Shown here one piece after another: positions 1 to 64,000 of a DNA stretch of 64,000 nucleotides. This stretch comes from Polaribacter sp. ALD11 (GTDB lineage Bacteria > Bacteroidota > Bacteroidia > Flavobacteriales > Flavobacteriaceae): positions 2,938,501 to 3,002,500 of the forward strand of contig NZ_CP025119.1 of NCBI RefSeq assembly GCF_002831685.1, given 5' to 3'. A program made the position numbers and the translations under genes. The notes under the pieces were generated by a model, which did not search any database, had not been told where the DNA came from, and worked only from the letters and a program-made list of their open reading frames with translations. The number at the start of each line of letters is the position of its first letter. Within the stretch, counting starts at the first letter, position 1.

Positions 1-720
1 GGAACGCAAAAAGAATGGTATGATCAATGGAAAGAAACGCGTTTAAAATGGCATTTATCTTTAGGAATGGGAGCAGAGAATTACCGTTTTCATGACCATG
101 ATAAATTAGCGCATTACGCAGATGCAGCAGCAGATATTGAGTTTAAATTTCCATTCGGATTTAAAGAGTTAGAAGGAATTCATTCTCGTACAGATTTCGA
201 TTTAAAGGCACACGAAGAGCACTCTGGTAAGAAGTTACAATATTTCGATCACGAAGAAAATAAGAGCTATACACCTTATGTCGTAGAAACTTCTATTGGT
301 TTAGATAGAATGTTTTTAGCTGTTTTTTCTAATTCTTTACAAGAAGAAGAACTAGAAAACGGAACTACAAGAACGGTCTTAAAATTACCAGCTGTATTGG
401 CACCATTTAAAGCGGCTATTTTTCCGTTAGTTAAAAAAGATGGTTTACCAGAAGTTGCTCGTAAAATTATGGACGATTTAAAATGGGATTTTAACGTTTT
501 TTATGACGAAAAAGATGCCGTTGGTAAACGTTATAGAAGACAAGATGCTGCCGGAACTCCGTTTTGTATCACTGTAGATCATGAATCTTTAGAAGACAAT
601 TCAGTTACCATTCGTCACAGAGATACTATGGAGCAAAAACGTGTAAAAATTTCTGATTTAAAAGAAATTATTAAAGCTGAAGTTGCTGTAAAAACTTGGC
701 TACAGAAAATAGAAGCTTAA
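1..720 (+). CDS. glyS: Glycyl-tRNA synthetase, C-terminal part (5' truncated by window)
   Basis: The open frame runs in from the first base, so the true start lies outside the window; 239 residues are visible out of roughly 510 for the single-chain class II enzyme. It charges tRNA-Gly with glycine in the cytoplasm. The visible part holds the end of the class II catalytic core, with the motif 3-type stretch VETSIGLDRMFLA, and then the C-terminal anticodon-binding domain (LPAVLAPFKAAIFPLVKKDG onward). It ends in KTWLQKIEA. A palindromic hairpin with a T-run follows the stop. The assignment rests on these family stretches; only the 5' end is missing. Confidence 0.95.
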   Translation, partial: GTQKEWYDQWKETRLKWHLSLGMGAENYRFHDHDKLAHYADAAADIEFKFPFGFKELEGIHSRTDFDLKAHEEHSGKKLQYFDHEENKSYTPYVVETSIGLDRMFLAVFSNSLQEEELENGTTRTVLKLPAVLAPFKAAIFPLVKKDGLPEVARKIMDDLKWDFNVFYDEKDAVGKRYRRQDAAGTPFCITVDHESLEDNSVTIRHRDTMEQKRVKISDLKEIIKAEVAVKTWLQKIEA

Positions 721-791
721 ATTTATATCATATCTAGGACTTTTAAAATCTTGTAGGTATGCTTAAAATATAGATTTTTGATAAAATAAGC

Positions 792-828
792 AGACCTCAC
801 AGATTTTAAAATCTGTGAGGTCTTTTTT
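792..828 (+). terminator. Palindromic repeat copy 1, acting as terminator of glyS
   Basis: A perfect 32-base palindrome (arm AGACCTCACAGATTTT, 792-823) is followed by a run of T. It lies just after glyS and just before the end of the convergent gene. It belongs to the four-copy GACCTCAC family (see 41909, 54468, 55694). The T-run on the + strand makes intrinsic termination of glyS likely. Confidence 0.75.
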
Positions 829-831
829 TGA

Positions 832-3165
832 TTATTTAACTTCTATCAGTTGTTCTTCATAAATTATTTTTCCAGTAGAGGTAATTCCTTCAAGAAATAT
901 CTTCATATACTTTTGATTTGTGTTAGGTATTTTGAAAGAAGAACTATTTTCAACATCATCGATCTTAATTCTCGGTTTCCAAAAAATAGCTCCATATTTT
1001 TTATAAAAGTCAGTATGAAAGGATACGTATGATGGTTGGTAGTATTCTTTTTCAATAGCATAACCAAATGAAACTTCGTTTTTTGAAAATGATTTCTTTT
1101 TATTACCATTTTTAAAATTATCATTGGAAAAAATATGTATTTCACCAAAACCTGTTTGGGAAATTATAATTTCTTTAATATCGCTTAGAGTTGTAAATAG
1201 CAATTGGTCTAAAGAACTGTAACCGCTTTCGTCTTGAATTAAGTTGTTATCCAAATAAACCTTCGTGGGCTTAACAGTTAATAAGCTAATTGTAGCTCCT
1301 CTAGCGCTAAAAATGGATACTCCATCGATTGATTCTTTTACGTTAAAACGTTTTGTTTTAATAAAAGTTAAAACACGTAGCTTAAGGGGGAAATTTTCGT
1401 CAATCTTATAAGACCGGGAAGGGCCAATGACGAGTGAGTTATTTTTTTTAACCTTTTTAGTTCTTGACTTTATTGTGAATTCATCTAATTTAGTCCTTTC
1501 GCCTATGAAATTATTGTAGCTTACTTCTTTAGTAGAAATATTAAAAGTTTTTTCAATTTTTGTAGAACTCATTTTATCATCAGTTTTTAACGGAGAAAAT
1601 TGAAGATAAATTTTTTCTGCTTTTATCTTCTTTTTTTGTTTAGTTGATAAGCTGATTTTTGTGTTTTGTTTTAAATTTAAATGTTCAAATTTAAATTTGT
1701 TATTTTCTATAGGAGCAGATAATATTAAATTATTCTCAGGTGATATTAAAAAAACTGTTTTTGACTCTTTGTTGGAATTAATTGTACCATCAATAGATAT
1801 TCCTCTTTCAAACTCAAAATTTGTAACGGGTGGGTTGTTAAAAATATTATGCCACTTATATTTACTCCAACCTTGAGTTAATAGTAATAAATCCAAATCT
1901 CTTAGTTTGTTCCTATTTATATGGTTAAAATAATATGATGGACTTTCTATTTTTCCATTAATATAAGGCTTAATAAGAAAACTAGATATAATATTATTTT
2001 TAGGATTGTAGCTTTTTGTAGATTCTGGTAAAATAGAAGCGCTTAGATAATATGTTTCCTTCTTATTTTTATATATGTTAATAGATAAAGAATCTGAATT
2101 CTTCTTAATTAATGAAATAGTTGGTTTGTCGAATAGATTTTTGTTATAATTAAAAAAGATTCTTTCAGCAAGAGGAGTGTTATTTTCACTTAGAAGTGTA
2201 ACTATATTTATACCTGGGGCTAATTTTTTAGAATTTAAATTGATATTATATTCTGTAGCACCTTCATTGAATATAAAAGTCTGCTTTAATGTTTTATTAG
2301 TATTATGGATATAGAGGGTATATTCTTTTCCAATTAAGTCTTTTAAGGTTAATGAGTTTGTTTTTACAAATATACTTATGAAAGTTGTATTTGGGTTAAA
2401 AATAGATAAGGTTGTTCCTTTTTTTTCTGCTCTAGGTATTTTTTTTATAATTTTTGTTTTATCAAAGAAGGTAATTTCGGCAGTATATTCTTCATTAGAT
2501 TTATAAATGAAATCAAAACTACCAATCCCTAATAAATTGGTGTTAAATTTTGCTATTAAATTTTTCTTACTATCAAAAACCTGACCTTCTTTTATGTTAA
2601 CGCCATTGCTATTCTTATTTTTAACAATAATACCTATCGTGTTTTCTATAGATTCAATTATGTGGCCACTTTCAGGAAGAAACTGTATGTCATATATGTT
2701 CTTTGAAACTTCTTTTTCCTCTTTCTTTTTTTTAGAACTAGCTTGTATTATTTCTATTTTTTGAAAATAAGACTCATCTTCTTTAAAGTTTTTCATCCAA
2801 TTAGTATTGGCTTTTACATAATAAAACCTATCCTTAAAAGTTGAATCTATTTTAATATTTCCTGTTCCAATACCTTCTTGAATATATATAAGTTTTTTTG
2901 TTTTTAAGTTTCCAATACTATCGTAGATAGAGACATAAAGATTCTCTGTATTTTTGTTTAATTTTTTAGAATTTAAATTATAGATGTATGATTTAAACCA
3001 AAGTTCTTCACCAGGAATAAAAGTTGTTTTATTAAGGTGTAAATAGGGTGTTTCTTTTTCTAGAGAAAAATATTTTTTGTAATTAAGATCTACGTTTTTT
3101 TTTTCTTGAGAGGAAGTGTTGTTGAAAATTAAAAAGAATAGTATTAATGTTATTTTGGTTTTCAT
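832..3165 (-). CDS. Large exported MG2/TonB-plug-like surface protein
   Basis: A 777-residue protein with a cleavable signal peptide (hydrophobic segment to about residue 19, ending NTSSQ). The N-terminal part contains YLHLNKTTFIPGEELWFKSY, typical of the macroglobulin-like MG2 domain in large Bacteroidota outer-surface proteins. The middle is beta-rich repeats. Near residues 600-700 is a segment resembling a TonB-receptor plug (VYLDNNLIQDE ... IKEIIISQTGFGEIHIFSN). There is no beta-barrel, so it is not a TonB receptor itself. The gene is very lysine-, asparagine- and A/T-rich compared with its neighbours. It converges on glyS and has no operon partner. Its function is unknown; periplasmic or surface location is inferred. 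Confidence 0.75.
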   Translation of the reverse strand: MKTKITLILFFLIFNNTSSQEKKNVDLNYKKYFSLEKETPYLHLNKTTFIPGEELWFKSYIYNLNSKKLNKNTENLYVSIYDSIGNLKTKKLIYIQEGIGTGNIKIDSTFKDRFYYVKANTNWMKNFKEDESYFQKIEIIQASSKKKKEEKEVSKNIYDIQFLPESGHIIESIENTIGIIVKNKNSNGVNIKEGQVFDSKKNLIAKFNTNLLGIGSFDFIYKSNEEYTAEITFFDKTKIIKKIPRAEKKGTTLSIFNPNTTFISIFVKTNSLTLKDLIGKEYTLYIHNTNKTLKQTFIFNEGATEYNINLNSKKLAPGINIVTLLSENNTPLAERIFFNYNKNLFDKPTISLIKKNSDSLSINIYKNKKETYYLSASILPESTKSYNPKNNIISSFLIKPYINGKIESPSYYFNHINRNKLRDLDLLLLTQGWSKYKWHNIFNNPPVTNFEFERGISIDGTINSNKESKTVFLISPENNLILSAPIENNKFKFEHLNLKQNTKISLSTKQKKKIKAEKIYLQFSPLKTDDKMSSTKIEKTFNISTKEVSYNNFIGERTKLDEFTIKSRTKKVKKNNSLVIGPSRSYKIDENFPLKLRVLTFIKTKRFNVKESIDGVSIFSARGATISLLTVKPTKVYLDNNLIQDESGYSSLDQLLFTTLSDIKEIIISQTGFGEIHIFSNDNFKNGNKKKSFSKNEVSFGYAIEKEYYQPSYVSFHTDFYKKYGAIFWKPRIKIDDVENSSSFKIPNTNQKYMKIFLEGITSTGKIIYEEQLIEVK

Positions 3166-3418
3166 TATTTTTTTTTAAATGTAATCAAAATTTTCAATTT
3201 AGTAAGGGTTTTTGTGTAAAAACTATCTGCCTAGTTTCATGCAATTGTCATTTTCCTATAGAGCATTATTTGATGATTAGAAATTTAAATTAAAAGATGA
3301 TTTTCTATATAAAATATTTTTTAATTTAATAGTATTTATTAAGGTGTTGTTGTAAGTACCTGATGTGTTCATACTGACAAAAGGGGGGCAAGTTATTGTT
3401 GTTTTTTTTTAAATAAAG
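3166..3418. other. AT-rich intergenic region with no recognisable gene
   Basis: Between the surface-protein start and the groEL terminator I see no ORF of credible length, no RNA gene and no repeat shared with the rest of the window. The promoter of the minus-strand surface protein should lie at its left edge, but I could not pick out a convincing -7/-33 pair. Confidence 0.5.
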
Positions 3419-3447
3419 AAAGCCAGTAATCTTAGATTACTGGCTTT
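3410..3447 (-). terminator. Rho-independent terminator of groESL
   Basis: Stem AAAGCCAGTAATC (3419-3431) pairs perfectly with GATTACTGGCTTT (3435-3447) around a 3-base loop. Read on the minus strand it is followed by a T-rich tract (TTCTTTATTT). It sits about 50 bases past the groEL stop. Confidence 0.8.
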
Positions 3448-3496
3448 ATAATTACTTGACGTTTCTGTAGAATACCCTATTTATGAGAGTTAATCA

Positions 3497-5149
<1,653 letters not shown>

Positions 5150-5199
5150 TTAACTGTTTATTCGCTTAATTGTTGCTACTTAATACTGCAACTGTAAAC

Positions 5200-5475
5200 T
5201 TATATAATCGCTAAAATGTCGCTTTCACGCATCATTAAATAATCTTTTCCTTCTAATTTTAAATCAGTTCCACCGTATTTACTATATAAAACAGTATCAC
5301 CAACTTTTACCGTTAAAGGCTCATCAACTTTTCCGTTTCCAATAGCAACAACAGTTCCTTGTTGTGGTTTTTCTTTAGCGTTGTCTGGAATGATTAATCC
5401 AGAAGCTGTTTTTGTTTCTGCAGGTGCAGGTTCTACAAGAACTCTGTCTGCTAAAGGTCTAATGTTTAATCCCAT
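5200..5475 (-). CDS. groS: Co-chaperonin GroES (Cpn10)
   Basis: 91 residues, the usual size. It forms the heptameric lid of the GroEL cage. Diagnostic stretches are [13 protein letters not shown] at the start, the mobile loop [20 protein letters not shown] at about 20-40 and [22 protein letters not shown]. It is the first gene of the groESL operon, transcribed leftward. The 5' leader of about 80 bases carries a sequence resembling a -24/-12 promoter. Confidence 0.98.
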
Positions 5476-5524
5476 TTTTTATATTTTTATTATTAATTAA
5501 ATTAAGTTTTACACTATAAAAGTA

Positions 5525-5541
5525 GTCAGAAATTATGCCAC
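5525..5541 (-). promoter_or_regulatory. Possible sigma-54-like (-24/-12) promoter of groESL
   Basis: On the minus strand TGGCATAATTTCTGAC lies about 50 bases before the groES start. It keeps TGGCA and has the GG-N10-G spacing of a -24/-12 promoter, but the -12 half reads TGA rather than TGC. A TGTCAGG sequence lies just upstream (minus, 5557-5551). A sigma-54 activator is encoded 1.8 kb away. The match is partial, so this is a candidate only. Confidence 0.3.
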
Positions 5542-5594
5542 TATATTAAACCTGACATTTTTTTCAAATAATTAATATTGAAGTAAAAATTAGC

Positions 5595-5633
5595 ACAAAA
5601 AAAATGCCAACGTGTCATCCACATTGGCATTTT
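5595..5633 (-). terminator. Rho-independent terminator of the secG operon
   Basis: Arms AAAATGCCAA (5601-5610) and TTGGCATTTT (5624-5633) form a hairpin; read on the minus strand it is followed by a run of eight T. It lies 20 bases beyond the secG stop and closes the operon ahead of groES. Confidence 0.85.
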
Positions 5634-5653
5634 AAGTTATATCTAACAGATAT

Positions 5654-5983
5654 TTATTGTATACTATCGTTAGTATTTGTTGTTGGAACTGCAGGAGTTG
5701 TTGTTTCTACACCGTCTAAAGTATTTTTTAATTCAAAATTATTATCTCCTGCTCTAGGAATAGCAAAATTTGATAATAAAATTAAAGCAAACATAGCGAT
5801 AGCTAAAGTCCAAGTTGTTCTGTCTAAAAAGTTGTTTGTGTTTTGCACACCACCTAAAGATTGTGCTCCACCACCTCCAAAAGAAGAAGATAATCCTCCA
5901 CCTTTAGGATTTTGTACCATCACTATTAAGATTAATGCAATGGCTACAATCAAAATTAAAACTAAAAACGCCGTGTAACTCAT
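5654..5983 (-). CDS. secG: Preprotein translocase subunit SecG
   Basis: 109 residues with two transmembrane helices (about 4-22 and 58-74) joined by a Gly-rich loop. The hallmark is VMVQNPKGGGLSSSFGGGG. It stimulates SecYEG-mediated export across the inner membrane. The C-terminal tail is short, Thr/Asn-rich and poorly conserved, as usual in this phylum. It is the last gene of a four-gene operon and overlaps the upstream gene by 4 bases, so translation is probably coupled. A strong terminator follows. Confidence 0.95.
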   Translation of the reverse strand: MSYTAFLVLILIVAIALILIVMVQNPKGGGLSSSFGGGGAQSLGGVQNTNNFLDRTTWTLAIAMFALILLSNFAIPRAGDNNFELKNTLDGVETTTPAVPTTNTNDSIQ

Positions 5984-6771
5984 GATTTATTTTTTTGTAA
6001 AATTTGTATTCTTTTAATTTGGTCTGCAAAGAAACCACTTTTTTCTGGATATTTCAAACTTAAAATTCTATAAGCTTGCATTGCATTTTCGTACTTCTTT
6101 TGCTCTAAATAAACTTTTGCCAAAGTTTCTGTCATTAAAGCTGCGTCTTGTCTATTTTTACTTACAGGAACAGCGAATTCTTTTCCTTTTTCTAAAGGGA
6201 TAATTTTAGGATTATTTTGAATAAATTTATCAATTAAATCTTCTTTTCCTACAACTTTTTTAATTGTTTTTTCTTCCTTTCTAGCAATGGGTTCTTTTGT
6301 GGATAGTTGTAACCATTGATTAAATGAGTGGTTTTCTGCGGAAGAAAAAGATAAAGGCTTTCCTATTTCTAAGTTTTCTTCAACGTTTACAGTTTCTTCA
6401 ATTTTAGGTGTTATTTCTGTAGTTGTTGTTGAAGAAATTGCTATTGGTTTTTCTGAAGAAAGTCTTTCTGATATTTGTTGATGAATATTCTCATCATTTT
6501 TAATATCAGTCTTAAAAGAAGTAATGTAATTAAATAAAACGGTTCTGTCTGTTGTGTATGCTGCAGTTACTTTTAACTCATTATTGTATTTAAAACTATT
6601 TTGATTTTTTAACCCTTTTAAGTATAAAACTCTTGCCGCTTGAAAATAAGGAAATTCTTCTACAACAGCTTTTAATTCGGCAGTTTCTAATTGCTGAATT
6701 TCAGTTTTAATATCTAATAAATTTATAAAAGTATTTGTTTTCAAATTCTTATTTTCAACTAATATTACCAC
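5980..6771 (-). CDS. TPR-like hypothetical protein of the lptE-secG operon
   Basis: 263 residues with no signal peptide or membrane span. The C-terminal third reads as a tetratricopeptide repeat (LAKVYLEQKKYENAMQAYRILSLKYPE, about residues 210-240). The middle is a low-complexity Thr/Glu-rich linker. The start used is GTG and overlaps the end of lptE by 7 bases; an ATG start at this end is not available, so the exact N-terminus is uncertain. It overlaps secG by 4 bases. Role unknown; the operon suggests a link to envelope biogenesis, which is inference. Confidence 0.75.
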   Translation of the reverse strand: MVILVENKNLKTNTFINLLDIKTEIQQLETAELKAVVEEFPYFQAARVLYLKGLKNQNSFKYNNELKVTAAYTTDRTVLFNYITSFKTDIKNDENIHQQISERLSSEKPIAISSTTTTEITPKIEETVNVEENLEIGKPLSFSSAENHSFNQWLQLSTKEPIARKEEKTIKKVVGKEDLIDKFIQNNPKIIPLEKGKEFAVPVSKNRQDAALMTETLAKVYLEQKKYENAMQAYRILSLKYPEKSGFFADQIKRIQILQKNKS

Positions 6772-7271
6772 TTACCAACAGAAGCGTTAAATATATCTTG
6801 TGTAATTCTATCTATAATTTCATCAAATGCAGCTTCTAAAACGCTACCCGTTAACTGCGAAGTTGCAGGATAATCTGAATAAAAAGAAAAAGATTGCTCA
6901 AAATCTTTCTTTTCATCTGTATTGTTTATATATCTAACATTTACTGTAATGGTAAGTCTGTTTTGTGCAGATGTTTGCTGAGAAGTAGCACTCATCGGTG
7001 CAATTCTATAACTCGTTATTTCTCCACTAAAGTGCAAATCTCCATTTGTAGAAACTAAAGTTAAGTTTGTTTGACGTGTAAACAAATCTTGTAATTCTAG
7101 CGTAAATTGCTGACTTAAGGCTGGTTCTATTAATTGTGCTTGATTCGGGAAGAAATCTATCTGAATCGTTTTTGCGTTTCCTACATCTCCTCCTGTAAAA
7201 CCGTAAATTCCGCACCCTACAAAAAAGAAGGTACTTATTGTAAATAAAGCAATATAAAGTGATTTTTTCAT
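6765..7271 (-). CDS. lptE: LPS-assembly lipoprotein LptE
   Basis: 168 residues with a lipoprotein signal (hydrophobic run and lipobox FVGC, Cys20). The mature part begins GIYGFTGGDVGNAKTIQIDFFPNQA and ends in a helix (EAAFDEIIDRITQDIFN), the layout of Bacteroidota LptE. It acts in the outer membrane as plug and partner of LptD in lipopolysaccharide insertion. It starts 4 bases after the sigma-54 activator gene and overlaps the next gene, so it is firmly in the operon. The family is divergent; the call rests on size, lipobox, fold pattern and context. Confidence 0.85.
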   Translation of the reverse strand: MKKSLYIALFTISTFFFVGCGIYGFTGGDVGNAKTIQIDFFPNQAQLIEPALSQQFTLELQDLFTRQTNLTLVSTNGDLHFSGEITSYRIAPMSATSQQTSAQNRLTITVNVRYINNTDEKKDFEQSFSFYSDYPATSQLTGSVLEAAFDEIIDRITQDIFNASVGKW

Positions 7272-7275
7272 GTCT

Positions 7276-8499
7276 TTATAAGTCGTATTGTTTAATTTTT
7301 CGATACAGCGTTCTTTCAGAAATACCCAATTCTTTTGCTGCTAATTTTCGTTTATTGTTGTTTTTTTCGAGCGATTTTTTAATCATCTCTATTTCTTTGT
7401 CTTGTAAAGATAAAGATTCATCTTCTTCAATAGTCTCAATAAAGTCGTACTCTTTTTCTTTAGAAGAGTTTTGTGGAATATTCATTACTTCGATATTATG
7501 CTCTTTTCTTTCTTGATCTGCATATATCTTTTCTATTAATTGATGATTTCTTTCTTCTACTTCCTCAATGTCTCCTGTTTTCATTAAATCGAGTGTCAAC
7601 TTCTTTAAATCGTTGATGTCATTACGCATATCAAATAAAATTTTATACATAATATCTCTTTCCGAAGAAAAATCATTCTCTTTTTTACCTCCAATTACAG
7701 CAGGTAAATTCCCTTTGTTATTAGGTAGGTAATACTGAAGTTTAGCAGCAGTAATCATTCTACTTTCTTCAATTACAGAAATTTGTTCTGCTAAATTTTT
7801 TAATTGACGAATATTTCCAGGAAAACGATAGTTAAGTAAAATAGTAACTGCATCTTCATCTAATCTTATAGAAGGCATTCTATATTTCTGTGCAAAATCT
7901 GCTGCAAATTTTCTGAATAGCAAATGAATATCTTCATTACGCTCCCTTAGTGGAGGTAGATCAATTTCGACAGTACTTAGTCTATAATATAAGTCTTCTC
8001 TAAATTTTTCATTTTGAATAGCAGAGTGCATGTTAACATTAGTTGCAGCTACAATTCTAACATTTGTTTTTTGTGTTTTTGAGGACCCTACTTTTATAAA
8101 CTCTCCGTTTTCTAAAACACGTAACAACCGTACTTGAGTTGTTAATGGCAATTCACCAACTTCATCTAAAAAAATGGTTCCACCATCTGCAACTTCAAAA
8201 TATCCTTTTCTGTCTTGTGTTGCACCTGTAAAAGAACCTTTTTCATGTCCGAATAATTCACTATCTATGGTTCCTTCTGGAATTGCACCACAATTTACCG
8301 CAATGTATTTTGCGTGTTTTCGATGTGATAAAGAGTGTATTATTTTAGGAATACTTTCTTTACCAACACCACTTTCTCCTGTAACTAAAACAGAAATATC
8401 AGTAGGCGCAACTCTAACCGCTTTTTCTAAAGCACGGTTTAAATGTATATCGTTACCAATAATTCCAAAACGTTGTTTTAATGCTTGTAAGTTTTCCAT
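7276..8499 (-). CDS. Sigma-54 interaction domain transcriptional activator
   Basis: 407 residues. The AAA+ core starts almost at the N-terminus: Walker A GESGVGKE at 41-48, the sigma-54 contact loop GSFTGA at 88-93 (the usual GAFTGA with Ala to Ser), Walker B as IFLDEVGELP, and arginine fingers in the LPPLRERNEDI region. A Fis-type helix-turn-helix ends the protein (NNNKRKLAAKELGISERTLYRKIKQ). There is no receiver or sensor domain at the N-terminus, so its activity is set by partners or level. It is the first gene of the lptE-secG operon. A ParaN-type 70-residue acidic linker joins core and HTH. Confidence 0.9.
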   Translation of the reverse strand: MENLQALKQRFGIIGNDIHLNRALEKAVRVAPTDISVLVTGESGVGKESIPKIIHSLSHRKHAKYIAVNCGAIPEGTIDSELFGHEKGSFTGATQDRKGYFEVADGGTIFLDEVGELPLTTQVRLLRVLENGEFIKVGSSKTQKTNVRIVAATNVNMHSAIQNEKFREDLYYRLSTVEIDLPPLRERNEDIHLLFRKFAADFAQKYRMPSIRLDEDAVTILLNYRFPGNIRQLKNLAEQISVIEESRMITAAKLQYYLPNNKGNLPAVIGGKKENDFSSERDIMYKILFDMRNDINDLKKLTLDLMKTGDIEEVEERNHQLIEKIYADQERKEHNIEVMNIPQNSSKEKEYDFIETIEEDESLSLQDKEIEMIKKSLEKNNNKRKLAAKELGISERTLYRKIKQYDL

Positions 8500-8634
8500 A
8501 TTTTCTTTTTTGAAGCAGGATTATTTTAATTCAAGGTTTAAGACGTCTTGTTTCTTGCCTCTTGATTTTTTTTAACAATTGTATATAGAAAAGAAATTTA
8601 ATTTTCTGATGCTATGTTTTTTATAAATATACTT

Positions 8635-8700
8635 AGCCCTGATTGAAGTGACATCCTTTTTATTTTTCATAAAAAGATATAACGGAAAGCAGGAAATAGC
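8635..8700 (+). repeat. AGCCCTG-type structured intergenic element (single copy here)
   Basis: The sequence begins AGCCCTGATTGAAGTGACAT, continues through a hairpin of T5/A5 type (CCTTTTT...AAAAAGAT) and ends GGAAAGCAGGAAATAGC. CCTG near the left and CAGG near the right can pair. From general familiarity this resembles an element often seen between flavobacterial genes; I could not run a search. It lies just past the miaB stop. The strand given is arbitrary. Confidence 0.5.
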
Positions 8701-8702
8701 TT

Positions 8703-10157
8703 CTAATTATTATCAGAATAGCCAACCACAGTACCTTTTAAGGTTGCAGAAGTACAATCTTCTACTTTTACCATTACAAAATCGCCTAACTTATAGTCGT
8801 CTTTTGCAAAAACAGCTACGGTATTTTGTGTATTTCTACCTTTCCATTCATTCGGGTTTTTCTTAGAAGTACCTTCAATTAAAAACTCTTCCGTTTTACC
8901 TAAATGTTGCTCTGTTCTATATAAAGCGTGTTCTTGCTGTAAATCGATTATTTCTTGTAACCTTCGTTTTTTTGTTTCTTGTGGTACGTCATCTTCCATC
9001 TTGTTACCAGCCAAAGTTCCTGGTCTTTCTGAATATGTAAACATAAAACCGAAGTCGTATTTTACATATTTCATCAATTCTAAAGTATCTTTATGGTCTT
9101 CTTCTGTTTCTCCGCAGAAACCAACAATCATATCTTGAGATAATGACATTTCTGGAATAATCTTAAAAATATTATCTACCAACGTCATATATTCTTCACG
9201 AGTATGTTGTCTATTCATGGCTTTCAACATCGCGTTACTTCCACTTTGAACAGGTAAATGTAAATATTTACAAATATTTCTATGTTTTGCCATTACATGA
9301 ATAACATCTAAACTCATGTCTTGCGGATTTGAAGTTGAAAAGCGAAAACGTGTTTTTGGGAATTTTGTAGCACACATGTCTAATAATTCTGCAAAACCTA
9401 CCGCAGTTGCTTGCGCCATTTCAGTCGCTTTTTTAAAGTCTTTTTTCAAACCACCACCAAACCATAAGAAACTATCTACGTTTTGCCCAAGCAATGTAAT
9501 TTCTTTAAAGTTTTGGTCTACCATAGATTGAACTTCTTCTAAAATACTCTTAGGATCTCTACTTCTTTCGCGTCCTCTAGTAAAAGGAACTACACAGAAA
9601 GTACACATATTATCACAACCTCTTGTAATAGAAACAAATGCTGTAACCCCGTTTGTGTTTAAACGAACCGGAGAAATATCTCCATAGGTTTCATCTTTAG
9701 ATAAGATAACATTTACAGCATTTCTACCTTCGCTAACTTCGCTTAATAGATTTGGTAAATCTTTGTATGCGTCTGGTCCTACAACCAAATCAACAATTTT
9801 TTCTTCCTCTAAAAATTTCTCTTTCAAGCGTTCTGCCATACAACCCAAAACCCCAACTTTCATTTTAGGATTTACTTTTTTTACAGCATTGTATTTTTGC
9901 AAACGTCTTCTAACAGAAGTTTCTGCTTTTTCTCTAATAGAGCAAGTATTTACTAAAACTAAATCTGCTTCTTCTAGTATCTGAGTGGTATTATACCCTT
10001 CTTTGTCTAAAATTGAAGCAACAATTTCACTGTCATTCATATTCATTTGACAGCCGTAGCTTTCTATGAATAGCTTCTTTGTGTTTTCTGCTTTATTTTT
10101 AGTTACAAGAGCTTTCCCTTGTATTTTCTCGTCAATAACTTTTTCGATTGGTTCCAT
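8703..10157 (-). CDS. miaB: tRNA-2-methylthio-N6-isopentenyladenosine methylthiotransferase MiaB
   Basis: 484 residues from the chosen ATG at 10157; an in-frame ATG 17 codons upstream would add a hydrophobic stretch foreign to the family. MiaB is a radical-SAM enzyme that methylthiolates i6A37 in tRNAs. The N-terminal domain has three Fe-S cysteines (SYGCQMN, NTCSIREKA, LGCMAER). The radical-SAM motif is RGCDNMCTFCVVP (CxxxCxxC), and a TRAM domain closes the protein. The gene is monocistronic, with a 203-base gap to the sigma-54 activator. The methylthio donor Cys arrangement is intact. Confidence 0.95.
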   Translation of the reverse strand: MEPIEKVIDEKIQGKALVTKNKAENTKKLFIESYGCQMNMNDSEIVASILDKEGYNTTQILEEADLVLVNTCSIREKAETSVRRRLQKYNAVKKVNPKMKVGVLGCMAERLKEKFLEEEKIVDLVVGPDAYKDLPNLLSEVSEGRNAVNVILSKDETYGDISPVRLNTNGVTAFVSITRGCDNMCTFCVVPFTRGRERSRDPKSILEEVQSMVDQNFKEITLLGQNVDSFLWFGGGLKKDFKKATEMAQATAVGFAELLDMCATKFPKTRFRFSTSNPQDMSLDVIHVMAKHRNICKYLHLPVQSGSNAMLKAMNRQHTREEYMTLVDNIFKIIPEMSLSQDMIVGFCGETEEDHKDTLELMKYVKYDFGFMFTYSERPGTLAGNKMEDDVPQETKKRRLQEIIDLQQEHALYRTEQHLGKTEEFLIEGTSKKNPNEWKGRNTQNTVAVFAKDDYKLGDFVMVKVEDCTSATLKGTVVGYSDNN

Positions 10158-10401
10158 ATTCAAAAAATGAAATGCAAATATACAACCAAAAATGAAAATG
10201 AGTGACAAGTTGGCAGAAAGTATTGTTAAATCAATATAAAAGAGTTGTTAAAAAATAAATCAATTTTTAAGAACCTTGTTATTTTGTGAAAATTATATGA
10301 GGTAATAATTTATAGTTTTTATAAATGTATTTTAATTGAAGTAGTTTTTTAAAGTTTAAATTTATACAAATAATTTATATGATGTAGTCGAAATTGTTTT
10401 T

Positions 10402-10425
10402 AAAACAGGTATAAATACCTGTTTT
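10402..10425. promoter_or_regulatory. Inverted repeat in the upstream region of the repeat-protein gene
   Basis: AAAACAGGTAT and ATACCTGTTTT form a perfect 11-base inverted repeat separated by AA. It lies about 90 bases before the ATG of the YadA-like gene in a 350-base region that otherwise shows nothing recognisable. The 2-base spacer suits a protein-binding operator better than an RNA hairpin, but neither is shown. Confidence 0.35.
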
Positions 10426-10514
10426 TGAGGTCTTGTGTGTCAAAAATAGTGATGTTTTTTTATTTTCTATTTATTTTTACACTTCATTCTTAATAGAAAT
10501 TAAAATTACATATT

Positions 10515-12353
10515 ATGAAATTACACTATTCTCTTTTTATCTTTTTTCTTATAATAACTTTTTCGACTTTTGGGCAAACAGGTAATGTGAAATTAGGAGA
10601 TGGCGCAGGAAAAGATATAACAACTGGAGACTACAATGTAATGGTAGGTGATTCTGCTGCTGCTAAATTAACTTCTGCTTCATACGGAATATTTATTGGT
10701 AAACGAGCAGGATTCAATGTTTTTTCTGGAGGAGAAAATGTTTTTATAGGGTATTCATCGGGGTTTTCTAATACTTCTGGACAAGATAATGTCTTCGTAG
10801 GTTCAGAAGCAGGTAAATTTAATACTGCAACAGACAATGTGTTTATAGGTACAAAATCTGGGTTTAATAATACAATTGGTCGTGATAATACATTTGTAGG
10901 TGAAGAAGCAGGTATTAATAATATCGATGGAGATGATAACACATTTATTGGGGAAGATGCAGGTTATAATAATACAACAGCTAATGATAATACATTTATA
11001 GGTAGTGCAGCAGGACGTTCTAATACAACGGGTTTTAGAAATACTGCTATTGGTAGTGAAGCTGGTTATGATTTGGGGACTAACTCTGTGAGTCCTTCTA
11101 CTGTAATTTCGAGTAATTATGGTAGTTACAATACTTTCGTGGGAGATTCTACGGGTATAGATGTGGGTAAAGGAGCTTATAATACTTTTATAGGGCAAGC
11201 TGCAGGAGCTGCAACTGAAGCAGGAAGTAGAAATACATTTATTGGTGTTAGAGCTGGTTGGGACAATGGAAGATACAATAATGCAAATCAAGGACACGAA
11301 AACACTTATTTAGGGTATAGAGCTGGACATAAAAATAGGTCTGGTAGTTATAACGTGCTTTTGGGGTCTAGAACAGATTTTGAATCTGTAGGAAACAGTT
11401 CTAATACAACAAGTAATAATTACAATGTAGCTATAGGTTATGAGGTTGAGGTTGGAACTAATAAAAATAATACGGTTATTATTGGAGCAAATGCAAAGGT
11501 AGATGCAGGTTATGCAGTAGCAATAGGTGCTGGCTCTAGTACTAGTACAAATAATACAATGGTATTGGGTGGTAATACAACTACAAATAGAGTTACTGTT
11601 GGTATTGGTACAAACGCACCTAATATAAAAGCAAGTTTAGATTTGGCAGATACAGATAAGGGGTTTTTAATTAATAGAGTAACCAATGCACAAAAAACTA
11701 CATTAGAAGGTACATTAGTTGTTGAAGATATCGGTTTAATGGTATATGATACAGATGATAAAGTTTTATATGTTTGGAATGGTACCGCTTGGACTTCTTC
11801 TACACTTGGTAATTTAGAAACAAGAGTTGCAAATTTAGAAACTGCTGCTCAAGCCGCGGTTTCAGATAAAACCCCACAAAAATTTAATTATCAAACTTCT
11901 TTGGTTAACACGAATGGGGAGCCTATAAAAAACCAAAGTGTAAGCTTTAAAATTAGCATTATAAAAACTACAGCTGCGGGTACTTTAGTGTACGAAGAAA
12001 CACATATTGTTACTACTACAGGTAAAGGTTTAACTAGTTTTAAAGTAGGAAACGGAACCGTTGTAAGTGGTGATTTTTCTGCTGTAAATTGGGCAGAAGA
12101 TGAGTATTTTTTAAAGGTTGAAGCAGATGTTACTGGTGGAACTACGTATTTAGATTTTGGAACCACACAGTTAATAAGTGTGCCATATGCATTGCACGCT
12201 AAAACTGCAGATAAATTGACAGGAAACTTATCAGGAGCGCTTGCAAAATCTGCTGGTAAGCAAAAAGAACAAATTACATCACTAAAAAAAGAAGTAGAAA
12301 GTCTTAAAAAGACGGTAGAAGATTTAGTGAAAATGATTAAAAGGAAGAAATAA
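10515..12353 (+). CDS. YadA-head-like repeat surface protein
   Basis: 612 residues with an N-terminal signal peptide ending at about FSTFGQ. From about residue 41 to 360 it is built of roughly 17-residue repeats of the form NTFIGxxAGxxNTTGxD, the left-handed beta-roll of trimeric autotransporter heads (Hep/Hag type). A short coiled coil follows (NLETRVANLETA). Residues about 450-560 form a beta domain common in Bacteroidota exported proteins (FNYQTSLVNTNGEPIKNQSV ... YFLKVEADVTGG ... ISVPYALHAKTAD). It ends in a Lys-rich coiled coil. It has no autotransporter barrel and no T9SS sorting domain, so its anchoring is unclear. An adhesin or surface-layer role is inference. Confidence 0.8.
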   Translation: MKLHYSLFIFFLIITFSTFGQTGNVKLGDGAGKDITTGDYNVMVGDSAAAKLTSASYGIFIGKRAGFNVFSGGENVFIGYSSGFSNTSGQDNVFVGSEAGKFNTATDNVFIGTKSGFNNTIGRDNTFVGEEAGINNIDGDDNTFIGEDAGYNNTTANDNTFIGSAAGRSNTTGFRNTAIGSEAGYDLGTNSVSPSTVISSNYGSYNTFVGDSTGIDVGKGAYNTFIGQAAGAATEAGSRNTFIGVRAGWDNGRYNNANQGHENTYLGYRAGHKNRSGSYNVLLGSRTDFESVGNSSNTTSNNYNVAIGYEVEVGTNKNNTVIIGANAKVDAGYAVAIGAGSSTSTNNTMVLGGNTTTNRVTVGIGTNAPNIKASLDLADTDKGFLINRVTNAQKTTLEGTLVVEDIGLMVYDTDDKVLYVWNGTAWTSSTLGNLETRVANLETAAQAAVSDKTPQKFNYQTSLVNTNGEPIKNQSVSFKISIIKTTAAGTLVYEETHIVTTTGKGLTSFKVGNGTVVSGDFSAVNWAEDEYFLKVEADVTGGTTYLDFGTTQLISVPYALHAKTADKLTGNLSGALAKSAGKQKEQITSLKKEVESLKKTVEDLVKMIKRKK

Positions 12354-12439
12354 AGCCTGAAATTTATCAATCATTCTAAAAAAAATAATATAATTCTTGG
12401 CGCAGTTGGGAGTTGTCTGTCAATATAAAATTTATAAAC

Positions 12440-14266
12440 ATGAAGTATTTAAAGTATTTAAAGTTTTTATTTTTATTAATACTATGTAGCAGTTACGCAC
12501 AATCTATAGAGAAAAGTGTAATAGGAAGCATTGGCGGAACTCAAACAGTTGGAGGTGCTACGCTTAATTTTACTGTTGGTGAAGCTATTGTTGGGATTGA
12601 AACAGATAGTAATACAACTTTATCTAATGGTTTCCATTCAGGATTTACACTTTCTGGTATTTATTGGAATGGTGCTGTAAATACACTTTGGAACGAAGCA
12701 AATAATTGGGATGGAGCGATCTTACCTTCAAAAAAAGATCATGTTATTATTTTAGATGTAGTTAATGATCCTGTTTTTAATGTTGCTTTAGATTCTATAA
12801 AAAGTTTAGAATTAAGAGCTAATTCTCTATTAAAAATTAGTCCTGGCAATTCTTTAGTTTTATTGGAAAACGGGAGCAATTATGGAGAAGTAATTGTCGA
12901 ATCTGAAGTTTTACAAAGCGGTGTTTTGTTAGTGAAAGAAAATTTTACGGGTAATGTGAGTTATAAACGTGGTGGTTTGTTAGCTAATAAATGGAGTTTA
13001 GTTAGTGCGCCAGTTACAAATCAATCTATAAAATCTTTTGTAGAGAATGCAGCGAATCAAATTAGAATAAATACAGCAGTTAGTCCAAATAGATATGCAA
13101 TTGGAACCTACAACGAAGTCAATGTTATAGGAAATAAGTGGGAGTATTATGATACAACAATAGGAAGTGAAAGTTTTTTAAATGCAAAAGGATATGCTGT
13201 TTCTAGAGTGTCTGACGGCGACCTTACATTTACTGGAAGTGTTGTTACTACTGACGTATCTGGAGCTGTAGTAGAAAATAAATGGAGTGCAATCGGAAAT
13301 CCTTTTACAACATATTATCCTGCAAATAAAAATGGAGGGAGTAGCTTTTTAGATGATAGTTTAACGGATTTAGATAGTGAGAATCAAGCCGTTTATTTAT
13401 GGGATAATAGTCAAAGTAAATATGCAGCAATTACTAATTTATTAACTTCACCCCAGCGTTTTTTTACACCAGGACAAGGTTTTTTTGTGAAAGCAAAAAC
13501 TGGCGTAAGTGCACTTCATTTTTTAGAAAATAAAAGAGCTATTTTACCCTTAGAAGGAACTGTTTTTAATAAAGGAGCAAGTACAACTTCGTATATTCAA
13601 TTGTTTGTAGAAAGTAATGGGGTTAAGGTAAATACAGATGTTTTGTATTATGCAAATGCAACACAAGGGTTTGATGTAGGCTATGATATTGAAAACTTTA
13701 CCTCTAATGGGTTAGATGTTTTTTCATATTTATTAGAAAATAATCAAGATAAAAATTACACAATACAATCTTTACCGCAAAATAAATATGCAGATATGGT
13801 AATACCTCTTGGTTTAAAAGCAAATGCCAATGAACAGGTTGTGTTTAGTAGTAAAAATAAAAGCCTTCCAAAAGGAGTAAAAGTATATTTAGAAGATAGA
13901 CAAGAAAATGTTTTTACGCTTTTAGATACAGAAAACAAGGCTTATAAAGTAGCCTTATCTAAAGGTGTAAATGAAACAGGAAGATTTTATTTACACACAA
14001 CATCAAAAACACTGAATTTAGAAGATTTACCTTTTACTTCTAAAATAGTTGCGTTTGCTAACGATAATAAACTATACATTAAAAATGTAAGTTCAGAAAA
14101 AACGAACATTAAGTTATTCGATATGTTAGGAAAGAAAGTTTTTGAAGAAAGAACACATATCGTAAATGATAAAAAAATAAATCTTTCTCATCTTTCTGCC
14201 GGAATTTATTTAGTTAAAATAGCCACTAAAAAAGAAAAAATTTCTAAAAAAATTGTTATAAAATAA
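12440..14266 (+). CDS. Exported protein with type IX secretion C-terminal sorting domain
   Basis: 608 residues from the ATG at 12440; an earlier in-frame ATG 27 bases upstream would only lengthen the signal peptide. A signal peptide (KYLKFLFLLILCSSYAQ) is followed by a domain often found at the N-terminus of such proteins (GGATLNFTVGEAIVG ... LSNGFHSGF). The last 75 residues are a type A T9SS sorting domain (IKLFDMLGKKVFEERT ... LSHLSAGIYLVKIATKKEKISKKIVIK). The middle is beta-rich and unassigned. It follows the YadA-like gene by 86 bases in the same direction and probably shares its transcript. It would be secreted by the machine whose core genes gldKLMN lie 4.5 kb downstream. Confidence 0.85.
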   Translation: MKYLKYLKFLFLLILCSSYAQSIEKSVIGSIGGTQTVGGATLNFTVGEAIVGIETDSNTTLSNGFHSGFTLSGIYWNGAVNTLWNEANNWDGAILPSKKDHVIILDVVNDPVFNVALDSIKSLELRANSLLKISPGNSLVLLENGSNYGEVIVESEVLQSGVLLVKENFTGNVSYKRGGLLANKWSLVSAPVTNQSIKSFVENAANQIRINTAVSPNRYAIGTYNEVNVIGNKWEYYDTTIGSESFLNAKGYAVSRVSDGDLTFTGSVVTTDVSGAVVENKWSAIGNPFTTYYPANKNGGSSFLDDSLTDLDSENQAVYLWDNSQSKYAAITNLLTSPQRFFTPGQGFFVKAKTGVSALHFLENKRAILPLEGTVFNKGASTTSYIQLFVESNGVKVNTDVLYYANATQGFDVGYDIENFTSNGLDVFSYLLENNQDKNYTIQSLPQNKYADMVIPLGLKANANEQVVFSSKNKSLPKGVKVYLEDRQENVFTLLDTENKAYKVALSKGVNETGRFYLHTTSKTLNLEDLPFTSKIVAFANDNKLYIKNVSSEKTNIKLFDMLGKKVFEERTHIVNDKKINLSHLSAGIYLVKIATKKEKISKKIVIK

Positions 14267-14386
14267 TAGCCTTATCACTCGATTCTATTTTTTAATTCTG
14301 TCTATGTATAGATGTTCTCTAAAAGAGAAGATAAGGTAGACGTTACAGTATATTAGGTAGAGGTTTAACTATGTTTTTTGTCTTCT

Positions 14387-14894
14387 GTAAATGTGCAAGG
14401 CAAAAGATATGTACAATTAAAAAATGATTGTCTGTTTTTTTTCGAGAGATATTGGTAGAGAATCATTGTACTACAATCAGAAAAATAATTCAGATCTTTT
14501 AATGATGCCTATATGATGTATTCTGGTTATATCTATTCTATTCATGAAAAAGCATCTTTATTTTCTTTTGATTTTGGGTTGATTTAAATTAATTTATCCT
14601 TTGATAGTATAGATGTTGTAAAGAAAAAATGTTATCCAAAGATTAAATTACACTTTTTTTGATGCAAAAATACAAAGACTATAGATTAGGAAGATATAGG
14701 TTTAACCCCGTAAAAGAATTTAAAAACTATTGATTAAAGCAGGAGAAACAAAAAAAGTTTCTTTTAATATTGATAAAGAGGTGCTTCAGTTTTATATAAT
14801 TCATAGAAAATGAGAAGTAGAAACAGGTGAGTTTCATCTTTTTGTAGGAGGAAATTCAGCAACAGAAATGAAACAAAAAATTACTGTAGAATAA
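14387..14894 (+). pseudogene. Decayed C-terminal remnant of a GH3 beta-glucosidase
   Basis: Pieces of a GH3 beta-glucosidase C-terminus can be read in order but in shifting frames: FSRDIGRESLYYNQKNNS (about 14439-14492, matching FPRxVGQxPLYYNxKN), IHEKASLFSFDFGLI (matching PLFPFGxGLSY), then PVKEFK, and KAGETKKVSFNIDKEVLQF followed by YIIHRK-stop-EVETGEFHLFVGGNSATE. The final piece carries a TGA at 14811-14813 exactly where the family has Trp, and ends at a natural TAA (14892-14894). At least two frameshifts and several stops are present, and the catalytic N-terminal two thirds are missing. The gene is dead. The 14267-14386 stretch shows nothing clear. Confidence 0.8.
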
Positions 14895-14955
14895 TTATTT
14901 CTATTAAAATTGAAGTAAAAAAGCTTTTAAAAAAAATTAATAAAAAAAAACTACA

Positions 14956-14963
14956 TACTTTTG
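14956..14963 (+). promoter_or_regulatory. Bacteroidota-type -7 promoter element of topA
   Basis: TACTTTTG matches TAnnTTTG exactly and lies 54 bases before the topA ATG. The following bases CAGTC are shared with the metK promoter. No clean -33 TTTG is visible at normal distance. An inverted repeat CGTAATT...AATTACG (14977-15001) lies in the resulting leader. Confidence 0.55.
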
Positions 14964-15016
14964 CAGTCTGAAAATACGTAATTTCGATTGCGCTAATTAC
15001 GAAAATAGAAAGATAC

Positions 15017-17536
15017 ATGGCAAAGAACTTAGTAATTGTAGAGTCACCAGCAAAAGCAAAAACTATAGAAAAATTTCTTGGAAAAGATTTTCAAGTAGAA
15101 TCTAGTTATGGGCATATTGCAGACCTACCTTCTAAAGAATTAGGAATAGATGTAGATGGAGATTTTAGTCCTAAATATATAGTCTCAGACGATAAAAAAC
15201 CAGTAGTTAAGAAGTTAAGAGCTTTAGCTAAAAAAGCAGATACTGTTTGGTTAGCAAGTGATGAGGATCGAGAGGGTGAGGCAATTGCGTGGCATTTAAA
15301 AGAACAATTAGAGTTAAAAGATGAAAAAACAAAACGTATTGTTTTTCATGAAATTACAAAAAATGCCATTTTAAAAGCAGTCGAAAACCCCAGAGATATC
15401 GACTATAATATGGTAAATGCACAACAAGCACGTAGAGTTTTAGATAGACTTGTTGGGTATGAATTATCGCCCGTTTTATGGCGAAAAGTAAAAGGAGGTT
15501 TGTCTGCGGGTAGAGTACAATCTGTTGCAGTGCGTTTAATTGTAGAAAGAGAACGCAGCATTTTAGATTTTAACGCAGAAACTCATTATAAAGTAGTTGC
15601 TCAATTTTCAAATAACGAAGGAAAAACCTTTAAAGCAACTATTCCAAAGAATTTTGATACCAAAAAAACAGCAGAAAATTTCTTAAATTCTTGCGCAAAT
15701 GCAGATTTTTCTATAGCAGATTTAACAAAGAAACCAGCAAAGAAATCTCCAGCAGCACCATTTACAACATCAACATTACAACAAGAAGCATCTAGAAAGT
15801 TAGGTTTTCCGGTTGGTAAGACAATGCAAGTTGCACAACGTTTGTATGAAGCCGGTTTAATAACCTACATGAGAACAGATAGTTTAAACTTATCTGTAGA
15901 TGCAAGAAATGCAGCCGAAGAAGAAATTACTAATTATTACGGAGCAGAATATAGCAAGCAGCGTGTTTTTAAAACGAAAGCAAAAGGAGCTCAAGAAGCG
16001 CATGAGGCAATTCGTCCTACAAACATGAAAATGCATGCTATTGATACAGAATATGATCAAACGAGATTGTATGATTTAATATGGAAAAGAACCTTGGCTT
16101 CTCAAATGAGTGATGCACAATTAGAACGTACCAACGTGAAAATTGAGAACTCTGAGAATTCAAAAATCTTCACTGCAAATGGAGAGATGATAAGGTTTGA
16201 AGGTTTCTTAAAAGTATATTTAGAAGGAAACGATGATGATGAAGGCGAAGAGCAAGCAGGAATGTTGCCAAACTTAAAAGTGAAAGACAAATTGGATTAC
16301 ACTTTTATAAACGCAACACAACGTTTTACGAGTCCGCCATACAGATTTACAGAAGCATCTTTAGTAAAGCAGTTAGAAGAACTAGGTATTGGTAGACCAT
16401 CTACATATGCACCAACAATCTCTACCGTTCAAAAAAGAGGATATGTAGAAAAAGGACAAAATGAAGGAATCGAAAGAGAATATCAACAATTAATTTTATC
16501 TAACGGAACTGTAAAAGGGGAAGCTTTAACAGAGAAGACAGGTTCAGATAAAAATAAATTAGTACCCACAGATATTGGGAATATTGTAAACGATTTCTTA
16601 GTAAACAATTTTTCAAATATTTTAGATTTTGGTTTTACAGCAAGAGTAGAAAGCTCTTTTGATGATATTTCTGAAGGAGATGCAGATTGGATAGAAATGA
16701 TAAAAGGTTTCTATACGAAGTTTCATGACAACGTAGAAGATGTTAAGGAAAATGCAGAAAGAGAAAGCGGAGAACGTATTCTAGGAAAACATCCAGAATC
16801 TGGAAAAACTGTTTTAGTTCGTCTAGGTAAATTCGGTCCAATTGCACAAATAGGAGCGCCAGAAGATGAAGAAAAGGTGTTTGCTAGCTTAAATAAAGAC
16901 CAAAATTTAGGAACTATAACAATGGAAGAGGCATTGGAATTGTTCTTGCTTCCGAAAACATTGGGTTCTTATGAAGATGAAGAAGTAATTGTTTCCAATG
17001 GTCGTTTTGGTCCATATATAAAATTCGGAACTATGTTCGTTTCTTTAGATAAAGGCGAAAACCCGATGGAAGTAGATTTACCAAGGGCAGAAGAATTAAT
17101 TGTTGCGAAGCAAAAAGCAGATGCACCAATTTATTATTATGAAGAGTTGCCTGTGCAAAAAGGAGTTGGACGTTTTGGGCCTTTCTTAAAATGGAATTCT
17201 ATATTTATCAACGTAAGTAAAAAATACGATTTTGATAACCTTTCTGATGATGATATTATTGAGTTAATTGAAGTTAAAAAACAGAAAGAAATAGATAAAG
17301 TTATTCATAACTGGGAAGATGTTGCTATTCGCGTAGAAAAAGCACGTTGGGGTCGTTTCAATGTGATAAAAGGAAAAATTAAGATAGAATTGCCTAAAAC
17401 TACAGATATAGAGAAGCTTTCTAAGGAAGAGGCTGTAAAGATGATTGACAAGAAAACCCCAAAGAAAAAGGTGGCAAAAAAGAAGCCTGCTGCAAAAAAG
17501 AAAACAACTACAAAAAAAACAGTGGAAAAGAAATAA
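15017..17536 (+). CDS. topA: DNA topoisomerase I (type IA)
   Basis: 839 residues. It relaxes negative supercoils by single-strand passage. The Toprim domain begins NLVIVESPAKAKTIEKFLG and carries SDEDREGEAIAWHL at about 80. The active-site tyrosine lies in GLITYMRTDS (about residue 283). The C-terminal half has repeated DNA-binding modules of the ERILGKHPESGKTVLVRLGKFGP and VSNGRFGPYIKFG type. It ends in a histone-H1-like lysine tail (KKTPKKKVAKKKPAAKKK). It has its own promoter, and the following gene starts 38 bases after its stop. Confidence 0.97.
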   Translation: MAKNLVIVESPAKAKTIEKFLGKDFQVESSYGHIADLPSKELGIDVDGDFSPKYIVSDDKKPVVKKLRALAKKADTVWLASDEDREGEAIAWHLKEQLELKDEKTKRIVFHEITKNAILKAVENPRDIDYNMVNAQQARRVLDRLVGYELSPVLWRKVKGGLSAGRVQSVAVRLIVERERSILDFNAETHYKVVAQFSNNEGKTFKATIPKNFDTKKTAENFLNSCANADFSIADLTKKPAKKSPAAPFTTSTLQQEASRKLGFPVGKTMQVAQRLYEAGLITYMRTDSLNLSVDARNAAEEEITNYYGAEYSKQRVFKTKAKGAQEAHEAIRPTNMKMHAIDTEYDQTRLYDLIWKRTLASQMSDAQLERTNVKIENSENSKIFTANGEMIRFEGFLKVYLEGNDDDEGEEQAGMLPNLKVKDKLDYTFINATQRFTSPPYRFTEASLVKQLEELGIGRPSTYAPTISTVQKRGYVEKGQNEGIEREYQQLILSNGTVKGEALTEKTGSDKNKLVPTDIGNIVNDFLVNNFSNILDFGFTARVESSFDDISEGDADWIEMIKGFYTKFHDNVEDVKENAERESGERILGKHPESGKTVLVRLGKFGPIAQIGAPEDEEKVFASLNKDQNLGTITMEEALELFLLPKTLGSYEDEEVIVSNGRFGPYIKFGTMFVSLDKGENPMEVDLPRAEELIVAKQKADAPIYYYEELPVQKGVGRFGPFLKWNSIFINVSKKYDFDNLSDDDIIELIEVKKQKEIDKVIHNWEDVAIRVEKARWGRFNVIKGKIKIELPKTTDIEKLSKEEAVKMIDKKTPKKKVAKKKPAAKKKTTTKKTVEKK

Positions 17537-17574
17537 TTAGTTAGTATCTTGCATGCTTTATTGAAAAAAAATTG

Positions 17575-18735
17575 ATGAACCAAGATTTTTTAATCCCTAT
17601 AAAAGATTCGGTTGTTGCCTACTTGGCATTACAGTCTGCGTCTTGCTTGGGCCATAGTATTCAAATACATTCTACAGAAGAAGGTTTTCCTGATCTAGAA
17701 AATGTTCAAATCGCTATTTTCGGAGTGCAAGAAGATAGGAACTCGCAAGACAATTTTGGTTGCGGAGAAGATTTGTACCTTATACGAAGAAAATTTTACC
17801 AGTTGTTTCCTGGTAATTGGCACACAAATATTGCCGATTTAGGGGATATTGAAAAAGGTAATCAAGTTTCAGATACTTATTTTGCAGTTAGAGAAATAAT
17901 AACCTCATTGCTGAAGAAAAATATTATTCCAGTAATTATTGGTGGAGGACAGGATATTACCTACGTTAATTATCGGGCTTATGATGCTTTAGAGCAGTCT
18001 GTAAATATTACTGCAGTAGATAGTCGATTCGATTTAGGTAGTTTAGAAGAGGATTTAACATCACAATCTTACCTTAGTAAAATAATTATGCAAGAACCAA
18101 ATAACTTGTTTAATTATTGTAACGTAGGCTATCAAACCTATTTTAATTCGCAAGAAGAAATAAGTTTATTAGATAATTTATTCTTTGATGCACATCGATT
18201 AGGTAAAGCAAAAGAATTAGAAAATATAGAACCTGCGTTTAGAAATGCAGATATTGTTTCTATAGATATTGGTGCTGTTAGGCAAAGTGAGGCACCAGCA
18301 AATAATAATGCTTCACCAAATGGTTTTTATGGTGAAGAAATTTGTGCAATCGCAAGATATGCAGGTATTAGTGATAAAGTTTCTTCTTTTGGTATTTATG
18401 AGTACAATTCGAAACACGACAATAACCATCAAACAGCACATTTAATTGCGCAAATAATTTGGTACTTTATTGAAGGTGTTAATTTTAGGGTAAAGGATTA
18501 TCCATTTTCTGGTAAAGAAAATTATCAAAGATTTACGGTCTTGTTAGAAGATGATGAACCGCTAACATTTTACAAAAGCAATAAGTCTGGAAGATGGTGG
18601 ATAGAAATAAACATTTTATCAAATAATAAATACAAAAGACATGCGTTAATACCATGTACATATAAAGATTACACAGACGCAACACAGCAAATTATACCAG
18701 AGAAATGGTATAAGGCAATGAAAAAAATGGTGTAA
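17575..18735 (+). CDS. Arginase/formimidoylglutamase-fold protein with degenerate metal site
   Basis: 386 residues from the ATG at 17575 (a TTG codon directly before it is also possible). The fold is that of the ureohydrolases, and the family is usually annotated as formimidoylglutamase. Three of the six expected metal ligands are changed: GGxH reads GGGQD, DAHxD reads DSRFD, and SxDxD reads SIDIG. A binuclear Mn enzyme is therefore unlikely. After the fold there is an extra C-terminal region (about 300-386) with the Trp-rich GRWWIEINI. It sits between topA and gldK in the same direction, a placement I associate with gliding/T9SS loci in this family. A structural or regulatory role is inference. 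Confidence 0.75.
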   Translation: MNQDFLIPIKDSVVAYLALQSASCLGHSIQIHSTEEGFPDLENVQIAIFGVQEDRNSQDNFGCGEDLYLIRRKFYQLFPGNWHTNIADLGDIEKGNQVSDTYFAVREIITSLLKKNIIPVIIGGGQDITYVNYRAYDALEQSVNITAVDSRFDLGSLEEDLTSQSYLSKIIMQEPNNLFNYCNVGYQTYFNSQEEISLLDNLFFDAHRLGKAKELENIEPAFRNADIVSIDIGAVRQSEAPANNNASPNGFYGEEICAIARYAGISDKVSSFGIYEYNSKHDNNHQTAHLIAQIIWYFIEGVNFRVKDYPFSGKENYQRFTVLLEDDEPLTFYKSNKSGRWWIEINILSNNKYKRHALIPCTYKDYTDATQQIIPEKWYKAMKKMV

Positions 18736-18840
18736 TTGTTGAGAAATGAAAAATCAGTACGTTAAATGCAATTTCAGTATTGCTTTTTAGCAAAAAAAAT
18801 AATAGGTTTACGAACTTTAAAGATAAGATATAATCAGCAT

Positions 18841-20214
18841 ATGAAGAAAGCAGCAATATTTGCACTTTTAATAACGGTATTTTACAGTTGTGGCTCTAAT
18901 GATAGAGGAGAACTGGTAGGTGTTAAGGTTAAAAAGAAGTGGTTTTCAGAAAAACCTTATGGAATGGCTTTAATACCAGGAGGTTCTTTTACCATGGGTA
19001 AGCAAGATCAAGACATTATTGGTACTATGAATGCACCAACAAAAACAGTTACTGTTAGACCTTATTACATGGATGAAACAGAAGTAACTAACAATGAGTA
19101 CAAAGAATTTGTACATTGGGTTAGAGATTCTGTTGTAAGAACAAGGTTGGGGTATCAAGCAGAATTTGCTGCAATGGGTGGGACACCAAATGCAGATGGA
19201 ACACCTCTTTCTGGAGGAATTCATGAATACGCCTTTGCAACAGTAGATACGATAGATGCAACTCCTTATCAAAAATACATGTATGAGAATTACTGGAGTC
19301 TAGGAGACGGAATTGATTCTATTAAACCATTAAACTGGCGATCTGAATTGTTTTGGAAAACAGAAGAATACCCAGATGTAGATTATGTAGAAGTTATGGA
19401 CTCTCTTTACATTAGCAGAGACGAGGCTGTAGATGGAATTAGAACATTTAATACAAAATTTTTAAAATATAGATATTCTTGGTTCGACAGAGACAACGCT
19501 GCTAGAAAAGGTGGAAATAGAAAAGATTTTGTACAAACAGAGGTTTTAAATATTTATCCAGACACAACTGCTTGGGTAAAAGATTTTAATTATTCTTATA
19601 ATGATCCAATGCATCAAGATTACTTTTATCACCAATCTTATGGAGATTACCCTGTTGTAGGGATTACTTGGGAGCAAGCAAATGCTTTTTGTAATTGGAG
19701 AACTAAAAAGAAAAATGATTATTTAAAAGGAAGAAAAAACGCAACTCAAGTACCTGATTTTAGATTGCCTACAGAAGCAGAATGGGAGTATGCTGCAAGA
19801 GGCGGTTTAGAGTTTGCAACCTATCCTTGGGGAACAGGAAGTACAACTAGTGATAGAGGTTGTTTCTTAGCAAACTTTAAACCAGTAAGAGGTAATTATG
19901 CTGTAGATGGTGCTTTGTATACAATGGAAGCTAGGTCTTTTAATGCAAATGATTATGGTTTGTATAATATGGCTGGTAATGTTTCTGAATGGACAAATAC
20001 TGCTTATAACTTATCTTCTTACTACATGGCTTCTACTATGAACCCGAATGTAGAAGACAGAAAAAATAAAAGAAAAATTGTACGTGGAGGTTCTTGGAAA
20101 GATGTTGCATATTTTTTAGAGGTAAGTTCTAGAGATTATGAATATGCAGATACTGCGAGAAGTTACATTGGTTTTAGAACCGTACAAAATTATATAGGAA
20201 CAGATATTAAATAA
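18841..20214 (+). CDS. gldK: Gliding motility / T9SS lipoprotein GldK
   Basis: 457 residues from the ATG at 18841, chosen because it opens a standard lipoprotein signal (KKAAIFALLITVFYSC); an upstream in-frame ATG would bury it. GldK forms the periplasmic ring of the type IX secretion system with GldN, attached to the outer membrane. The body is a formylglycine-generating-enzyme/sulfatase-modifying fold: MALIPGGSFTMG, YYMDETEVTNNEYKEF, FRLPTEAEWEYAARGG and NVSEWTNTA ... VRGGSWKD. The FGE catalytic cysteines are not apparent, as expected for GldK. It is first of gldKLMN, 38 bases before gldL. Confidence 0.95.
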   Translation: MKKAAIFALLITVFYSCGSNDRGELVGVKVKKKWFSEKPYGMALIPGGSFTMGKQDQDIIGTMNAPTKTVTVRPYYMDETEVTNNEYKEFVHWVRDSVVRTRLGYQAEFAAMGGTPNADGTPLSGGIHEYAFATVDTIDATPYQKYMYENYWSLGDGIDSIKPLNWRSELFWKTEEYPDVDYVEVMDSLYISRDEAVDGIRTFNTKFLKYRYSWFDRDNAARKGGNRKDFVQTEVLNIYPDTTAWVKDFNYSYNDPMHQDYFYHQSYGDYPVVGITWEQANAFCNWRTKKKNDYLKGRKNATQVPDFRLPTEAEWEYAARGGLEFATYPWGTGSTTSDRGCFLANFKPVRGNYAVDGALYTMEARSFNANDYGLYNMAGNVSEWTNTAYNLSSYYMASTMNPNVEDRKNKRKIVRGGSWKDVAYFLEVSSRDYEYADTARSYIGFRTVQNYIGTDIK

Positions 20215-20252
20215 AATAATAAATAAATAAAACCCCTAACAAATAAAAAATT

Positions 20253-20897
20253 ATGGCACAGTCAAGAGCGTACAAAAAAACAATGAATTTCGTTTACGGA
20301 ATTGGAGCAGCAGTAGTAATTATTGGAGCATTATTTAAAATCCAACATATTGAACTTTTCGGAATAACTGGAGGAATGATGTTAACTATTGGTTTAGTTG
20401 CTGAAGCAATAGTGTTTTTAATTTCTGCTTTTGATACACCAGAAGATGATCTAGATTGGGCTAAAGTTTACCCTGAGTTGGCAGATGGTGGTTTGTCTTC
20501 TCAAAGAGAGGATAAGAAGTTGGGTGCAGATGGTATGTTGTCTCAAAAATTAGATAATCTATTACAAGAAGCTAAGATAGATTCTACTCTAATGGCTAGT
20601 TTAGGTTCTAGTATGAAGAATTTTCAAAATGCAGCAGAAGGTTTATCTGCAGCATCAGGTTCTGTAGCTTCAACAAATAAATACAATGAAGAAATGTCTA
20701 AAGCTGCATTACAAATGGAGTCTTTAAATAACTTATATAAAGTACAGGTAGAAAACACAAGTAAACAAGCAGAGTTAAATACTTCTGTTGTAGAAAACAC
20801 AGAAAGATTACATGAGCAAATGAAAGCATTGGCAAATAACTTGTCTTCTTTAAACGGCGTTTATGGAAACATGCTTTCTGCAATGTCTAGCAAATAA
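20253..20897 (+). CDS. gldL: T9SS inner-membrane motor subunit GldL
   Basis: 214 residues. The N-terminus has two transmembrane helices (about 9-30 and 38-57, TMNFVYGIGAAVVIIGALFK and GGMMLTIGLVAEAIVFLISAF), followed by the acidic FDTPEDDLDWAKVYPEL and a long cytoplasmic coiled-coil tail with Gln, Ser and Leu. With GldM it makes the proton-driven rotary motor that powers type IX secretion and gliding. The membrane glutamate (GLVAEAIVF) thought to act in proton transfer is present. Lies between gldK and gldM. Confidence 0.95.
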   Translation: MAQSRAYKKTMNFVYGIGAAVVIIGALFKIQHIELFGITGGMMLTIGLVAEAIVFLISAFDTPEDDLDWAKVYPELADGGLSSQREDKKLGADGMLSQKLDNLLQEAKIDSTLMASLGSSMKNFQNAAEGLSAASGSVASTNKYNEEMSKAALQMESLNNLYKVQVENTSKQAELNTSVVENTERLHEQMKALANNLSSLNGVYGNMLSAMSSK

Positions 20898-20943
20898 TAA
20901 TTAGTTAAAACTAAATTTATAACAACTTAAAAAACTAATTATA

Positions 20944-22476
20944 ATGGCAGGAGGAAAAATGTCCGCAAGACAGAAGATGATTAACTTAATGTATCTTGTG
21001 TTTATTGCAATGTTAGCACTAAATATGAGCAAAGAAGTTTTATCAGCTTTTGGCTTCATGAACGAGAAACTAGTAGAAAACAATACTTCTACGACAGAAA
21101 AAAATGCTTTAGCTTATGAAAATTTAAGAACCAAAGCATCTGAACAACCAGAAAAATTTGGTCCTTTAAAAGAAAAAGCAGACAAAGTAAAAGAACATTC
21201 TTTAGATTTTTATCAATTTTTAGCAGGCTTAAAAACAAGCATGACTGAAAAAATAGAGGTTAAAGATGATTATGAAACAATGGATAAAACAGATTGGTTA
21301 GATGCTTATTTCTTTAAAGGAGATAATTACACAGCGGAAGGTCAAGAATTTTTAGATAAAATTAATAATTATAGAACGAATGTAATTAAGGTTTTAGGAT
21401 CTGATAGTAAATTTGTACCAGTTTTAAATAGTAGGTTTTCTACTTCAGATGTTATCGATGATGAAACTGATAAATCTGTACCTTTTTTAAGAGCTAGATA
21501 TGAAGGTTTCCCTATGATTGCCTCATTAACAAACTTTACGCAAATACAAGCGGATATTAAAAACACGGAAAGTGATATTATTTCAGATTTATTAGGAGGG
21601 CAATTAGAGAGTGAAGTTTCTATGTCTAACTATAACGGAGTGGTACAACTAGATAAAAATGCTTTTTATCCTGGAGATAAAGTAACAGGTAGTGTTGTTT
21701 TAGGTAGATATGATCCTAGTTTAAAGCCTAGTAGAGTAGAGTTAAACGGAAAAAAATACGATAACTTTAAAGATGGTAGCGTAATTTTAGATTTAAACGC
21801 AGGAAGTGTTGGTGAGAAAGACATTAAAGGAACTATTTATTTTATGGAAAACGGAGAGGAAGTTCCTGTACCATTTAAGAGTTCTTATTCTGTAATTTCT
21901 AAACCAAATGCACCTGTAGTTTCTGCAGATAAAATGAATGTAGTGTATAGAGGTTTACCAAATCCTATCTCAATTTCATTACCAGGAGTTCCGGATAAAG
22001 ATGTAAGAGCAAGTGCACCAGGTTTACAGAAAACGGGTTCGGGTAAATATATTATGAACCCTAAAGCTGGAAATACTGTAAATATTAGTGTTTCAGCCAA
22101 ATTAGCAGATGGTAAAAATGTAAGTACAAATACACCTTTTAGAATTAAAGATATTCCTGCAGCAATGGGAACTGTAAGAGGGCAATATGGTACAGTACGA
22201 ATGCCTAAATCAGGTCTAGCAAACACTCCAGTAGGTGCGGGGTTACCAGATTTCTTATTTGACTTAGATTTACAGGTAACAAGTTTTAAGGTAAAAGTAC
22301 CTGGTCAATTAGCAATTATTGTAAGCGGAACTAAATTTAATGCGTCTGCAAAGAAAGCTTTGTCTAAAGCTAGAAGGGGTGATATTATTACAATATATGA
22401 TATTAAGGCAGTAATAAAAAATAACTCTTATAAATTAAAGAAAGTATTACCCGTTAATATAGAGTTAACAAACTAG
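20944..22476 (+). CDS. gldM: T9SS motor periplasmic subunit GldM
   Basis: 510 residues. A single transmembrane helix near the N-terminus (KMINLMYLVFIAMLALNMSKEVLSAF) anchors a long periplasmic chain of four beta domains that spans from the GldL motor to the GldK/GldN ring. The N-terminal MAGGKMSARQKMINLMYLVF is nearly invariant in the family. Starts 46 bases after gldL and ends 15 bases before gldN, so it is co-transcribed. Confidence 0.96.
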   Translation: MAGGKMSARQKMINLMYLVFIAMLALNMSKEVLSAFGFMNEKLVENNTSTTEKNALAYENLRTKASEQPEKFGPLKEKADKVKEHSLDFYQFLAGLKTSMTEKIEVKDDYETMDKTDWLDAYFFKGDNYTAEGQEFLDKINNYRTNVIKVLGSDSKFVPVLNSRFSTSDVIDDETDKSVPFLRARYEGFPMIASLTNFTQIQADIKNTESDIISDLLGGQLESEVSMSNYNGVVQLDKNAFYPGDKVTGSVVLGRYDPSLKPSRVELNGKKYDNFKDGSVILDLNAGSVGEKDIKGTIYFMENGEEVPVPFKSSYSVISKPNAPVVSADKMNVVYRGLPNPISISLPGVPDKDVRASAPGLQKTGSGKYIMNPKAGNTVNISVSAKLADGKNVSTNTPFRIKDIPAAMGTVRGQYGTVRMPKSGLANTPVGAGLPDFLFDLDLQVTSFKVKVPGQLAIIVSGTKFNASAKKALSKARRGDIITIYDIKAVIKNNSYKLKKVLPVNIELTN

Positions 22477-22491
22477 AAAAAAAACATAGTT

Positions 22492-23346
22492 ATGATTAGA
22501 AATTGTCTAATAGTATTTTTCGTTATTCTAACTACAGGTTTGGTAAATGCGCAAGCAAACTTACTAAATGCAAAAGATGTAGATCAGATAGGTGTAAAAA
22601 GTGAGCAACAATTAGCAGCAGATAATGATGGACCACTTCCTTATGGTTATGTAGACGATAGAGATGTGCTATGGTCTAAAGTGGTTTGGGAATTTATAGA
22701 TTTAAATCAAAAAATAAATTTACCATACTATTTTCCAATAGACACAACAAACATCGCTTCAGAGAGAAGATCTTTATTTCACACCCTTATAAAAGGAATG
22801 AAACAAGGTAAAATTAATGAAGTGTATGATGATTCTTTTTTTACAACTAGAATAACAGAAGATGAAATAGAAAGACGTTTAGTAAACGTTCGTGAAGAAA
22901 ATGGGTATACAGATACTTACAGGATTCAGACAGAGGATGTTGCTGGTTACATGATTAAAGGAATGTGGTATTTTGACAAACGTCAAGGAGAGTTAAAATA
23001 CAGATTATTGGCTTTAGCACCCATGGGTAAAGATGTACAAACTTTAGGGGTTCAAGAAATTGAAGATGATAAACTATATGAATTGTTTTGGATTTTCTTT
23101 CCATCTGCAAGAGAAGTATTGCATGACGCTAAAGTTTTTAACCCTAAAAACGCAGCACAACCAATTTCTTTTGATCACTTGTTAAATGCTAGAAGATTTA
23201 GTTCTACGATTGTTAGAGAAGAAAATATTTATGGCAATAGAGCTATTGAAGACTATGTTCGTGGTAATTCTTTATTCCAAATGTTAGAAGCAAACAAGAT
23301 TAAAGAAGATATTAGAAATAGAGAAATAGATATGTGGAATTACTAA
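22492..23346 (+). CDS. gldN: T9SS periplasmic ring protein GldN
   Basis: 284 residues with a signal peptide (NCLIVFFVILTTGLVNAQA). Typical stretches are DDRDVLWSKVVWEFIDLNQKINLPYYFP and LYELFWIFFPSAREVLHDAKVFNPKN. GldN associates with GldK in the periplasmic ring of the type IX system. It is last in the gldKLMN operon, and a hairpin terminator follows 22 bases after the stop. Confidence 0.95.
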   Translation: MIRNCLIVFFVILTTGLVNAQANLLNAKDVDQIGVKSEQQLAADNDGPLPYGYVDDRDVLWSKVVWEFIDLNQKINLPYYFPIDTTNIASERRSLFHTLIKGMKQGKINEVYDDSFFTTRITEDEIERRLVNVREENGYTDTYRIQTEDVAGYMIKGMWYFDKRQGELKYRLLALAPMGKDVQTLGVQEIEDDKLYELFWIFFPSAREVLHDAKVFNPKNAAQPISFDHLLNARRFSSTIVREENIYGNRAIEDYVRGNSLFQMLEANKIKEDIRNREIDMWNY

Positions 23347-23368
23347 TTCACAATTAAATTAAAATATA

Positions 23369-23397
23369 AAACGTTTGTGAAAGCAAGCGTTTTTTTA
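23369..23397 (+). terminator. Rho-independent terminator of gldKLMN
   Basis: AAACGTTTG (23369-23377) pairs with CAAGCGTTT (23384-23392) through one G-T wobble, with a 6-base loop, and runs into TTTTTT. It closes the gliding operon. Confidence 0.8.
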
Positions 23398-23500
23398 TTT
23401 GAAGCTATTTTTTTTCACTAAAACTGTCTGCTGATAAGTACATTTTTTTGCCACTGAGCAGTTTGCTCTTTGTAAACTGAAAGCAATTACAGACCTATAA

Positions 23501-23529
23501 AGAGATTGCTTTGTGCTTCGCAATGACGG
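23501..23529. repeat. Fragment resembling a dispersed GAGATTGC...GCAATGAC repeat
   Basis: The stretch GAGATTGCTTTGTGCTTCGC followed by AATGACGG resembles a short intergenic repeat known from many bacterial genomes (recognised by general familiarity only). It occurs once here, in the 158-base gap before the FAD oxidoreductase. Confidence 0.3.
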
Positions 23530-23557
23530 TTATTTATGCCAAATTAAATTTTAAATT

Positions 23558-24610
23558 ATGAAGGTAGACTATATTATTGTTGGCTTAGGATTGGCAGGTT
23601 TAGCATTTGCCGAAGAATTGTTAAATGCAAATAAAACGTTTTTAGTTTTCGAAGATGATTCCCAAACATCTTCTTTAGTTGCTGGTGGCGTTTATAACCC
23701 TGTAATTTTAAAAAGGTTTACACCTGTATGGAACGCAAAAGAGCAGTTAGAAGTTGCGCTTCCTTTATACCAAAAAATTGAAGAGAAACTGAATATAAGT
23801 ATCGATAAAAAAATCGTTATAAAAAAAGCTTTTAAATCTATAGAAGATCAGAATAATTGGTTTGAAGCTATAGATAAACCGAAGTTAATAGATTATTTAG
23901 ATCCTAAATTAGATTCCGATAATTATAATGGAGTTATCTCAGATTTCAGTTTCGGAAATGTAAATGAAACAGGTAGAATTGATACCAAGAAATTAGTAGA
24001 GTCTTATAGAAGCTATCTTAATGAAAGTGGATTTATCCGTTTTGAGAATTTTGAATATCAAGAATTAAAACTTAATGAGCAATTTGTAACCTACAAAGAT
24101 GTTACTGCTTCGAAAGTAGTTTTTTGTGAAGGATTTGGAATCAAACAAAATCCGTATTTTAATTATTTGCCATTAAATGAAGCAAAAGGAGAGTTGTTAA
24201 CCATTCACTCCCCAGAATTAAATATCGATTTTTTATTAAAATCCACTCTTTTTATCTTACCAATGGGAGACAACAACTATAAAGTTGGTGCAACCTTTAA
24301 TTGGACAGACAAAACATCGAATCCGTCTGAAGAAGGAAAAGAAGAATTGGTAGAAAAATTGAAGAAAGTAATAAATGTTCCTTATACAATTGTTTCTCAA
24401 TCAGCAGGAATAAGGCCAACGGTTGCAGGAAGAAGACCTTTGGTTGGTGTGCATCCAAATTACCCTAAATTAATTGTTTTAAACGGTTTAGGAACTCGAG
24501 GCGTAATGATTGGACCAACGGTTGCTAAAAGCCTTTTTAATCACTTAGAAAAAGGAGAGATTTTAGATTTAGAAATAGATATTAAGAGGTTTAATAAAAA
24601 AATTAAATAG
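23558..24610 (+). CDS. FAD-dependent oxidoreductase, DAO family
   Basis: 350 residues. The N-terminal dinucleotide-binding motif DYIIVGLGLAGLAFAEELL (GxGxxG) and the C-terminal SAGIRPTVAGRRPLVGVHPNYP ... GLGTRGVMIGPTVAKSL place it in the D-amino-acid-oxidase-like FAD superfamily. The substrate cannot be read from the sequence. It has no signal peptide. Its 3' end overlaps the convergent DUF983 gene by 8 bases. Confidence 0.85.
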   Translation: MKVDYIIVGLGLAGLAFAEELLNANKTFLVFEDDSQTSSLVAGGVYNPVILKRFTPVWNAKEQLEVALPLYQKIEEKLNISIDKKIVIKKAFKSIEDQNNWFEAIDKPKLIDYLDPKLDSDNYNGVISDFSFGNVNETGRIDTKKLVESYRSYLNESGFIRFENFEYQELKLNEQFVTYKDVTASKVVFCEGFGIKQNPYFNYLPLNEAKGELLTIHSPELNIDFLLKSTLFILPMGDNNYKVGATFNWTDKTSNPSEEGKEELVEKLKKVINVPYTIVSQSAGIRPTVAGRRPLVGVHPNYPKLIVLNGLGTRGVMIGPTVAKSLFNHLEKGEILDLEIDIKRFNKKIK

Positions 24611-24977
24611 ATTTTTTATAACTAACAAACATATTTATCCAGATTATTCTAGATAAGCGCAGATTTAAGGGTGTTAAAACAAGTAAAGCAATAATTATTG
24701 CGGCAAAAGATTGCAATAGCGTTAGTGAGAAAAGTAGCGTAGCAATTAAGAAAGTAGCAATAGAAATAGCAACTGTAAGTCCGTAATTTACATACATAGC
24801 ACCAAAAAAGAAAGAAGGTTCCATCATATATCTTAAATCACATTTTGGGCAATTATCATGTAATTGTGTAATTTTCGATGGATTAAGTGTGAATTTATAT
24901 TTAAAAAAATCACCTTCATGACATCGAGGGCACTTACTGTTTGTAACACTGTATATTTTTGTACCTTTTTTAAACAT
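24603..24977 (-). CDS. DUF983 zinc-ribbon membrane protein
   Basis: 124 residues. A zinc ribbon is formed by two CxxC pairs (CPRCHEGDFF and CPKCDLRYM). Two transmembrane helices follow (about 56-80 and 83-105), with the family stretch MEPSFFFGAMYVNYGL. Function is unknown. It starts about 50 bases from the divergent ABC-F gene, so the two share a short promoter region. Confidence 0.88.
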   Translation of the reverse strand: MFKKGTKIYSVTNSKCPRCHEGDFFKYKFTLNPSKITQLHDNCPKCDLRYMMEPSFFFGAMYVNYGLTVAISIATFLIATLLFSLTLLQSFAAIIIALLVLTPLNLRLSRIIWINMFVSYKKSI

Positions 24978-25030
24978 AATAACTCTATTTTTTTAAGTAG
25001 CTTTGCGCCTTACAAATTTACAATAATTTC

Positions 25031-26950
25031 ATGTTAAACGTACATAATTTAACGGTTTCCTTTATGGGAACTGAATTGTTTTCTGGCATCACTTTTAAAT
25101 TGAACAAAGGAGATAGAATTGGACTGATTGGAAAAAATGGAGCAGGAAAATCGACTTTATTAAAAGTGCTTTCTAGAGACATCGAAAGTAGTGGCGGAAC
25201 CATGGCTTTTGATAAAGATGTGCAAATGGGATTCTTAAGACAAGATATCGATTTTGTTGAAGGAAGAACTATTCTAGAAGAAGCATACCAAGCTTTCGAA
25301 GAAATTAAAGAAATAGAACTTCAGTTAGATGAAATTAATGAACAATTAGCAACTAGAACAGACTATGAAAGTGAAGAATACAGTCAGCTAATTATCGATC
25401 TAACAGAAAAAACCGAACGTTATGAACTCTTAGGAGGTTATAATTACCAAGGAGATACAGAAAAGATTTTACAAGGTTTAGGTTTTCAAAGAGAAGATTT
25501 CGACAAACTAACAGATACTTTTTCTGGAGGTTGGAGAATGCGTATTGAGTTGGCAAAATTATTACTTCAGAATAATGATATCCTATTATTAGATGAGCCA
25601 ACCAATCACTTAGATATCGAATCTATTATTTGGTTAGAAAACTTCTTAAAAGGCTATTCTGGTGCCATTGTCTTAGTTTCGCATGATAAAATGTTTTTAG
25701 ATAACGTAACCAACAGAACTATAGAAATTTCTTTAGGGCAAATCTACGATTATAAAAAACCGTATTCAGAATTCTTACTATTAAGAGGAGAAATTAAAGA
25801 AAAGCAATTACAAGCTCAGAAGAACCAAGAGAAAGAGATAAAACAAAAACAGCACTTAATAAACAAGTTTAAGGCAAAAGCGAGTAAAGCTTCTATGGCG
25901 CAATCTTTAATGAAGCAACTAGATAAAGTTGAGTTAATTGAGGTAGACCAAGATGATAACCAAGCCATGAATGTTCGTTTTAACATTTCTAAAGAACCTG
26001 GTAAAATTATTGTTGAAGCTGAAAACCTAAGCAAAAGTTACGGCGATAAACACGTTTTAGAAGGTGTAGATTTATTAATTGAAAGAAATAGTAAAATTGC
26101 TTTTGTTGGTCAAAACGGACAAGGAAAATCTACTTTAGCAAAAATGATGGTTGGTGAAATTCCTTTTGAAGGACATTTAAAACTAGGTCATAATGTAGAG
26201 GTTGGGTATTTTGCTCAAAATCAATCTGAACATCTACCGCCAGAAAAAACGGTGTTACAAATTATGGAAGATGCAGCCTCAGATTCTAACAGAGCAAGAG
26301 TTAGAGATATGTTAGGTTCATTCTTATTTGGTGGAGACGCAGCAGATAAAAAAGCAAAAGTACTTTCTGGAGGAGAAAGAAATAGATTGGCGTTGTGTAA
26401 ATTATTATTATCACCTTTTAACGTGTTAATAATGGATGAGCCAACAAATCACTTAGATATTGCATCTAAAAATGTATTAAAAGAAGCGTTGCATAATTTT
26501 AATGGAACCTTAATTTTGGTTTCTCACGATAGAGATTTTCTACAAGGATTAACATCTACTGTTTACGGTTTTAAAGACAAAGAGATTAAAGAGTATTTAG
26601 GAGATATCGATTATTTCTTAGACCAACACAAGATCGAAAATCTTAGAGAAGCAGAAAAAAGAACGGTTGTAAAAGCGACCAAAGATACTTCTAAAAAAGA
26701 ATCAGAACAACTATCTAGAGAGCAAGAAAAGCAACTTAAAAAGCTAAAGAATAAGCTTTCTAATGTAGAAACCGAAATAGCAGACTTAGAAAAGGAAATT
26801 GAAAAGGTAGATTTAGAATTGGCAAAGAACTACGATGAAGTTTCTAATAGACCAAATTTCTTTGAAAAATACAAAGCTAAAAAAGCAAAATTAGACGTTG
26901 TAATGGAAAAATGGGAAAAAATTGAAGCAGAAGTTTCTAATTTTTCATAA
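25031..26950 (+). CDS. ABC-F family ATPase (Uup/EttA type)
   Basis: 639 residues with two ABC ATPase domains and no membrane helices. The first has Walker A GKNGAGKST, signature FSGGWRMR and Walker B LLLDEPTNHLD. The second has GQNGQGKST, LSGGERNR and LIMDEPTNHLD. The inter-domain linker is Lys/Gln-rich (residues about 250-290). A C-terminal coiled coil (about 555-635) is typical of Uup. ABC-F proteins act on ribosomes or nucleic acids rather than in transport. Which subfamily it is cannot be settled here. Confidence 0.92.
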   Translation: MLNVHNLTVSFMGTELFSGITFKLNKGDRIGLIGKNGAGKSTLLKVLSRDIESSGGTMAFDKDVQMGFLRQDIDFVEGRTILEEAYQAFEEIKEIELQLDEINEQLATRTDYESEEYSQLIIDLTEKTERYELLGGYNYQGDTEKILQGLGFQREDFDKLTDTFSGGWRMRIELAKLLLQNNDILLLDEPTNHLDIESIIWLENFLKGYSGAIVLVSHDKMFLDNVTNRTIEISLGQIYDYKKPYSEFLLLRGEIKEKQLQAQKNQEKEIKQKQHLINKFKAKASKASMAQSLMKQLDKVELIEVDQDDNQAMNVRFNISKEPGKIIVEAENLSKSYGDKHVLEGVDLLIERNSKIAFVGQNGQGKSTLAKMMVGEIPFEGHLKLGHNVEVGYFAQNQSEHLPPEKTVLQIMEDAASDSNRARVRDMLGSFLFGGDAADKKAKVLSGGERNRLALCKLLLSPFNVLIMDEPTNHLDIASKNVLKEALHNFNGTLILVSHDRDFLQGLTSTVYGFKDKEIKEYLGDIDYFLDQHKIENLREAEKRTVVKATKDTSKKESEQLSREQEKQLKKLKNKLSNVETEIADLEKEIEKVDLELAKNYDEVSNRPNFFEKYKAKKAKLDVVMEKWEKIEAEVSNFS

Positions 26951-27012
26951 CTTTCTATAATTTCTAGTCCCGAAACTTCGGGAGCAAAAAACTTAAAATA
27001 ATTAAATTATAA

Positions 27013-27032
27013 ATTCCTGTTTTTACAGGAAT
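27013..27032 (+). promoter_or_regulatory. Hairpin directly upstream of the deaminase-family gene start
   Basis: ATTCCTGT and ACAGGAAT form a perfect 8-base stem with loop TTTT, 8 bases before the ATG at 27041. No T-run follows, so it is not an intrinsic terminator. It could affect ribosome access. Confidence 0.35.
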
Positions 27033-27040
27033 AATAAACG

Positions 27041-27982
27041 ATGGACTTTAACTCAATAAAAGAAACTGAAAATCAACAAGTTTTTCTACCTATTTTGGAA
27101 GAAAAAAAGGTAAAACTTTTTATAAAAAGAGAAGATTTAATTCACCCTTTTGTTTCTGGTAATAAATTTAGAAAATTAAAATACAATTTACAAGAAGCAA
27201 CAAAGCTTAAGAAAAAATCGATACTTACTTTTGGTGGCGCTTATTCGAATCATATTTTAGCAACCGCAGTGGCTGGTAAATTAGCAGGTCTTAAAACTTT
27301 TGGTATTATTAGAGGAGATGAATTAGGTAAGAATATTGCAGAAACAATAGAAGGCAACCCAACTTTAAGAGAAGCTCAAAACCATGGAATGAAGTTTCAT
27401 TTTGTTACGAGAGAAGAATACCGCCAAAAAACTTCGTTTGGTTTTATTGAAAAGATGAAGAATAAATGGGGAGATTTTTATTTAATTCCAGAAGGTGGAA
27501 CAAATTTCTTAGCTGTAGACGGTTGTCAAGAAATTTTAACAAAAGAAGATGCTGAATTTAATTATATTTGCGCAGCTGTTGGAACTGGAGGAACGCTTGC
27601 TGGTTTAATAAAATCACTAAAAAGGCGTCAAAAAGTCTTAGGATTTCCTGCTTTAAAAGGAAATTTTTTATCTGAAGAGATTAAAAAGTATACGATTAAA
27701 AATGATAGTTGGAAATTACAAAAAGGATATCATTTTGGCGGTTATGCAAAATCTAACCCAGAGTTGATTGATTTTATTAATAATTTTAAACAAGAAACAG
27801 GTATTTTGCTAGACCCTATTTATACGGGTAAAATGGTCTTCGGAATTATAGATTTAATCAAAAAAGATACTTTTGAAGAAGGAACCAAAATTTTAGCAAT
27901 TCATACAGGAGGAATTCAAGGAATAGCAGGGTTTAACCAAGAGCTAATTAAGAAAAATGAACAAACTATAAATGTAGAATGA
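27041..27982 (+). CDS. PLP-dependent ACC deaminase / D-cysteine desulfhydrase family enzyme
   Basis: 313 residues of the tryptophan-synthase-beta PLP fold. The Schiff-base lysine lies in HPFVSGNKFRKLKYNL (about residue 45). FGGAYSNHILATA is the phosphate/substrate loop and IPEGGTNFLAVDG the later family motif. Members deaminate 1-aminocyclopropane-1-carboxylate or release sulfide from D-cysteine; the sequence alone does not decide. It overlaps the next gene by 4 bases (ATGA), so translation is coupled. Confidence 0.85.
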   Translation: MDFNSIKETENQQVFLPILEEKKVKLFIKREDLIHPFVSGNKFRKLKYNLQEATKLKKKSILTFGGAYSNHILATAVAGKLAGLKTFGIIRGDELGKNIAETIEGNPTLREAQNHGMKFHFVTREEYRQKTSFGFIEKMKNKWGDFYLIPEGGTNFLAVDGCQEILTKEDAEFNYICAAVGTGGTLAGLIKSLKRRQKVLGFPALKGNFLSEEIKKYTIKNDSWKLQKGYHFGGYAKSNPELIDFINNFKQETGILLDPIYTGKMVFGIIDLIKKDTFEEGTKILAIHTGGIQGIAGFNQELIKKNEQTINVE

Positions 27983-28830
27983 AGTTAAAAATTGTTTTTA
28001 GTTGTTTGTTTTTATTAGTTTTATCTAGTTGTGGCTCTAAAAAGAAAGTCATTAACAAGAAAAACCCTGGCGTTGTAATTGTAGAACCAGCACCGTTTAA
28101 TTTGCCTTCTGTAAATGAGGTTGAATTAACAAAAAAACTTGCTAAAAATAATTCTAGACTAAATAAAGAAACACTTGCTTATATTAGAAAATATGCACCA
28201 ATTGCAGTAAAAGAAATGCACGAATATAAAATTCCTGCAAGCATTACCTTAGCGCAAGGAATTTTAGAATCTGGCAAAGGAAAAAGTGAGTTGGCATTAA
28301 AATCTAACAATCATTTCGGAATAAAGTGCCACAGACAATGGACAGGCGAACGTGTATATCATGATGACGATGAAAGAGGTGAGTGTTTTAGGAAGTACGT
28401 GTATCCAGAAACATCTTATAATGATCATTCGTTATTTTTAACACAAAGAAAGCGCTATGCTTTTTTGTTTGATTATAATATTAGAAACTACAAAAAATGG
28501 GCTTATGGTTTAAGAAAAGCAGGTTATGCAACAGATAGAAAATATCCTGCAAAGCTTTTAAGAATCATTAAAGATTATCAACTTTATGAGTTTGATAAAG
28601 TTAAAAAAGTAAGGTACACCGAAGAAGTTAAAGAATTAAATGATGGTGAAACTTTTGAAAAACCTGTTGTAATAGAAAAAGTAGAAGGCAATTTCTACGA
28701 AGTGCAAAAAGGAGATACTTTATACTCGATTTCTAGAATGTTTAAAATTTCTGTAGCTAATTTAAAAGCTATTAATAATTTGAACGACAATATAATTTCT
28801 GTTGGTCAGAAATTATTGGTTAAGAAATAA
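27979..28830 (+). CDS. Glucosaminidase lipoprotein with LysM domain
   Basis: 283 residues. A lipoprotein signal ends in LSSC (Cys at 18). Residues about 55-205 are a FlgJ/LytD-type N-acetylglucosaminidase: ASITLAQGILESGKGKSELA with the catalytic Glu, then SNNHFGIKCH. A LysM peptidoglycan-binding module closes the protein (YEVQKGDTLYSISRMFKIS ... ISVGQKLLVKK). It cleaves murein glycan strands from the periplasmic face of the outer membrane. It is coupled to the PLP enzyme upstream by a 4-base overlap. Confidence 0.92.
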   Translation: MKLKIVFSCLFLLVLSSCGSKKKVINKKNPGVVIVEPAPFNLPSVNEVELTKKLAKNNSRLNKETLAYIRKYAPIAVKEMHEYKIPASITLAQGILESGKGKSELALKSNNHFGIKCHRQWTGERVYHDDDERGECFRKYVYPETSYNDHSLFLTQRKRYAFLFDYNIRNYKKWAYGLRKAGYATDRKYPAKLLRIIKDYQLYEFDKVKKVRYTEEVKELNDGETFEKPVVIEKVEGNFYEVQKGDTLYSISRMFKISVANLKAINNLNDNIISVGQKLLVKK

Positions 28831-28898
28831 CAATAACAACAAGACCTCATTTAAGTGCATTTTATTTTTAATTTAAATAATTCTAAACCAATAGCAGT

Positions 28899-29414
28899 AT
28901 GGCAGTAATAAAACCAGTAAACGGAAAACACCCACAGATACCAGAAGATTGTTATGTTGCCGAAAACGCTACAATTGTTGGTGATGTTTCTCTAGGAAAA
29001 GAATGTTCAATTTGGTTTAATGCCGTAATTCGTGGAGACGTACATTACATTAAAATTGGAAATAAAGTTAATATCCAAGATGGCGCAGTAATTCATGCAA
29101 CATATCTAAAATCTCCTACAATTATTGGTAATAATGTTTCCATTGGGCACAATGCAATTGTACATGGTTGTACCATTAAAGACAATGTTTTAGTGGGTAT
29201 GGGAAGTATTATTATGGACGATTGTATCATAGAATCGAATTCTATTATTGCAGCAGGTGCAGTTATTACCAAGAATACACACGTAGAAAGTGGTAGTATT
29301 TATGCAGGTGTTCCAGCTAAAAAAGTAAAAGATATTTCACAAGAATTAATTTCAGGTGAAATTAATAGAATTGCAGACAATTATGTAAAATATTCAGGTT
29401 GGTTTAAAGAATAG
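28899..29414 (+). CDS. Gamma carbonic anhydrase family protein
   Basis: 171 residues forming a left-handed beta helix of hexapeptide repeats. Metal-site histidines are at VIHATY and SIGHNAIVHGC, and the motif SIWFNAVIRGDVHYIKIG is the standard N-terminal part (residues about 28-48). Such YrdA/PaaY-like proteins bind zinc or iron, and only some hydrate CO2. An intergenic repeat element begins 15 bases after the stop. Confidence 0.9.
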   Translation: MAVIKPVNGKHPQIPEDCYVAENATIVGDVSLGKECSIWFNAVIRGDVHYIKIGNKVNIQDGAVIHATYLKSPTIIGNNVSIGHNAIVHGCTIKDNVLVGMGSIIMDDCIIESNSIIAAGAVITKNTHVESGSIYAGVPAKKVKDISQELISGEINRIADNYVKYSGWFKE

Positions 29415-29428
29415 AGGTTTGTTATTTT

Positions 29429-29534
29429 GGGCGTTACTTTACACTTCATTCTTCAGCATAAAGTCGGGCTTTCACTACTCGCTTTTTTTGTAAAAACAAA
29501 AAAGAGCTCAAACAAACCGTTCAATCCCTAACGC
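29429..29534. repeat. GGGCGTT...TAACGC intergenic repeat, copy 1
   Basis: The element starts GGGCGTTACT and ends CAATCCCTAACGC, so its ends are inverted (GCGTTA/TAACGC). It contains CGGGCTTTCACTACTCGC, a T/A hairpin (TTTTTTTGT...ACAAAAAA) and GAGCTCAAACAAACCGTTC. The same conserved blocks occur at 49183-49265. Confidence 0.75.
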
Positions 29535-29558
29535 GAATACAAATTTGTTATATAATCA

Positions 29559-29590
29559 AAAACCCGATTTCAATTTAGAAATCGGGTTTT
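29559..29590 (-). terminator. Bidirectional hairpin terminator between convergent genes
   Basis: AACCCGATTTC pairs with GAAATCGGGTT around AATTTA, flanked by A-run and T-run so that it can stop transcription from either side. It separates the gamma carbonic anhydrase from the CpxP-like gene. Confidence 0.75.
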
Positions 29591-29608
29591 ATGAACTAAC
29601 TAACCAAA

Positions 29609-30070
29609 CTATTTATCAGCTCTTTTTTTATTTCTTTTGCTGTTATTTTTACTTTTCTTTTTCATCATCTGCTTATCTTTTGCTGCTCTTTTTTTATGCA
29701 TTTTTTCAAACTTCTCAAATTGCTCTTTATTTAAGATGTCTTTCATGCTGTTTTTCATAGCAATTCGATTGTCTAGCATTTTACTTTTCATTGCATAAAT
29801 TTCATCTGAAGATGGTCTTTTGTCATTTTTTCTAGCTTCTTTCCTCTTTTCCATCAAAGCTTTTTTTTCTACTACTTTCGATGTAATAATAGGTTTCATT
29901 TGGTTTTGTTGCCTTTCGGACAAATCCAAGGCTAAAGTCATCCTCTTTACTGTTAAATCTGTTTGTTGTTCAGTAGTGAGTTGTGGTCTTTTATGACCTC
30001 TTTTTTTCTGTGCTTGTGTACTAAGAGTAAAAGCCAATACGAATACTAAAATAGTTGCTAATTTTTTCAT
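29609..30070 (-). CDS. Small periplasmic CpxP/Spy-like helical protein
   Basis: 153 residues with a signal peptide (KLATILVFVLAFTLSTQAQ). The mature part is highly basic and helical, with two LTxxQ-like motifs (LTTEQQTDLT and LDLSERQQNQMKPI), as in Spy/CpxP chaperone-like periplasmic proteins. The C-terminal 25 residues are almost all Lys, Arg, Ser and Asn. A stress-response role is inferred from the family. Confidence 0.7.
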   Translation of the reverse strand: MKKLATILVFVLAFTLSTQAQKKRGHKRPQLTTEQQTDLTVKRMTLALDLSERQQNQMKPIITSKVVEKKALMEKRKEARKNDKRPSSDEIYAMKSKMLDNRIAMKNSMKDILNKEQFEKFEKMHKKRAAKDKQMMKKKSKNNSKRNKKRADK

Positions 30071-30176
30071 TTTTATGATTTTTTAAATGTTATTTTTTAT
30101 ACTACTAAGACTTTTAGAAACAACAAAGGTTTAATTGTAAGTAATTAATTAACAATATTTTAAGTATTTTAAAGTG

Positions 30177-30210
30177 TAAAAAAAGCTCAGATTCAAAGAA
30201 GAATCTAAGC
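30177..30210 (-). terminator. Terminator-like hairpin upstream of the CpxP-like gene
   Basis: GCTCAGATTC (30185-30194) and GAATCTAAGC (30201-30210) pair with one mismatch, and read on the minus strand they are followed by eight T. No gene lies to its right on the minus strand, so what it ends is unclear. The rest of 30071-30403 is AT-rich and shows nothing else I can name. Confidence 0.4.
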
Positions 30211-30403
30211 CTTGTCAATAAACTAGTTAATCAACCAAAAAAAACTAGTTACTGTAAATTTATTAATGCTTTTATAGAAGTTTAAAAAACTGTTATTTTT
30301 GTTAAAGTGTTTTTCATTCTTTATTATTTATACTTCTTTGACTCTTAAAAAAGCAAAAGGTTTAAATTTGCATTTCGATTAACAGCAATTTAACATATTT
30401 GTA

Positions 30404-32050
30404 ATGCGTAAATTATTTTGGTTATTATTTTTAGTTTCATTTATAACAAATGCACAAAAGGATTCTATACATGTAGATTTAAGTAGTCCTCATGCTACTT
30501 TATACACACATTTATATTTTTTACAATCAGATTCTTATCAACCTAAAAAAGCAGCAAAAACAATTTTAGGTTTACCAGAAAAAGAAGCTGTTAAAAAAGT
30601 TATTAGAATTAAAAAAATTCTAGACGGTAAAGGTTTGTTTGTAGATTTCGAGATTGTTCCTAAAGATCCTAATTTTAAAGATACTATTAGGTATTCATCT
30701 TATCAAAAGTACACCCCTTTTCCACAAAAAATGCCACAAATATCTGTAGAAAAAGTAGGTGATAATTGGTATTACTCTTCAGAAACGGTAGCAAAAATAG
30801 ATGTTTTGTATAGTGCTGTTTTCCCCTGGTACGTTCAAAAAATTCAAAATATTATACCAGAATTTGGACATAAAAAAATCTTAGGAATTGAATATTGGCA
30901 GCTATTTACTGCTTTTATATTCATTCTAATATCGGTATTGTTATTTTACTTTTTTAAGAGAATTACCTTTTACCTCTTAAATATAATTCAACAGAGAATT
31001 ACAAAAACTACAGACATCACTTTTAAGAAATCCTTAAAAAAAATAGCAAGACCTATCAGTTTATTATTAGTTATCGGTTTCATAGACAAAGTATTTCCTT
31101 CACTTCAATTCAGTTTAGAAACCAATACATGGGTGTTCTTGTTTATGGATATTGCTGCAGTTGTTTTTTGGACCTATGTTTTTTTGAACATTGTACATAT
31201 TTTAATGAAGTTTTACAGTGTTTTTACCGAGAAAACGCACAACAGGTTAGATGATCAATTATCGCCAATACTACATAATTTCTTTACAGGTTTGGTTATT
31301 ATTGGTGGTGTTTTAAAGTTAATATCACTTTTTGGTGTAGATACGACCACTATTTTAGCTGGTGCAACTATTGGTGGTTTGGCAGTTGCTTTGGCTTCTC
31401 AAGATACCGTGAAAAACTTGATAGGAACGATTATGATTTTTCTAGACAAACCTTTTCACATAGAAGATTGGATAGAAGCTGGAGATTTTGCAGGAACTGT
31501 AGAGAAAGTTGGTTTTAGATCTACAACGGTTAGAGCAGCAGATACTTCTGTATATCAAATACCAAATAGCAGGCTGTCGGAAATTGTTATCAATAACAAA
31601 GGTTTGCGTTTGTTTAGACGTTACAATACTAATTTAGGTTTGCGTTATGACACGCCACCAGAATTAATTGAGGCTTTTGTAAAAGGAGTAAGAGAGATAA
31701 TTATTGAGCACCCAGAAACGCGTTCAGATTCTTACAATGTCGAATTTACAGGTTTTGGTGATTCAGCTTTATTAGTGATGGTAAATGTCTATTTTAAAAG
31801 TTTGGCTTGGGGAGTCGAGCAATCTTCTAAACACAGGTTGCACATTGCAATTGTGAAGTTAGCGAAAGAATTAGGAGTAGATTTTGCATTTCCTTCTACT
31901 ACAGTTACTATAGAGAATTTTCCAGAGAAAAAAGGAATGAATCCTAAATATGATATCAATAAAGAACGAATTAGCGCTTCAATTACAAAGGTTTTAGAGG
32001 AGTTTAAAAATGAACACCCTAATTCGGAAATGAAGAGAAACGACACTTAA
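30404..32050 (+). CDS. MscS-family mechanosensitive ion channel
   Basis: 548 residues. A signal peptide and a periplasmic domain of about 165 residues precede several membrane helices (from about residue 170). The pore-lining helix and beta domain start of MscS are clear: GATIGGLAVALASQDTVKNL, then GTIMIFLDKPFHIEDWIEAGDFAGTVEKVG and TSVYQIPNSRLSEIVINN. It relieves osmotic pressure by opening under membrane tension. It converges on the Dus gene. Confidence 0.92.
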   Translation: MRKLFWLLFLVSFITNAQKDSIHVDLSSPHATLYTHLYFLQSDSYQPKKAAKTILGLPEKEAVKKVIRIKKILDGKGLFVDFEIVPKDPNFKDTIRYSSYQKYTPFPQKMPQISVEKVGDNWYYSSETVAKIDVLYSAVFPWYVQKIQNIIPEFGHKKILGIEYWQLFTAFIFILISVLLFYFFKRITFYLLNIIQQRITKTTDITFKKSLKKIARPISLLLVIGFIDKVFPSLQFSLETNTWVFLFMDIAAVVFWTYVFLNIVHILMKFYSVFTEKTHNRLDDQLSPILHNFFTGLVIIGGVLKLISLFGVDTTTILAGATIGGLAVALASQDTVKNLIGTIMIFLDKPFHIEDWIEAGDFAGTVEKVGFRSTTVRAADTSVYQIPNSRLSEIVINNKGLRLFRRYNTNLGLRYDTPPELIEAFVKGVREIIIEHPETRSDSYNVEFTGFGDSALLVMVNVYFKSLAWGVEQSSKHRLHIAIVKLAKELGVDFAFPSTTVTIENFPEKKGMNPKYDINKERISASITKVLEEFKNEHPNSEMKRNDT

Positions 32051-32095
32051 TTTTTAAAGGAAGTGAATTAACTATTTTTCGCTTCCTTAAAAATT
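32051..32095. terminator. Bidirectional hairpin between MscS and Dus genes
   Basis: TTTTTAAAGGAAG and CTTCCTTAAAAA form a long AT/GC stem around about 18 bases. It overlaps the last codons of the minus-strand Dus gene and can act as terminator for both converging transcripts. Confidence 0.5.
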
Positions 32096-33021
32096 TCATT
32101 TACAGCAATTGCATAATTCTTTGGACTTTGTGCTTTTTTAATTTTTTTGTACGTCTTCTGTGGATTTGCAAAACTCTGAGAAAAGTACTCCCAAAAACCA
32201 AGCATTTTCATTTTAATTGGTGTCGGACCTGAAAGCGCTGCATCATATTCTTCATGAATACGATCGTGAAATTCATGAAAAATATCGAATCTATTTTTTG
32301 GATATTCGGTGGTATCATTCTTAATCATGCTTGGTAAAAAAGGGTCTGCAATTAAGCCGCGTCCAATCATCCAATGGTCTATGGTAGTAAAACGTTCTTG
32401 TAGTTTTTTAAATGCAGCAACAGAAGTAATATCACCATTGTAATACATTTTATGTTTGCTATTGTCTAAACATTTCTGAAACGCTTCTAAATTTGTTCCT
32501 CCTTTATACAATTGCTTGCCTATTCTTGCATGAATGGCAATGTTTTTAAGAGGATAGGTATCTAAAATGGGTAAAACAGCTAATATTTCTTCAGGGTTTT
32601 CATAGCCCATTCTCATTTTCATAGAAACCAAAATATCAGATTCATTATGCACTTTATGCAGAATACTGTTTATTTTTTCAGCATCACTAATTAATCCAGA
32701 ACCCATTCCTCGTTTTGTAACCATCGGATACGGGCAACCTAAATTCCAATTCAACTCTTTGTAGCCTAATTCTTGTACGTATTTAGAAACAAATAGAAAT
32801 TCATCTACATCATTGGTAATTATTTGCGGAATTACTTCTAACTCGGTATTATTCTCTAGTAAAATGTCTTTTTGATACGAGTTCTTAATAACAAGCTTAC
32901 CATTTAATCTAATATAGGGCGAATAAAAAGTATCTATTCCGCCGAAGAAATGATTAAATGCATTTCGAAATTTATAATCTGTAAAACCTTGTAAAGGAGA
33001 TGATAGTAATGTGTTACTCAT
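32068..33021 (-). CDS. tRNA-dihydrouridine synthase family protein
   Basis: 317 residues, an FMN TIM-barrel that reduces uridines in tRNA. Family motifs are SSPLQGFTDYKFRNAF at the N-terminus, LNWNLGCPYPMVTKRGMGSGL with the catalytic cysteine, VSMKMRMGYENPEE, IHARIGKQLYKGG, YYNGDITS and WMIGRGLIADPFLP. It is closest to the DusC-like branch in layout. Single gene. Confidence 0.9.
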   Translation of the reverse strand: MSNTLLSSPLQGFTDYKFRNAFNHFFGGIDTFYSPYIRLNGKLVIKNSYQKDILLENNTELEVIPQIITNDVDEFLFVSKYVQELGYKELNWNLGCPYPMVTKRGMGSGLISDAEKINSILHKVHNESDILVSMKMRMGYENPEEILAVLPILDTYPLKNIAIHARIGKQLYKGGTNLEAFQKCLDNSKHKMYYNGDITSVAAFKKLQERFTTIDHWMIGRGLIADPFLPSMIKNDTTEYPKNRFDIFHEFHDRIHEEYDAALSGPTPIKMKMLGFWEYFSQSFANPQKTYKKIKKAQSPKNYAIAVNEIFKEAKNS

Positions 33022-33119
33022 AAAAAATATTATGCTGCAAAGATAGGATACTTTTTAAAGCATTTGATACATATGCTGATGCAAATAAATCTAAATAGCG
33101 TGCAGTTTATATTCTAATA

Positions 33120-33156
33120 GTACAACTGTAATTCATATTAAAAATTACAGTTGTAC
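33120..33156. other. Strong 14-bp inverted repeat downstream of the tandem-plug gene
   Basis: GTACAACTGTAATT (33120-33133) and AATTACAGTTGTAC (33143-33156) are perfect complements with a 9-base loop. On neither strand is it followed by a T-run. It lies 27 bases beyond the stop of the minus-strand plug-like gene and upstream of the Dus gene. Confidence 0.6.
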
Positions 33157-33182
33157 AACACTTTATTATCCGTAAAATTAGA

Positions 33183-33671
33183 TTAACTCTTCTTTTTAGT
33201 AGTTACAATGATGACGCCGTTAGTTGCGTTGTACTTTATCATTGCTTGCTTATCTTTAATAATATTGATACTTTCGATATAACGTGGAGATAGTTTTTCT
33301 AAAACCTTTTTGTCAGACACTTTTCCATCGATAATAATCATGGGATTCTCCTTAATTCCGCTAATCTTAGAAGTAGCCGGCTCTTTTTTCTTCTTCGTTT
33401 TAATTAAGATGACACCATTCGGAGCATTGTATTCTTTTATTGCAAGTTTATCTTTAAGTACAGATACAGATTCAATTTTACTTTGATCTATAATTTCTAT
33501 TGGAAAATCGAATTTCTTCCCATCAACATAAACATCGGGTTTACCATTCTCTTTTACTTTTATAACAATTTTTTCTTGTTTCTGATTTTTACCATTTTTC
33601 TTATTATTTTGTTGTGCTTGCGTTAGTGAAATTGATAATAATAAAAATGTAGTAAGGAATACGTTTTTCAT
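33183..33671 (-). CDS. Small exported protein with two tandem TonB-plug-like repeats
   Basis: 162 residues with a signal peptide (FLTTFLLLSISLTQAQ). Two copies of a plug-like unit follow: DVYVDGKKFDF ... IESVSVLKDKLAIKEYNAPNGVILIKTKKK (about 50-95) and MIIIDGKVSDK ... IESINIIKDKQAMIKYNATNGVIIVTTKKK (about 108-160). This is the short plug-only layout found beside anti-sigma genes in Bacteroidota. It follows the ECF sigma and anti-sigma genes in the same direction, with 48 bases between. Function unknown. Confidence 0.75.
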   Translation of the reverse strand: MKNVFLTTFLLLSISLTQAQQNNKKNGKNQKQEKIVIKVKENGKPDVYVDGKKFDFPIEIIDQSKIESVSVLKDKLAIKEYNAPNGVILIKTKKKKEPATSKISGIKENPMIIIDGKVSDKKVLEKLSPRYIESINIIKDKQAMIKYNATNGVIIVTTKKKS

Positions 33672-33719
33672 AATTTTAAATATTTAATTGATTATAGTTT
33701 TAATGTTTGATGGAGTAAG

Positions 33720-34148
33720 TTAATCGTTGCTTGAATAAATAGTGATCAAATCATCTTCATAAAGAATACGCTGTTTCGATTGTATTGGCGTTGTGTCTGC
33801 AATCATGTTTAAAGCTTTATTCAATAAGATCTCTTTCTCATGATAACTGAGTTTTTTTTGATCTGGTGTATATATAAAAAGTGAAATTAGCAGTAATACC
33901 GATGCGGCAGCAGATATTATTCCTATTTGAATTCTTCGGGTTTTATTCTTTTTCTTTTGAAAAGAATCCCATAATGTAGTGTTCAAATTATCTGGAACGG
34001 CTATTTTATTACGTGTCACAAAAGCTGCCCAAGTTTGCAATGTAGCCTCTGAGTTGTCTGCATTCTCAAATAAAAATTGTTCCTCTTCTAAAGTACTTGT
34101 TCCTGCTTCATACTTTTCTATCAAGGTTTTAATAAGTTCCTTTTTCAT
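33720..34148 (-). CDS. Putative anti-sigma factor (single-pass membrane protein)
   Basis: 142 residues. A cytoplasmic N-terminal helical part of about 70 residues (LIEKYEAGTSTLEEEQFLFEN) precedes a single transmembrane helix (IGIISAAASVLLLISLFIYT) and a short outer tail. The gene overlaps the ECF sigma gene by 20 bases, the usual arrangement for sigma/anti-sigma pairs. It has no FecR domain. The anti-sigma call rests on topology and context. Confidence 0.75.
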   Translation of the reverse strand: MKKELIKTLIEKYEAGTSTLEEEQFLFENADNSEATLQTWAAFVTRNKIAVPDNLNTTLWDSFQKKKNKTRRIQIGIISAAASVLLLISLFIYTPDQKKLSYHEKEILLNKALNMIADTTPIQSKQRILYEDDLITIYSSND

Positions 34149-34644
34149 AGCTATATGTTTTTTCTAATTCGGTACGTACTTGCTTTCTTGCACGTGATAA
34201 TAAAACTCTTATATTCTCTACTTTAAGTTGCAGTGCAGAAGCTATTTCGGTAAACTCATAACCGTCAATATCTCTCATTATAAAAACTTCTTTCTGCTGT
34301 TGGGGTAACTTTTTAAGTACTTCTTCAATAATACTATTTAGTTCTTTCCACTCAAGTTCTATATGCTCATTTTTAGAGGCTAAAATTTTAAGAGGAATCG
34401 TAGAATCATCTAATACCAACTTTTTTTTCCTTAATAAATCAATGCAATGATTTCTAGCTGTTAAGAAAACAAAACCTGTAATATTAGGATGCTTCGCAAT
34501 TTTCTTGCGTTTAACCCATAGTTTCATCATTATTTCTTGAATAGCATCTTCTGCATTTGCATTGTTTCCAAGCATACGCACAACCAAAGGAAACAAGCGT
34601 TCGGACAATGAAAATACTTTAAGCTTAAAATCGATCTTATTCAT
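34129..34644 (-). CDS. ECF-type RNA polymerase sigma factor
   Basis: 171 residues. Region 2 includes NANAEDAIQEIMMKLWVKRKK and VFLTARNHCIDLLRKKK. Region 4 is LPQQQKEVFIMRDIDGYEFTEIASALQLKVENIRVLLSRARKQVR. It directs RNA polymerase to an extracytoplasmic stress regulon, probably including its own operon with the anti-sigma and plug-like genes. Confidence 0.92.
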   Translation of the reverse strand: MNKIDFKLKVFSLSERLFPLVVRMLGNNANAEDAIQEIMMKLWVKRKKIAKHPNITGFVFLTARNHCIDLLRKKKLVLDDSTIPLKILASKNEHIELEWKELNSIIEEVLKKLPQQQKEVFIMRDIDGYEFTEIASALQLKVENIRVLLSRARKQVRTELEKTYSYEKGTY

Positions 34645-34734
34645 GTTATGTATATAACGATAAATTACAGGTATTCATAACAAAGAAAGTCGATTTTATT
34701 TTAGAATTACTTTAAGTATGCTGAAAATCAGGAC

Positions 34735-34764
34735 AAAAAAAATGCCTAGCGAATTGCTAGGCAT
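34735..34764 (-). terminator. Rho-independent terminator after the 159-residue membrane protein gene
   Basis: ATGCCTAGC and GCTAGGCAT form a perfect 9-base stem with a 5-base loop; on the minus strand eight T follow. Confidence 0.85.
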
Positions 34765-34774
34765 GTATAAAGTG

Positions 34775-35254
34775 TTATTTACTATTGAGGTTATGATTGA
34801 TCAATTCATTCCATTTTTCGATGGATTCAAATTCACCACTAAGCTGAAAACTTATTGTAGCATCATAAAATTTTAAGATTGTATTGATTTTATTTTTATC
34901 AATAGGTATAAATTCTAAATTTAATTGTTCAACTTCTCTTTCTGCAGTGGTATTAGAGATACCAATGTTTACTATTTTACAATTCTTCACCGTAGAAAGG
35001 TCAATAAATTCTGGCTTCAATTCGTCATCATCTTTTAATTGAAAGAAAACAAAGTTTTTAGTTTCATCTATACCAATAGCGTATTTGCTAGAAACTTCGT
35101 GTTGGGTTATTTTACCATGCTGCTGTTCAGCTAAGCTTTTTAAAGATAGTAATAATTTTTTTTCGTTTTTTCTTTTATTTTGACTTGTTAATACAAAAGG
35201 CAATGTGCATAAAAGAATACAAGTAAGCCCAATTAAAGCTGTTGCTAAATCCAT
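34775..35254 (-). CDS. Hypothetical membrane-anchored protein, 159 residues
   Basis: I do not recognise the family. One N-terminal transmembrane helix (ALIGLTCILLCTLPFVLTS) is followed by a basic stretch and an alpha/beta soluble domain of about 125 residues (YAIGIDETKNFVFFQL ... LNLEFIPIDKNKINTILKFYD). It lies alone between terminators, upstream of the ECF sigma locus, and has codon use like its neighbours. Confidence 0.7.
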   Translation of the reverse strand: MDLATALIGLTCILLCTLPFVLTSQNKRKNEKKLLLSLKSLAEQQHGKITQHEVSSKYAIGIDETKNFVFFQLKDDDELKPEFIDLSTVKNCKIVNIGISNTTAEREVEQLNLEFIPIDKNKINTILKFYDATISFQLSGEFESIEKWNELINHNLNSK

Positions 35255-35371
35255 TTTTTATAATTTTTTAAATTTTAATACTGAAGTTTATATGCGAAGT
35301 GAAAAGACACAACGCAGTAAAAAAAGATTGATTTTAACTACTTAAAAAGGTGTAGTTTTTAACAAGAAGTA

Positions 35372-35806
35372 TTACCAAAAATTATGAAAAGGGAAAATAA
35401 GATCAGATTTTCTATTTCGTATCAGTAAGTTTCTAAAATAGTTCTGATACTGTTTAAACTTTGTCCTAAAAAGGAATTCATTTGAGAATAAAAAAGGCTC
35501 AAAATTATTACTGAATGTATTAAAATTGGATGTTTCAAATGATGTAAACTCAGAAAGTAAGTTCTCCGATTCCTGAATGTGAGTATAAAGAACCTTAGAT
35601 ACAGTTGTAGTATATTCTTTCTGCTGCTTGTTTTTCGCAGTAGTTTGTGCAATTGCAGTAGGTAGCGTTTTTACAGAAGAAAAAATGCCAAAGCAATAAA
35701 TTACTACAAATAATAAAATTTTAAAGGGATGATGAAATTGTTTCACTTTTAAATTCTTATTGTTTTTATAAGACCCTACAAATTTAGTTTTTTTTTGATG
35801 ATTCAA
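35372..35806 (-). CDS. Hypothetical small protein with one membrane segment, 144 residues
   Basis: I do not recognise it. A basic N-terminus of about 25 residues precedes a hydrophobic segment (ILLFVVIYCFGIFSSVKTLPTAIAQ) that could be a signal anchor. The rest is Phe- and Asn-rich with no motif. It is unusually Phe-rich and may be lineage-specific. No other frame in this stretch gives a better candidate, but expression is unproven. Confidence 0.5.
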   Translation of the reverse strand: MNHQKKTKFVGSYKNNKNLKVKQFHHPFKILLFVVIYCFGIFSSVKTLPTAIAQTTAKNKQQKEYTTTVSKVLYTHIQESENLLSEFTSFETSNFNTFSNNFEPFLFSNEFLFRTKFKQYQNYFRNLLIRNRKSDLIFPFHNFW

Positions 35807-35877
35807 TTACTTAAATTATTTTTTATTTTTAGGTAGAACAGATTGCATTATCATTTTTCATTGTAATTTAAAACCAA

Positions 35878-35909
35878 AAAAAACCTCATCAATTAAGATG
35901 AGGTTTTTT
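35878..35909 (-). terminator. Rho-independent terminator of the metalloprotease gene
   Basis: AAAACCTCATC pairs with GATGAGGTTTT around AATTAA, with A and T runs on the two sides, 28 bases past the metalloprotease stop. It can also serve the opposite strand. Confidence 0.85.
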
Positions 35910-35936
35910 GTATTTAATAATAGTGTACTAAGAATA

Positions 35937-38411
35937 TTATTTAGGATCTAAAGCAACATCAATTCTTGCTAAAACATCCTGTAAGTGATAACGAGAAGTT
36001 GTGTTAGAAGCCTTTGCTGATGCATTTTTAACGTCTCTCTTTAATCTTGTTAACTCTCCTCTTGCAAAAGATTTAATATCAGACTGACCAATATTTACAG
36101 AAGCAGAACCATAACGTCCTTTTTGGTCTTCAGCACTATTTAATAGGAAATCTAAACGCTCTATATGAGCTTTCTGTAAATTTCTTCTATAAGTATCAAT
36201 ACTTCTGCCATTGTATAACTCAGACCAAACACCCTTTCTTAAATCAGAAAACATAGAAACTAAGTTATAAGCTTTCGTACCGTTTAATGTTTCGTTTTCA
36301 ATCATACGAGCCATTCTACTAGTACTTAAAACGCCATTTAAAGTTCTTACCTGTAGAGATCTAATATTTTCTAAAGCACCACTAGACTGTACTTTAGAGA
36401 ATAGATCTTTATCTAACATCCAAGTAGGTGTTTCAAATAATTGCTTCACTACAAAATCTAAAGATTCTTTCTGGCGCTTTTTGTCTACGTAAGTGTAAAC
36501 TGCACCTTCTTGGTCTGTTGTTTTGTAGTTTTCATAAACACCACCAATGTTAGAAGAAACGTGCCCCATGTATCTTGCAAACTGACCAACTAATTGACCG
36601 TACATTGTAGCCATATCATCATAGTTTTCACCTTTTTCAGACGTCCATTCTTCTAATCTAGGTAAAATTCTCTTCAAGTTTTTAATTCCGTATTCGCTAG
36701 CTTTTACAGCATCATCACCTAAATCTTCTGTTTGTGAACTAGGGTCTACAACACCAGATTGTTGACGACCAAAACGATAATTAGGATCTCCTGCATGTTT
36801 TAAAATCCAAGAATCTAAAACAGGTTTTTCTTCTTCAGCCGTTTTATCTAAAATAGGGCGATAACCCCAGCTAATAGAGTATTTGTCATAAGTACCAATA
36901 TTTGGCATTAAAGCAACCCCTTTATCTTCTGGTTGCGCCACGTAGTTAAAACGAGCATAATCCATAATAGAAGGTGCTGTTCCGTATTTTGAAGTAAAAC
37001 TAGCAGAACGTAAAGAATCTACAGCATAAGCAGCAGAACTTCCCATATTATGTGGTAAGCCTAAAGTATGTCCTAATTCATGAGAAGAAACAAAACGAAT
37101 CAAACGTCCCATTGTTTCCGTCTTAAAATTATTACCTCTCGCATCTGGGTTGATGGCAGCCGTTTGAATAAAAAACCAGTTATGTAATAAAGTCATTACA
37201 TTATGATACCAGTTAATATCAGACTCTAAAATTTCACCAGAACGTGGATCACTTACGTGAGGTCCGTTAGCATTCGGAATAGGAGAAGCTAAATATCTAA
37301 TCACAGAATAACGCACATCTTCTGGGCTATATTCTGGGTCTTCTGCTTCCGTAGGTGCCATTTTACCAACAATAGCATTTTTAAAACCAGCAGCTTCAAA
37401 AGCCACTTGCCAATCATTAACGCCTTGTATAATAAAAGGAACCCATTCTTTAGGTGTAGCTCTATCTACATAATAAACAATTTGTTTTTTAGGCTCAACT
37501 AATTCACCTCTTTTAAACTTTTCGATATCTGCATCTTTAACTTCTAGACGGTATCTATCTAAATAAGCTACAGTTTTACTTTTTTGATCAGTTAAACCGT
37601 AATCTGTTTGCCCGCGAGCAAACCAACCAACACGTTCATCAAAATATCTACGTTTCATAGGTACTTTAGGTAATAAAACCATAGAATTACTCATTTCTAA
37701 AGTAATAGAACCAACAGCACTGTTAGATGGTGCTTTATTCGCTAAATATGTTTTTACATGTCTTACTTCTATATTCTCTGGGTAACTACTTACTCTATCT
37801 ACATAAGAACGCGTTTTATCCATTCTTGTAGCTTGATACATCTTTCTGTAATAACCAGGAAAACCTAAAGGTTTTACATCTGTAGAGAATAGAGAAGTGG
37901 CATCAATTACCGTTGCAGTAGAATCTTTACTAAATGCTTTTATAGGAAAAGCAAATAATATAGGCTCTAAGTTTGAGTTTACAACAGCTTCATGCACTGG
38001 TAAAACAGTATCTGCAACAACGTTATGAGAAACAATTCTTAATAAAATTTGTTTATTTTTTTTCTCCCAACGCAATACTTGCGTGTTTGCTTTCGCTCCA
38101 CCAAAGCCAATTCCGCTAGCAGTTTTTGCAATTCTTGTTACCATTAACATTTCTCTTTGTAATAAAGAGTCTGGTATTTCAAATAAGTACGAATCGTCTT
38201 TTGTGTGAACCTTAAACAAACCTTCGTCTGTTGTGTGGTCTTTTGTTACTACTTTACTATACGGTTGAATTCCGTCTTTTTTAGATTTTGGTTTTGAAGC
38301 CGTTTTTGGGGTTTCTTTTTTCTTTTTCTTCCAAAATTGAGCAGAAGATTCAGTAGAAAAACCTAATACAAAAGCAACTAGTAGTAACCTTGTAAGTATT
38401 TTTTTTGTCAT
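35937..38411 (-). CDS. Exported zinc-dependent metalloprotease (DUF5117-type)
   Basis: 824 residues from the ATG at 38411, which opens a signal peptide (KKILTRLLLVAFVLGFSTESSAQ); a longer start 39 bases upstream is less likely. The zinc site HELGHTLGLPH is at about 442-452, with the metzincin-type HExxHxxGxxH and a following Met-turn-like IMDYARFNYVAQ. The N-terminal part (TDEGLFKVHTKDDSYLFEIPDSLLQREMLMVTRIAK) is the DUF5117-type region of the Bacteroidota family. Periplasmic or secreted; substrate unknown. Monocistronic. Confidence 0.9.
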   Translation of the reverse strand: MTKKILTRLLLVAFVLGFSTESSAQFWKKKKKETPKTASKPKSKKDGIQPYSKVVTKDHTTDEGLFKVHTKDDSYLFEIPDSLLQREMLMVTRIAKTASGIGFGGAKANTQVLRWEKKNKQILLRIVSHNVVADTVLPVHEAVVNSNLEPILFAFPIKAFSKDSTATVIDATSLFSTDVKPLGFPGYYRKMYQATRMDKTRSYVDRVSSYPENIEVRHVKTYLANKAPSNSAVGSITLEMSNSMVLLPKVPMKRRYFDERVGWFARGQTDYGLTDQKSKTVAYLDRYRLEVKDADIEKFKRGELVEPKKQIVYYVDRATPKEWVPFIIQGVNDWQVAFEAAGFKNAIVGKMAPTEAEDPEYSPEDVRYSVIRYLASPIPNANGPHVSDPRSGEILESDINWYHNVMTLLHNWFFIQTAAINPDARGNNFKTETMGRLIRFVSSHELGHTLGLPHNMGSSAAYAVDSLRSASFTSKYGTAPSIMDYARFNYVAQPEDKGVALMPNIGTYDKYSISWGYRPILDKTAEEEKPVLDSWILKHAGDPNYRFGRQQSGVVDPSSQTEDLGDDAVKASEYGIKNLKRILPRLEEWTSEKGENYDDMATMYGQLVGQFARYMGHVSSNIGGVYENYKTTDQEGAVYTYVDKKRQKESLDFVVKQLFETPTWMLDKDLFSKVQSSGALENIRSLQVRTLNGVLSTSRMARMIENETLNGTKAYNLVSMFSDLRKGVWSELYNGRSIDTYRRNLQKAHIERLDFLLNSAEDQKGRYGSASVNIGQSDIKSFARGELTRLKRDVKNASAKASNTTSRYHLQDVLARIDVALDPK

Positions 38412-38571
38412 GATAAATTTGATTAAATTATAGTTTTCGAAATTACACAAACAATAATTTACAATTTCTTAAATAAATGTTAAAGAGAAGTGGCTTTATA
38501 TGTTAAAAACGCAATGTCGTTTTACAGCACATTATTGTAAAGAATAAAACATTCTCTAATTTAAAAACAAC

Positions 38572-38606
38572 AAAAAAGGTATCAAGTTAAATTTGACACC
38601 TTTTTT
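38572..38606 (-). terminator. Rho-independent terminator of metK
   Basis: AAAAAAGGT(A)TCAA pairs with TTGA(C)ACCTTTTTT around GTTAAAT, with one mismatch; it is A/T-flanked on both sides. It lies 41 bases past the metK stop. Confidence 0.8.
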
Positions 38607-38646
38607 ATAAAACATTTGACGTTAGTACTCTAAACAATACTATTTA

Positions 38647-39903
38647 CTACAAACCAAAAGCTTCTTTAACAGTAGCTACATAGTCTAATTTTTCCCAAGT
38701 AAATGTTTCTACTTCTTCAGAAACTGTTTCTCCCATAGGGTTAGAAAAGGTAACTGTTTTTATTTCTGGTGTTCTCCCCATGTGACCATAAGCCGCAGTT
38801 TCAGAATAAATTGGCGTTCTTAATTTTAAACGTTGCTCAATAAAATAAGGACGCATATCAAAAATAGCTTCTACTTTTTTACTGATTTCTCCATCTGTTA
38901 AATCTACCGTTGCTGTTCCGTAAGTTTCAACATTAATACTTGTTGGTTTCGCTACACCAATGGCATAAGAAACTTGTACTAAAACTTCCTTACAAAGTCC
39001 TGCAGCAACTAAGTTTTTAGCAATATGTCTTGTTGCATATGCGCCAGATCTATCTACTTTAGAAGGGTCTTTTCCAGAGAAAGCACCACCACCATGGGCG
39101 CCTTTTCCTCCATAAGTATCAACAATAATTTTACGACCTGTTAAACCAGTATCTCCATGAGGTCCACCAATTACAAAAACTCCAGTTGGGTTAATGTGGT
39201 ATGTAATATTGTCTGTAAATAATTTTTTATTTTGAGCAGGTAAGTTTGCAACTACTCTAGGAATTAAAATCTCTACAATATCTTTTTTTATTCTAGCTAA
39301 CATTACATCATCAGATTTGTCAAAATCATCATGTTGTGTAGAAATAACAATCGCATCAATTCTTTGTGGTACATTATCATCTGAATACTCGATGGTCACC
39401 TGAGATTTTGCATCTGGTCTTAGGTAATCAATTTCCTTGTTTTCTCTTCTTAAATTTGCTAATTCAATTAACAATCTGTGAGACAATTCTAAAGCCAAAG
39501 GCATGTAGTTTTCTGTTTCATCAGTTGCATAACCAAACATCATTCCTTGGTCTCCAGCTCCTTGTTCTTCTGGGTTTTCTCTATCAACTCCTCGGTTAAT
39601 ATCTGGTGATTGTTCGTGAATTGCAGATAAAACGCCACAAGAATTTCCATCGAACATATACGCACTTTTGGTATATCCAATTTTGTTAATTACGTCTCTA
39701 GCAATTTGTTGAACGTCTAAATACGTTTTAGATTTAACTTCACCTGCTAAAATAACTTGTCCAGTAGTTACAAGGGTTTCGCAAGCAACTCTACTATTTT
39801 TATCGAATGCTAAAAAATTATCAATTAAAGCATCAGAAATTTGATCTGCAATTTTGTCTGGGTGTCCTTCAGAAACACTTTCTGAGGTAAATAAATATGA
39901 CAT
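38647..39903 (-). CDS. metK: S-adenosylmethionine synthetase
   Basis: 418 residues, with ATP- and metal-binding motifs [18 protein letters not shown] at the N-terminus, [12 protein letters not shown] at about 113-124 and [20 protein letters not shown] at about 272-291. It makes SAM from methionine and ATP. The transcript is divergent from the methionine cluster, and its start appears to be more than 220 bases upstream of the ATG. That long leader begins with a candidate class II SAM riboswitch, which would give direct product feedback. Confidence 0.97.
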
Positions 39904-40039
39904 AATATTCTTCTTTTTGTGTTAATAAATGATTCCTAAATGTAAATAGTTAGGTTTCCTTTAAATTGAGGTTTCTGAATAAACAGAAAGCAATAAAAAT
40001 AAAAATTGATTGCGTAGTCGCTAAAAGAAGTAGATAATT

Positions 40040-40128
40040 ACTGCTTTAGCATTTTATTCTGAAGAGCTTGTTTTAGTTTCTAAAACATTTCAACAAAAGA
40101 GGTTGCAATCAGTTCAAATTTTCCTCTC
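40040..40128 (-). ncRNA. Candidate class II-like SAM riboswitch in the metK leader
   Basis: Read on the minus strand: stem P1 GAGAGG (40128-40123) pairs with CCTCTT (40102-40097). The loop between them, AAAATTTGAACTGATTGCAA, resembles the conserved SAM-II loop (AUUU-AAC-G-AUUGCAA). Downstream, GCTAAAGCAGT (40050-40040) matches the conserved GCUAAA strand, and its CAGT can pair with ACTG of the loop to make the pseudoknot. About 48 bases, including hairpin TGTTTTAG/CTAAAACA, are inserted between P1 and this strand, longer than in the classical motif. It begins within about 10 bases of the predicted transcription start. Confidence 0.55.
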
Positions 40129-40138
40129 AATTAGACTG

Positions 40139-40146
40139 CAAAAGTA
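40139..40146 (-). promoter_or_regulatory. Bacteroidota-type -7 promoter element of metK
   Basis: On the minus strand TACTTTTG (then CAGTC) matches TAnnTTTG exactly and is identical to the topA element. It would start the transcript near 40132, immediately before the candidate riboswitch. No clear -33 TTTG is seen. Confidence 0.55.
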
Positions 40147-40309
40147 CACTATAAAATTACAATGCCTACTTTTTTAGCGATAATTATTTGTGATGGCATC
40201 ATCAATAAATCAATCTTAAAGATCTAAAGTTAATGTTTTTAAAGAATAAATAATACCAAGTAGATTAAAATGCGAAATTGATATTAAATAAAAAATAGTT
40301 TACTTTTTA

Positions 40310-40342
40310 TTTGGATATTAAATTTTTACAAGCATATATTTG
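40310..40342 (+). promoter_or_regulatory. Promoter of the metY methionine cluster
   Basis: TTTG (40310-40313), then 21 bases, then TATATTTG (40335-40342): a full match to the Bacteroidota TTTG/TAnnTTTG consensus. Transcription would start near 40350, about 25 bases before the SAM riboswitch. Confidence 0.75.
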
Positions 40343-40372
40343 CACTCACAAAGTTCAATAACTTATTGAAAT

Positions 40373-40493
40373 GTTATCAAGAAAGGCGGAGGGATTAGAC
40401 CCTGTGAAGCCTTAGCAACCCTTTTCGTGAGGAAAAGAAGGTGCTAAATTCTACTTAATTTCAGATTCATTTATCTGAAATTGGATAGATAAC
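40373..40493 (+). ncRNA. Class I SAM riboswitch (S-box) of metY
   Basis: P1 GTTATC (40373-40378) closes with GATAAC (40488-40493). The conserved core is present: AAAGGCGGAGGGATTAGACC, CTGTGAAGCCTTAGCAACC, GGTGCTAAATTCTAC and GGATAGATAAC. P3 is CTTTTC/GAAAAG and P4 is ATTTCAGAT/ATCTGAAAT. It binds S-adenosylmethionine and represses downstream methionine genes when SAM is plentiful. Two further hairpins lie before the metY start. Confidence 0.95.
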
Positions 40494-40500
40494 CCAAAAG

Positions 40501-40587
40501 CAATTACACGTTCGTGTAGTTGTATAATTCTTAATAACATTTTTCTAGTAAGGTAAATCCATCAAATTGTTGATGTTTTTGACTTTT
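40501..40587 (+). promoter_or_regulatory. Expression-platform region of the metY SAM riboswitch, with terminator-like hairpin
   Basis: Hairpin CAATTACAC/GTGTAGTTG (40501-40522) directly follows P1. A second hairpin CATCAA-ATTG-TTGATG (40560-40575) runs into TTTTTGACTTTTTG, looking like an intrinsic terminator 46 bases before the metY ATG. Ligand-dependent termination is the likely mode; an antiterminator partner was not worked out. Confidence 0.55.
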
Positions 40588-40621
40588 TGTTTTATTTATT
40601 AACTCAAAAAAAAATAGAAAA

Positions 40622-41896
40622 ATGAGTACATTAAAATTAGCAACCAACGCGTTGCACGCAGGACACGACGTAACTAAAAATGGAGGTACAAGAGCAGTTC
40701 CTATTTATCAAACAACATCGTATGTTTTTAACAATTCAGAACATGCAGCAAATCTTTTTTCATTAAAAGAATTAGGGTTTATCTACACAAGGTTAAACAA
40801 CCCAACAAATCAAATTTTACAAGATCGATTGGCGGCTGTAGAAGGCGGAATCGGAGCCGTGGTTTTCGCTTCTGGAACTGCAGCAATTGCTACAGGTTTA
40901 TTAACGCTTTTAAAAGCAGGAGATCATATTGTTGCTTCGAGCAGTTTGTATGGTGGTACCTACAATTTATTAAGTGTTACGTTACCAAGATTAGGCATTA
41001 CAACTACATTTGTAGATGCATCAAATCCTGATAATTTTGGAGAAGCGGTTCAAGAAAATACAAGAGCATTTTTTGTAGAATCTTTAGGAAACCCGAAATT
41101 AGATGTTTTAGATTTAGAAGCAATTTCTGTACACGCAAAACAGGCAGAAGTGCCTTTTATTGTTGATAATACAGTAGCAACACCTGTTTTATTAAATCCT
41201 ATTAAATACGGTGCAGATATAGTAATTCACTCACTTACAAAATATATCGGCGGACAAGGAACTTCTCTAGGAGGTGCAATTGTAGATGCCGGAACTTTTA
41301 ATTGGGCAAACGGTAAATTTCCTGAATTTACAGAGCCTTCTGCAGGTTATCATGGTTTAAAATATTATGAAACTTTAGGCGCAGCATCTTATACTTTTAA
41401 ATTAATTTTAGAAGGATTACGTGATTTTGGAGGTGCTTTAAGTCCAACAAATGCGTTCAACATTATTCAAGGTTTAGAAACTTTACCTGTTAGAATAAAA
41501 CAACATTCTATAAATGCACTAGCATTAGCAAAATGGTTAGAACAACAAGATGAAGTTGCTTGGGTAAACTATCCTGGTTTAGAAAGTAGTAAATACAAGG
41601 CTTTAGCAGATAAATACTTACCAAAAGGACAAAGTGGTATTGTAACATTCGGGCCTAAAAAAGGTTTTGAAGCTGCTAAAAAAATTGCAGATAACACCAA
41701 GTTATTCTCTTTATTGGCAAATATTGGAGATACAAAATCGCTAATTATTCATCCAGCAAGTACTACGCACCAACAATTAGATGAGCAAGCACAAGCAAAT
41801 GCAGGTGTTTCTCAAGATTTAATTAGATTGTCTGTGGGTATTGAAGATTTAGAAGACTTAAAAGCAGATTTAACAGCCGCTTTTTCAGAAATATAA
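40622..41896 (+). CDS. metY: O-acetylhomoserine aminocarboxypropyltransferase (sulfhydrylase)
   Basis: 424 residues, full length for this PLP-dependent Cys/Met-metabolism enzyme. It condenses O-acetylhomoserine with sulfide to homocysteine. The PLP lysine lies in DIVIHSLTKYIGGQGTSLGGAIVD (about residue 206). Other motifs are FASGTAAIATGLLTLLKAGDHI, FVESLGNPKLDVLD and HPASTTHQQLDEQAQ. It is the first gene behind a SAM-I riboswitch. A palindromic repeat lies directly behind the stop. Confidence 0.93.
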   Translation: MSTLKLATNALHAGHDVTKNGGTRAVPIYQTTSYVFNNSEHAANLFSLKELGFIYTRLNNPTNQILQDRLAAVEGGIGAVVFASGTAAIATGLLTLLKAGDHIVASSSLYGGTYNLLSVTLPRLGITTTFVDASNPDNFGEAVQENTRAFFVESLGNPKLDVLDLEAISVHAKQAEVPFIVDNTVATPVLLNPIKYGADIVIHSLTKYIGGQGTSLGGAIVDAGTFNWANGKFPEFTEPSAGYHGLKYYETLGAASYTFKLILEGLRDFGGALSPTNAFNIIQGLETLPVRIKQHSINALALAKWLEQQDEVAWVNYPGLESSKYKALADKYLPKGQSGIVTFGPKKGFEAAKKIADNTKLFSLLANIGDTKSLIIHPASTTHQQLDEQAQANAGVSQDLIRLSVGIEDLEDLKADLTAAFSEI

Positions 41897-41908
41897 ATAC
41901 TTATTAAA

Positions 41909-41941
41909 AGACCTCACAAGTTTCAAAAACCGGTGAGGTCT
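41909..41941. repeat. GACCTCAC palindromic repeat, copy 2
   Basis: Arms AGACCTCACAAGTTT and AACCGGTGAGGTCT, slightly imperfect. It lies between metY and the MetX-ThrA fusion inside a co-directional run, without a T-run. Confidence 0.7.
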
Positions 41942-41953
41942 AAAAACATCAAC

Positions 41954-44900
41954 GTGGAAAATCAATTACAACATATCAAAATTAAAAACTTTACGACAGA
42001 ATTGGGTGCTTTTGTTCCTGAACTGAATTTAAGTTACCAAGTTTTTGGTCAAACATTAGGGAATTCTCCTATTATATTAATCAATCATGCATTAACCGGT
42101 AATAGTGATGTTGCTGGTAAAAATGGTTGGTGGAGAGATATTGTTGGAGAGGGAAAAGCAATAGATACAACTGTTTACACTATTTTATCTTTCAACATTC
42201 CAGGAAATGGTTTTGATGGGTTTTTAATTGAAAATTACAAAGATTTCATAGCAAGAGACATTGCGAGAATTTTTCTAGAAGGATTGCAGCAGTTAGAAAT
42301 AACCCATTTATTTGCTCTAATTGGAGGTTCTTTAGGTGGCGGAATTGCTTGGGAAATAATGGTTTTAGATAACAAAATAGCCAAACACTTTTTACCGATT
42401 GCAACAGACTGGAAATCTACCGATTGGTTAATTGGTAATTGTCAAATTCAAGAACAATTTTTAGTGAATTCTAGCAACCCTGTACACGATGCAAGAATGC
42501 ATGCAATGTTATGTTATAGAACACCAGCGTCTTTTAAAGAACGTTTTCATCGCTCTAAAAAAGAAGATTCTACTATTTTTAATGTAGAGAGTTGGTTGTT
42601 GCATCATGGTGAAAAGTTGCAAGAACGTTATCAATTATCTTCTTATAAATTGATGAATCAATTACTTAAAAGTATAGATGTTACTAAAAATGAAGAAAAA
42701 AGGATAGATCTTCTAGATCAAATTGAAGCGAATATTCACATTATTGGTGTGGATTCAGATTTGTTTTTTACTGCGGAAGAAAACAGGGAGACGCATAAAA
42801 AATTAGCATTAACTAAAGAAAATGTTACGTACAACGAAATAAATTCTGTGCACGGTCATGATGCATTTTTAATGGAATATGAGCAGCTTCAAAAAATTAT
42901 AGCACCTATTTTTAATAAAGAGTATAGAACTAAAAAAATGAGAGTATTAAAATTCGGAGGAAAATCTTTAGCAAACGGGAAAGGGATTGAAAATGCAATA
43001 GAAATTATCCTTAATAAACATCATAACGGAGATAAAATTACGGTTGTAGCATCTGCAAGAGGAAATACTACGGACGATTTAGAGGATATTTTAGATAAAG
43101 CGGCTGCTAAAGAGGAATATAAATCTGATTTTGAAAATTTTAAAGAGTATCAACAAGAACCAAACTTCGAAGTAGATTTTTCTAAAGAATTTTCAACTTT
43201 AGAAACTATTTTTGAAGGGGTTTCTTTATTAGGAGATTATAGTATTAAAATTAAAGATGAGGTTTTAGCACAAGGAGAATTGTTATCTGTAAAGTTAGTA
43301 GCTAGTTTATTGTTAAAAAATGGAATTGAGGCAAATGTTACAGATGCAAGACAGTTAATAATTACGGATGAAAACTTCGGAAATGCGCAACCCATTAATG
43401 CTGTTTCTTCAGAAAATGTAATTGCTTATTTTAAAAAGAATGCTGATAAAATAAATATTGTTACTGGTTTTATTTCTTCTAATAAGAAAGGACAAACAAC
43501 TACTTTGGGCAGAAACGGAAGCAATTATACTGCAGCTTTATTAGCAAATTACTTAGACGCAGAAGAGCTGCAAAACTACACACACGTTAGCGGAATTTTT
43601 ACTGCAAACCCAGATTTGGTAGCAGATGCAAAAAAAATAGAACAACTTTCTTTTTCTGAAGCAAATGAATTGGCAAATTTTGGTGCCACAATTTTACATG
43701 CAAAAACCATCATTCCGTTATTGGAAAAGAATATTAATTTACGAATTTTAAACACCTTTAATAAAGAAGACAAAGGGACCTTAATTACTGCAGAATCTTC
43801 CGAAAAAGGAATTAAATCGATTTCTACTATTAACAATGTTTCTTTATTAAATTTTGAAGGAAGAGGCTTGTTAGGTAAAGTAGGTGTAGATGCACGAATT
43901 TTTAGAGTATTAAGTGATAAGAATATAAGTGTAAGTATTGTTTCACAGGGCTCTTCAGAAAGAGGAATTGGCTTAATAATAGCTTCAAGTAGTGCTTCGG
44001 AAGCAGTTTTAGCATTAGAAAAAGAGTTTGAAAGCGATTTTTATTCACAAGATGTACATCAGATTTCTATTGTAGATAATGTTGCAGTAATCTCCATTAT
44101 AGGTCAAGATTTAAGTGAATTTCATCATGCTTATAATTCCTTAATTAAAAATCAAATTGTGCCACTTTTATTCAACAATACAATTACAGGTAAAAATGTG
44201 AGTTTGGTGGTAAAAAAAGATGAACTTCACAAAGCTGTAAATGTAATTCACGGACAAGTTTTTGGTATTGCAAAGAAAATTAATATTGCTGTTTTTGGTA
44301 AAGGTTTGGTTGGCGGAACTTTAATTCATCAAATTTTAGAAAATGCAGCTTCTGTTTTAGAGCGAAGAAAAATTCAATTGAATATTTTTTCTGTAGCTAA
44401 TTCTAAGAAAACTTTGCTAAGCAATAATGGGGTTTCAACAAATTGGGAACAAGATTTAGAAGAAATTGGGGAAGAAAATGTTTCGATAGCAGATATTATA
44501 GCGTTTACAAAAACACATCATTTAGAGAATTTAATTGCGGTAGATAATACTGCAAGTGTGCCTTTTGTAGCCAATTATATTCCGTTGGTAGCAGCTGGTT
44601 TCGATTTGGTTTCTTGTAATAAAATTGCCAATACATTGTCTTTTTCTTTTTACAAAGAATTAAGGGTAAAGTTAAAAGAATACAAAAAACAATATTTGTA
44701 TGAAACAAATGTTGGTGCAGGTTTACCATTAATAGATACCATAAGATTGTTGCATGAATCTGGAGAGAATATTACCAAAATAAGAGGTGTTTTCTCTGGA
44801 AGTTTAAGTTATTTATTCAATACTTTTTCTAATGAAAAGGTAACTTTTTCAGAAGTTTTACAAGAAGCAATCGAGAAAGGATTCACAGAACCAGATGCAA

Positions 44901-45355
44901 GAGAAGATTTGGGTGGAAATGATGTTGCTAGAAAATTATTAATTTTAGCAAGAGAATTAGAATTAGAAAACGAGTTTGTCGATGTAAATATTCAGAATTT
45001 AATTCCAGAAAATTTAAGAGAAGGTTCTGCGGATGATTTTCTGTCTAATTTAGAGTTGATGAACGGCGAATATCAACAATTAAAAGAAGGGCAAAAAGAG
45101 AACCACGTTTTGCGTTATATTGGTGAATTAAGTGGAGATTTATCTCAAGATACTGGTAATTTAGATGTAAAACTGGTCTCCGTTTCTAAAAATTCTCCTT
45201 TAGGGGCTTTAAAAGGTTCAGATGCAATTTTTGAAATTTATACAGAATCTTATGGCGAACAACCGATTGTAATTCAAGGTGCAGGCGCAGGTTCTAAAGT
45301 AACAGCTAGAGGTGTTTTTGGTGATATTTTAAGATTAGCTAAACATAATAATTGA
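41954..45355 (+). CDS. Trifunctional homoserine O-acetyltransferase / aspartokinase / homoserine dehydrogenase
   Basis: 1133 residues from GTG 41954; an upstream in-frame GTG lies inside the palindromic repeat and is less likely. Residues 1-328 are a MetX-type alpha/beta hydrolase: HALTGNSD, nucleophile elbow GGSLGGG at about 123, and Asp (GVDSDLFF) and His (VHGHDAFLMEY) of the triad. From about 329 an aspartokinase follows (MRVLKFGGKSLANG, then ACT domains VSLLNFEGRGLLG). From about 774 comes homoserine dehydrogenase (INIAVFGKGLVGG, LVSCNKIAN, IRGVFSGSLSYLFN). One chain thus makes phosphoaspartate, homoserine and O-acetylhomoserine, the substrate of MetY next door. The usual ThrA is about 820 residues. 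No stop separates the parts. Confidence 0.92.
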   Translation: MENQLQHIKIKNFTTELGAFVPELNLSYQVFGQTLGNSPIILINHALTGNSDVAGKNGWWRDIVGEGKAIDTTVYTILSFNIPGNGFDGFLIENYKDFIARDIARIFLEGLQQLEITHLFALIGGSLGGGIAWEIMVLDNKIAKHFLPIATDWKSTDWLIGNCQIQEQFLVNSSNPVHDARMHAMLCYRTPASFKERFHRSKKEDSTIFNVESWLLHHGEKLQERYQLSSYKLMNQLLKSIDVTKNEEKRIDLLDQIEANIHIIGVDSDLFFTAEENRETHKKLALTKENVTYNEINSVHGHDAFLMEYEQLQKIIAPIFNKEYRTKKMRVLKFGGKSLANGKGIENAIEIILNKHHNGDKITVVASARGNTTDDLEDILDKAAAKEEYKSDFENFKEYQQEPNFEVDFSKEFSTLETIFEGVSLLGDYSIKIKDEVLAQGELLSVKLVASLLLKNGIEANVTDARQLIITDENFGNAQPINAVSSENVIAYFKKNADKINIVTGFISSNKKGQTTTLGRNGSNYTAALLANYLDAEELQNYTHVSGIFTANPDLVADAKKIEQLSFSEANELANFGATILHAKTIIPLLEKNINLRILNTFNKEDKGTLITAESSEKGIKSISTINNVSLLNFEGRGLLGKVGVDARIFRVLSDKNISVSIVSQGSSERGIGLIIASSSASEAVLALEKEFESDFYSQDVHQISIVDNVAVISIIGQDLSEFHHAYNSLIKNQIVPLLFNNTITGKNVSLVVKKDELHKAVNVIHGQVFGIAKKINIAVFGKGLVGGTLIHQILENAASVLERRKIQLNIFSVANSKKTLLSNNGVSTNWEQDLEEIGEENVSIADIIAFTKTHHLENLIAVDNTASVPFVANYIPLVAAGFDLVSCNKIANTLSFSFYKELRVKLKEYKKQYLYETNVGAGLPLIDTIRLLHESGENITKIRGVFSGSLSYLFNTFSNEKVTFSEVLQEAIEKGFTEPDAREDLGGNDVARKLLILARELELENEFVDVNIQNLIPENLREGSADDFLSNLELMNGEYQQLKEGQKENHVLRYIGELSGDLSQDTGNLDVKLVSVSKNSPLGALKGSDAIFEIYTESYGEQPIVIQGAGAGSKVTARGVFGDILRLAKHNN

Positions 45356-45530
45356 CACGAAGTGTTATGCTGAACTTGTTCATTATCAAAGAGTAGCAGT
45401 TTTCAGTAAGCAGTAATTCAGTCAATAAAACCGATTTATAAAAAAGAATAAAGAAACAAGAGGAAAGAAACAAGAATTAAGAGAAGAACGATAAAGTTTG
45501 GTCTTGCTTCTTGGTTCTAAATAACACAAT
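45356..45530. other. Intergenic region with repeat debris
   Basis: It contains TTATGCTGAACTTGTTCA, resembling a commonly dispersed intergenic repeat, and a purine-rich run with AAGAAACAAGAGG and GAAACAAGAATTAAG; a similar AAGAGGCAAGAAACAAG string occurs on the minus strand near 8555. No gene or terminator is evident. Confidence 0.35.
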
Positions 45531-46697
45531 ATGAGCAAATATTTCGAAACAGAAGCTATAAGAAATCAAACAGATAGATCTCAATTTAAAGAACATTCTA
45601 CACCGTTATATTTAACGTCTAGTTTTGTTTTTGATGATGCAGAAGAAATGCGCGCTTCTTTTGCAGAAGAAAAACATCGTAATTTATATAGTAGATTTAC
45701 AAACCCTAATACAACAGAATTTACAGATAAAATTGTGCAGATGGAAGGTGCAGAAGCGGGTTATGCTTTTGCAACAGGTATGTCTGCAATTTTTTCAACA
45801 TTTGCAGCTTTGTTAAATGCTGGCGATCATGTGGTTTCTTGTCGTTCAGTTTTTGGCTCTACGCATAGTATGTTTACTAAGTTTTTACCTAAATGGAACA
45901 TCGAAACTTCTTATTTTAAAGTAGATGAGGTAGATATGGTAGAAAGCTTAATACAACCAAATACCAAGATTTTATATATAGAAACACCTACAAACCCTGC
46001 AGTAGATATTTTAGATTTAGAATTAATTGGTAAAATAGCAAAAAAGCACAACCTTATTTTTATTGTTGATAATTGTTTTGCGACTCCGTATGTACAACAA
46101 CCTATTCAGTTTGGGGCAGATTTGGTAATTCATTCTGCAACAAAATTAATTGACGGACAAGGGCGTGTTTTAGGTGGTGTTACTGTTGGAAATAAAGAAT
46201 TAATGCGAGAAATTTATTTATTCGCAAGAAATACTGGGCCAGCAATGTCTCCTTTTAACGCTTGGGTGCTATCAAAAAGTCTAGAAACATTGGCAATTAG
46301 AGTAGAAAAACATGCAGAAAATGCATTAAAAGTCGCTGAGTTTTTAGAAACGCAAAACAATGTTGAGTTGGTAAAGTATCCATTTTTAAAATCGCATCCA
46401 CAATATGAAATAGCTAAAAAACAAATGGGTTTGGGCGGTAATGTTGTGGCTTTTGAAATTAAAGGAGGTATTGAAGCTGGTAGAAAATTTTTAGACCGTA
46501 TAAAAATGTGTTCTTTATCTGCAAATTTAGGAGATACGAGAACCATAGTTACGCATCCATCATCCACTACTCACGGAAGATTATCTGAAGAAGATAGATT
46601 AGAAGTTGGTATAACTAAAGGTTTGGTGAGGGTTTCTGTCGGTTTAGAAAATGTTGCAGATATAATTACAGATTTAGAACAAGCTTTAAACGGATAA
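45531..46697 (+). CDS. metZ: O-succinylhomoserine sulfhydrylase-type PLP enzyme
   Basis: 388 residues of the Cys/Met-metabolism PLP family, distinct from MetY upstream. The PLP lysine lies in DLVIHSATKLIDGQGRVLGGV (about residue 204). Further motifs are YSRFTNPNTTEF, FATGMSAIFSTFAALL, YIETPTNPAVDILD and THPSSTTHGRL. It is most like MetZ. A cystathionine gamma-synthase or -lyase activity cannot be excluded. Because the upstream fusion carries MetX, the natural acyl donor may be O-acetylhomoserine. Rrf2 follows 29 bases later. Confidence 0.85.
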   Translation: MSKYFETEAIRNQTDRSQFKEHSTPLYLTSSFVFDDAEEMRASFAEEKHRNLYSRFTNPNTTEFTDKIVQMEGAEAGYAFATGMSAIFSTFAALLNAGDHVVSCRSVFGSTHSMFTKFLPKWNIETSYFKVDEVDMVESLIQPNTKILYIETPTNPAVDILDLELIGKIAKKHNLIFIVDNCFATPYVQQPIQFGADLVIHSATKLIDGQGRVLGGVTVGNKELMREIYLFARNTGPAMSPFNAWVLSKSLETLAIRVEKHAENALKVAEFLETQNNVELVKYPFLKSHPQYEIAKKQMGLGGNVVAFEIKGGIEAGRKFLDRIKMCSLSANLGDTRTIVTHPSSTTHGRLSEEDRLEVGITKGLVRVSVGLENVADIITDLEQALNG

Positions 46698-46726
46698 ACT
46701 AATTTAAAATTCCGTAATTTTGTTTT

Positions 46727-47140
46727 ATGCTTTCTAAAAAGACAAAATACGGAATTAAAGCACTTACTTTTCTTGCAAAACAAGAAGGAAAGTCTCCTGT
46801 TGCAATTGCGACAATTTCCAAAAGTGAAAACATTTCTTTAAAATTTTTAGAAAGTATTTTATTAACACTTCGTAAAAATGGAATTTTAGGTTCCAAAAAA
46901 GGCAAAGGTGGCGGTTATTATTTGCTAAAAGAACCAACAGAAATACCAATGACTACTGTTATGAGAATTCTGGAAGGCCCGATTTCTATGGTACCTTGTG
47001 TAAGCTTAAATTTTTATGAAAAGTGTGATGATTGCCCAGACGAAAATGCTTGCTCTGTACATAGTTTAATGACCAAAGTGAGAGATAATACCTTAGAAAT
47101 TTTTAGAAATACTTCTTTAGCAGATCTTTGTAACCGCTAA
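46727..47140 (+). CDS. Rrf2 family transcriptional regulator (probable sulfur/cysteine control)
   Basis: 137 residues. The winged helix begins LSKKTKYGIKALTFLAKQEG and includes ISLKFLESILLTLRKNGILGSKKGKGGGYYL. Four cysteines follow (PCVSLN ... KCDDCPDENAC, about residues 92-109), a possible Fe-S or redox site as in IscR relatives, though spacing differs. Position between metZ and the sulfate operon suggests a CymR-like role. A TAATTTTG -7-like element ends only 4 bases before the ATG, so a leaderless transcript is possible. A 21-base tandem duplication covers its stop. Confidence 0.88.
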   Translation: MLSKKTKYGIKALTFLAKQEGKSPVAIATISKSENISLKFLESILLTLRKNGILGSKKGKGGGYYLLKEPTEIPMTTVMRILEGPISMVPCVSLNFYEKCDDCPDENACSVHSLMTKVRDNTLEIFRNTSLADLCNR

Positions 47141-47161
47141 GCAGATCTTTGTAACCGCTAA
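47120..47161. repeat. 21-bp perfect tandem duplication at the rrf2 stop
   Basis: The unit starting GCAGATCTTTGTAACCG occurs twice back to back (47120-47140 and 47141-47161). The first copy encodes the last residues and stop of Rrf2; the second is noncoding. Confidence 0.95.
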
Positions 47162-47260
47162 ATTGAATACAAAAAACCTAATTTTTACTTCTTATTTTTC
47201 TTTAACGATAACCTTATAGAGGTTTCATATTCGTAATGTTTTTCCTTGTTTTTCATTAAT

Positions 47261-47284
47261 CTATTAAATCTATAGGGTTTGTGT
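47261..47284. promoter_or_regulatory. Operator-like repeat 1 upstream of the sulfate operon
   Basis: CTATTAAATCTATAGGGTTT with dyad CTAT-N7-ATAG. It is repeated with few changes at 47342. Candidate binding site of the Rrf2 protein encoded just upstream. Confidence 0.5.
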
Positions 47285-47326
47285 GAAAATTAATGTCATT
47301 TAGTTTTTATTTTTTAAAATTTGATG

Positions 47327-47334
47327 TAGGTTTG
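47327..47334 (+). promoter_or_regulatory. -7 promoter element of the sulfate-assimilation operon
   Basis: TAGGTTTG matches TAnnTTTG, with a TTTT-rich stretch about 19 bases upstream in place of TTTG. It predicts a start near 47341, directly at operator-like repeat 2. Confidence 0.55.
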
Positions 47335-47341
47335 CATTGTC

Positions 47342-47364
47342 CTATTAAATAAGTAGGGTATTTG
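47342..47364. promoter_or_regulatory. Operator-like repeat 2 at the predicted start of the sulfate operon
   Basis: CTATTAAATAAGTAGGGTAT, with CCTA/TAGG arms. It shares CTATTAAAT and TAGGGT with the copy at 47261, 81 bases away. A protein bound here would cover +1. Confidence 0.5.
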
Positions 47365-47379
47365 AATTAGTTAATTAAT

Positions 47380-47643
47380 ATGATTTTAAATCAAGTCATT
47401 TTTAGTAAAAAAACACAAGGTAAAAGCTTTGAAGAAGATAAAACTTCAGAGAAGCCTTTACGAAGTGTTATAAAAGCATTGAGCTGGAGGCTTATTGGAA
47501 CATTAGATACTTTAATTGTGTCTTATCTTTTGACAGGTGAAATTGGGTTGGCAACATCCATTGCATCCATAGACTTTATCACAAAATTAGTGTTGTATTT
47601 CTTTCATGAAAGAATATGGAACAAAATAAAATGGGGAAAATAG
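47380..47643 (+). CDS. DUF2061 small membrane protein
   Basis: 87 residues. The DUF2061 core is RSVIKALSWRLIGTLDTLIVSYLLTGEIGLATSIASIDFITKLVLYFFHERIWNKI, with two hydrophobic helices. It is found at the head of many sulfate-assimilation operons in this phylum (family knowledge) and is first here too. Its role is unknown. The cysH start follows 5 bases after its stop. Confidence 0.88.
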   Translation: MILNQVIFSKKTQGKSFEEDKTSEKPLRSVIKALSWRLIGTLDTLIVSYLLTGEIGLATSIASIDFITKLVLYFFHERIWNKIKWGK

Positions 47644-47648
47644 TGAAT

Positions 47649-48257
47649 ATGAATTTAGAAGAAATAAACAAGCAGTTAGAAGATAAAAGTCCATCAGAAA
47701 TAATTTCTTGGGCAATTTCTATCGCAGACAAAGCAGTTGTTACCACAAACTTTAGACCTTATGAAGTTGCTATTTTAAATGCAGTTTCAGAAGTAAAAAA
47801 AGATATTAAAGTTATCTGGTGTGACACAGGTTATAACACTGTTCAAACCTACAAACATGCAGAAGAAATTATAGAAAAATTGAATTTAAACATTCAGTTA
47901 TATGTACCAAAACAAACAGTTGCTCATAGAAATGTAGTTTTAGGAGTTCCTTCTGTGGAAGACGAAAAACATAAATTATTTACAAAGCAAGTAAAATTAG
48001 AACCATTTACCAGAGCAATGAAAGAACATGAGCCAGATGTTTGGTTTACGAACTTAAGAAAAGGACAAACTGCGTTTAGAGATAGTATCGATATTGTTTC
48101 TAAAAGTAAAGAGGGTATTTTAAAAGTGAGTCCGTTTTATCATTGGTCAGATGAAGATTTAGACACGTATTTAGAACAATATAATTTACCAAACGAGTTT
48201 ACATATTTCGATCCTACAAAAGTAGAAAGTAATAGAGAATGTGGTTTACATATCTAA
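47649..48257 (+). CDS. cysH: Phosphoadenylyl/adenylyl-sulfate reductase CysH
   Basis: 202 residues from ATG 47649; an earlier in-frame ATG would overlap DUF2061 by 28 bases. It reduces activated sulfate to sulfite. IKVIWCDTGYNTVQTYKHAE and KLEPFTRAMKEH are family motifs, and the catalytic cysteine is in ECGLH at the C-terminus. Only two cysteines exist (WCD and ECGLH), so the four Fe-S cysteines of typical APS reductases are absent. No APS kinase is encoded in the cluster. The substrate, APS or PAPS, is therefore open. Its stop is 11 bases before cysD. Confidence 0.9.
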   Translation: MNLEEINKQLEDKSPSEIISWAISIADKAVVTTNFRPYEVAILNAVSEVKKDIKVIWCDTGYNTVQTYKHAEEIIEKLNLNIQLYVPKQTVAHRNVVLGVPSVEDEKHKLFTKQVKLEPFTRAMKEHEPDVWFTNLRKGQTAFRDSIDIVSKSKEGILKVSPFYHWSDEDLDTYLEQYNLPNEFTYFDPTKVESNRECGLHI

Positions 48258-48268
48258 AAGACATGATT

Positions 48269-49174
48269 ATGAATCAAAGAACAATACAAGTAGATGCTTT
48301 AGAAAGTGAAGCAATTTATATTTTTAGAGAAGTAGTAGCACAGTTTGAGAAACCTGTTTTATTATTTTCAGGCGGAAAAGACAGTATTACGTTAGTTCGT
48401 TTAGCTCAAAAAGCATTTTTTCCTGCAAAAATTCCTTTTCCACTAATGCATATAGATACAGGTCATAATTTTCCTGAAACGATTGAATTTAGAGACCGTT
48501 TGGTGAAAGAATTGGGCGTAGATCTAATTGTAAGAGATGTACAAGACAATATTGATAGTGGTCGTGTAAAAGAAGAAACAGGTAGATATGCAAGTAGAAA
48601 TATGTTACAAACAGAAACGCTGTTAGATGCTATTGAAGAATTTGGTTTTGATGCCTGTATTGGCGGTGCGAGAAGAGATGAAGAAAAAGCAAGAGCAAAA
48701 GAACGTATTTTTTCTGTGAGAGATGATTTTGGGCAATGGGATGAGAAAAATCAGCGTCCAGAGGTGTTCGATATGTTGAATGGAAAAATAGCTTTAGGGC
48801 AAAATGTACGTGTTTTTCCAATTTCAAATTGGACAGAATTAGACGTTTGGTCTTATATAAAAGCAGAAGACATCGAAATTCCTTCAATTTATTTCGCTCA
48901 CAAAAGAAAAACATTCGTAAGAGATGGCATGATTTGGTCTGCAGATGATGCCGTTGTTTTTAGAGATGAAGAAGAAGAGGTTGTAGAAAGAATGGTTCGT
49001 TTTAGAACTGTTGGCGATATGAGTTGTACAGCAGCAGTTTTATCTGACGCCGTAGACATTGCAAAAGTTGTAGAAGAAATTAGAGATTCTTCAATTTCAG
49101 AAAGGGGCGCAAGAATAGATGACAAACGTTCGGAAGCAGCAATGGAGAAAAGAAAACAACAAGGTTATTTTTAA
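48269..49174 (+). CDS. cysD: Sulfate adenylyltransferase subunit 2
   Basis: 301 residues from the ATG at 48269, the usual length. An ATP-pyrophosphatase (PP-loop) enzyme: LLFSGGKDSITLVRLAQKAF at about 31-50, MHIDTGHNFPETIEFRDRL, then GGARRDEEKARAKERIFSVRD. With CysN it forms adenylyl sulfate from ATP and sulfate. It ends GARIDDKRSEAAMEKRKQQGYF as in the family. An intergenic repeat of 83 bases separates it from cysN. Confidence 0.96.
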   Translation: MNQRTIQVDALESEAIYIFREVVAQFEKPVLLFSGGKDSITLVRLAQKAFFPAKIPFPLMHIDTGHNFPETIEFRDRLVKELGVDLIVRDVQDNIDSGRVKEETGRYASRNMLQTETLLDAIEEFGFDACIGGARRDEEKARAKERIFSVRDDFGQWDEKNQRPEVFDMLNGKIALGQNVRVFPISNWTELDVWSYIKAEDIEIPSIYFAHKRKTFVRDGMIWSADDAVVFRDEEEEVVERMVRFRTVGDMSCTAAVLSDAVDIAKVVEEIRDSSISERGARIDDKRSEAAMEKRKQQGYF

Positions 49175-49182
49175 AATTATTT

Positions 49183-49265
49183 GGGCGTTTTAACGGGCTT
49201 TCACTACTCGCTTTTTTTCTGAAAAAAGAAAAAAGAGCTCAAACAAACCGTTCAATCCCTAACGC
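49183..49265. repeat. GGGCGTT...TAACGC intergenic repeat, copy 2
   Basis: Same blocks as 29429-29534: GGGCGTTTTAA, CGGGCTTTCACTACTCGC, T/A hairpin, AAAAAGAGCTCAAACAAACC, GTTCAATCCCTAACGC. It is shorter on the left side. It lies between cysD and cysN, inside what should be one operon. Confidence 0.75.
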
Positions 49266-49368
49266 AACTATTAAAAAGCATTTTGCAAGTTTCAAAAAGC
49301 TTGTAAATATTAATAAAAAGAATACGAATTAGGCGAATAGTTAAAAAAAACGCCAAAGCATAAAAGAA

Positions 49369-50616
49369 ATGAACGTATTAAAAATAGCAACAGCAGGAAG
49401 TGTAGATGATGGTAAAAGTACCTTAATTGGTCGTATTTTATATGATACAAAATCATTAACAGAAGACAAGCTAGAAGCAATAGAAGAAAAAAGTAAACAA
49501 AGAGGATTCGATTATTTAGATTTTTCTTTGGCAACAGATGGCTTGGTAGCAGAACGTGAACAAGGTATTACCATAGATGTTGCTCATATTTATTTTTCAA
49601 CTAGAAAAAAGAGTTTCATCATTGCAGATACACCAGGTCATATCGAATATACAAGAAATATGGTAACTGGTGCTTCTACAGCACAAGCTTCTATCGTTTT
49701 AATTGATGCTAGAAACGGAGTAGTAGAACAAACGTATCGTCATTTTTTTATCAATAATTTATTAAGAATTAAAGATGTTGTAATTGCCATTAATAAAATG
49801 GATTTGGTAGATTTTTCCGAAGAAAAATACAATAGTATTAAAGGAGAAATTGAATACCTAGCAAGTAAAAGCGAATATAAAAATCAGAATTTAACATTTA
49901 TTCCAATGTCTGCTTTACAAGGAGATAATGTGGTAACAAAATCTGAAAACACACCTTGGTATAAAGGCGAAACATTATTGCATCATTTAGAAAAATTAGA
50001 TGCAGCGGCTATCAATGAAGTGTCTCAAGTTCGGTTTCCTGTGCAAACAGTAATCAGACCAAAAACAGATGAATATCATGATTTTAGAGGGTATGCTGGT
50101 AAAATTTATGGAGGAGATTTTGAAGTTGGAGATGCTGTATCTGTTTTACCATCTTTAACAAAATCAACAATAAAAAGCATTCATTTTTTTGATAAAGAGT
50201 TTGCGAAAGCAAAAAACGGAAGTTCGGTTACCATTACATTAGAAGACAATGTAAATGTGAGCAGAGGAGATATGCTGGTAAAAGTTTCCGAAGAACCAAA
50301 AATTACAAAAGAACTAAATGCAACCATTTGTTGGATGGACAAGGAGCCTTTAAAAGCTAGTCAGAAATACTATATCAAACACGGTGTAAATGATGCGCAG
50401 GCAAAAATTACACAATTATCGAGTATTATAAAAACAGATTTTTCAGGAAAAATTGACAATCCGTCTGAATTAGAATTGAATCAGATAGGAGATATTCAAT
50501 TGAAATTAAGCAAACCTTTATTGGTAGATGCGTACAATGAAAATAAATCGAATGGTTCATTTATTTTAATCAATCCGAAAACAAACAATACCGTTGGTGT
50601 TGGTTTTATTCGCTAA
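49369..50616 (+). CDS. cysN: Sulfate adenylyltransferase subunit 1 (GTPase)
   Basis: 415 residues. An elongation-factor-like GTPase: G1 AGSVDDGKSTLIGR, G3 DTPGHIEYTRNM, G4 NKMDLVDF. Beta-barrel domains follow. It couples GTP hydrolysis to APS formation by CysD. It is shorter than the 470-residue proteobacterial form and ends after domain III, so there is no fused APS kinase (CysC). Confidence 0.95.
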   Translation: MNVLKIATAGSVDDGKSTLIGRILYDTKSLTEDKLEAIEEKSKQRGFDYLDFSLATDGLVAEREQGITIDVAHIYFSTRKKSFIIADTPGHIEYTRNMVTGASTAQASIVLIDARNGVVEQTYRHFFINNLLRIKDVVIAINKMDLVDFSEEKYNSIKGEIEYLASKSEYKNQNLTFIPMSALQGDNVVTKSENTPWYKGETLLHHLEKLDAAAINEVSQVRFPVQTVIRPKTDEYHDFRGYAGKIYGGDFEVGDAVSVLPSLTKSTIKSIHFFDKEFAKAKNGSSVTITLEDNVNVSRGDMLVKVSEEPKITKELNATICWMDKEPLKASQKYYIKHGVNDAQAKITQLSSIIKTDFSGKIDNPSELELNQIGDIQLKLSKPLLVDAYNENKSNGSFILINPKTNNTVGVGFIR

Positions 50617-50621
50617 TTTAA

Positions 50622-50975
<354 letters not shown>

Positions 50976-51013
50976 AAAATTAACGCTTTTATAAGCTTAT
51001 AAGAAACAGAATA

Positions 51014-53119
51014 ATGCAAAGTTTTAGAACCGAAATAGAGAATCCGATAGTAGAAAAAGACATTCTAGAATTAGAACGTAAAATACACCTTTTTAAAGAA
51101 GGAAAAATAGACGAAGAACGTTTTAGAAGTTTACGTTTGGCTAGAGGAATTTACGGACAACGCCAGTTTGGTGTTCAAATGATTCGTATAAAACTACCTT
51201 TTGGTAGGGTTACGAGTGAGCAGTTACATAGAATTGCTGATGTTTCTGATGAGTATTCTAGAGGAAGATTACACATTACCACAAGACAAGATATTCAAAT
51301 ACACCATGTAAGTTTAGATAGAACGCCAGAATTGTGGGCACAATTAGAAAAAGATGATATTACCTTACGTGAAGCTTGTGGAAATGCAGTAAGAAATATT
51401 ACAGCTTCAGAAACTGCAGGAATCGATGTAGATGAGCCTTTTGATGTGTCTCCGTATGCAGATGCTACGTTTCAATTCTTTTTAAGAAATCCAATTTGTC
51501 AAGAAATGGGACGTAAGTTTAAGATGTCTTTTTCTGGAACAGATGACGATACTGCTATTAGTTTTATTCACGATTTAGGTTTTATTGCGAAAATAAAAGT
51601 TGAAAACGGAGTTGCAAAAAAAGGATTCAAAGTTTTATTAGGTGGTGGTTTAGGATCACAACCAAGACATGCAGATGTTATTTATGATTTTCTAGAAGAA
51701 GATGTATTAATACCAACAATTGAAGGAGTTTTAAGAATTTTTGATCGTTTTGGTGAACGTGCAAAAAGAGCAAAAGCAAGATTAAAATTTTTAGTAAAAG
51801 AAATAGGTGTTGAAGCTTTTTTAGAATTAGTTTCAGATGAAGTGAATGCGTTAGAAAACAAAACATTTCAAATTGATACAGCGGCTTTTGAGCAACCAAT
51901 TTCTTTCGAAGAGCAAGCAATTCCTTCAGTAAAAATAGAAAATGAAACGACCTACAATAAGTGGAAAGAAACGAATGTTATCAAACAAAAACAAGAAGGT
52001 TTATTTGCAATCGGAATAAAAGTTCATTTAGGAGATTTTTACACACCAAAAGCACGTTTGTTAGCAGATTTGGTAAAGAAGTATGCAGCCAATGAAATCA
52101 GATTAACGTTGCGTCAGAATATATTAATTCGTCATATAAGAGAAGAGTTGTTGCCTTTCTTTTATGTTGAATTACAAAAGTTAGGCTTTGCAAGCGCAGG
52201 TTATAATTCTACAGCAGATATTACAGCTTGCCCTGGAACAGATACCTGTAATTTAGGAATTTCTAGCAGTACAGGAATTGCAGTAGTGTTAGAAAAAGTG
52301 TTAGAAGAAGAATATCCGAACTACTTAAATAACAAAGAAATTGCTATAAAAATCAGTGGTTGTATGAATGCTTGTGGGCAACATAATATGGCGCATATAG
52401 GTTTTCAAGGGATGTCTCTAAAAGTAGGTGATTTACAAGCACCAGCATTACAAGTTTTAATTGGCGGAGGAATTTTAGGTGATGGAAATGGTCGTTTTTC
52501 AGATAAATTAGTAAAAATACCAAGTAAAAGAGGTCCAGAATCTTTGCGTATTTTATTAGATGATATTGAAGAAAATCAACAAGAAAACGAAACTTTTTTA
52601 GAATATTACGATAGACAAGGGAAAATTTATTTCTACGATTTATTAAAAGGATTGTCTGATACAAGTAATTTAGAACCAAGTGATTTTGTTGACTGGGGGC
52701 ATTCTGAAAAGTATGTAAAAGCAATTGGAGTAGGAGAATGCGCAGGAGTTGTGATCGATTTAATTGCAACACTTTTATTTGAAAGTGAAGAAAAAATTAC
52801 AAATGCTGAAGAAGCGTTTAAAGAGAATCAATATTCAGATAGTATTTATCATTCTTATACAGCTATCGTAAATACAGCAAAAGCATTATTAATTGCAGAA
52901 GATATTAAAACGAATACACAAGCGGTAATTATTAGTGATTTTCAAGAGCACTTTGTAGCAACAAGCAAAATTGAAATTGAGGGTTCTTTTGAAGATCTAG
53001 TCTATCAAATTAAAAATGAAAAACCAACAAAAGCATTTGCAAAAAGTTATTTAAATGATGCAAGATCATTCTATAAAAAGATTGATGCTTTTAGAAAACA
53101 AGAAGTTAGTCATGTATAA
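51014..53119 (+). CDS. Ferredoxin-type siroheme sulfite reductase with C-terminal HEPN-like domain
   Basis: 701 residues. Two ferredoxin-like halves and the siroheme/[4Fe-4S] ligands CPGTDTC (about 405-411) and GCMNACGQH (about 449-453) mark a nitrite/sulfite reductase. The context makes sulfite the substrate, reduced to sulfide with six electrons. Typical enzymes end near residue 560. Here about 135 more residues form an all-helical module (VKAIGVGECAGVVIDLIATL ... DSIYHSYTAIVNTAKALLIAEDI ... AKSYLNDARSFYKKIDAFR) resembling a HEPN domain. Its Rx4-6H motif is not evident, so an RNase is unlikely. It overlaps cobA by 8 bases. Confidence 0.9.
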   Translation: MQSFRTEIENPIVEKDILELERKIHLFKEGKIDEERFRSLRLARGIYGQRQFGVQMIRIKLPFGRVTSEQLHRIADVSDEYSRGRLHITTRQDIQIHHVSLDRTPELWAQLEKDDITLREACGNAVRNITASETAGIDVDEPFDVSPYADATFQFFLRNPICQEMGRKFKMSFSGTDDDTAISFIHDLGFIAKIKVENGVAKKGFKVLLGGGLGSQPRHADVIYDFLEEDVLIPTIEGVLRIFDRFGERAKRAKARLKFLVKEIGVEAFLELVSDEVNALENKTFQIDTAAFEQPISFEEQAIPSVKIENETTYNKWKETNVIKQKQEGLFAIGIKVHLGDFYTPKARLLADLVKKYAANEIRLTLRQNILIRHIREELLPFFYVELQKLGFASAGYNSTADITACPGTDTCNLGISSSTGIAVVLEKVLEEEYPNYLNNKEIAIKISGCMNACGQHNMAHIGFQGMSLKVGDLQAPALQVLIGGGILGDGNGRFSDKLVKIPSKRGPESLRILLDDIEENQQENETFLEYYDRQGKIYFYDLLKGLSDTSNLEPSDFVDWGHSEKYVKAIGVGECAGVVIDLIATLLFESEEKITNAEEAFKENQYSDSIYHSYTAIVNTAKALLIAEDIKTNTQAVIISDFQEHFVATSKIEIEGSFEDLVYQIKNEKPTKAFAKSYLNDARSFYKKIDAFRKQEVSHV

Positions 53120-53879
53120 AAATCCAAAATTAACAGTGGTTGGCGCAGGACCAGGAGATGTAGATTTAATCACCTTAAAAGCGATAAAAGTTTTAAAAAC
53201 TGCGGATGTTGTTTTATATGATGCTTTGGTAAACGAAGAATTGTTAGATTTTATCAATCCAGAAGCAGAGTTGATTTTTGTAGGAAAACGTAGAGGATGT
53301 TACAGATATCAACAAGAACAAATTAATGATTTGATTGTTGAAAGAGCAAAAACTCACGGTCACGTAGTTCGCTTAAAAGGTGGCGATCCATTTATTTTTG
53401 GACGTGGAGCAGAAGAAATGGAATATGCAGCTGGTTTTGGAATAGAAACAGCGATGGTTCCTGGTATTTCGTCTTCCTTGGCGGTTCCAGCATATCAAAA
53501 TATTCCTGTTACAAAACGAGGAAGCGCAGAAAGTTTTTGGGTAATTACCGGAACTACAAAAGAACATAAATTATCAGATGATGTTGCATTGGCAGCAAAA
53601 TCGAATGCAACTGTTGTGGTTTTAATGGGAATGGGAAAGTTAACGGAAATTGTAAAGTTGTTTCAACAAGAAAATAAAAATGAATTGCCAGTTGCAATCA
53701 TTCAAAACGGGACAAGAAGTAACGAAAAAGTAGGAATTGGAACCGTTGATACAATTCTAGCAATTGTAAAAGAAAATGAATTGAGCAATCCTGCGATTAT
53801 TATTTTGGGCGAAGTTGTAAAACATAAAGCAATTTTGGCGAATGTTCAACAAGAATATTCCAAAGAATTAATTGCATAA
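53112..53879 (+). CDS. cobA: Uroporphyrinogen-III C-methyltransferase
   Basis: 255 residues from ATG 53112, which gives the standard N-terminus LTVVGAGPGDVDLITLKAIKVL and an 8-base overlap with the sulfite reductase gene; a longer start would overlap by 65 bases. It methylates uroporphyrinogen III to precorrin-2 for siroheme. Motifs are VLYDALVNEELL, GGDPFIFGRGAEE and PGISSSLAVPAYQNIPVTKRG. The siroheme made serves the adjacent sulfite reductase. Confidence 0.95.
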   Translation: MYKNPKLTVVGAGPGDVDLITLKAIKVLKTADVVLYDALVNEELLDFINPEAELIFVGKRRGCYRYQQEQINDLIVERAKTHGHVVRLKGGDPFIFGRGAEEMEYAAGFGIETAMVPGISSSLAVPAYQNIPVTKRGSAESFWVITGTTKEHKLSDDVALAAKSNATVVVLMGMGKLTEIVKLFQQENKNELPVAIIQNGTRSNEKVGIGTVDTILAIVKENELSNPAIIILGEVVKHKAILANVQQEYSKELIA

Positions 53880-53883
53880 AATT

Positions 53884-54459
53884 ATGGAACAGAACGAATT
53901 ATATCCCATATTTTTAAAAACCCAACAACTAGAAACACTAATTGTTGGTGGAGGTTTTGTAGCATTAGAAAAACTATCATTTTTGTTAAAATCGAGTCCG
54001 AATTCAAAAGTCACCATGGTTTCCCCTTTTTTTAGAGAAGAAACGCAAGAGTTGGCAAATAAGTTTGGTATACAAATGCTTGTTGATGAGTATCAAAAAG
54101 TATACTTATCAAACAAAAATATTGTAATTGCAACCACAGATAATGTTGCAGTAAATATTAAAGTTTACAAAGACTGTAAAGAAAAAAATATTTTGGTAAA
54201 TGTTGCTGATAATCCGCCATACTGCGATTTTTATATGGGCGGAATTGTGACCAAAGGAAACGTGAAAATAGCAATTTCTACCAACGGTAAATCGCCAACA
54301 ACAGCCAAAAGATTGCGTCAATTTTTTGAAGATGTACTTCCAGAAAATATTGATGATTTGGTTAAAAACTTGAATGCATACAGAAAAACAATCAAAGGAA
54401 ACTTTGAAGAAAAAGTAGAAAAGCTAAACGAATTTACGAAGAGTTTGGTTGAAAAATAA
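53884..54459 (+). CDS. Precorrin-2 dehydrogenase / siroheme synthase N-domain
   Basis: 191 residues from ATG 53884, 4 bases after cobA. A Rossmann NAD domain (LETLIVGGGFVALEKLSFLL) leads to the dimerisation/chelatase part (NPPYCDFYMGGIVTKGNVKIAISTNGKSPTTAKRLRQFFE). It oxidises precorrin-2 to sirohydrochlorin and may insert iron, completing siroheme with CobA. It is the stand-alone Met8/SirC type, not fused as in CysG. Confidence 0.92.
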   Translation: MEQNELYPIFLKTQQLETLIVGGGFVALEKLSFLLKSSPNSKVTMVSPFFREETQELANKFGIQMLVDEYQKVYLSNKNIVIATTDNVAVNIKVYKDCKEKNILVNVADNPPYCDFYMGGIVTKGNVKIAISTNGKSPTTAKRLRQFFEDVLPENIDDLVKNLNAYRKTIKGNFEEKVEKLNEFTKSLVEK

Positions 54460-54467
54460 AAGCAAGA

Positions 54468-54500
54468 AGACCTCACAGGTTTTAAAAACCTGTGAGATCT
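54468..54500. repeat. GACCTCAC palindromic repeat, copy 3
   Basis: AGACCTCACAGGTTTT and its near-perfect complement AAAACCTGTGAGATCT. It fills the gap between the precorrin-2 dehydrogenase and reductase genes, with no T-run. Confidence 0.75.
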
Positions 54501-54523
54501 GAAGTATGATAAAACAAAAGAAA

Positions 54524-55579
54524 ATGATTACAACAGATATATTAATTATTGGAGCAGGACCCACTGGTTTATTTACCGTTTTTGAAGCAGGTCTATTAAA
54601 GTTAAAATGTCATTTAATTGATGCTTTGCCACAACCAGGTGGACAGTGTTCAGAAATTTATCCTAAGAAACCAATTTATGATATTCCTGCATATCCAGAA
54701 ATTTTAGCAGGAGATTTAACAGATAAATTGATAGAACAAACCAAGCAATTTAAACCTGGTTTTACATTAGGTGAAAGAGCAGAAACTATAGACAAACAAG
54801 AAGACGGCACCTTTATTGTAAGGACAAATAAAGGTACAAAACATCATGCTAAAATAGTTGCAATTGCTGGTGGTTTAGGTTCTTTTGAACCAAGAAAACC
54901 ATTAATAGAAAACATTGCCAAATTTGAAGATAAAGGTGTTGAGTATATTATTAAAGAACCCGAAATCTACAGAGATAAAAAAGTAGTGATTTCTGGTGGT
55001 GGAGATTCTGCTTTAGATTGGGCAATTTTCTTGTCTAATATAGCATCCGAAGTAACTTTAATTCACAGAAGAAACGAATTTAGAGGAGCGCTTGATTCTG
55101 TCGAAAAAGTACAAGAATTAAAGAACTTAGGAAAAATAAGATTAATTACACCTGCTGAAGTAAAAGGAATTTTAGGAACTGATAAGGTTACTGGTGTTGC
55201 CGTAGAAAAGAAAGATGAGGCTGCTTTTATTGTAGATGCAGATCATTTTATTCCGTTATTTGGATTGTCTCCAAAATTAGGGCCAATTGGTAACTGGGGA
55301 TTAGAGATTGAGAAGAATGCTATTAAAGTAAATAATGCCTTAGATTATCAAACGAACATTCCGGGAGTATATGCAATTGGAGATGTAAATACGTATCCAG
55401 GGAAATTAAAATTAATTCTTTGTGGGTTTCACGAAGCAACTTTAATGTGTCAGAGTGCTTATAAAAGAATTTTTCCAGATAAAAAATATGTAATGAAATA
55501 CACAACAGTTGGTGGTGTAGATGGTTTTGACGGTACAAGAAAAGAAGCGCCAAAAGCAGTGGTAAAAGCGATTCAGTAA
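54524..55579 (+). CDS. Ferredoxin-NADP reductase, thioredoxin-reductase-like (YumC type)
   Basis: 351 residues from ATG 54524; ATG 54506 would add six residues. FAD motif TDILIIGAGPTGLFTVFEAG and NADP motif VVISGGGDSALDWAIFLS, and the QPGGQCSEIYPKKPIYDIPAYP stretch typical of YumC-type reductases. The CxxC disulfide of thioredoxin reductases is absent. It moves electrons from NADPH to ferredoxin, so together with the two ferredoxins it can power the sulfite reductase in place of CysJ. Confidence 0.92.
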   Translation: MITTDILIIGAGPTGLFTVFEAGLLKLKCHLIDALPQPGGQCSEIYPKKPIYDIPAYPEILAGDLTDKLIEQTKQFKPGFTLGERAETIDKQEDGTFIVRTNKGTKHHAKIVAIAGGLGSFEPRKPLIENIAKFEDKGVEYIIKEPEIYRDKKVVISGGGDSALDWAIFLSNIASEVTLIHRRNEFRGALDSVEKVQELKNLGKIRLITPAEVKGILGTDKVTGVAVEKKDEAAFIVDADHFIPLFGLSPKLGPIGNWGLEIEKNAIKVNNALDYQTNIPGVYAIGDVNTYPGKLKLILCGFHEATLMCQSAYKRIFPDKKYVMKYTTVGGVDGFDGTRKEAPKAVVKAIQ

Positions 55580-55693
55580 TTTTCTCACATAGTTTCAAAA
55601 AGTTGTAGATATTGTTTTCTAAAAACTATTCAAATCTTGTAGTTTAATAATTGTTAGGTTTGTGTAATTTTATAGACAATACAATAAGGAAAG

Positions 55694-55726
55694 AGACCTC
55701 ACGGGTTTTTAAAACATGTGAGGTCT
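55694..55726. repeat. GACCTCAC palindromic repeat, copy 4
   Basis: AGACCTCACGGGTTTT / AAAACATGTGAGGTCT, partly degenerate in the middle. It lies between the reductase and the [2Fe-2S] ferredoxin, 17 bases before a -7 promoter element. Confidence 0.7.
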
Positions 55727-55742
55727 AGTCAATCAAATTTCT

Positions 55743-55750
55743 TACTTTTG
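55743..55750 (+). promoter_or_regulatory. Possible internal promoter of the ferredoxin-cysE-cysM genes
   Basis: TACTTTTG matches TAnnTTTG exactly and is 21 bases before the ferredoxin ATG. No -33 TTTG is seen. Confidence 0.4.
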
Positions 55751-55770
55751 ACTTCTGATAAAAAATTAAA

Positions 55771-56103
55771 ATGAGTTTAGATATAAACATAAAAATAACA
55801 GATAGAAATGGCGTAACACATGATGTGGTTGCACCAACAGACATGGCAATGAATCTAATGGAAGTTATTCGTTCTTATGAATTAGCCGAAGAAGGAACCA
55901 TTGGTATTTGTGGCGGAATGGCAATGTGCGCATCTTGCCAATGTTATGTGAAGTCAGATCATGAATTGCCAGAAATGTCAGATGATGAAGATGCGATGTT
56001 AGCAGAAGCATTTCATGTGGAAGATAATAGCAGATTGGGTTGTCAAATACAAATGACATCAGAAATTGATGGTTTAGAAGTAGTATTGGCTCCAGAATCA
56101 TAA
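55771..56103 (+). CDS. [2Fe-2S] ferredoxin, adrenodoxin type
   Basis: 110 residues. Cluster ligands are CGGMAMCASC (Cx5Cx2C, about residues 46-55) and a distal LGCQ. The fold is the vertebrate-type/Isc ferredoxin. It follows the ferredoxin-NADP reductase and is 2 bases from cysE, so it may be the electron carrier between reductase and sulfite reductase. Confidence 0.92.
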   Translation: MSLDINIKITDRNGVTHDVVAPTDMAMNLMEVIRSYELAEEGTIGICGGMAMCASCQCYVKSDHELPEMSDDEDAMLAEAFHVEDNSRLGCQIQMTSEIDGLEVVLAPES

Positions 56104-56105
56104 AT

Positions 56106-56861
56106 ATGAAAGAAATAACATCAAAAAAAACAGTTAAAAATTATAGCATGTGTTTAAGAGATGCTGTAGAGGTTTTTACAAAAGAATTGATTAATTGTTT
56201 GTTTGATGAAAGGTATCAGCAAGAAAAAGGCGAACTTACTAAAAATAAGTTTTTTAGAATTTTAGAGCGATTATCAATTGAAAATGAAGATTGTTTTTGG
56301 TTAGATTTTGAAAGTTCTTTTTCAGAAATAAGAAGAAAATTAGACTTAGATGCTTTGGCTGCTTTAAATAGCGATCCTGCAGCAAAAAGTTTAAAAGAGG
56401 TTTATTTAGCATATCCTGGTTTTTATGCCATTGCTGTGTATCGATTAAGCAATCAATTATTAAAACAAGAAATTCCTGTTTTACCAAGAATGATGAGTGA
56501 ATTTGCACATAGCACAACAGGTACAGATATTCATCCAGGAGCAGAAATTGGCGATTCTTTTTTTATAGATCATGCAACAGGAATTGTAATTGGAGAAACT
56601 ACTATTATTAAAAATAACGTTACTATTTTTCAAGGAGTAACTTTAGGCGGAATTCAAGTGAAGAAGAGTTTGGCATCCACCAAAAGACATCCAACAATAG
56701 AAAGTAATGTTGTTATTTATGCAAATGCTACTATTTTAGGAGGAGATGTTGTTATTGGAGAAAACTCTATTATTGGCGCAAACGTCTGTATTACAGAATC
56801 TACATTAGCAAATTCGGTAGTTACTGTTCAGTCAGAAAATAAAATTTTTCAAAGAAATTAG
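56106..56861 (+). CDS. cysE: Serine O-acetyltransferase
   Basis: 251 residues, somewhat longer than short Gram-positive CysE, with a helical N-terminal domain and a C-terminal left-handed beta helix (HPGAEIGDSFFIDHATGIVIGETTIIKNNVTIFQGVTLGG). It makes O-acetylserine for cysteine. The C-terminal tail ends QSENKIFQRN, not the usual Ile that docks into CysK, so complex formation with CysM is uncertain. CysM starts 2 bases later. Confidence 0.92.
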   Translation: MKEITSKKTVKNYSMCLRDAVEVFTKELINCLFDERYQQEKGELTKNKFFRILERLSIENEDCFWLDFESSFSEIRRKLDLDALAALNSDPAAKSLKEVYLAYPGFYAIAVYRLSNQLLKQEIPVLPRMMSEFAHSTTGTDIHPGAEIGDSFFIDHATGIVIGETTIIKNNVTIFQGVTLGGIQVKKSLASTKRHPTIESNVVIYANATILGGDVVIGENSIIGANVCITESTLANSVVTVQSENKIFQRN

Positions 56862-56863
56862 AG

Positions 56864-57757
56864 ATGAAAACAAAAAGTATCATAGATTTTGTAGGGAATA
56901 CACCTTTGGTGGAAGCACAACATATCTTTAAAAAAGAAGGAGTTACTTTATTACTAAAGTTAGAAGGAAATAACCCTGGAGGAAGCGTTAAAGATAGAGC
57001 TGCTTACAATATGATTTCTGAAGCATTAAGAAGAAATAATATTAAAAAAGGAGATACCTTAGTTGAAGCAACAAGTGGAAACACAGGTATTGCTTTAGCG
57101 TTAATGGCGAAAGTTTTAGGTGTACATATGGTGTTAGTAATGCCAGAAAATTCTACCATAGAAAGAGTGAAAACTATGCGTGCTTATGGCGCAAAAGTTA
57201 TTTTAACGTCGTCAGAATTAGGAATTGAAGGTTCTAGAGATTATGCTTTAAAATTAAAATATAAAAAAGGATATTTTAGACTGAATCAGTTTGATAATCC
57301 AGATAATTCTAAAGCACACTACAAAACTACAGGTCCAGAAATTTGGAGAGATACAGAAGGAGAAGTAACTCATTTTGTATCGGCAATGGGAACAACCGGA
57401 ACCATTATGGGGGTTTCAGATTTTTTGAAAGAACAAAATGCAGCCATTACTATTGTAGGTGCGCAACCTACAGATGGTGCTAAGATACCAGGAATTAGAA
57501 AATGGCCAGAAGAATATTTACCAGCAATTTTTAACCGCTCAAAAGTAGATCAAGTAATCGAAGTAAGTGAAGAAGAATCAAAAGCAATGACACAAAGATT
57601 GGCTTCCGAAGAAGGCATTTTTGCGGGAATGAGCAGCGGAGGTTCTGTGGCAACAGCTATAAAAGTAGCAGAGAAGCTAGATAAAGGTGTTGTTGTTGCA
57701 ATTATTTGCGATCGAGGAGACAGATATTTATCTTCATCTCTTTTTGAGAAAGAATAA
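56864..57757 (+). CDS. cysM: Cysteine synthase B (O-acetylserine sulfhydrylase)
   Basis: 297 residues. PLP lysine in LKLEGNNPGGSVKDRAAYNMI (about residue 42), phosphate loop EATSGNTGIALALMAK and C-terminal GIFAGMSSGGSVATA. CysM-like by length and by IVGAQPTDGAKIPGIRKWP. It joins O-acetylserine with sulfide to form cysteine. Last gene of the sulfate operon; the 350-base gap behind it ends in a SAM riboswitch. Confidence 0.93.
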   Translation: MKTKSIIDFVGNTPLVEAQHIFKKEGVTLLLKLEGNNPGGSVKDRAAYNMISEALRRNNIKKGDTLVEATSGNTGIALALMAKVLGVHMVLVMPENSTIERVKTMRAYGAKVILTSSELGIEGSRDYALKLKYKKGYFRLNQFDNPDNSKAHYKTTGPEIWRDTEGEVTHFVSAMGTTGTIMGVSDFLKEQNAAITIVGAQPTDGAKIPGIRKWPEEYLPAIFNRSKVDQVIEVSEEESKAMTQRLASEEGIFAGMSSGGSVATAIKVAEKLDKGVVVAIICDRGDRYLSSSLFEKE

Positions 57758-57957
57758 AAAAAAGGCACTAGTTTTACAAATTAAAACGAATTAGAAAATT
57801 TGTAAGATTTTTATTATTGAATTATAACTAAATCATTATTAATAGTAAGATTTGTGTAAATCGGTAAAATCTGTGTCTAAAAATTTTAATATAATAATTC
57901 TGCAAATAAAAAAATAATACGTTTATTTGTAGTTCAGTTCATAAACTTATTGATTAC

Positions 57958-58061
57958 GTTATCACGAAAGGCAGAGGGATTAGACCCATTGAAGCCTTGG
58001 CAACCTCTCATTTTTTTGAGAAAGGTGCTACATTCTACAAGTTTTTAACTTGACAGATAAC
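57958..58061 (+). ncRNA. Class I SAM riboswitch (S-box) of metH
   Basis: P1 GTTATC (57958-57963) pairs with GATAAC (58056-58061). Core matches: GAAAGGCAGAGGGATTAGAC, GAAGCCTTGGCAACC, GGTGCTACATTCTAC, GACAGATAAC. P3 is TCTCA/TGAGA and P4 CAAGTT/AACTTG. It precedes the split methionine synthase genes. The 200 bases between cysM and the riboswitch show no gene. Confidence 0.95.
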
Positions 58062-58085
58062 AGCGAAAAAATTACCTTTCCTGAT

Positions 58086-58115
58086 GACATATTGATAGAA
58101 AAATCAACAAATGTC
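58086..58115 (+). promoter_or_regulatory. Start-codon-sequestering hairpin of metH
   Basis: GACAT-A-TTGAT (58086-58096) pairs with ATCAA-CAA-ATGTC (58103-58115); the ATG of metH (58111-58113) lies in the stem. It sits 24 bases after the riboswitch, so it is a plausible translational switch. Small bulge in the middle; pairing is otherwise exact. Confidence 0.5.
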
Positions 58116-59124
58116 AAATATATACAAAGCTTTACAAGAACGAATTTTAATTTTAGATGGCGCCATGGGTACCATGCTTCAAGCTTATAAATTCACCGAA
58201 GAAGATTTTAGAGGAGAACGCTTTAAAGACTATCCAACGCCACTTCAAGGAAATAACGACTTGTTATCACTTACGCAACCAGAAGCTATTAAAACCATTC
58301 ATGGTAAATACTTTGAGGCAGGCGCAGACATTATAGAAACCAATACATTTTCTGGAACTACGATAGCAATGGCAGATTACCAAATGGAAGATTTGGTATA
58401 TGAACTAAATTATCAATCTGCAAAAATTGCCAAAGAAGTAGCAAATGAATTTACAGCAAGAGAACCACACAAACCTCGTTTTGTAGCGGGTTCAATTGGG
58501 CCAACCAATAGAACAGCAAGCATGTCGCCAGATGTAAATGATCCTGGTTACAGAGCAGTTACGTTTAATGAATTGAGAATTGCATACAAACAACAAACCG
58601 AAGCTTTACTAGATGGTGGAGCAGATTTGTTACTTGTAGAAACTGTGTTTGATACTTTAAACGCAAAAGCAGCTTTATTCGCTATTGAAGAAGTTAAAGA
58701 AGAAAGAAATATAGAGGTTCCAATTATGTTAAGTGGCACAATAACAGATGCTTCTGGTAGAACATTATCTGGGCAAACGGCAGAAGCTTTTTTAATTTCT
58801 GTTTCTCATATTCCATTATTGTCTGTAGGATTCAATTGTGCTTTAGGAGCCAATTTATTACAACCTCATTTAGAGTCTATTGCTAACAAAACAGATTTTG
58901 CTATTTCTGCGCATCCAAATGCAGGTTTGCCAAATGCTTTTGGCGAGTACGATGAAACTCCAGAAGAAATGGGAGAACAAATTGAAGAATATTTAAAAAA
59001 AGATTTAATTAATATTATTGGAGGTTGTTGCGGAACATCACCAGAGCATATTAGAGAGATTGCAAATATTGCTGCAAAATACAAACCAAGAGTTCATTCT
59101 AAAATAATTTTAGAATCTCATTAG
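58111..59124 (+). CDS. metH: Methionine synthase, homocysteine-binding module (split MetH)
   Basis: 337 residues holding only the N-terminal homocysteine S-methyltransferase barrel of Met[28 protein letters not shown] opens it. Zinc ligands are Cys in VGFNCALGA (about 243) and the pair in [10 protein letters not shown] (about 305-306). The remaining MetH domains are encoded by the next gene, 16 bases downstream. It is controlled by the SAM-I riboswitch. Confidence 0.92.
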
Positions 59125-59140
59125 AAGGAAAGAAAGGAAG

Positions 59141-61816
59141 ATGAAGATAAAACAAACAAAATATATGCGCTTATCAGGCTTAGAACCTCTAATCTTGAAT
59201 GAAAACAGCAATTTCATTAATGTTGGAGAACGAACTAATGTTGCTGGTTCTCGTAAGTTTTTAAGATTGATAAAAAACGAGCAATTTGATGAAGCGTTAG
59301 ATATTGCAAGACACCAAGTAGATGGTGGTGCGCAAATTATCGATATTAATTTTGATGATGGTTTAATTGATGGAAAACAAGCAATGGTTCGCTTTCTAAA
59401 TTTAATTGCTGCAGAACCAGATATTTGTAGAGTGCCTATTATGATTGATAGTTCTAAATGGGAAATCATAGAAGCAGGTTTACAAGTTGTACAAGGAAAA
59501 TGTGTTGTAAATTCAATTTCGCTTAAAGAAGGAAAAGAGAAATTTATTTGGGAAGCAAAACAAATAAAACGCTATGGTGCTGCAGTAATTGTAATGGCTT
59601 TTGATGCCCAAGGACAAGCAGACAATTATGATCGTAGAATTGAAATTGCTAAAAAATCGTATGATATTTTAGTAGATGAAGTTGGCTTTCCTAGTGAAGA
59701 TATTATTTTCGATTTAAATATATTTCCTGTCGCTACTGGGATGGATGAGCACAGAAGAAATGCCATCGATTTTATTGAAGCGACACGTTGGGTAAGACAA
59801 AATTTAACCAATGCAAGTGTAAGTGGTGGTGTAAGTAATGTGTCGTTTTCTTTTAGAGGAAATGATGGAGTACGTGAAGCAATGCATTCTGTTTTCTTGT
59901 ATTATGCTATTCAAGCAGGTATGAATATAGGAATTGTAAATCCTGCATTGTTAGAGGTGTATGATAATATTCCTAAAGATTTATTGGAACGTGTAGAAAA
60001 TGTGATTCTAGATAGAAGAGAAGATGCAACAGAACGTTTATTAGATTTTGCAGATAGTGTAAAAGGTTCTAAAACTGAAAAAACCGTCGATTTATCTTGG
60101 AGAGAAAACCCAATTCAAGAGAGAATTACACATGCTTTGGTAAAAGGAATTGACGCTTTTATTATTGAAGATATAGAACAAGCAAGACAAGAAGCAGAAA
60201 AACCAATTGATGTTATTGAAGGTAATTTAATGATTGGTATGAATGTGGTTGGAGATTTATTTGGCGCAGGAAAAATGTTTTTGCCACAAGTAGTAAAGTC
60301 TGCACGTGTAATGAAAAAAGCAGTAGGTTATTTAAATCCGTTTATAGAAGCAGAAAAAGGTGATAAACAAGAGCCTGTTGGTAAAATTTTAATGGCAACC
60401 GTAAAAGGTGATGTACATGATATTGGTAAAAATATTGTGAGTGTTGTTTTGGCATGTAATAACTACGAAATTGTAGATTTAGGAGTAATGGTTGCGCCAG
60501 AAAAGATCATTCAAATGGCTATTAGCGAACGTGTAGATGCTATTGGGTTGTCTGGTTTAATCACGCCGTCGTTAGATGAAATGGTGTATTTAGCAAAAGA
60601 AATGCAACGTCAGAATTTTGTTTTGCCTTTGTTAATTGGTGGTGCAACAACTTCTAAAGCACATACTGCGGTTAAGATAGATACACAATATAAAAATGCG
60701 GTTGTGCATGTAAATGATGCGTCTAGAGCAGTAACTGTTGTTGGCGATTTGTTAAACAAGAAAACGAGCCATTTATATACTGCGAAATTAAAGAAAGATT
60801 ATGATGAGTTTAGAACCAAGTTTTTAAAACGAGGGAAAGAGAAATCATACATTTCTATTAAAGAAGCACGCAAGAGAAAATATAAAATTGACTGGGAAAC
60901 TTCAGAAATTGTAAAACCAAGAGTATTAGGAGTTCAGACTTTAGAGCAATTAAGTCTAAAAGAATTATTGCCATTTATAGATTGGAGTCCGTTTTTTAGA
61001 AGTTGGGATTTACATGGCAAATTCCCAGCTATTTTAACAGATAAAGTTGTGGGTGAACAAGCCACTATAATGTATGAAGAAGCCCAAGCAATGATTAAAG
61101 AAATTATTGCAAAGCAATTGCTAAAGCCAAAAGCAATTTTTGGTTTGTTTGAAGCAAATACCATTAATGATGATGACATTTCAATTCAGAAAAAAGGGAA
61201 AGAGATTGCTGTTTTTAGAACCTTACGTCAGCAATTAAAAAAGCGAGAAGGGATTCCTAATATCGCATTGTCAGATTTTATTGCACCAAAAGAAACAAAT
61301 AAAACAGATTATATGGGGGCTTTCTGTGTGGCTATTTATGGCGCACAAGAATTAGCAAATAGTTATAAAGAAAAAGAAGACGATTACAATGCAATTATGG
61401 CGCAAGCAATTGCAGATCGTTTTGCAGAAGCAATGGCAGAATATTTACACAAGCAAATAAGAACAAACCATTGGGGTTATGACGCTGATGAAGGGTTAAC
61501 GAATGACGATTTAATTAGAGAGAGTTATAAAGGAATTCGTCCTGCACCAGGGTATCCTGCATGTCCAGACCATCTAGAAAAAGAAACGATTTGGGATTTA
61601 TTAAAAGTGGAAGAAAACATTGGAGTTATACTTACCGAAAGTTTGGCAATGTGGCCAGCAGCAGCCGTTTCTGGGTATTATTTTGCAAATAAAGAGGCAA
61701 AGTATTTTGGTTTAGGAAAAATTACTGATGATCAAGTAACTGATTTTTCAACAAGAAAAGGAATTACAAAAGAAAAAGCAAGAAAGTGGTTGCACCCAAC
61801 ACTTGCCGAAGAATAA
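59141..61816 (+). CDS. metH: Methionine synthase, folate/cobalamin/activation modules (split MetH)
   Basis: 891 residues with the folate (pterin) barrel ([19 protein letters not shown]), cobalamin cap and B12-binding domain ([26 protein letters not shown], with the lower-axial His at about residue 426), and SAM-dependent activation domain ([15 protein letters not shown] ... [17 protein letters not shown]). Together with the upstream protein it transfers methyl from methyltetrahydrofolate to homocysteine. The sum of both chains equals a normal MetH of about 1230 residues. Confidence 0.95.
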
Positions 61817-61903
61817 AAATAATACAATAAATTAACAATTTATTTTATTTTAACTAACAAATAATACAAGTAGAAATAAGATTTTTGCAGAAAAATAAAT
61901 AAG

Positions 61904-61990
61904 ATGAAAAAATATAGACTAGAGTTAGCGTTCTTTCTAAAGCTTTTAACATTAACTATTACTGCATTAATAACCGCTTATTTCTTCTAA
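61904..61990 (+). CDS. Possible 28-residue hydrophobic peptide
   Basis: ATG 61904 to TAA 61990 encodes KKYRLELAFFLKLLTLTITA followed by LITAYFF: a basic N-terminus and one hydrophobic helix. It sits in the 198-base gap between metH and metF. It could be a small membrane protein or merely an uninterrupted frame. There is no comparative evidence here. Confidence 0.35.
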   Translation: MKKYRLELAFFLKLLTLTITALITAYFF

Positions 61991-62014
61991 AATTACTGAA
62001 ATAAATTCAGCTAA

Positions 62015-62971
62015 ATGAAGATTACAGAACATATTAAAAAAGCAAACGGAAAATCGTTATTTTCATTTGAGATTATCCCACCTAAAAAAGGAAATAATAT
62101 TCAAGATTTATATAATAATATAGATCCATTAATGGAATTTAATCCACCATTTATAGACGTAACAACTTCCAGAGAAGAGTATGTTTATATAGATAAAGGT
62201 GAGGGTTTATTAGATCGAAAAATAACAAGAATGCGTCCTGGTACCTTAGGTATTTGTGCAGCAATTAAGCACAAGTACGACGTGGATACGGTACCTCATG
62301 TTTTGTGTGGAGGTTTTACCAAGGAAGAAACCGAGTATCTTTTGGTAGACTGTCATTATTTAGGAATAAATAATGTAATGGCTTTGAGAGGAGATGCGAT
62401 GAGTCATCAAAAATATTTTGAACCCAGTAAAAATGGAAATCATTTTGCAAAAGATTTGGTGACTCAAATTAAAGATTTAAATTGTGGTAAATACTTGCAT
62501 GATGTTATAGAGGCTTCTAATAAAGCAGACTTCTGCATAGGAGTTGCTGGTTATCCTGAAAAACATTTAGAATCACCATCTTTACAAACAGATTTAAAAC
62601 GTTTAAAAGAAAAGGTAGATGCTGGTGCCGATTATGTGGTTACACAAATGTTTTTTGACAATCAGAAATATTTTGAATTTGTAGCAGCAGCAAAAAATGC
62701 AGGAATACATGTACCAATAATACCAGGAATTAAACCAATTGCTGTTAGACGCCATCTACAATTACTGCCTCAGGTTTTTAAAATTGATTTACCAGAAGCT
62801 TTAATTACAGACATCGAAAGCTGTAAAACAAATAAAGAGGTTCGTCTAGTAGGAATTGAATGGGCAATTCAGCAATCTAAAGAGTTATTAGCTGCTGGAG
62901 TACCTGTTTTACACTATTATTCTATGGGTAAAAGTGATAATATACAAGCAATAGCATCTGAGTTATTTTAA
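62015..62971 (+). CDS. metF: Methylenetetrahydrofolate reductase
   Basis: 318 residues, an FAD TIM barrel. SLFSFEIIPPKKGNNIQDL, DVTTSREEYVY, GICAAIKHKYDVDTVPHVLCGG, NVMALRGD and DYVVTQMFFDN are family signatures. It reduces 5,10-methylene- to 5-methyl-tetrahydrofolate, the methyl donor of MetH just upstream. It is followed by an 18-base-pair hairpin. Confidence 0.95.
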   Translation: MKITEHIKKANGKSLFSFEIIPPKKGNNIQDLYNNIDPLMEFNPPFIDVTTSREEYVYIDKGEGLLDRKITRMRPGTLGICAAIKHKYDVDTVPHVLCGGFTKEETEYLLVDCHYLGINNVMALRGDAMSHQKYFEPSKNGNHFAKDLVTQIKDLNCGKYLHDVIEASNKADFCIGVAGYPEKHLESPSLQTDLKRLKEKVDAGADYVVTQMFFDNQKYFEFVAAAKNAGIHVPIIPGIKPIAVRRHLQLLPQVFKIDLPEALITDIESCKTNKEVRLVGIEWAIQQSKELLAAGVPVLHYYSMGKSDNIQAIASELF

Positions 62972-63027
62972 AAGAAGACCAAAGGTTTAAGGAAACTATC
63001 TTCTTCCTAAAATAAAAAACAACAAAT

Positions 63028-63078
63028 AAGAATTCATTAAAAAAGAATTGATGTTCATCGCTTTTTTAATGAATTCTT
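63028..63078. other. 18-bp perfect hairpin between metF and trxA
   Basis: AAGAATTCATTAAAAAAG (63028-63045) and CTTTTTTAATGAATTCTT (63061-63078) are exact complements around a 15-base loop. There is no T-run after it, but it may still end metF transcription or protect its 3' end. Nothing else is seen between 62972 and 63130. Confidence 0.6.
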
Positions 63079-63157
63079 TGGTTGTAAGCATAAGTAGTAT
63101 TGATAGACAAATAAGAAAAAGTAATTTTTTTGAAAACTAGAAAGTAAATAAAATGAT

Positions 63158-63165
63158 TACTTTTG
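63158..63165 (+). promoter_or_regulatory. -7 promoter element of trxA
   Basis: TACTTTTG matches TAnnTTTG and is 39 bases before the trxA ATG. A TTTG lies at 63129-63132, 25 bases upstream, slightly farther than usual. Confidence 0.5.
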
Positions 63166-63204
63166 TAGTTCGAAACTAAAATAACAATTTTAAAAATATA
63201 AAAA

Positions 63205-63522
63205 ATGGCATTAGAAATTACAGACGCAAACTTTGAAGAATTAGTATTAAAATCTGACAAACCAGTATTAGTAGATTTTTGGGCAGCTTGGTGTGGACCA
63301 TGTAGAATGGTTGGGCCAATTGTTGATGAAATTCATGCTGAGTATGATGGTAAAGCTATTGTTGGTAAGGTTGATGTTGATGCTAACCAAGAATTTGCAG
63401 CAAAATACGGCGTAAGAAATATACCAACTGTTTTAATCTTTAAAAACGGAGAAGTTGTAGATAAGCAAGTAGGTGTTGCGCCTAAGAATGTATATACAGG
63501 TAAAATAGATGCTGCAATATAA
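63205..63522 (+). CDS. trxA: Thioredoxin
   Basis: 105 residues with the active site VDFWAAWCGPCRMVGP (WCGPC) and the cis-proline NIPTVLIFKNGE. A general disulfide reductase, and the reductant expected for CysH encoded upstream. Own promoter and terminator. Confidence 0.97.
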   Translation: MALEITDANFEELVLKSDKPVLVDFWAAWCGPCRMVGPIVDEIHAEYDGKAIVGKVDVDANQEFAAKYGVRNIPTVLIFKNGEVVDKQVGVAPKNVYTGKIDAAI

Positions 63523-63544
63523 TTAGTTGCATTCATGTTTTAAT

Positions 63545-63578
63545 AAAAAAAGGTTTGGCTAACGCCAAACCTTTTTTT
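63545..63578 (+). terminator. Rho-independent terminator of trxA
   Basis: GGTTTGGC-TAAC-GCCAAACC, flanked by A7 and T7; 22 bases after trxA. Confidence 0.9.
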
Positions 63579-63662
63579 ATTTTAGGTGTTTATACAACAC
63601 GTCTTTTAAACGGATAGAAACATTGTTTATTTGGTTATGTGTTTAATTTTAAATGAATTTCA

Positions 63663-64000
63663 ATGAGATTTTATATTTGTGTTTTGTGCGTGTTTTTTTT
63701 TATTTCTTGTAATAAACAAGAAAACAAACTAAAACTTGAAAATGGAATTTCCTTAGAATTGGCGAAATATAGAAAACAACAAATTTCTAATGTTTTCTAT
63801 CAGTTAGATTTTAAAATACCGAAAGAAAAAGCAACAGAAATTTCTTCTAAACTAGTCTTAGATTTTATCATAAACGATTTAAAAAACAATGTTTTTTTAG
63901 ACTTTAATGAAGAAGCTTCAAAAATAAAGTTAATAAAAGTAAATGGAGAAACATCAGAAATTAATCACCAAAAAGAACATCTAATTATTAATAAAAAATT
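63663..64000 (+). CDS. M1-family aminopeptidase lipoprotein, N-terminal part (3' cut by window)
   Basis: The frame opens at ATG 63663 with a lipoprotein signal (CVLCVFFFISC, lipobox ISC) and continues open to the window end, 112 residues. The stretch LAKYRKQQISNVFYQLDFKIPKEKATEISSKL resembles the start of the beta-saddle domain of M1 (PepN-like) aminopeptidases in this phylum. The zinc motif would lie outside the window, so the family call is tentative. Confidence 0.65.
   Translation, partial: MRFYICVLCVFFFISCNKQENKLKLENGISLELAKYRKQQISNVFYQLDFKIPKEKATEISSKLVLDFIINDLKNNVFLDFNEEASKIKLIKVNGETSEINHQKEHLIINKK

Follow-up and report, generated by a model that had tools for sequence, protein, structure and literature searches.

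The 64,000-nt stretch of Polaribacter sp. ALD11 DNA analysed here (the window) carries, on its minus strand and directly upstream of the methionine adenosyltransferase gene metK, an element that, judged by its sequence, is a true member of the known SAM-II long loops family (RF01726) with an unusual but recurrent hairpin arm. The element closely follows a Bacteroidetes-type promoter box and is itself followed by two strands, AS1 and AS2, whose complementarity to the aptamer is conserved across genera. Together, these parts quite probably make up a riboswitch in which aptamer and anti-aptamer strands would compete and metK would be lowered when SAM is plentiful, a degree of confidence that excludes the last step of the mechanism. 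Since the family has already been named (Weinberg 2010, PMC2864571), the kind of aptamer is not new; AS1 and AS2, which by predicted pairing form a conserved two-strand anti-aptamer platform, are new here.

In a cmscan of positions 39890-40370, RF01726 was matched at 44.0 bits with an E value (3.2e-7) that is not chance, and the alignment spans the model from end to end (60 positions), interrupted between positions 37 and 38 by 37 extra letters. The gathering score of the model being 44, the window copy is exactly borderline: it was marked over the cut-off in the genome search, as the single copy in the whole genome, and it was absent from the list of a whole-window gathering scan, probably because its score sits on the threshold. 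Neither RF00521 (classical SAM-II), the model suggested by the original prediction, nor RF01826 (SAM-V) gave a covariance-model match at E ≤ 10 in the same cmscan, and both were rejected as home family. Within the RF01726 match, the P1 and loop core GAUUUG..UGAUUGCAACC is one letter off (A for G before AUUUG), the distal GCUAAAgCAG strand reads GCTAAAGCAGT with a predicted ACTG/CAGT pairing, and a methionine/SAM gene (metK, TIGR01034) lies downstream in a member of the Bacteroidetes. Table 1 of PMC2864571 gives SAM-II long loops as a Bacteroidetes family, and the likeness of the window to the family described there extends to the whole element, the phylum, the core and the pseudoknot strand. 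P1, the loop, the distal strand and their complementarities all read on the minus strand as the original prediction had claimed, and its view of a flavobacterial SAM-II relative before metK is borne out by the family match and the TIGR01034 gene, with RF01726 as the home family.

RF01726 is near-universal in the family as sampled, with matches in 187 of 199 genomes, 182 of them over the cut-off. The genus has it in 51 of 58 genomes (43 with scores over the cut-off), and in the phylum 45 of 296 genomes match, of which 41 exceed the cut-off and 36 belong to the same order. Cores were parsed by pattern in 202 of 231 loci, and metK lies downstream in 200 of them; the two exceptions are L047, where another gene follows, and L012, a parsing loss in which the metK motif is present. 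From the 187 matched genomes, 151 loci, chosen with the weakest matches left out, entered a one-per-genus set, from which L050, L052 and L160 (core unmatched by the pattern) and L047 and L198 (without metK) were dropped and 146 leaders kept; 139 of the 146 were long enough for the first swap test and 144 for the later ones. For the start-site duplex, 49 of the 51 genus leaders were parsed, L012 and L028 being lost.

Pocket positions are numbered by our own putative alignment of the window to 2QWY, in which position 8 is A in the window and G in 2QWY. The 13 nucleotides that PMC3764141 lists as completely conserved in SAM-II (U10-12, U20, U21, G22, C23, G42, C43, U44 and A45-47 of 2QWY) are all found in the window as UUU, UUGC and GCUAAA. 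Among the 146 leaders, ATTT with ATTGCAA occurs in 129, and ATGCTAAA likewise in 129. The core pairs of P1 say little because they hardly vary; the fifth pair from the loop, three outside the invariant GG, pairs in 78 of the 146 leaders against 62 expected, a count that none of 500 shuffles reached, and the next three pairs outward are unremarkable (48 against 65, 70 against 66 and 58 against 59 expected). Covariation of ACTG and CAGT looked uninformative in the family because both strands hardly vary, a judgement made by eye from the listings and uncounted. In L226 and L230, from another family of the class, P1 is GTGG/CCAC, a compensatory change, and extra letters, hairpin-like by eye, lie within the P1 loop.

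TAnnTTTG, the Bacteroidetes promoter consensus that PMC9723704 places at -12 to -5, occurs in 142 of the 146 leaders in the 60 nt that precede P1 and in 140 of them at 5-25 nt before the GG of P1, against 4 and 8 of 146 in two types of control stretch. Given that placement, transcription in the window would start near 40134, a few nt before P1, so that the aptamer would be the first thing transcribed and hence a 5'-end structure.

Table. Parts of the metK leader and neighbouring genes, in window coordinates.
Feature	Position	Strand	Basis
Promoter -7 box TACTTTTG, TAnnTTTG type	40139..40146	-	Motif enrichment before P1, 146 leaders
SAM-II long-loops aptamer RF01726	40036..40132	-	cmscan, 44.0 bits, E 3.2e-7
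P1 5' strand GAGAGG	40123..40128	-	Sequence, RF01726 alignment
P1 loop AAAATTTGAACTGATTGCAA	40103..40122	-	Sequence
Pocket UUU and UUGC, in P1 loop	40118-40116 and 40108-40105	-	List in PMC3764141, own alignment
Pseudoknot strand ACTG, in P1 loop	40113-40110	-	Complementary to CAGT 40043-40040
P1 3' strand CCTCTT	40097..40102	-	Sequence, RF01726 alignment
Variable insert arm (hairpin), P1 to pseudoknot strand	40057..40098	-	Fold of -9.2 kcal/mol against shuffles
Pseudoknot strand GCTAAAGCAGT, pocket GCUAAA	40040..40050	-	Sequence, RF01726 alignment; G42-A47 in the PMC3764141 list
AS1, putative anti-pseudoknot strand TACTTCTTTTAGC	40020..40032	-	Hairpin with 40050-40040; fold and swap tests
TTTAGC, complementary to GCTAAA	40025-40020	-	Sequence
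AS2, putative anti-loop strand GCAATCA	40007..40013	-	Complementary to TGATTGC 40111-40105
A-rich initiation region AAAAGAAG, -14 to -7 of metK start	39910..39917	-	Complementary to CTTCTTTT inside AS1
metK, methionine adenosyltransferase	38647..39903	-	TIGR01034 equivalog match (519 bits; cut-off 309)
O-acetylhomoserine sulfhydrylase	40622-41896	divergent from metK	TIGR01326

What the window adds to the RF01726 model is a hairpin arm that separates P1 from the pseudoknot strand, lies outside the 60 positions of the model and is lacking in short-arm relatives. Of the long insert with a hairpin put forward originally, the hairpin stands, and the size of about 48 extra bases gives way to 37 nt over the model; the gap after P1, put at 52 nt against 14-15 in short-arm members of the genus, likewise exceeds theirs by about 37 nt. 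Counted from P1 to GCTAAA in the one-per-genus analysis, it is 50 nt in the window. Across the 146 leaders this stretch has a median of 13 nt and reaches at least 20 nt in 57 and at least 47 nt in 11, figures that under-sample the lowest-scoring, longest arms because the weakest matches are missing from the set. Folding of the window arm is better than that of shuffles in two runs (z -2.8, p 0.01, and z -2.6); among the 57 longer arms, 40 fold better than their mononucleotide shuffles with p ≤ 0.05, and the mean z is -3.4. Genus members run from those without an arm to those with two or more hairpins, and the arm of the near relative L105 has 10 + 8 pairs against 5 + 2 + 8 in the window, with letters partly changed. 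We read the arm as a putative spacer in loop L3.

A long arm lowers the Rfam score, so that genus members can drop under the cut-off and be lost to routine annotation: 8 of the 51 genus matches lie below it, and a gathering scan that covered 20 genus loci missed the long-arm loci L105, L107, L109 and L110. A score that only sits at the gathering threshold might also be taken to mark a decayed, non-functional SAM-II relic in which the low score reflects lost function, yet nearly all core letters match save the 37-nt insert, all 13 pocket letters are preserved and long arms recur, 11 of the 51 genus matches being at least 97 nt long with that of the window included, which together make decay a very improbable reading.

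Downstream of the aptamer, AS1 and GCUAAAGCAGU of the window would form a hairpin of -8.1 kcal/mol, whereas shuffling the 3' part gives -3.7 (p 0.03); for the 146 leaders the values are -7.1 and -4.4 kcal/mol, 41 leaders beat 95% of their own shuffles, and AS1 pairs at least 5 letters in 109. In swaps among 144 genera, own pairs were stronger on average (z -3.3; 1 of 5000), with a median own rank of only 0.49 and 10 of the 144 within the best 5%. The alternative pairing of GCTAAA with TTTAGC, part of the original prediction, thus finds support across genera in the swap test and the AS1 hairpin folds. CCTT is present in the AS1 of 26 of the 36 leaders whose pseudoknot strand has one more G (AAAGGCAG), and of 12 of the 85 leaders that belong to the AAAGCAG class, an association that may be a single inherited change.

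AS2 is the stronger of the two findings, and an unexpected one. A perfect complement of the P1 loop of at least 8 nt is present in 81 of the 146 leaders against 4.1% of dinucleotide shuffles (about 13-fold), and one of at least 7 nt in 102 against 14%, at a median position 35 nt after the start of GCTAAA and in two common versions (GTCAAATC against GATTTGAC, and GCAATC against GATTGC). The match, 7.66 nt with own loops, falls to 6.84 nt once loops and leaders are exchanged between genera (z 9.8; 0 of 5000), a swap test that, like the others, carries no correction for shared ancestry. The four columns that flank the CAAAT/ATTTG core form standard pairs in 81, 62, 71 and 62 of the 86 leaders that have it. 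The window's own match, GCAATCA, is 7 nt long, a length that alone is not rare, so that the case for AS2 there draws on the family-wide enrichment and the tracking of the loop.

That 14% of shuffled leaders reach the window's 7 nt is one argument for a real aptamer with incidental downstream strands, in which the pseudoknot alone would regulate, for example via mRNA stability at the 5' end; that the aptamer starts a few nt from the predicted transcription start and that start-site pairing is not general (below) are two more. An anti-loop strand of at least 8 nt at about 13 times the shuffle frequency, tracking loop differences between genera, nevertheless argues against it, and we consider this reading improbable.

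Under the preferred reading, an aptamer with an anti-aptamer switch, we infer SAM binding, an OFF direction and the release of AS1 and AS2 as output. The position of the promoter would make the aptamer the very first part of the mRNA. In the absence of SAM, GCUAAAGCAGU would be bound by AS1, and the loop, which contains half the pocket, by AS2, in two predicted pairings that are nested and mutually compatible, and the aptamer would be dismantled; with SAM, P1 and the pseudoknot would hold GCUAAAGCAGU and the loop, so that AS1 and AS2 would be released. In the last step favoured for the window, the released CUUCUUUU would pair with AAAAGAAG before the start codon and block initiation. The A-rich sequence before the metK start would then copy the pseudoknot strand and AS1 would be shared, lying on the aptamer when SAM is absent and on the start site when SAM is bound, a strand mimicry that would amount to a Shine-Dalgarno-free translational switch and that we put forward tentatively, as possible. 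Flavobacteria are described in PMC6847099 as lacking Shine-Dalgarno signals and as favouring A at -3, -6, -12 and -13 together with an open structure around the start.

In the window, the AS1/start-site duplex comes to -7.7 against -4.5 and -4.7 in shuffles (p 0.03 and 0.05) and ranks at 0.059 among swaps, and modelled start accessibility is 0.69 in the free and 0.57 in the bound-like state. Start codon and pseudoknot strand are separated by 147 nt, counted from the start of GCTAAA, within which an extra structured stretch sits. Covering of the window start site by freed AS1 is plausible but weak. Over the 49 genus leaders, own start-site pairing averages -4.8 against -3.7 and -3.8 shuffled, and several Polaribacter leaders (L008, L092, L093 and L110) lack the pairing.

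Compensatory changes support the shared use of AS1 in about ten small-genome flavobacterial genera (genomes of 1.3-2.2 Mb), a group defined post hoc; for the window such use is plausible. In the ten genera, the AS1/start-site stem has 9-12 pairs, one column of which appears as U-A, G-C, A-U and C-G and is unpaired in two of the ten; as the ten genera were picked by pairing strength in the swap test, covariation among them is itself post hoc. The metK tree was rejected as a way to define the group without selection, being poorly resolved: nine of the ten genera fall in two small clades, making up 5 of the 9 members of one (support 0.73) and 4 of the 6 of the other (support 0.76), L167 falls in neither, and the stem is absent from the other four of the nine leaders in the first clade.

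Across the wider sample the effect is weak: the first start-site test (139 genera) found 3 of 2000 permutations as good, and the later swap tests (144 genera) gave z -1.2 to -2.7 over four start windows (best -2.65), with nearly as strong a signal from an upstream control stretch (-1.90 against -2.21), coding controls at -1.3 to +1.3 and a median own rank of 0.49. Modelled start accessibility in 146 genera shows no fall in the bound-like state (0.547 to 0.550), and the start site opens slightly less than with shuffled leaders (p 0.035). Family-wide start-site occlusion was rejected, since neither the accessibility modelling nor the swap ranks support it.

Intrinsic termination as output was likewise rejected, as no terminator-like site was detected by a scan of the window leader or, with our own detector, which passed one positive control, in any of the 146 leaders. 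The same result favours an output through Rho, which would keep the aptamer and compete only with the last step set out above: SAM binding would open the released leader, rich in C and poor in G, to entry of Rho, the site being masked without SAM by the anti-aptamer pairings, and transcription would stop before metK. Rho is the main rival because C exceeds G in 143 of the 146 leaders between the aptamer and 20 nt before the start codon (25% C, 12% G), an upstream control stretch having only 14% of each; complementarity to the purine-rich aptamer would, however, also give C-richness, and the terminator detector was checked on a single control. We regard this output as rather unlikely. For the anti-aptamer switch itself, the conservation of AS1 and AS2 makes the question of output in Bacteroidota directly testable. 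Riboswitch action in these bacteria, which lack Shine-Dalgarno signals, seems little described, and full-text searches of the literature brought up no account of the output stage of RF01726.

Among known systems, the metA SAM-II riboswitch (RF00521), as presented in PMC1273637, shares with the window P1, the H-type pseudoknot, the pocket stretches UUU, UUGC and GCUAAA and a promoter a few nt before P1, whereas many of its members bear putative intrinsic terminators, of which none was detected for the window type. SAM-V, reported from marine alphaproteobacteria and Bacteroidetes, has the same fold and pocket as SAM-II and a translational OFF model (PMC6061858); it folds the Shine-Dalgarno sequence into the aptamer (PMC6061858), whereas Bacteroidetes are described as being without such signals (PMC6847099). 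SAM-I (RF00162) binds the same ligand with an unrelated fold and lies in the same intergenic region of the window on the other strand.

This SAM-I riboswitch (40371-40495, plus strand, 72.6 bits) precedes the divergent O-acetylhomoserine sulfhydrylase gene, so that SAM riboswitches of two unrelated classes are arranged back to back, the other lying at 40132-40036 on the minus strand. A divergent SAM-I is also present in 16 of the 20 genus loci scanned (20 of 51), and a cross-count finds both SAM-I and RF01726 in 151 of the 199 family genomes; the 2007 account in PMC2258182 reports no species found with both classes. Three small-genome flavobacteria (G061, G109 and G138) have two RF01726 copies each, and a search for SAM-I in these three genomes found none; in L047, one of the copies (1501-1560) precedes an open reading frame that by eye resembles the window's O-acetylhomoserine sulfhydrylase, a position occupied in the window by SAM-I. 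A second SAM-I riboswitch of the window lies at 57956-58063 (plus strand, 82.2 bits).

Between AS2 and the metK start, the extra stretch of about 65 nt (39990-39921, minus strand) is common to at least eight genus leaders. In an alignment of 8 of the 12 genus leaders with at least 110 nt, it holds a hairpin TTTCTG/CAGAAA with double changes in 3 of 7 consensus pairs, a possible second hairpin CCTA..TAGG, absent from the consensus fold, and a conserved run that resembles AGGAATCATTT. A repeat was rejected, the only significant genome match being the stretch itself (next best E 0.12); its conserved-letter pattern occurs at two other places in the genome with spacers unlike, and among Rfam families Ocean-V comes closest to it, at E 0.013 and 21.6 bits, far under the gathering score of 75.

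Further along the plus strand, 41933-45355 encodes a 1140-aa protein in which a MetX-like part (homoserine O-acetyltransferase, residues 17-325), scoring under the curated cut-off, is fused to an aspartate kinase/homoserine dehydrogenase (residues 336-1138), and a Flavo-1 RNA (RF01705, 72.4 bits) lies on the same strand at 8631-8700.
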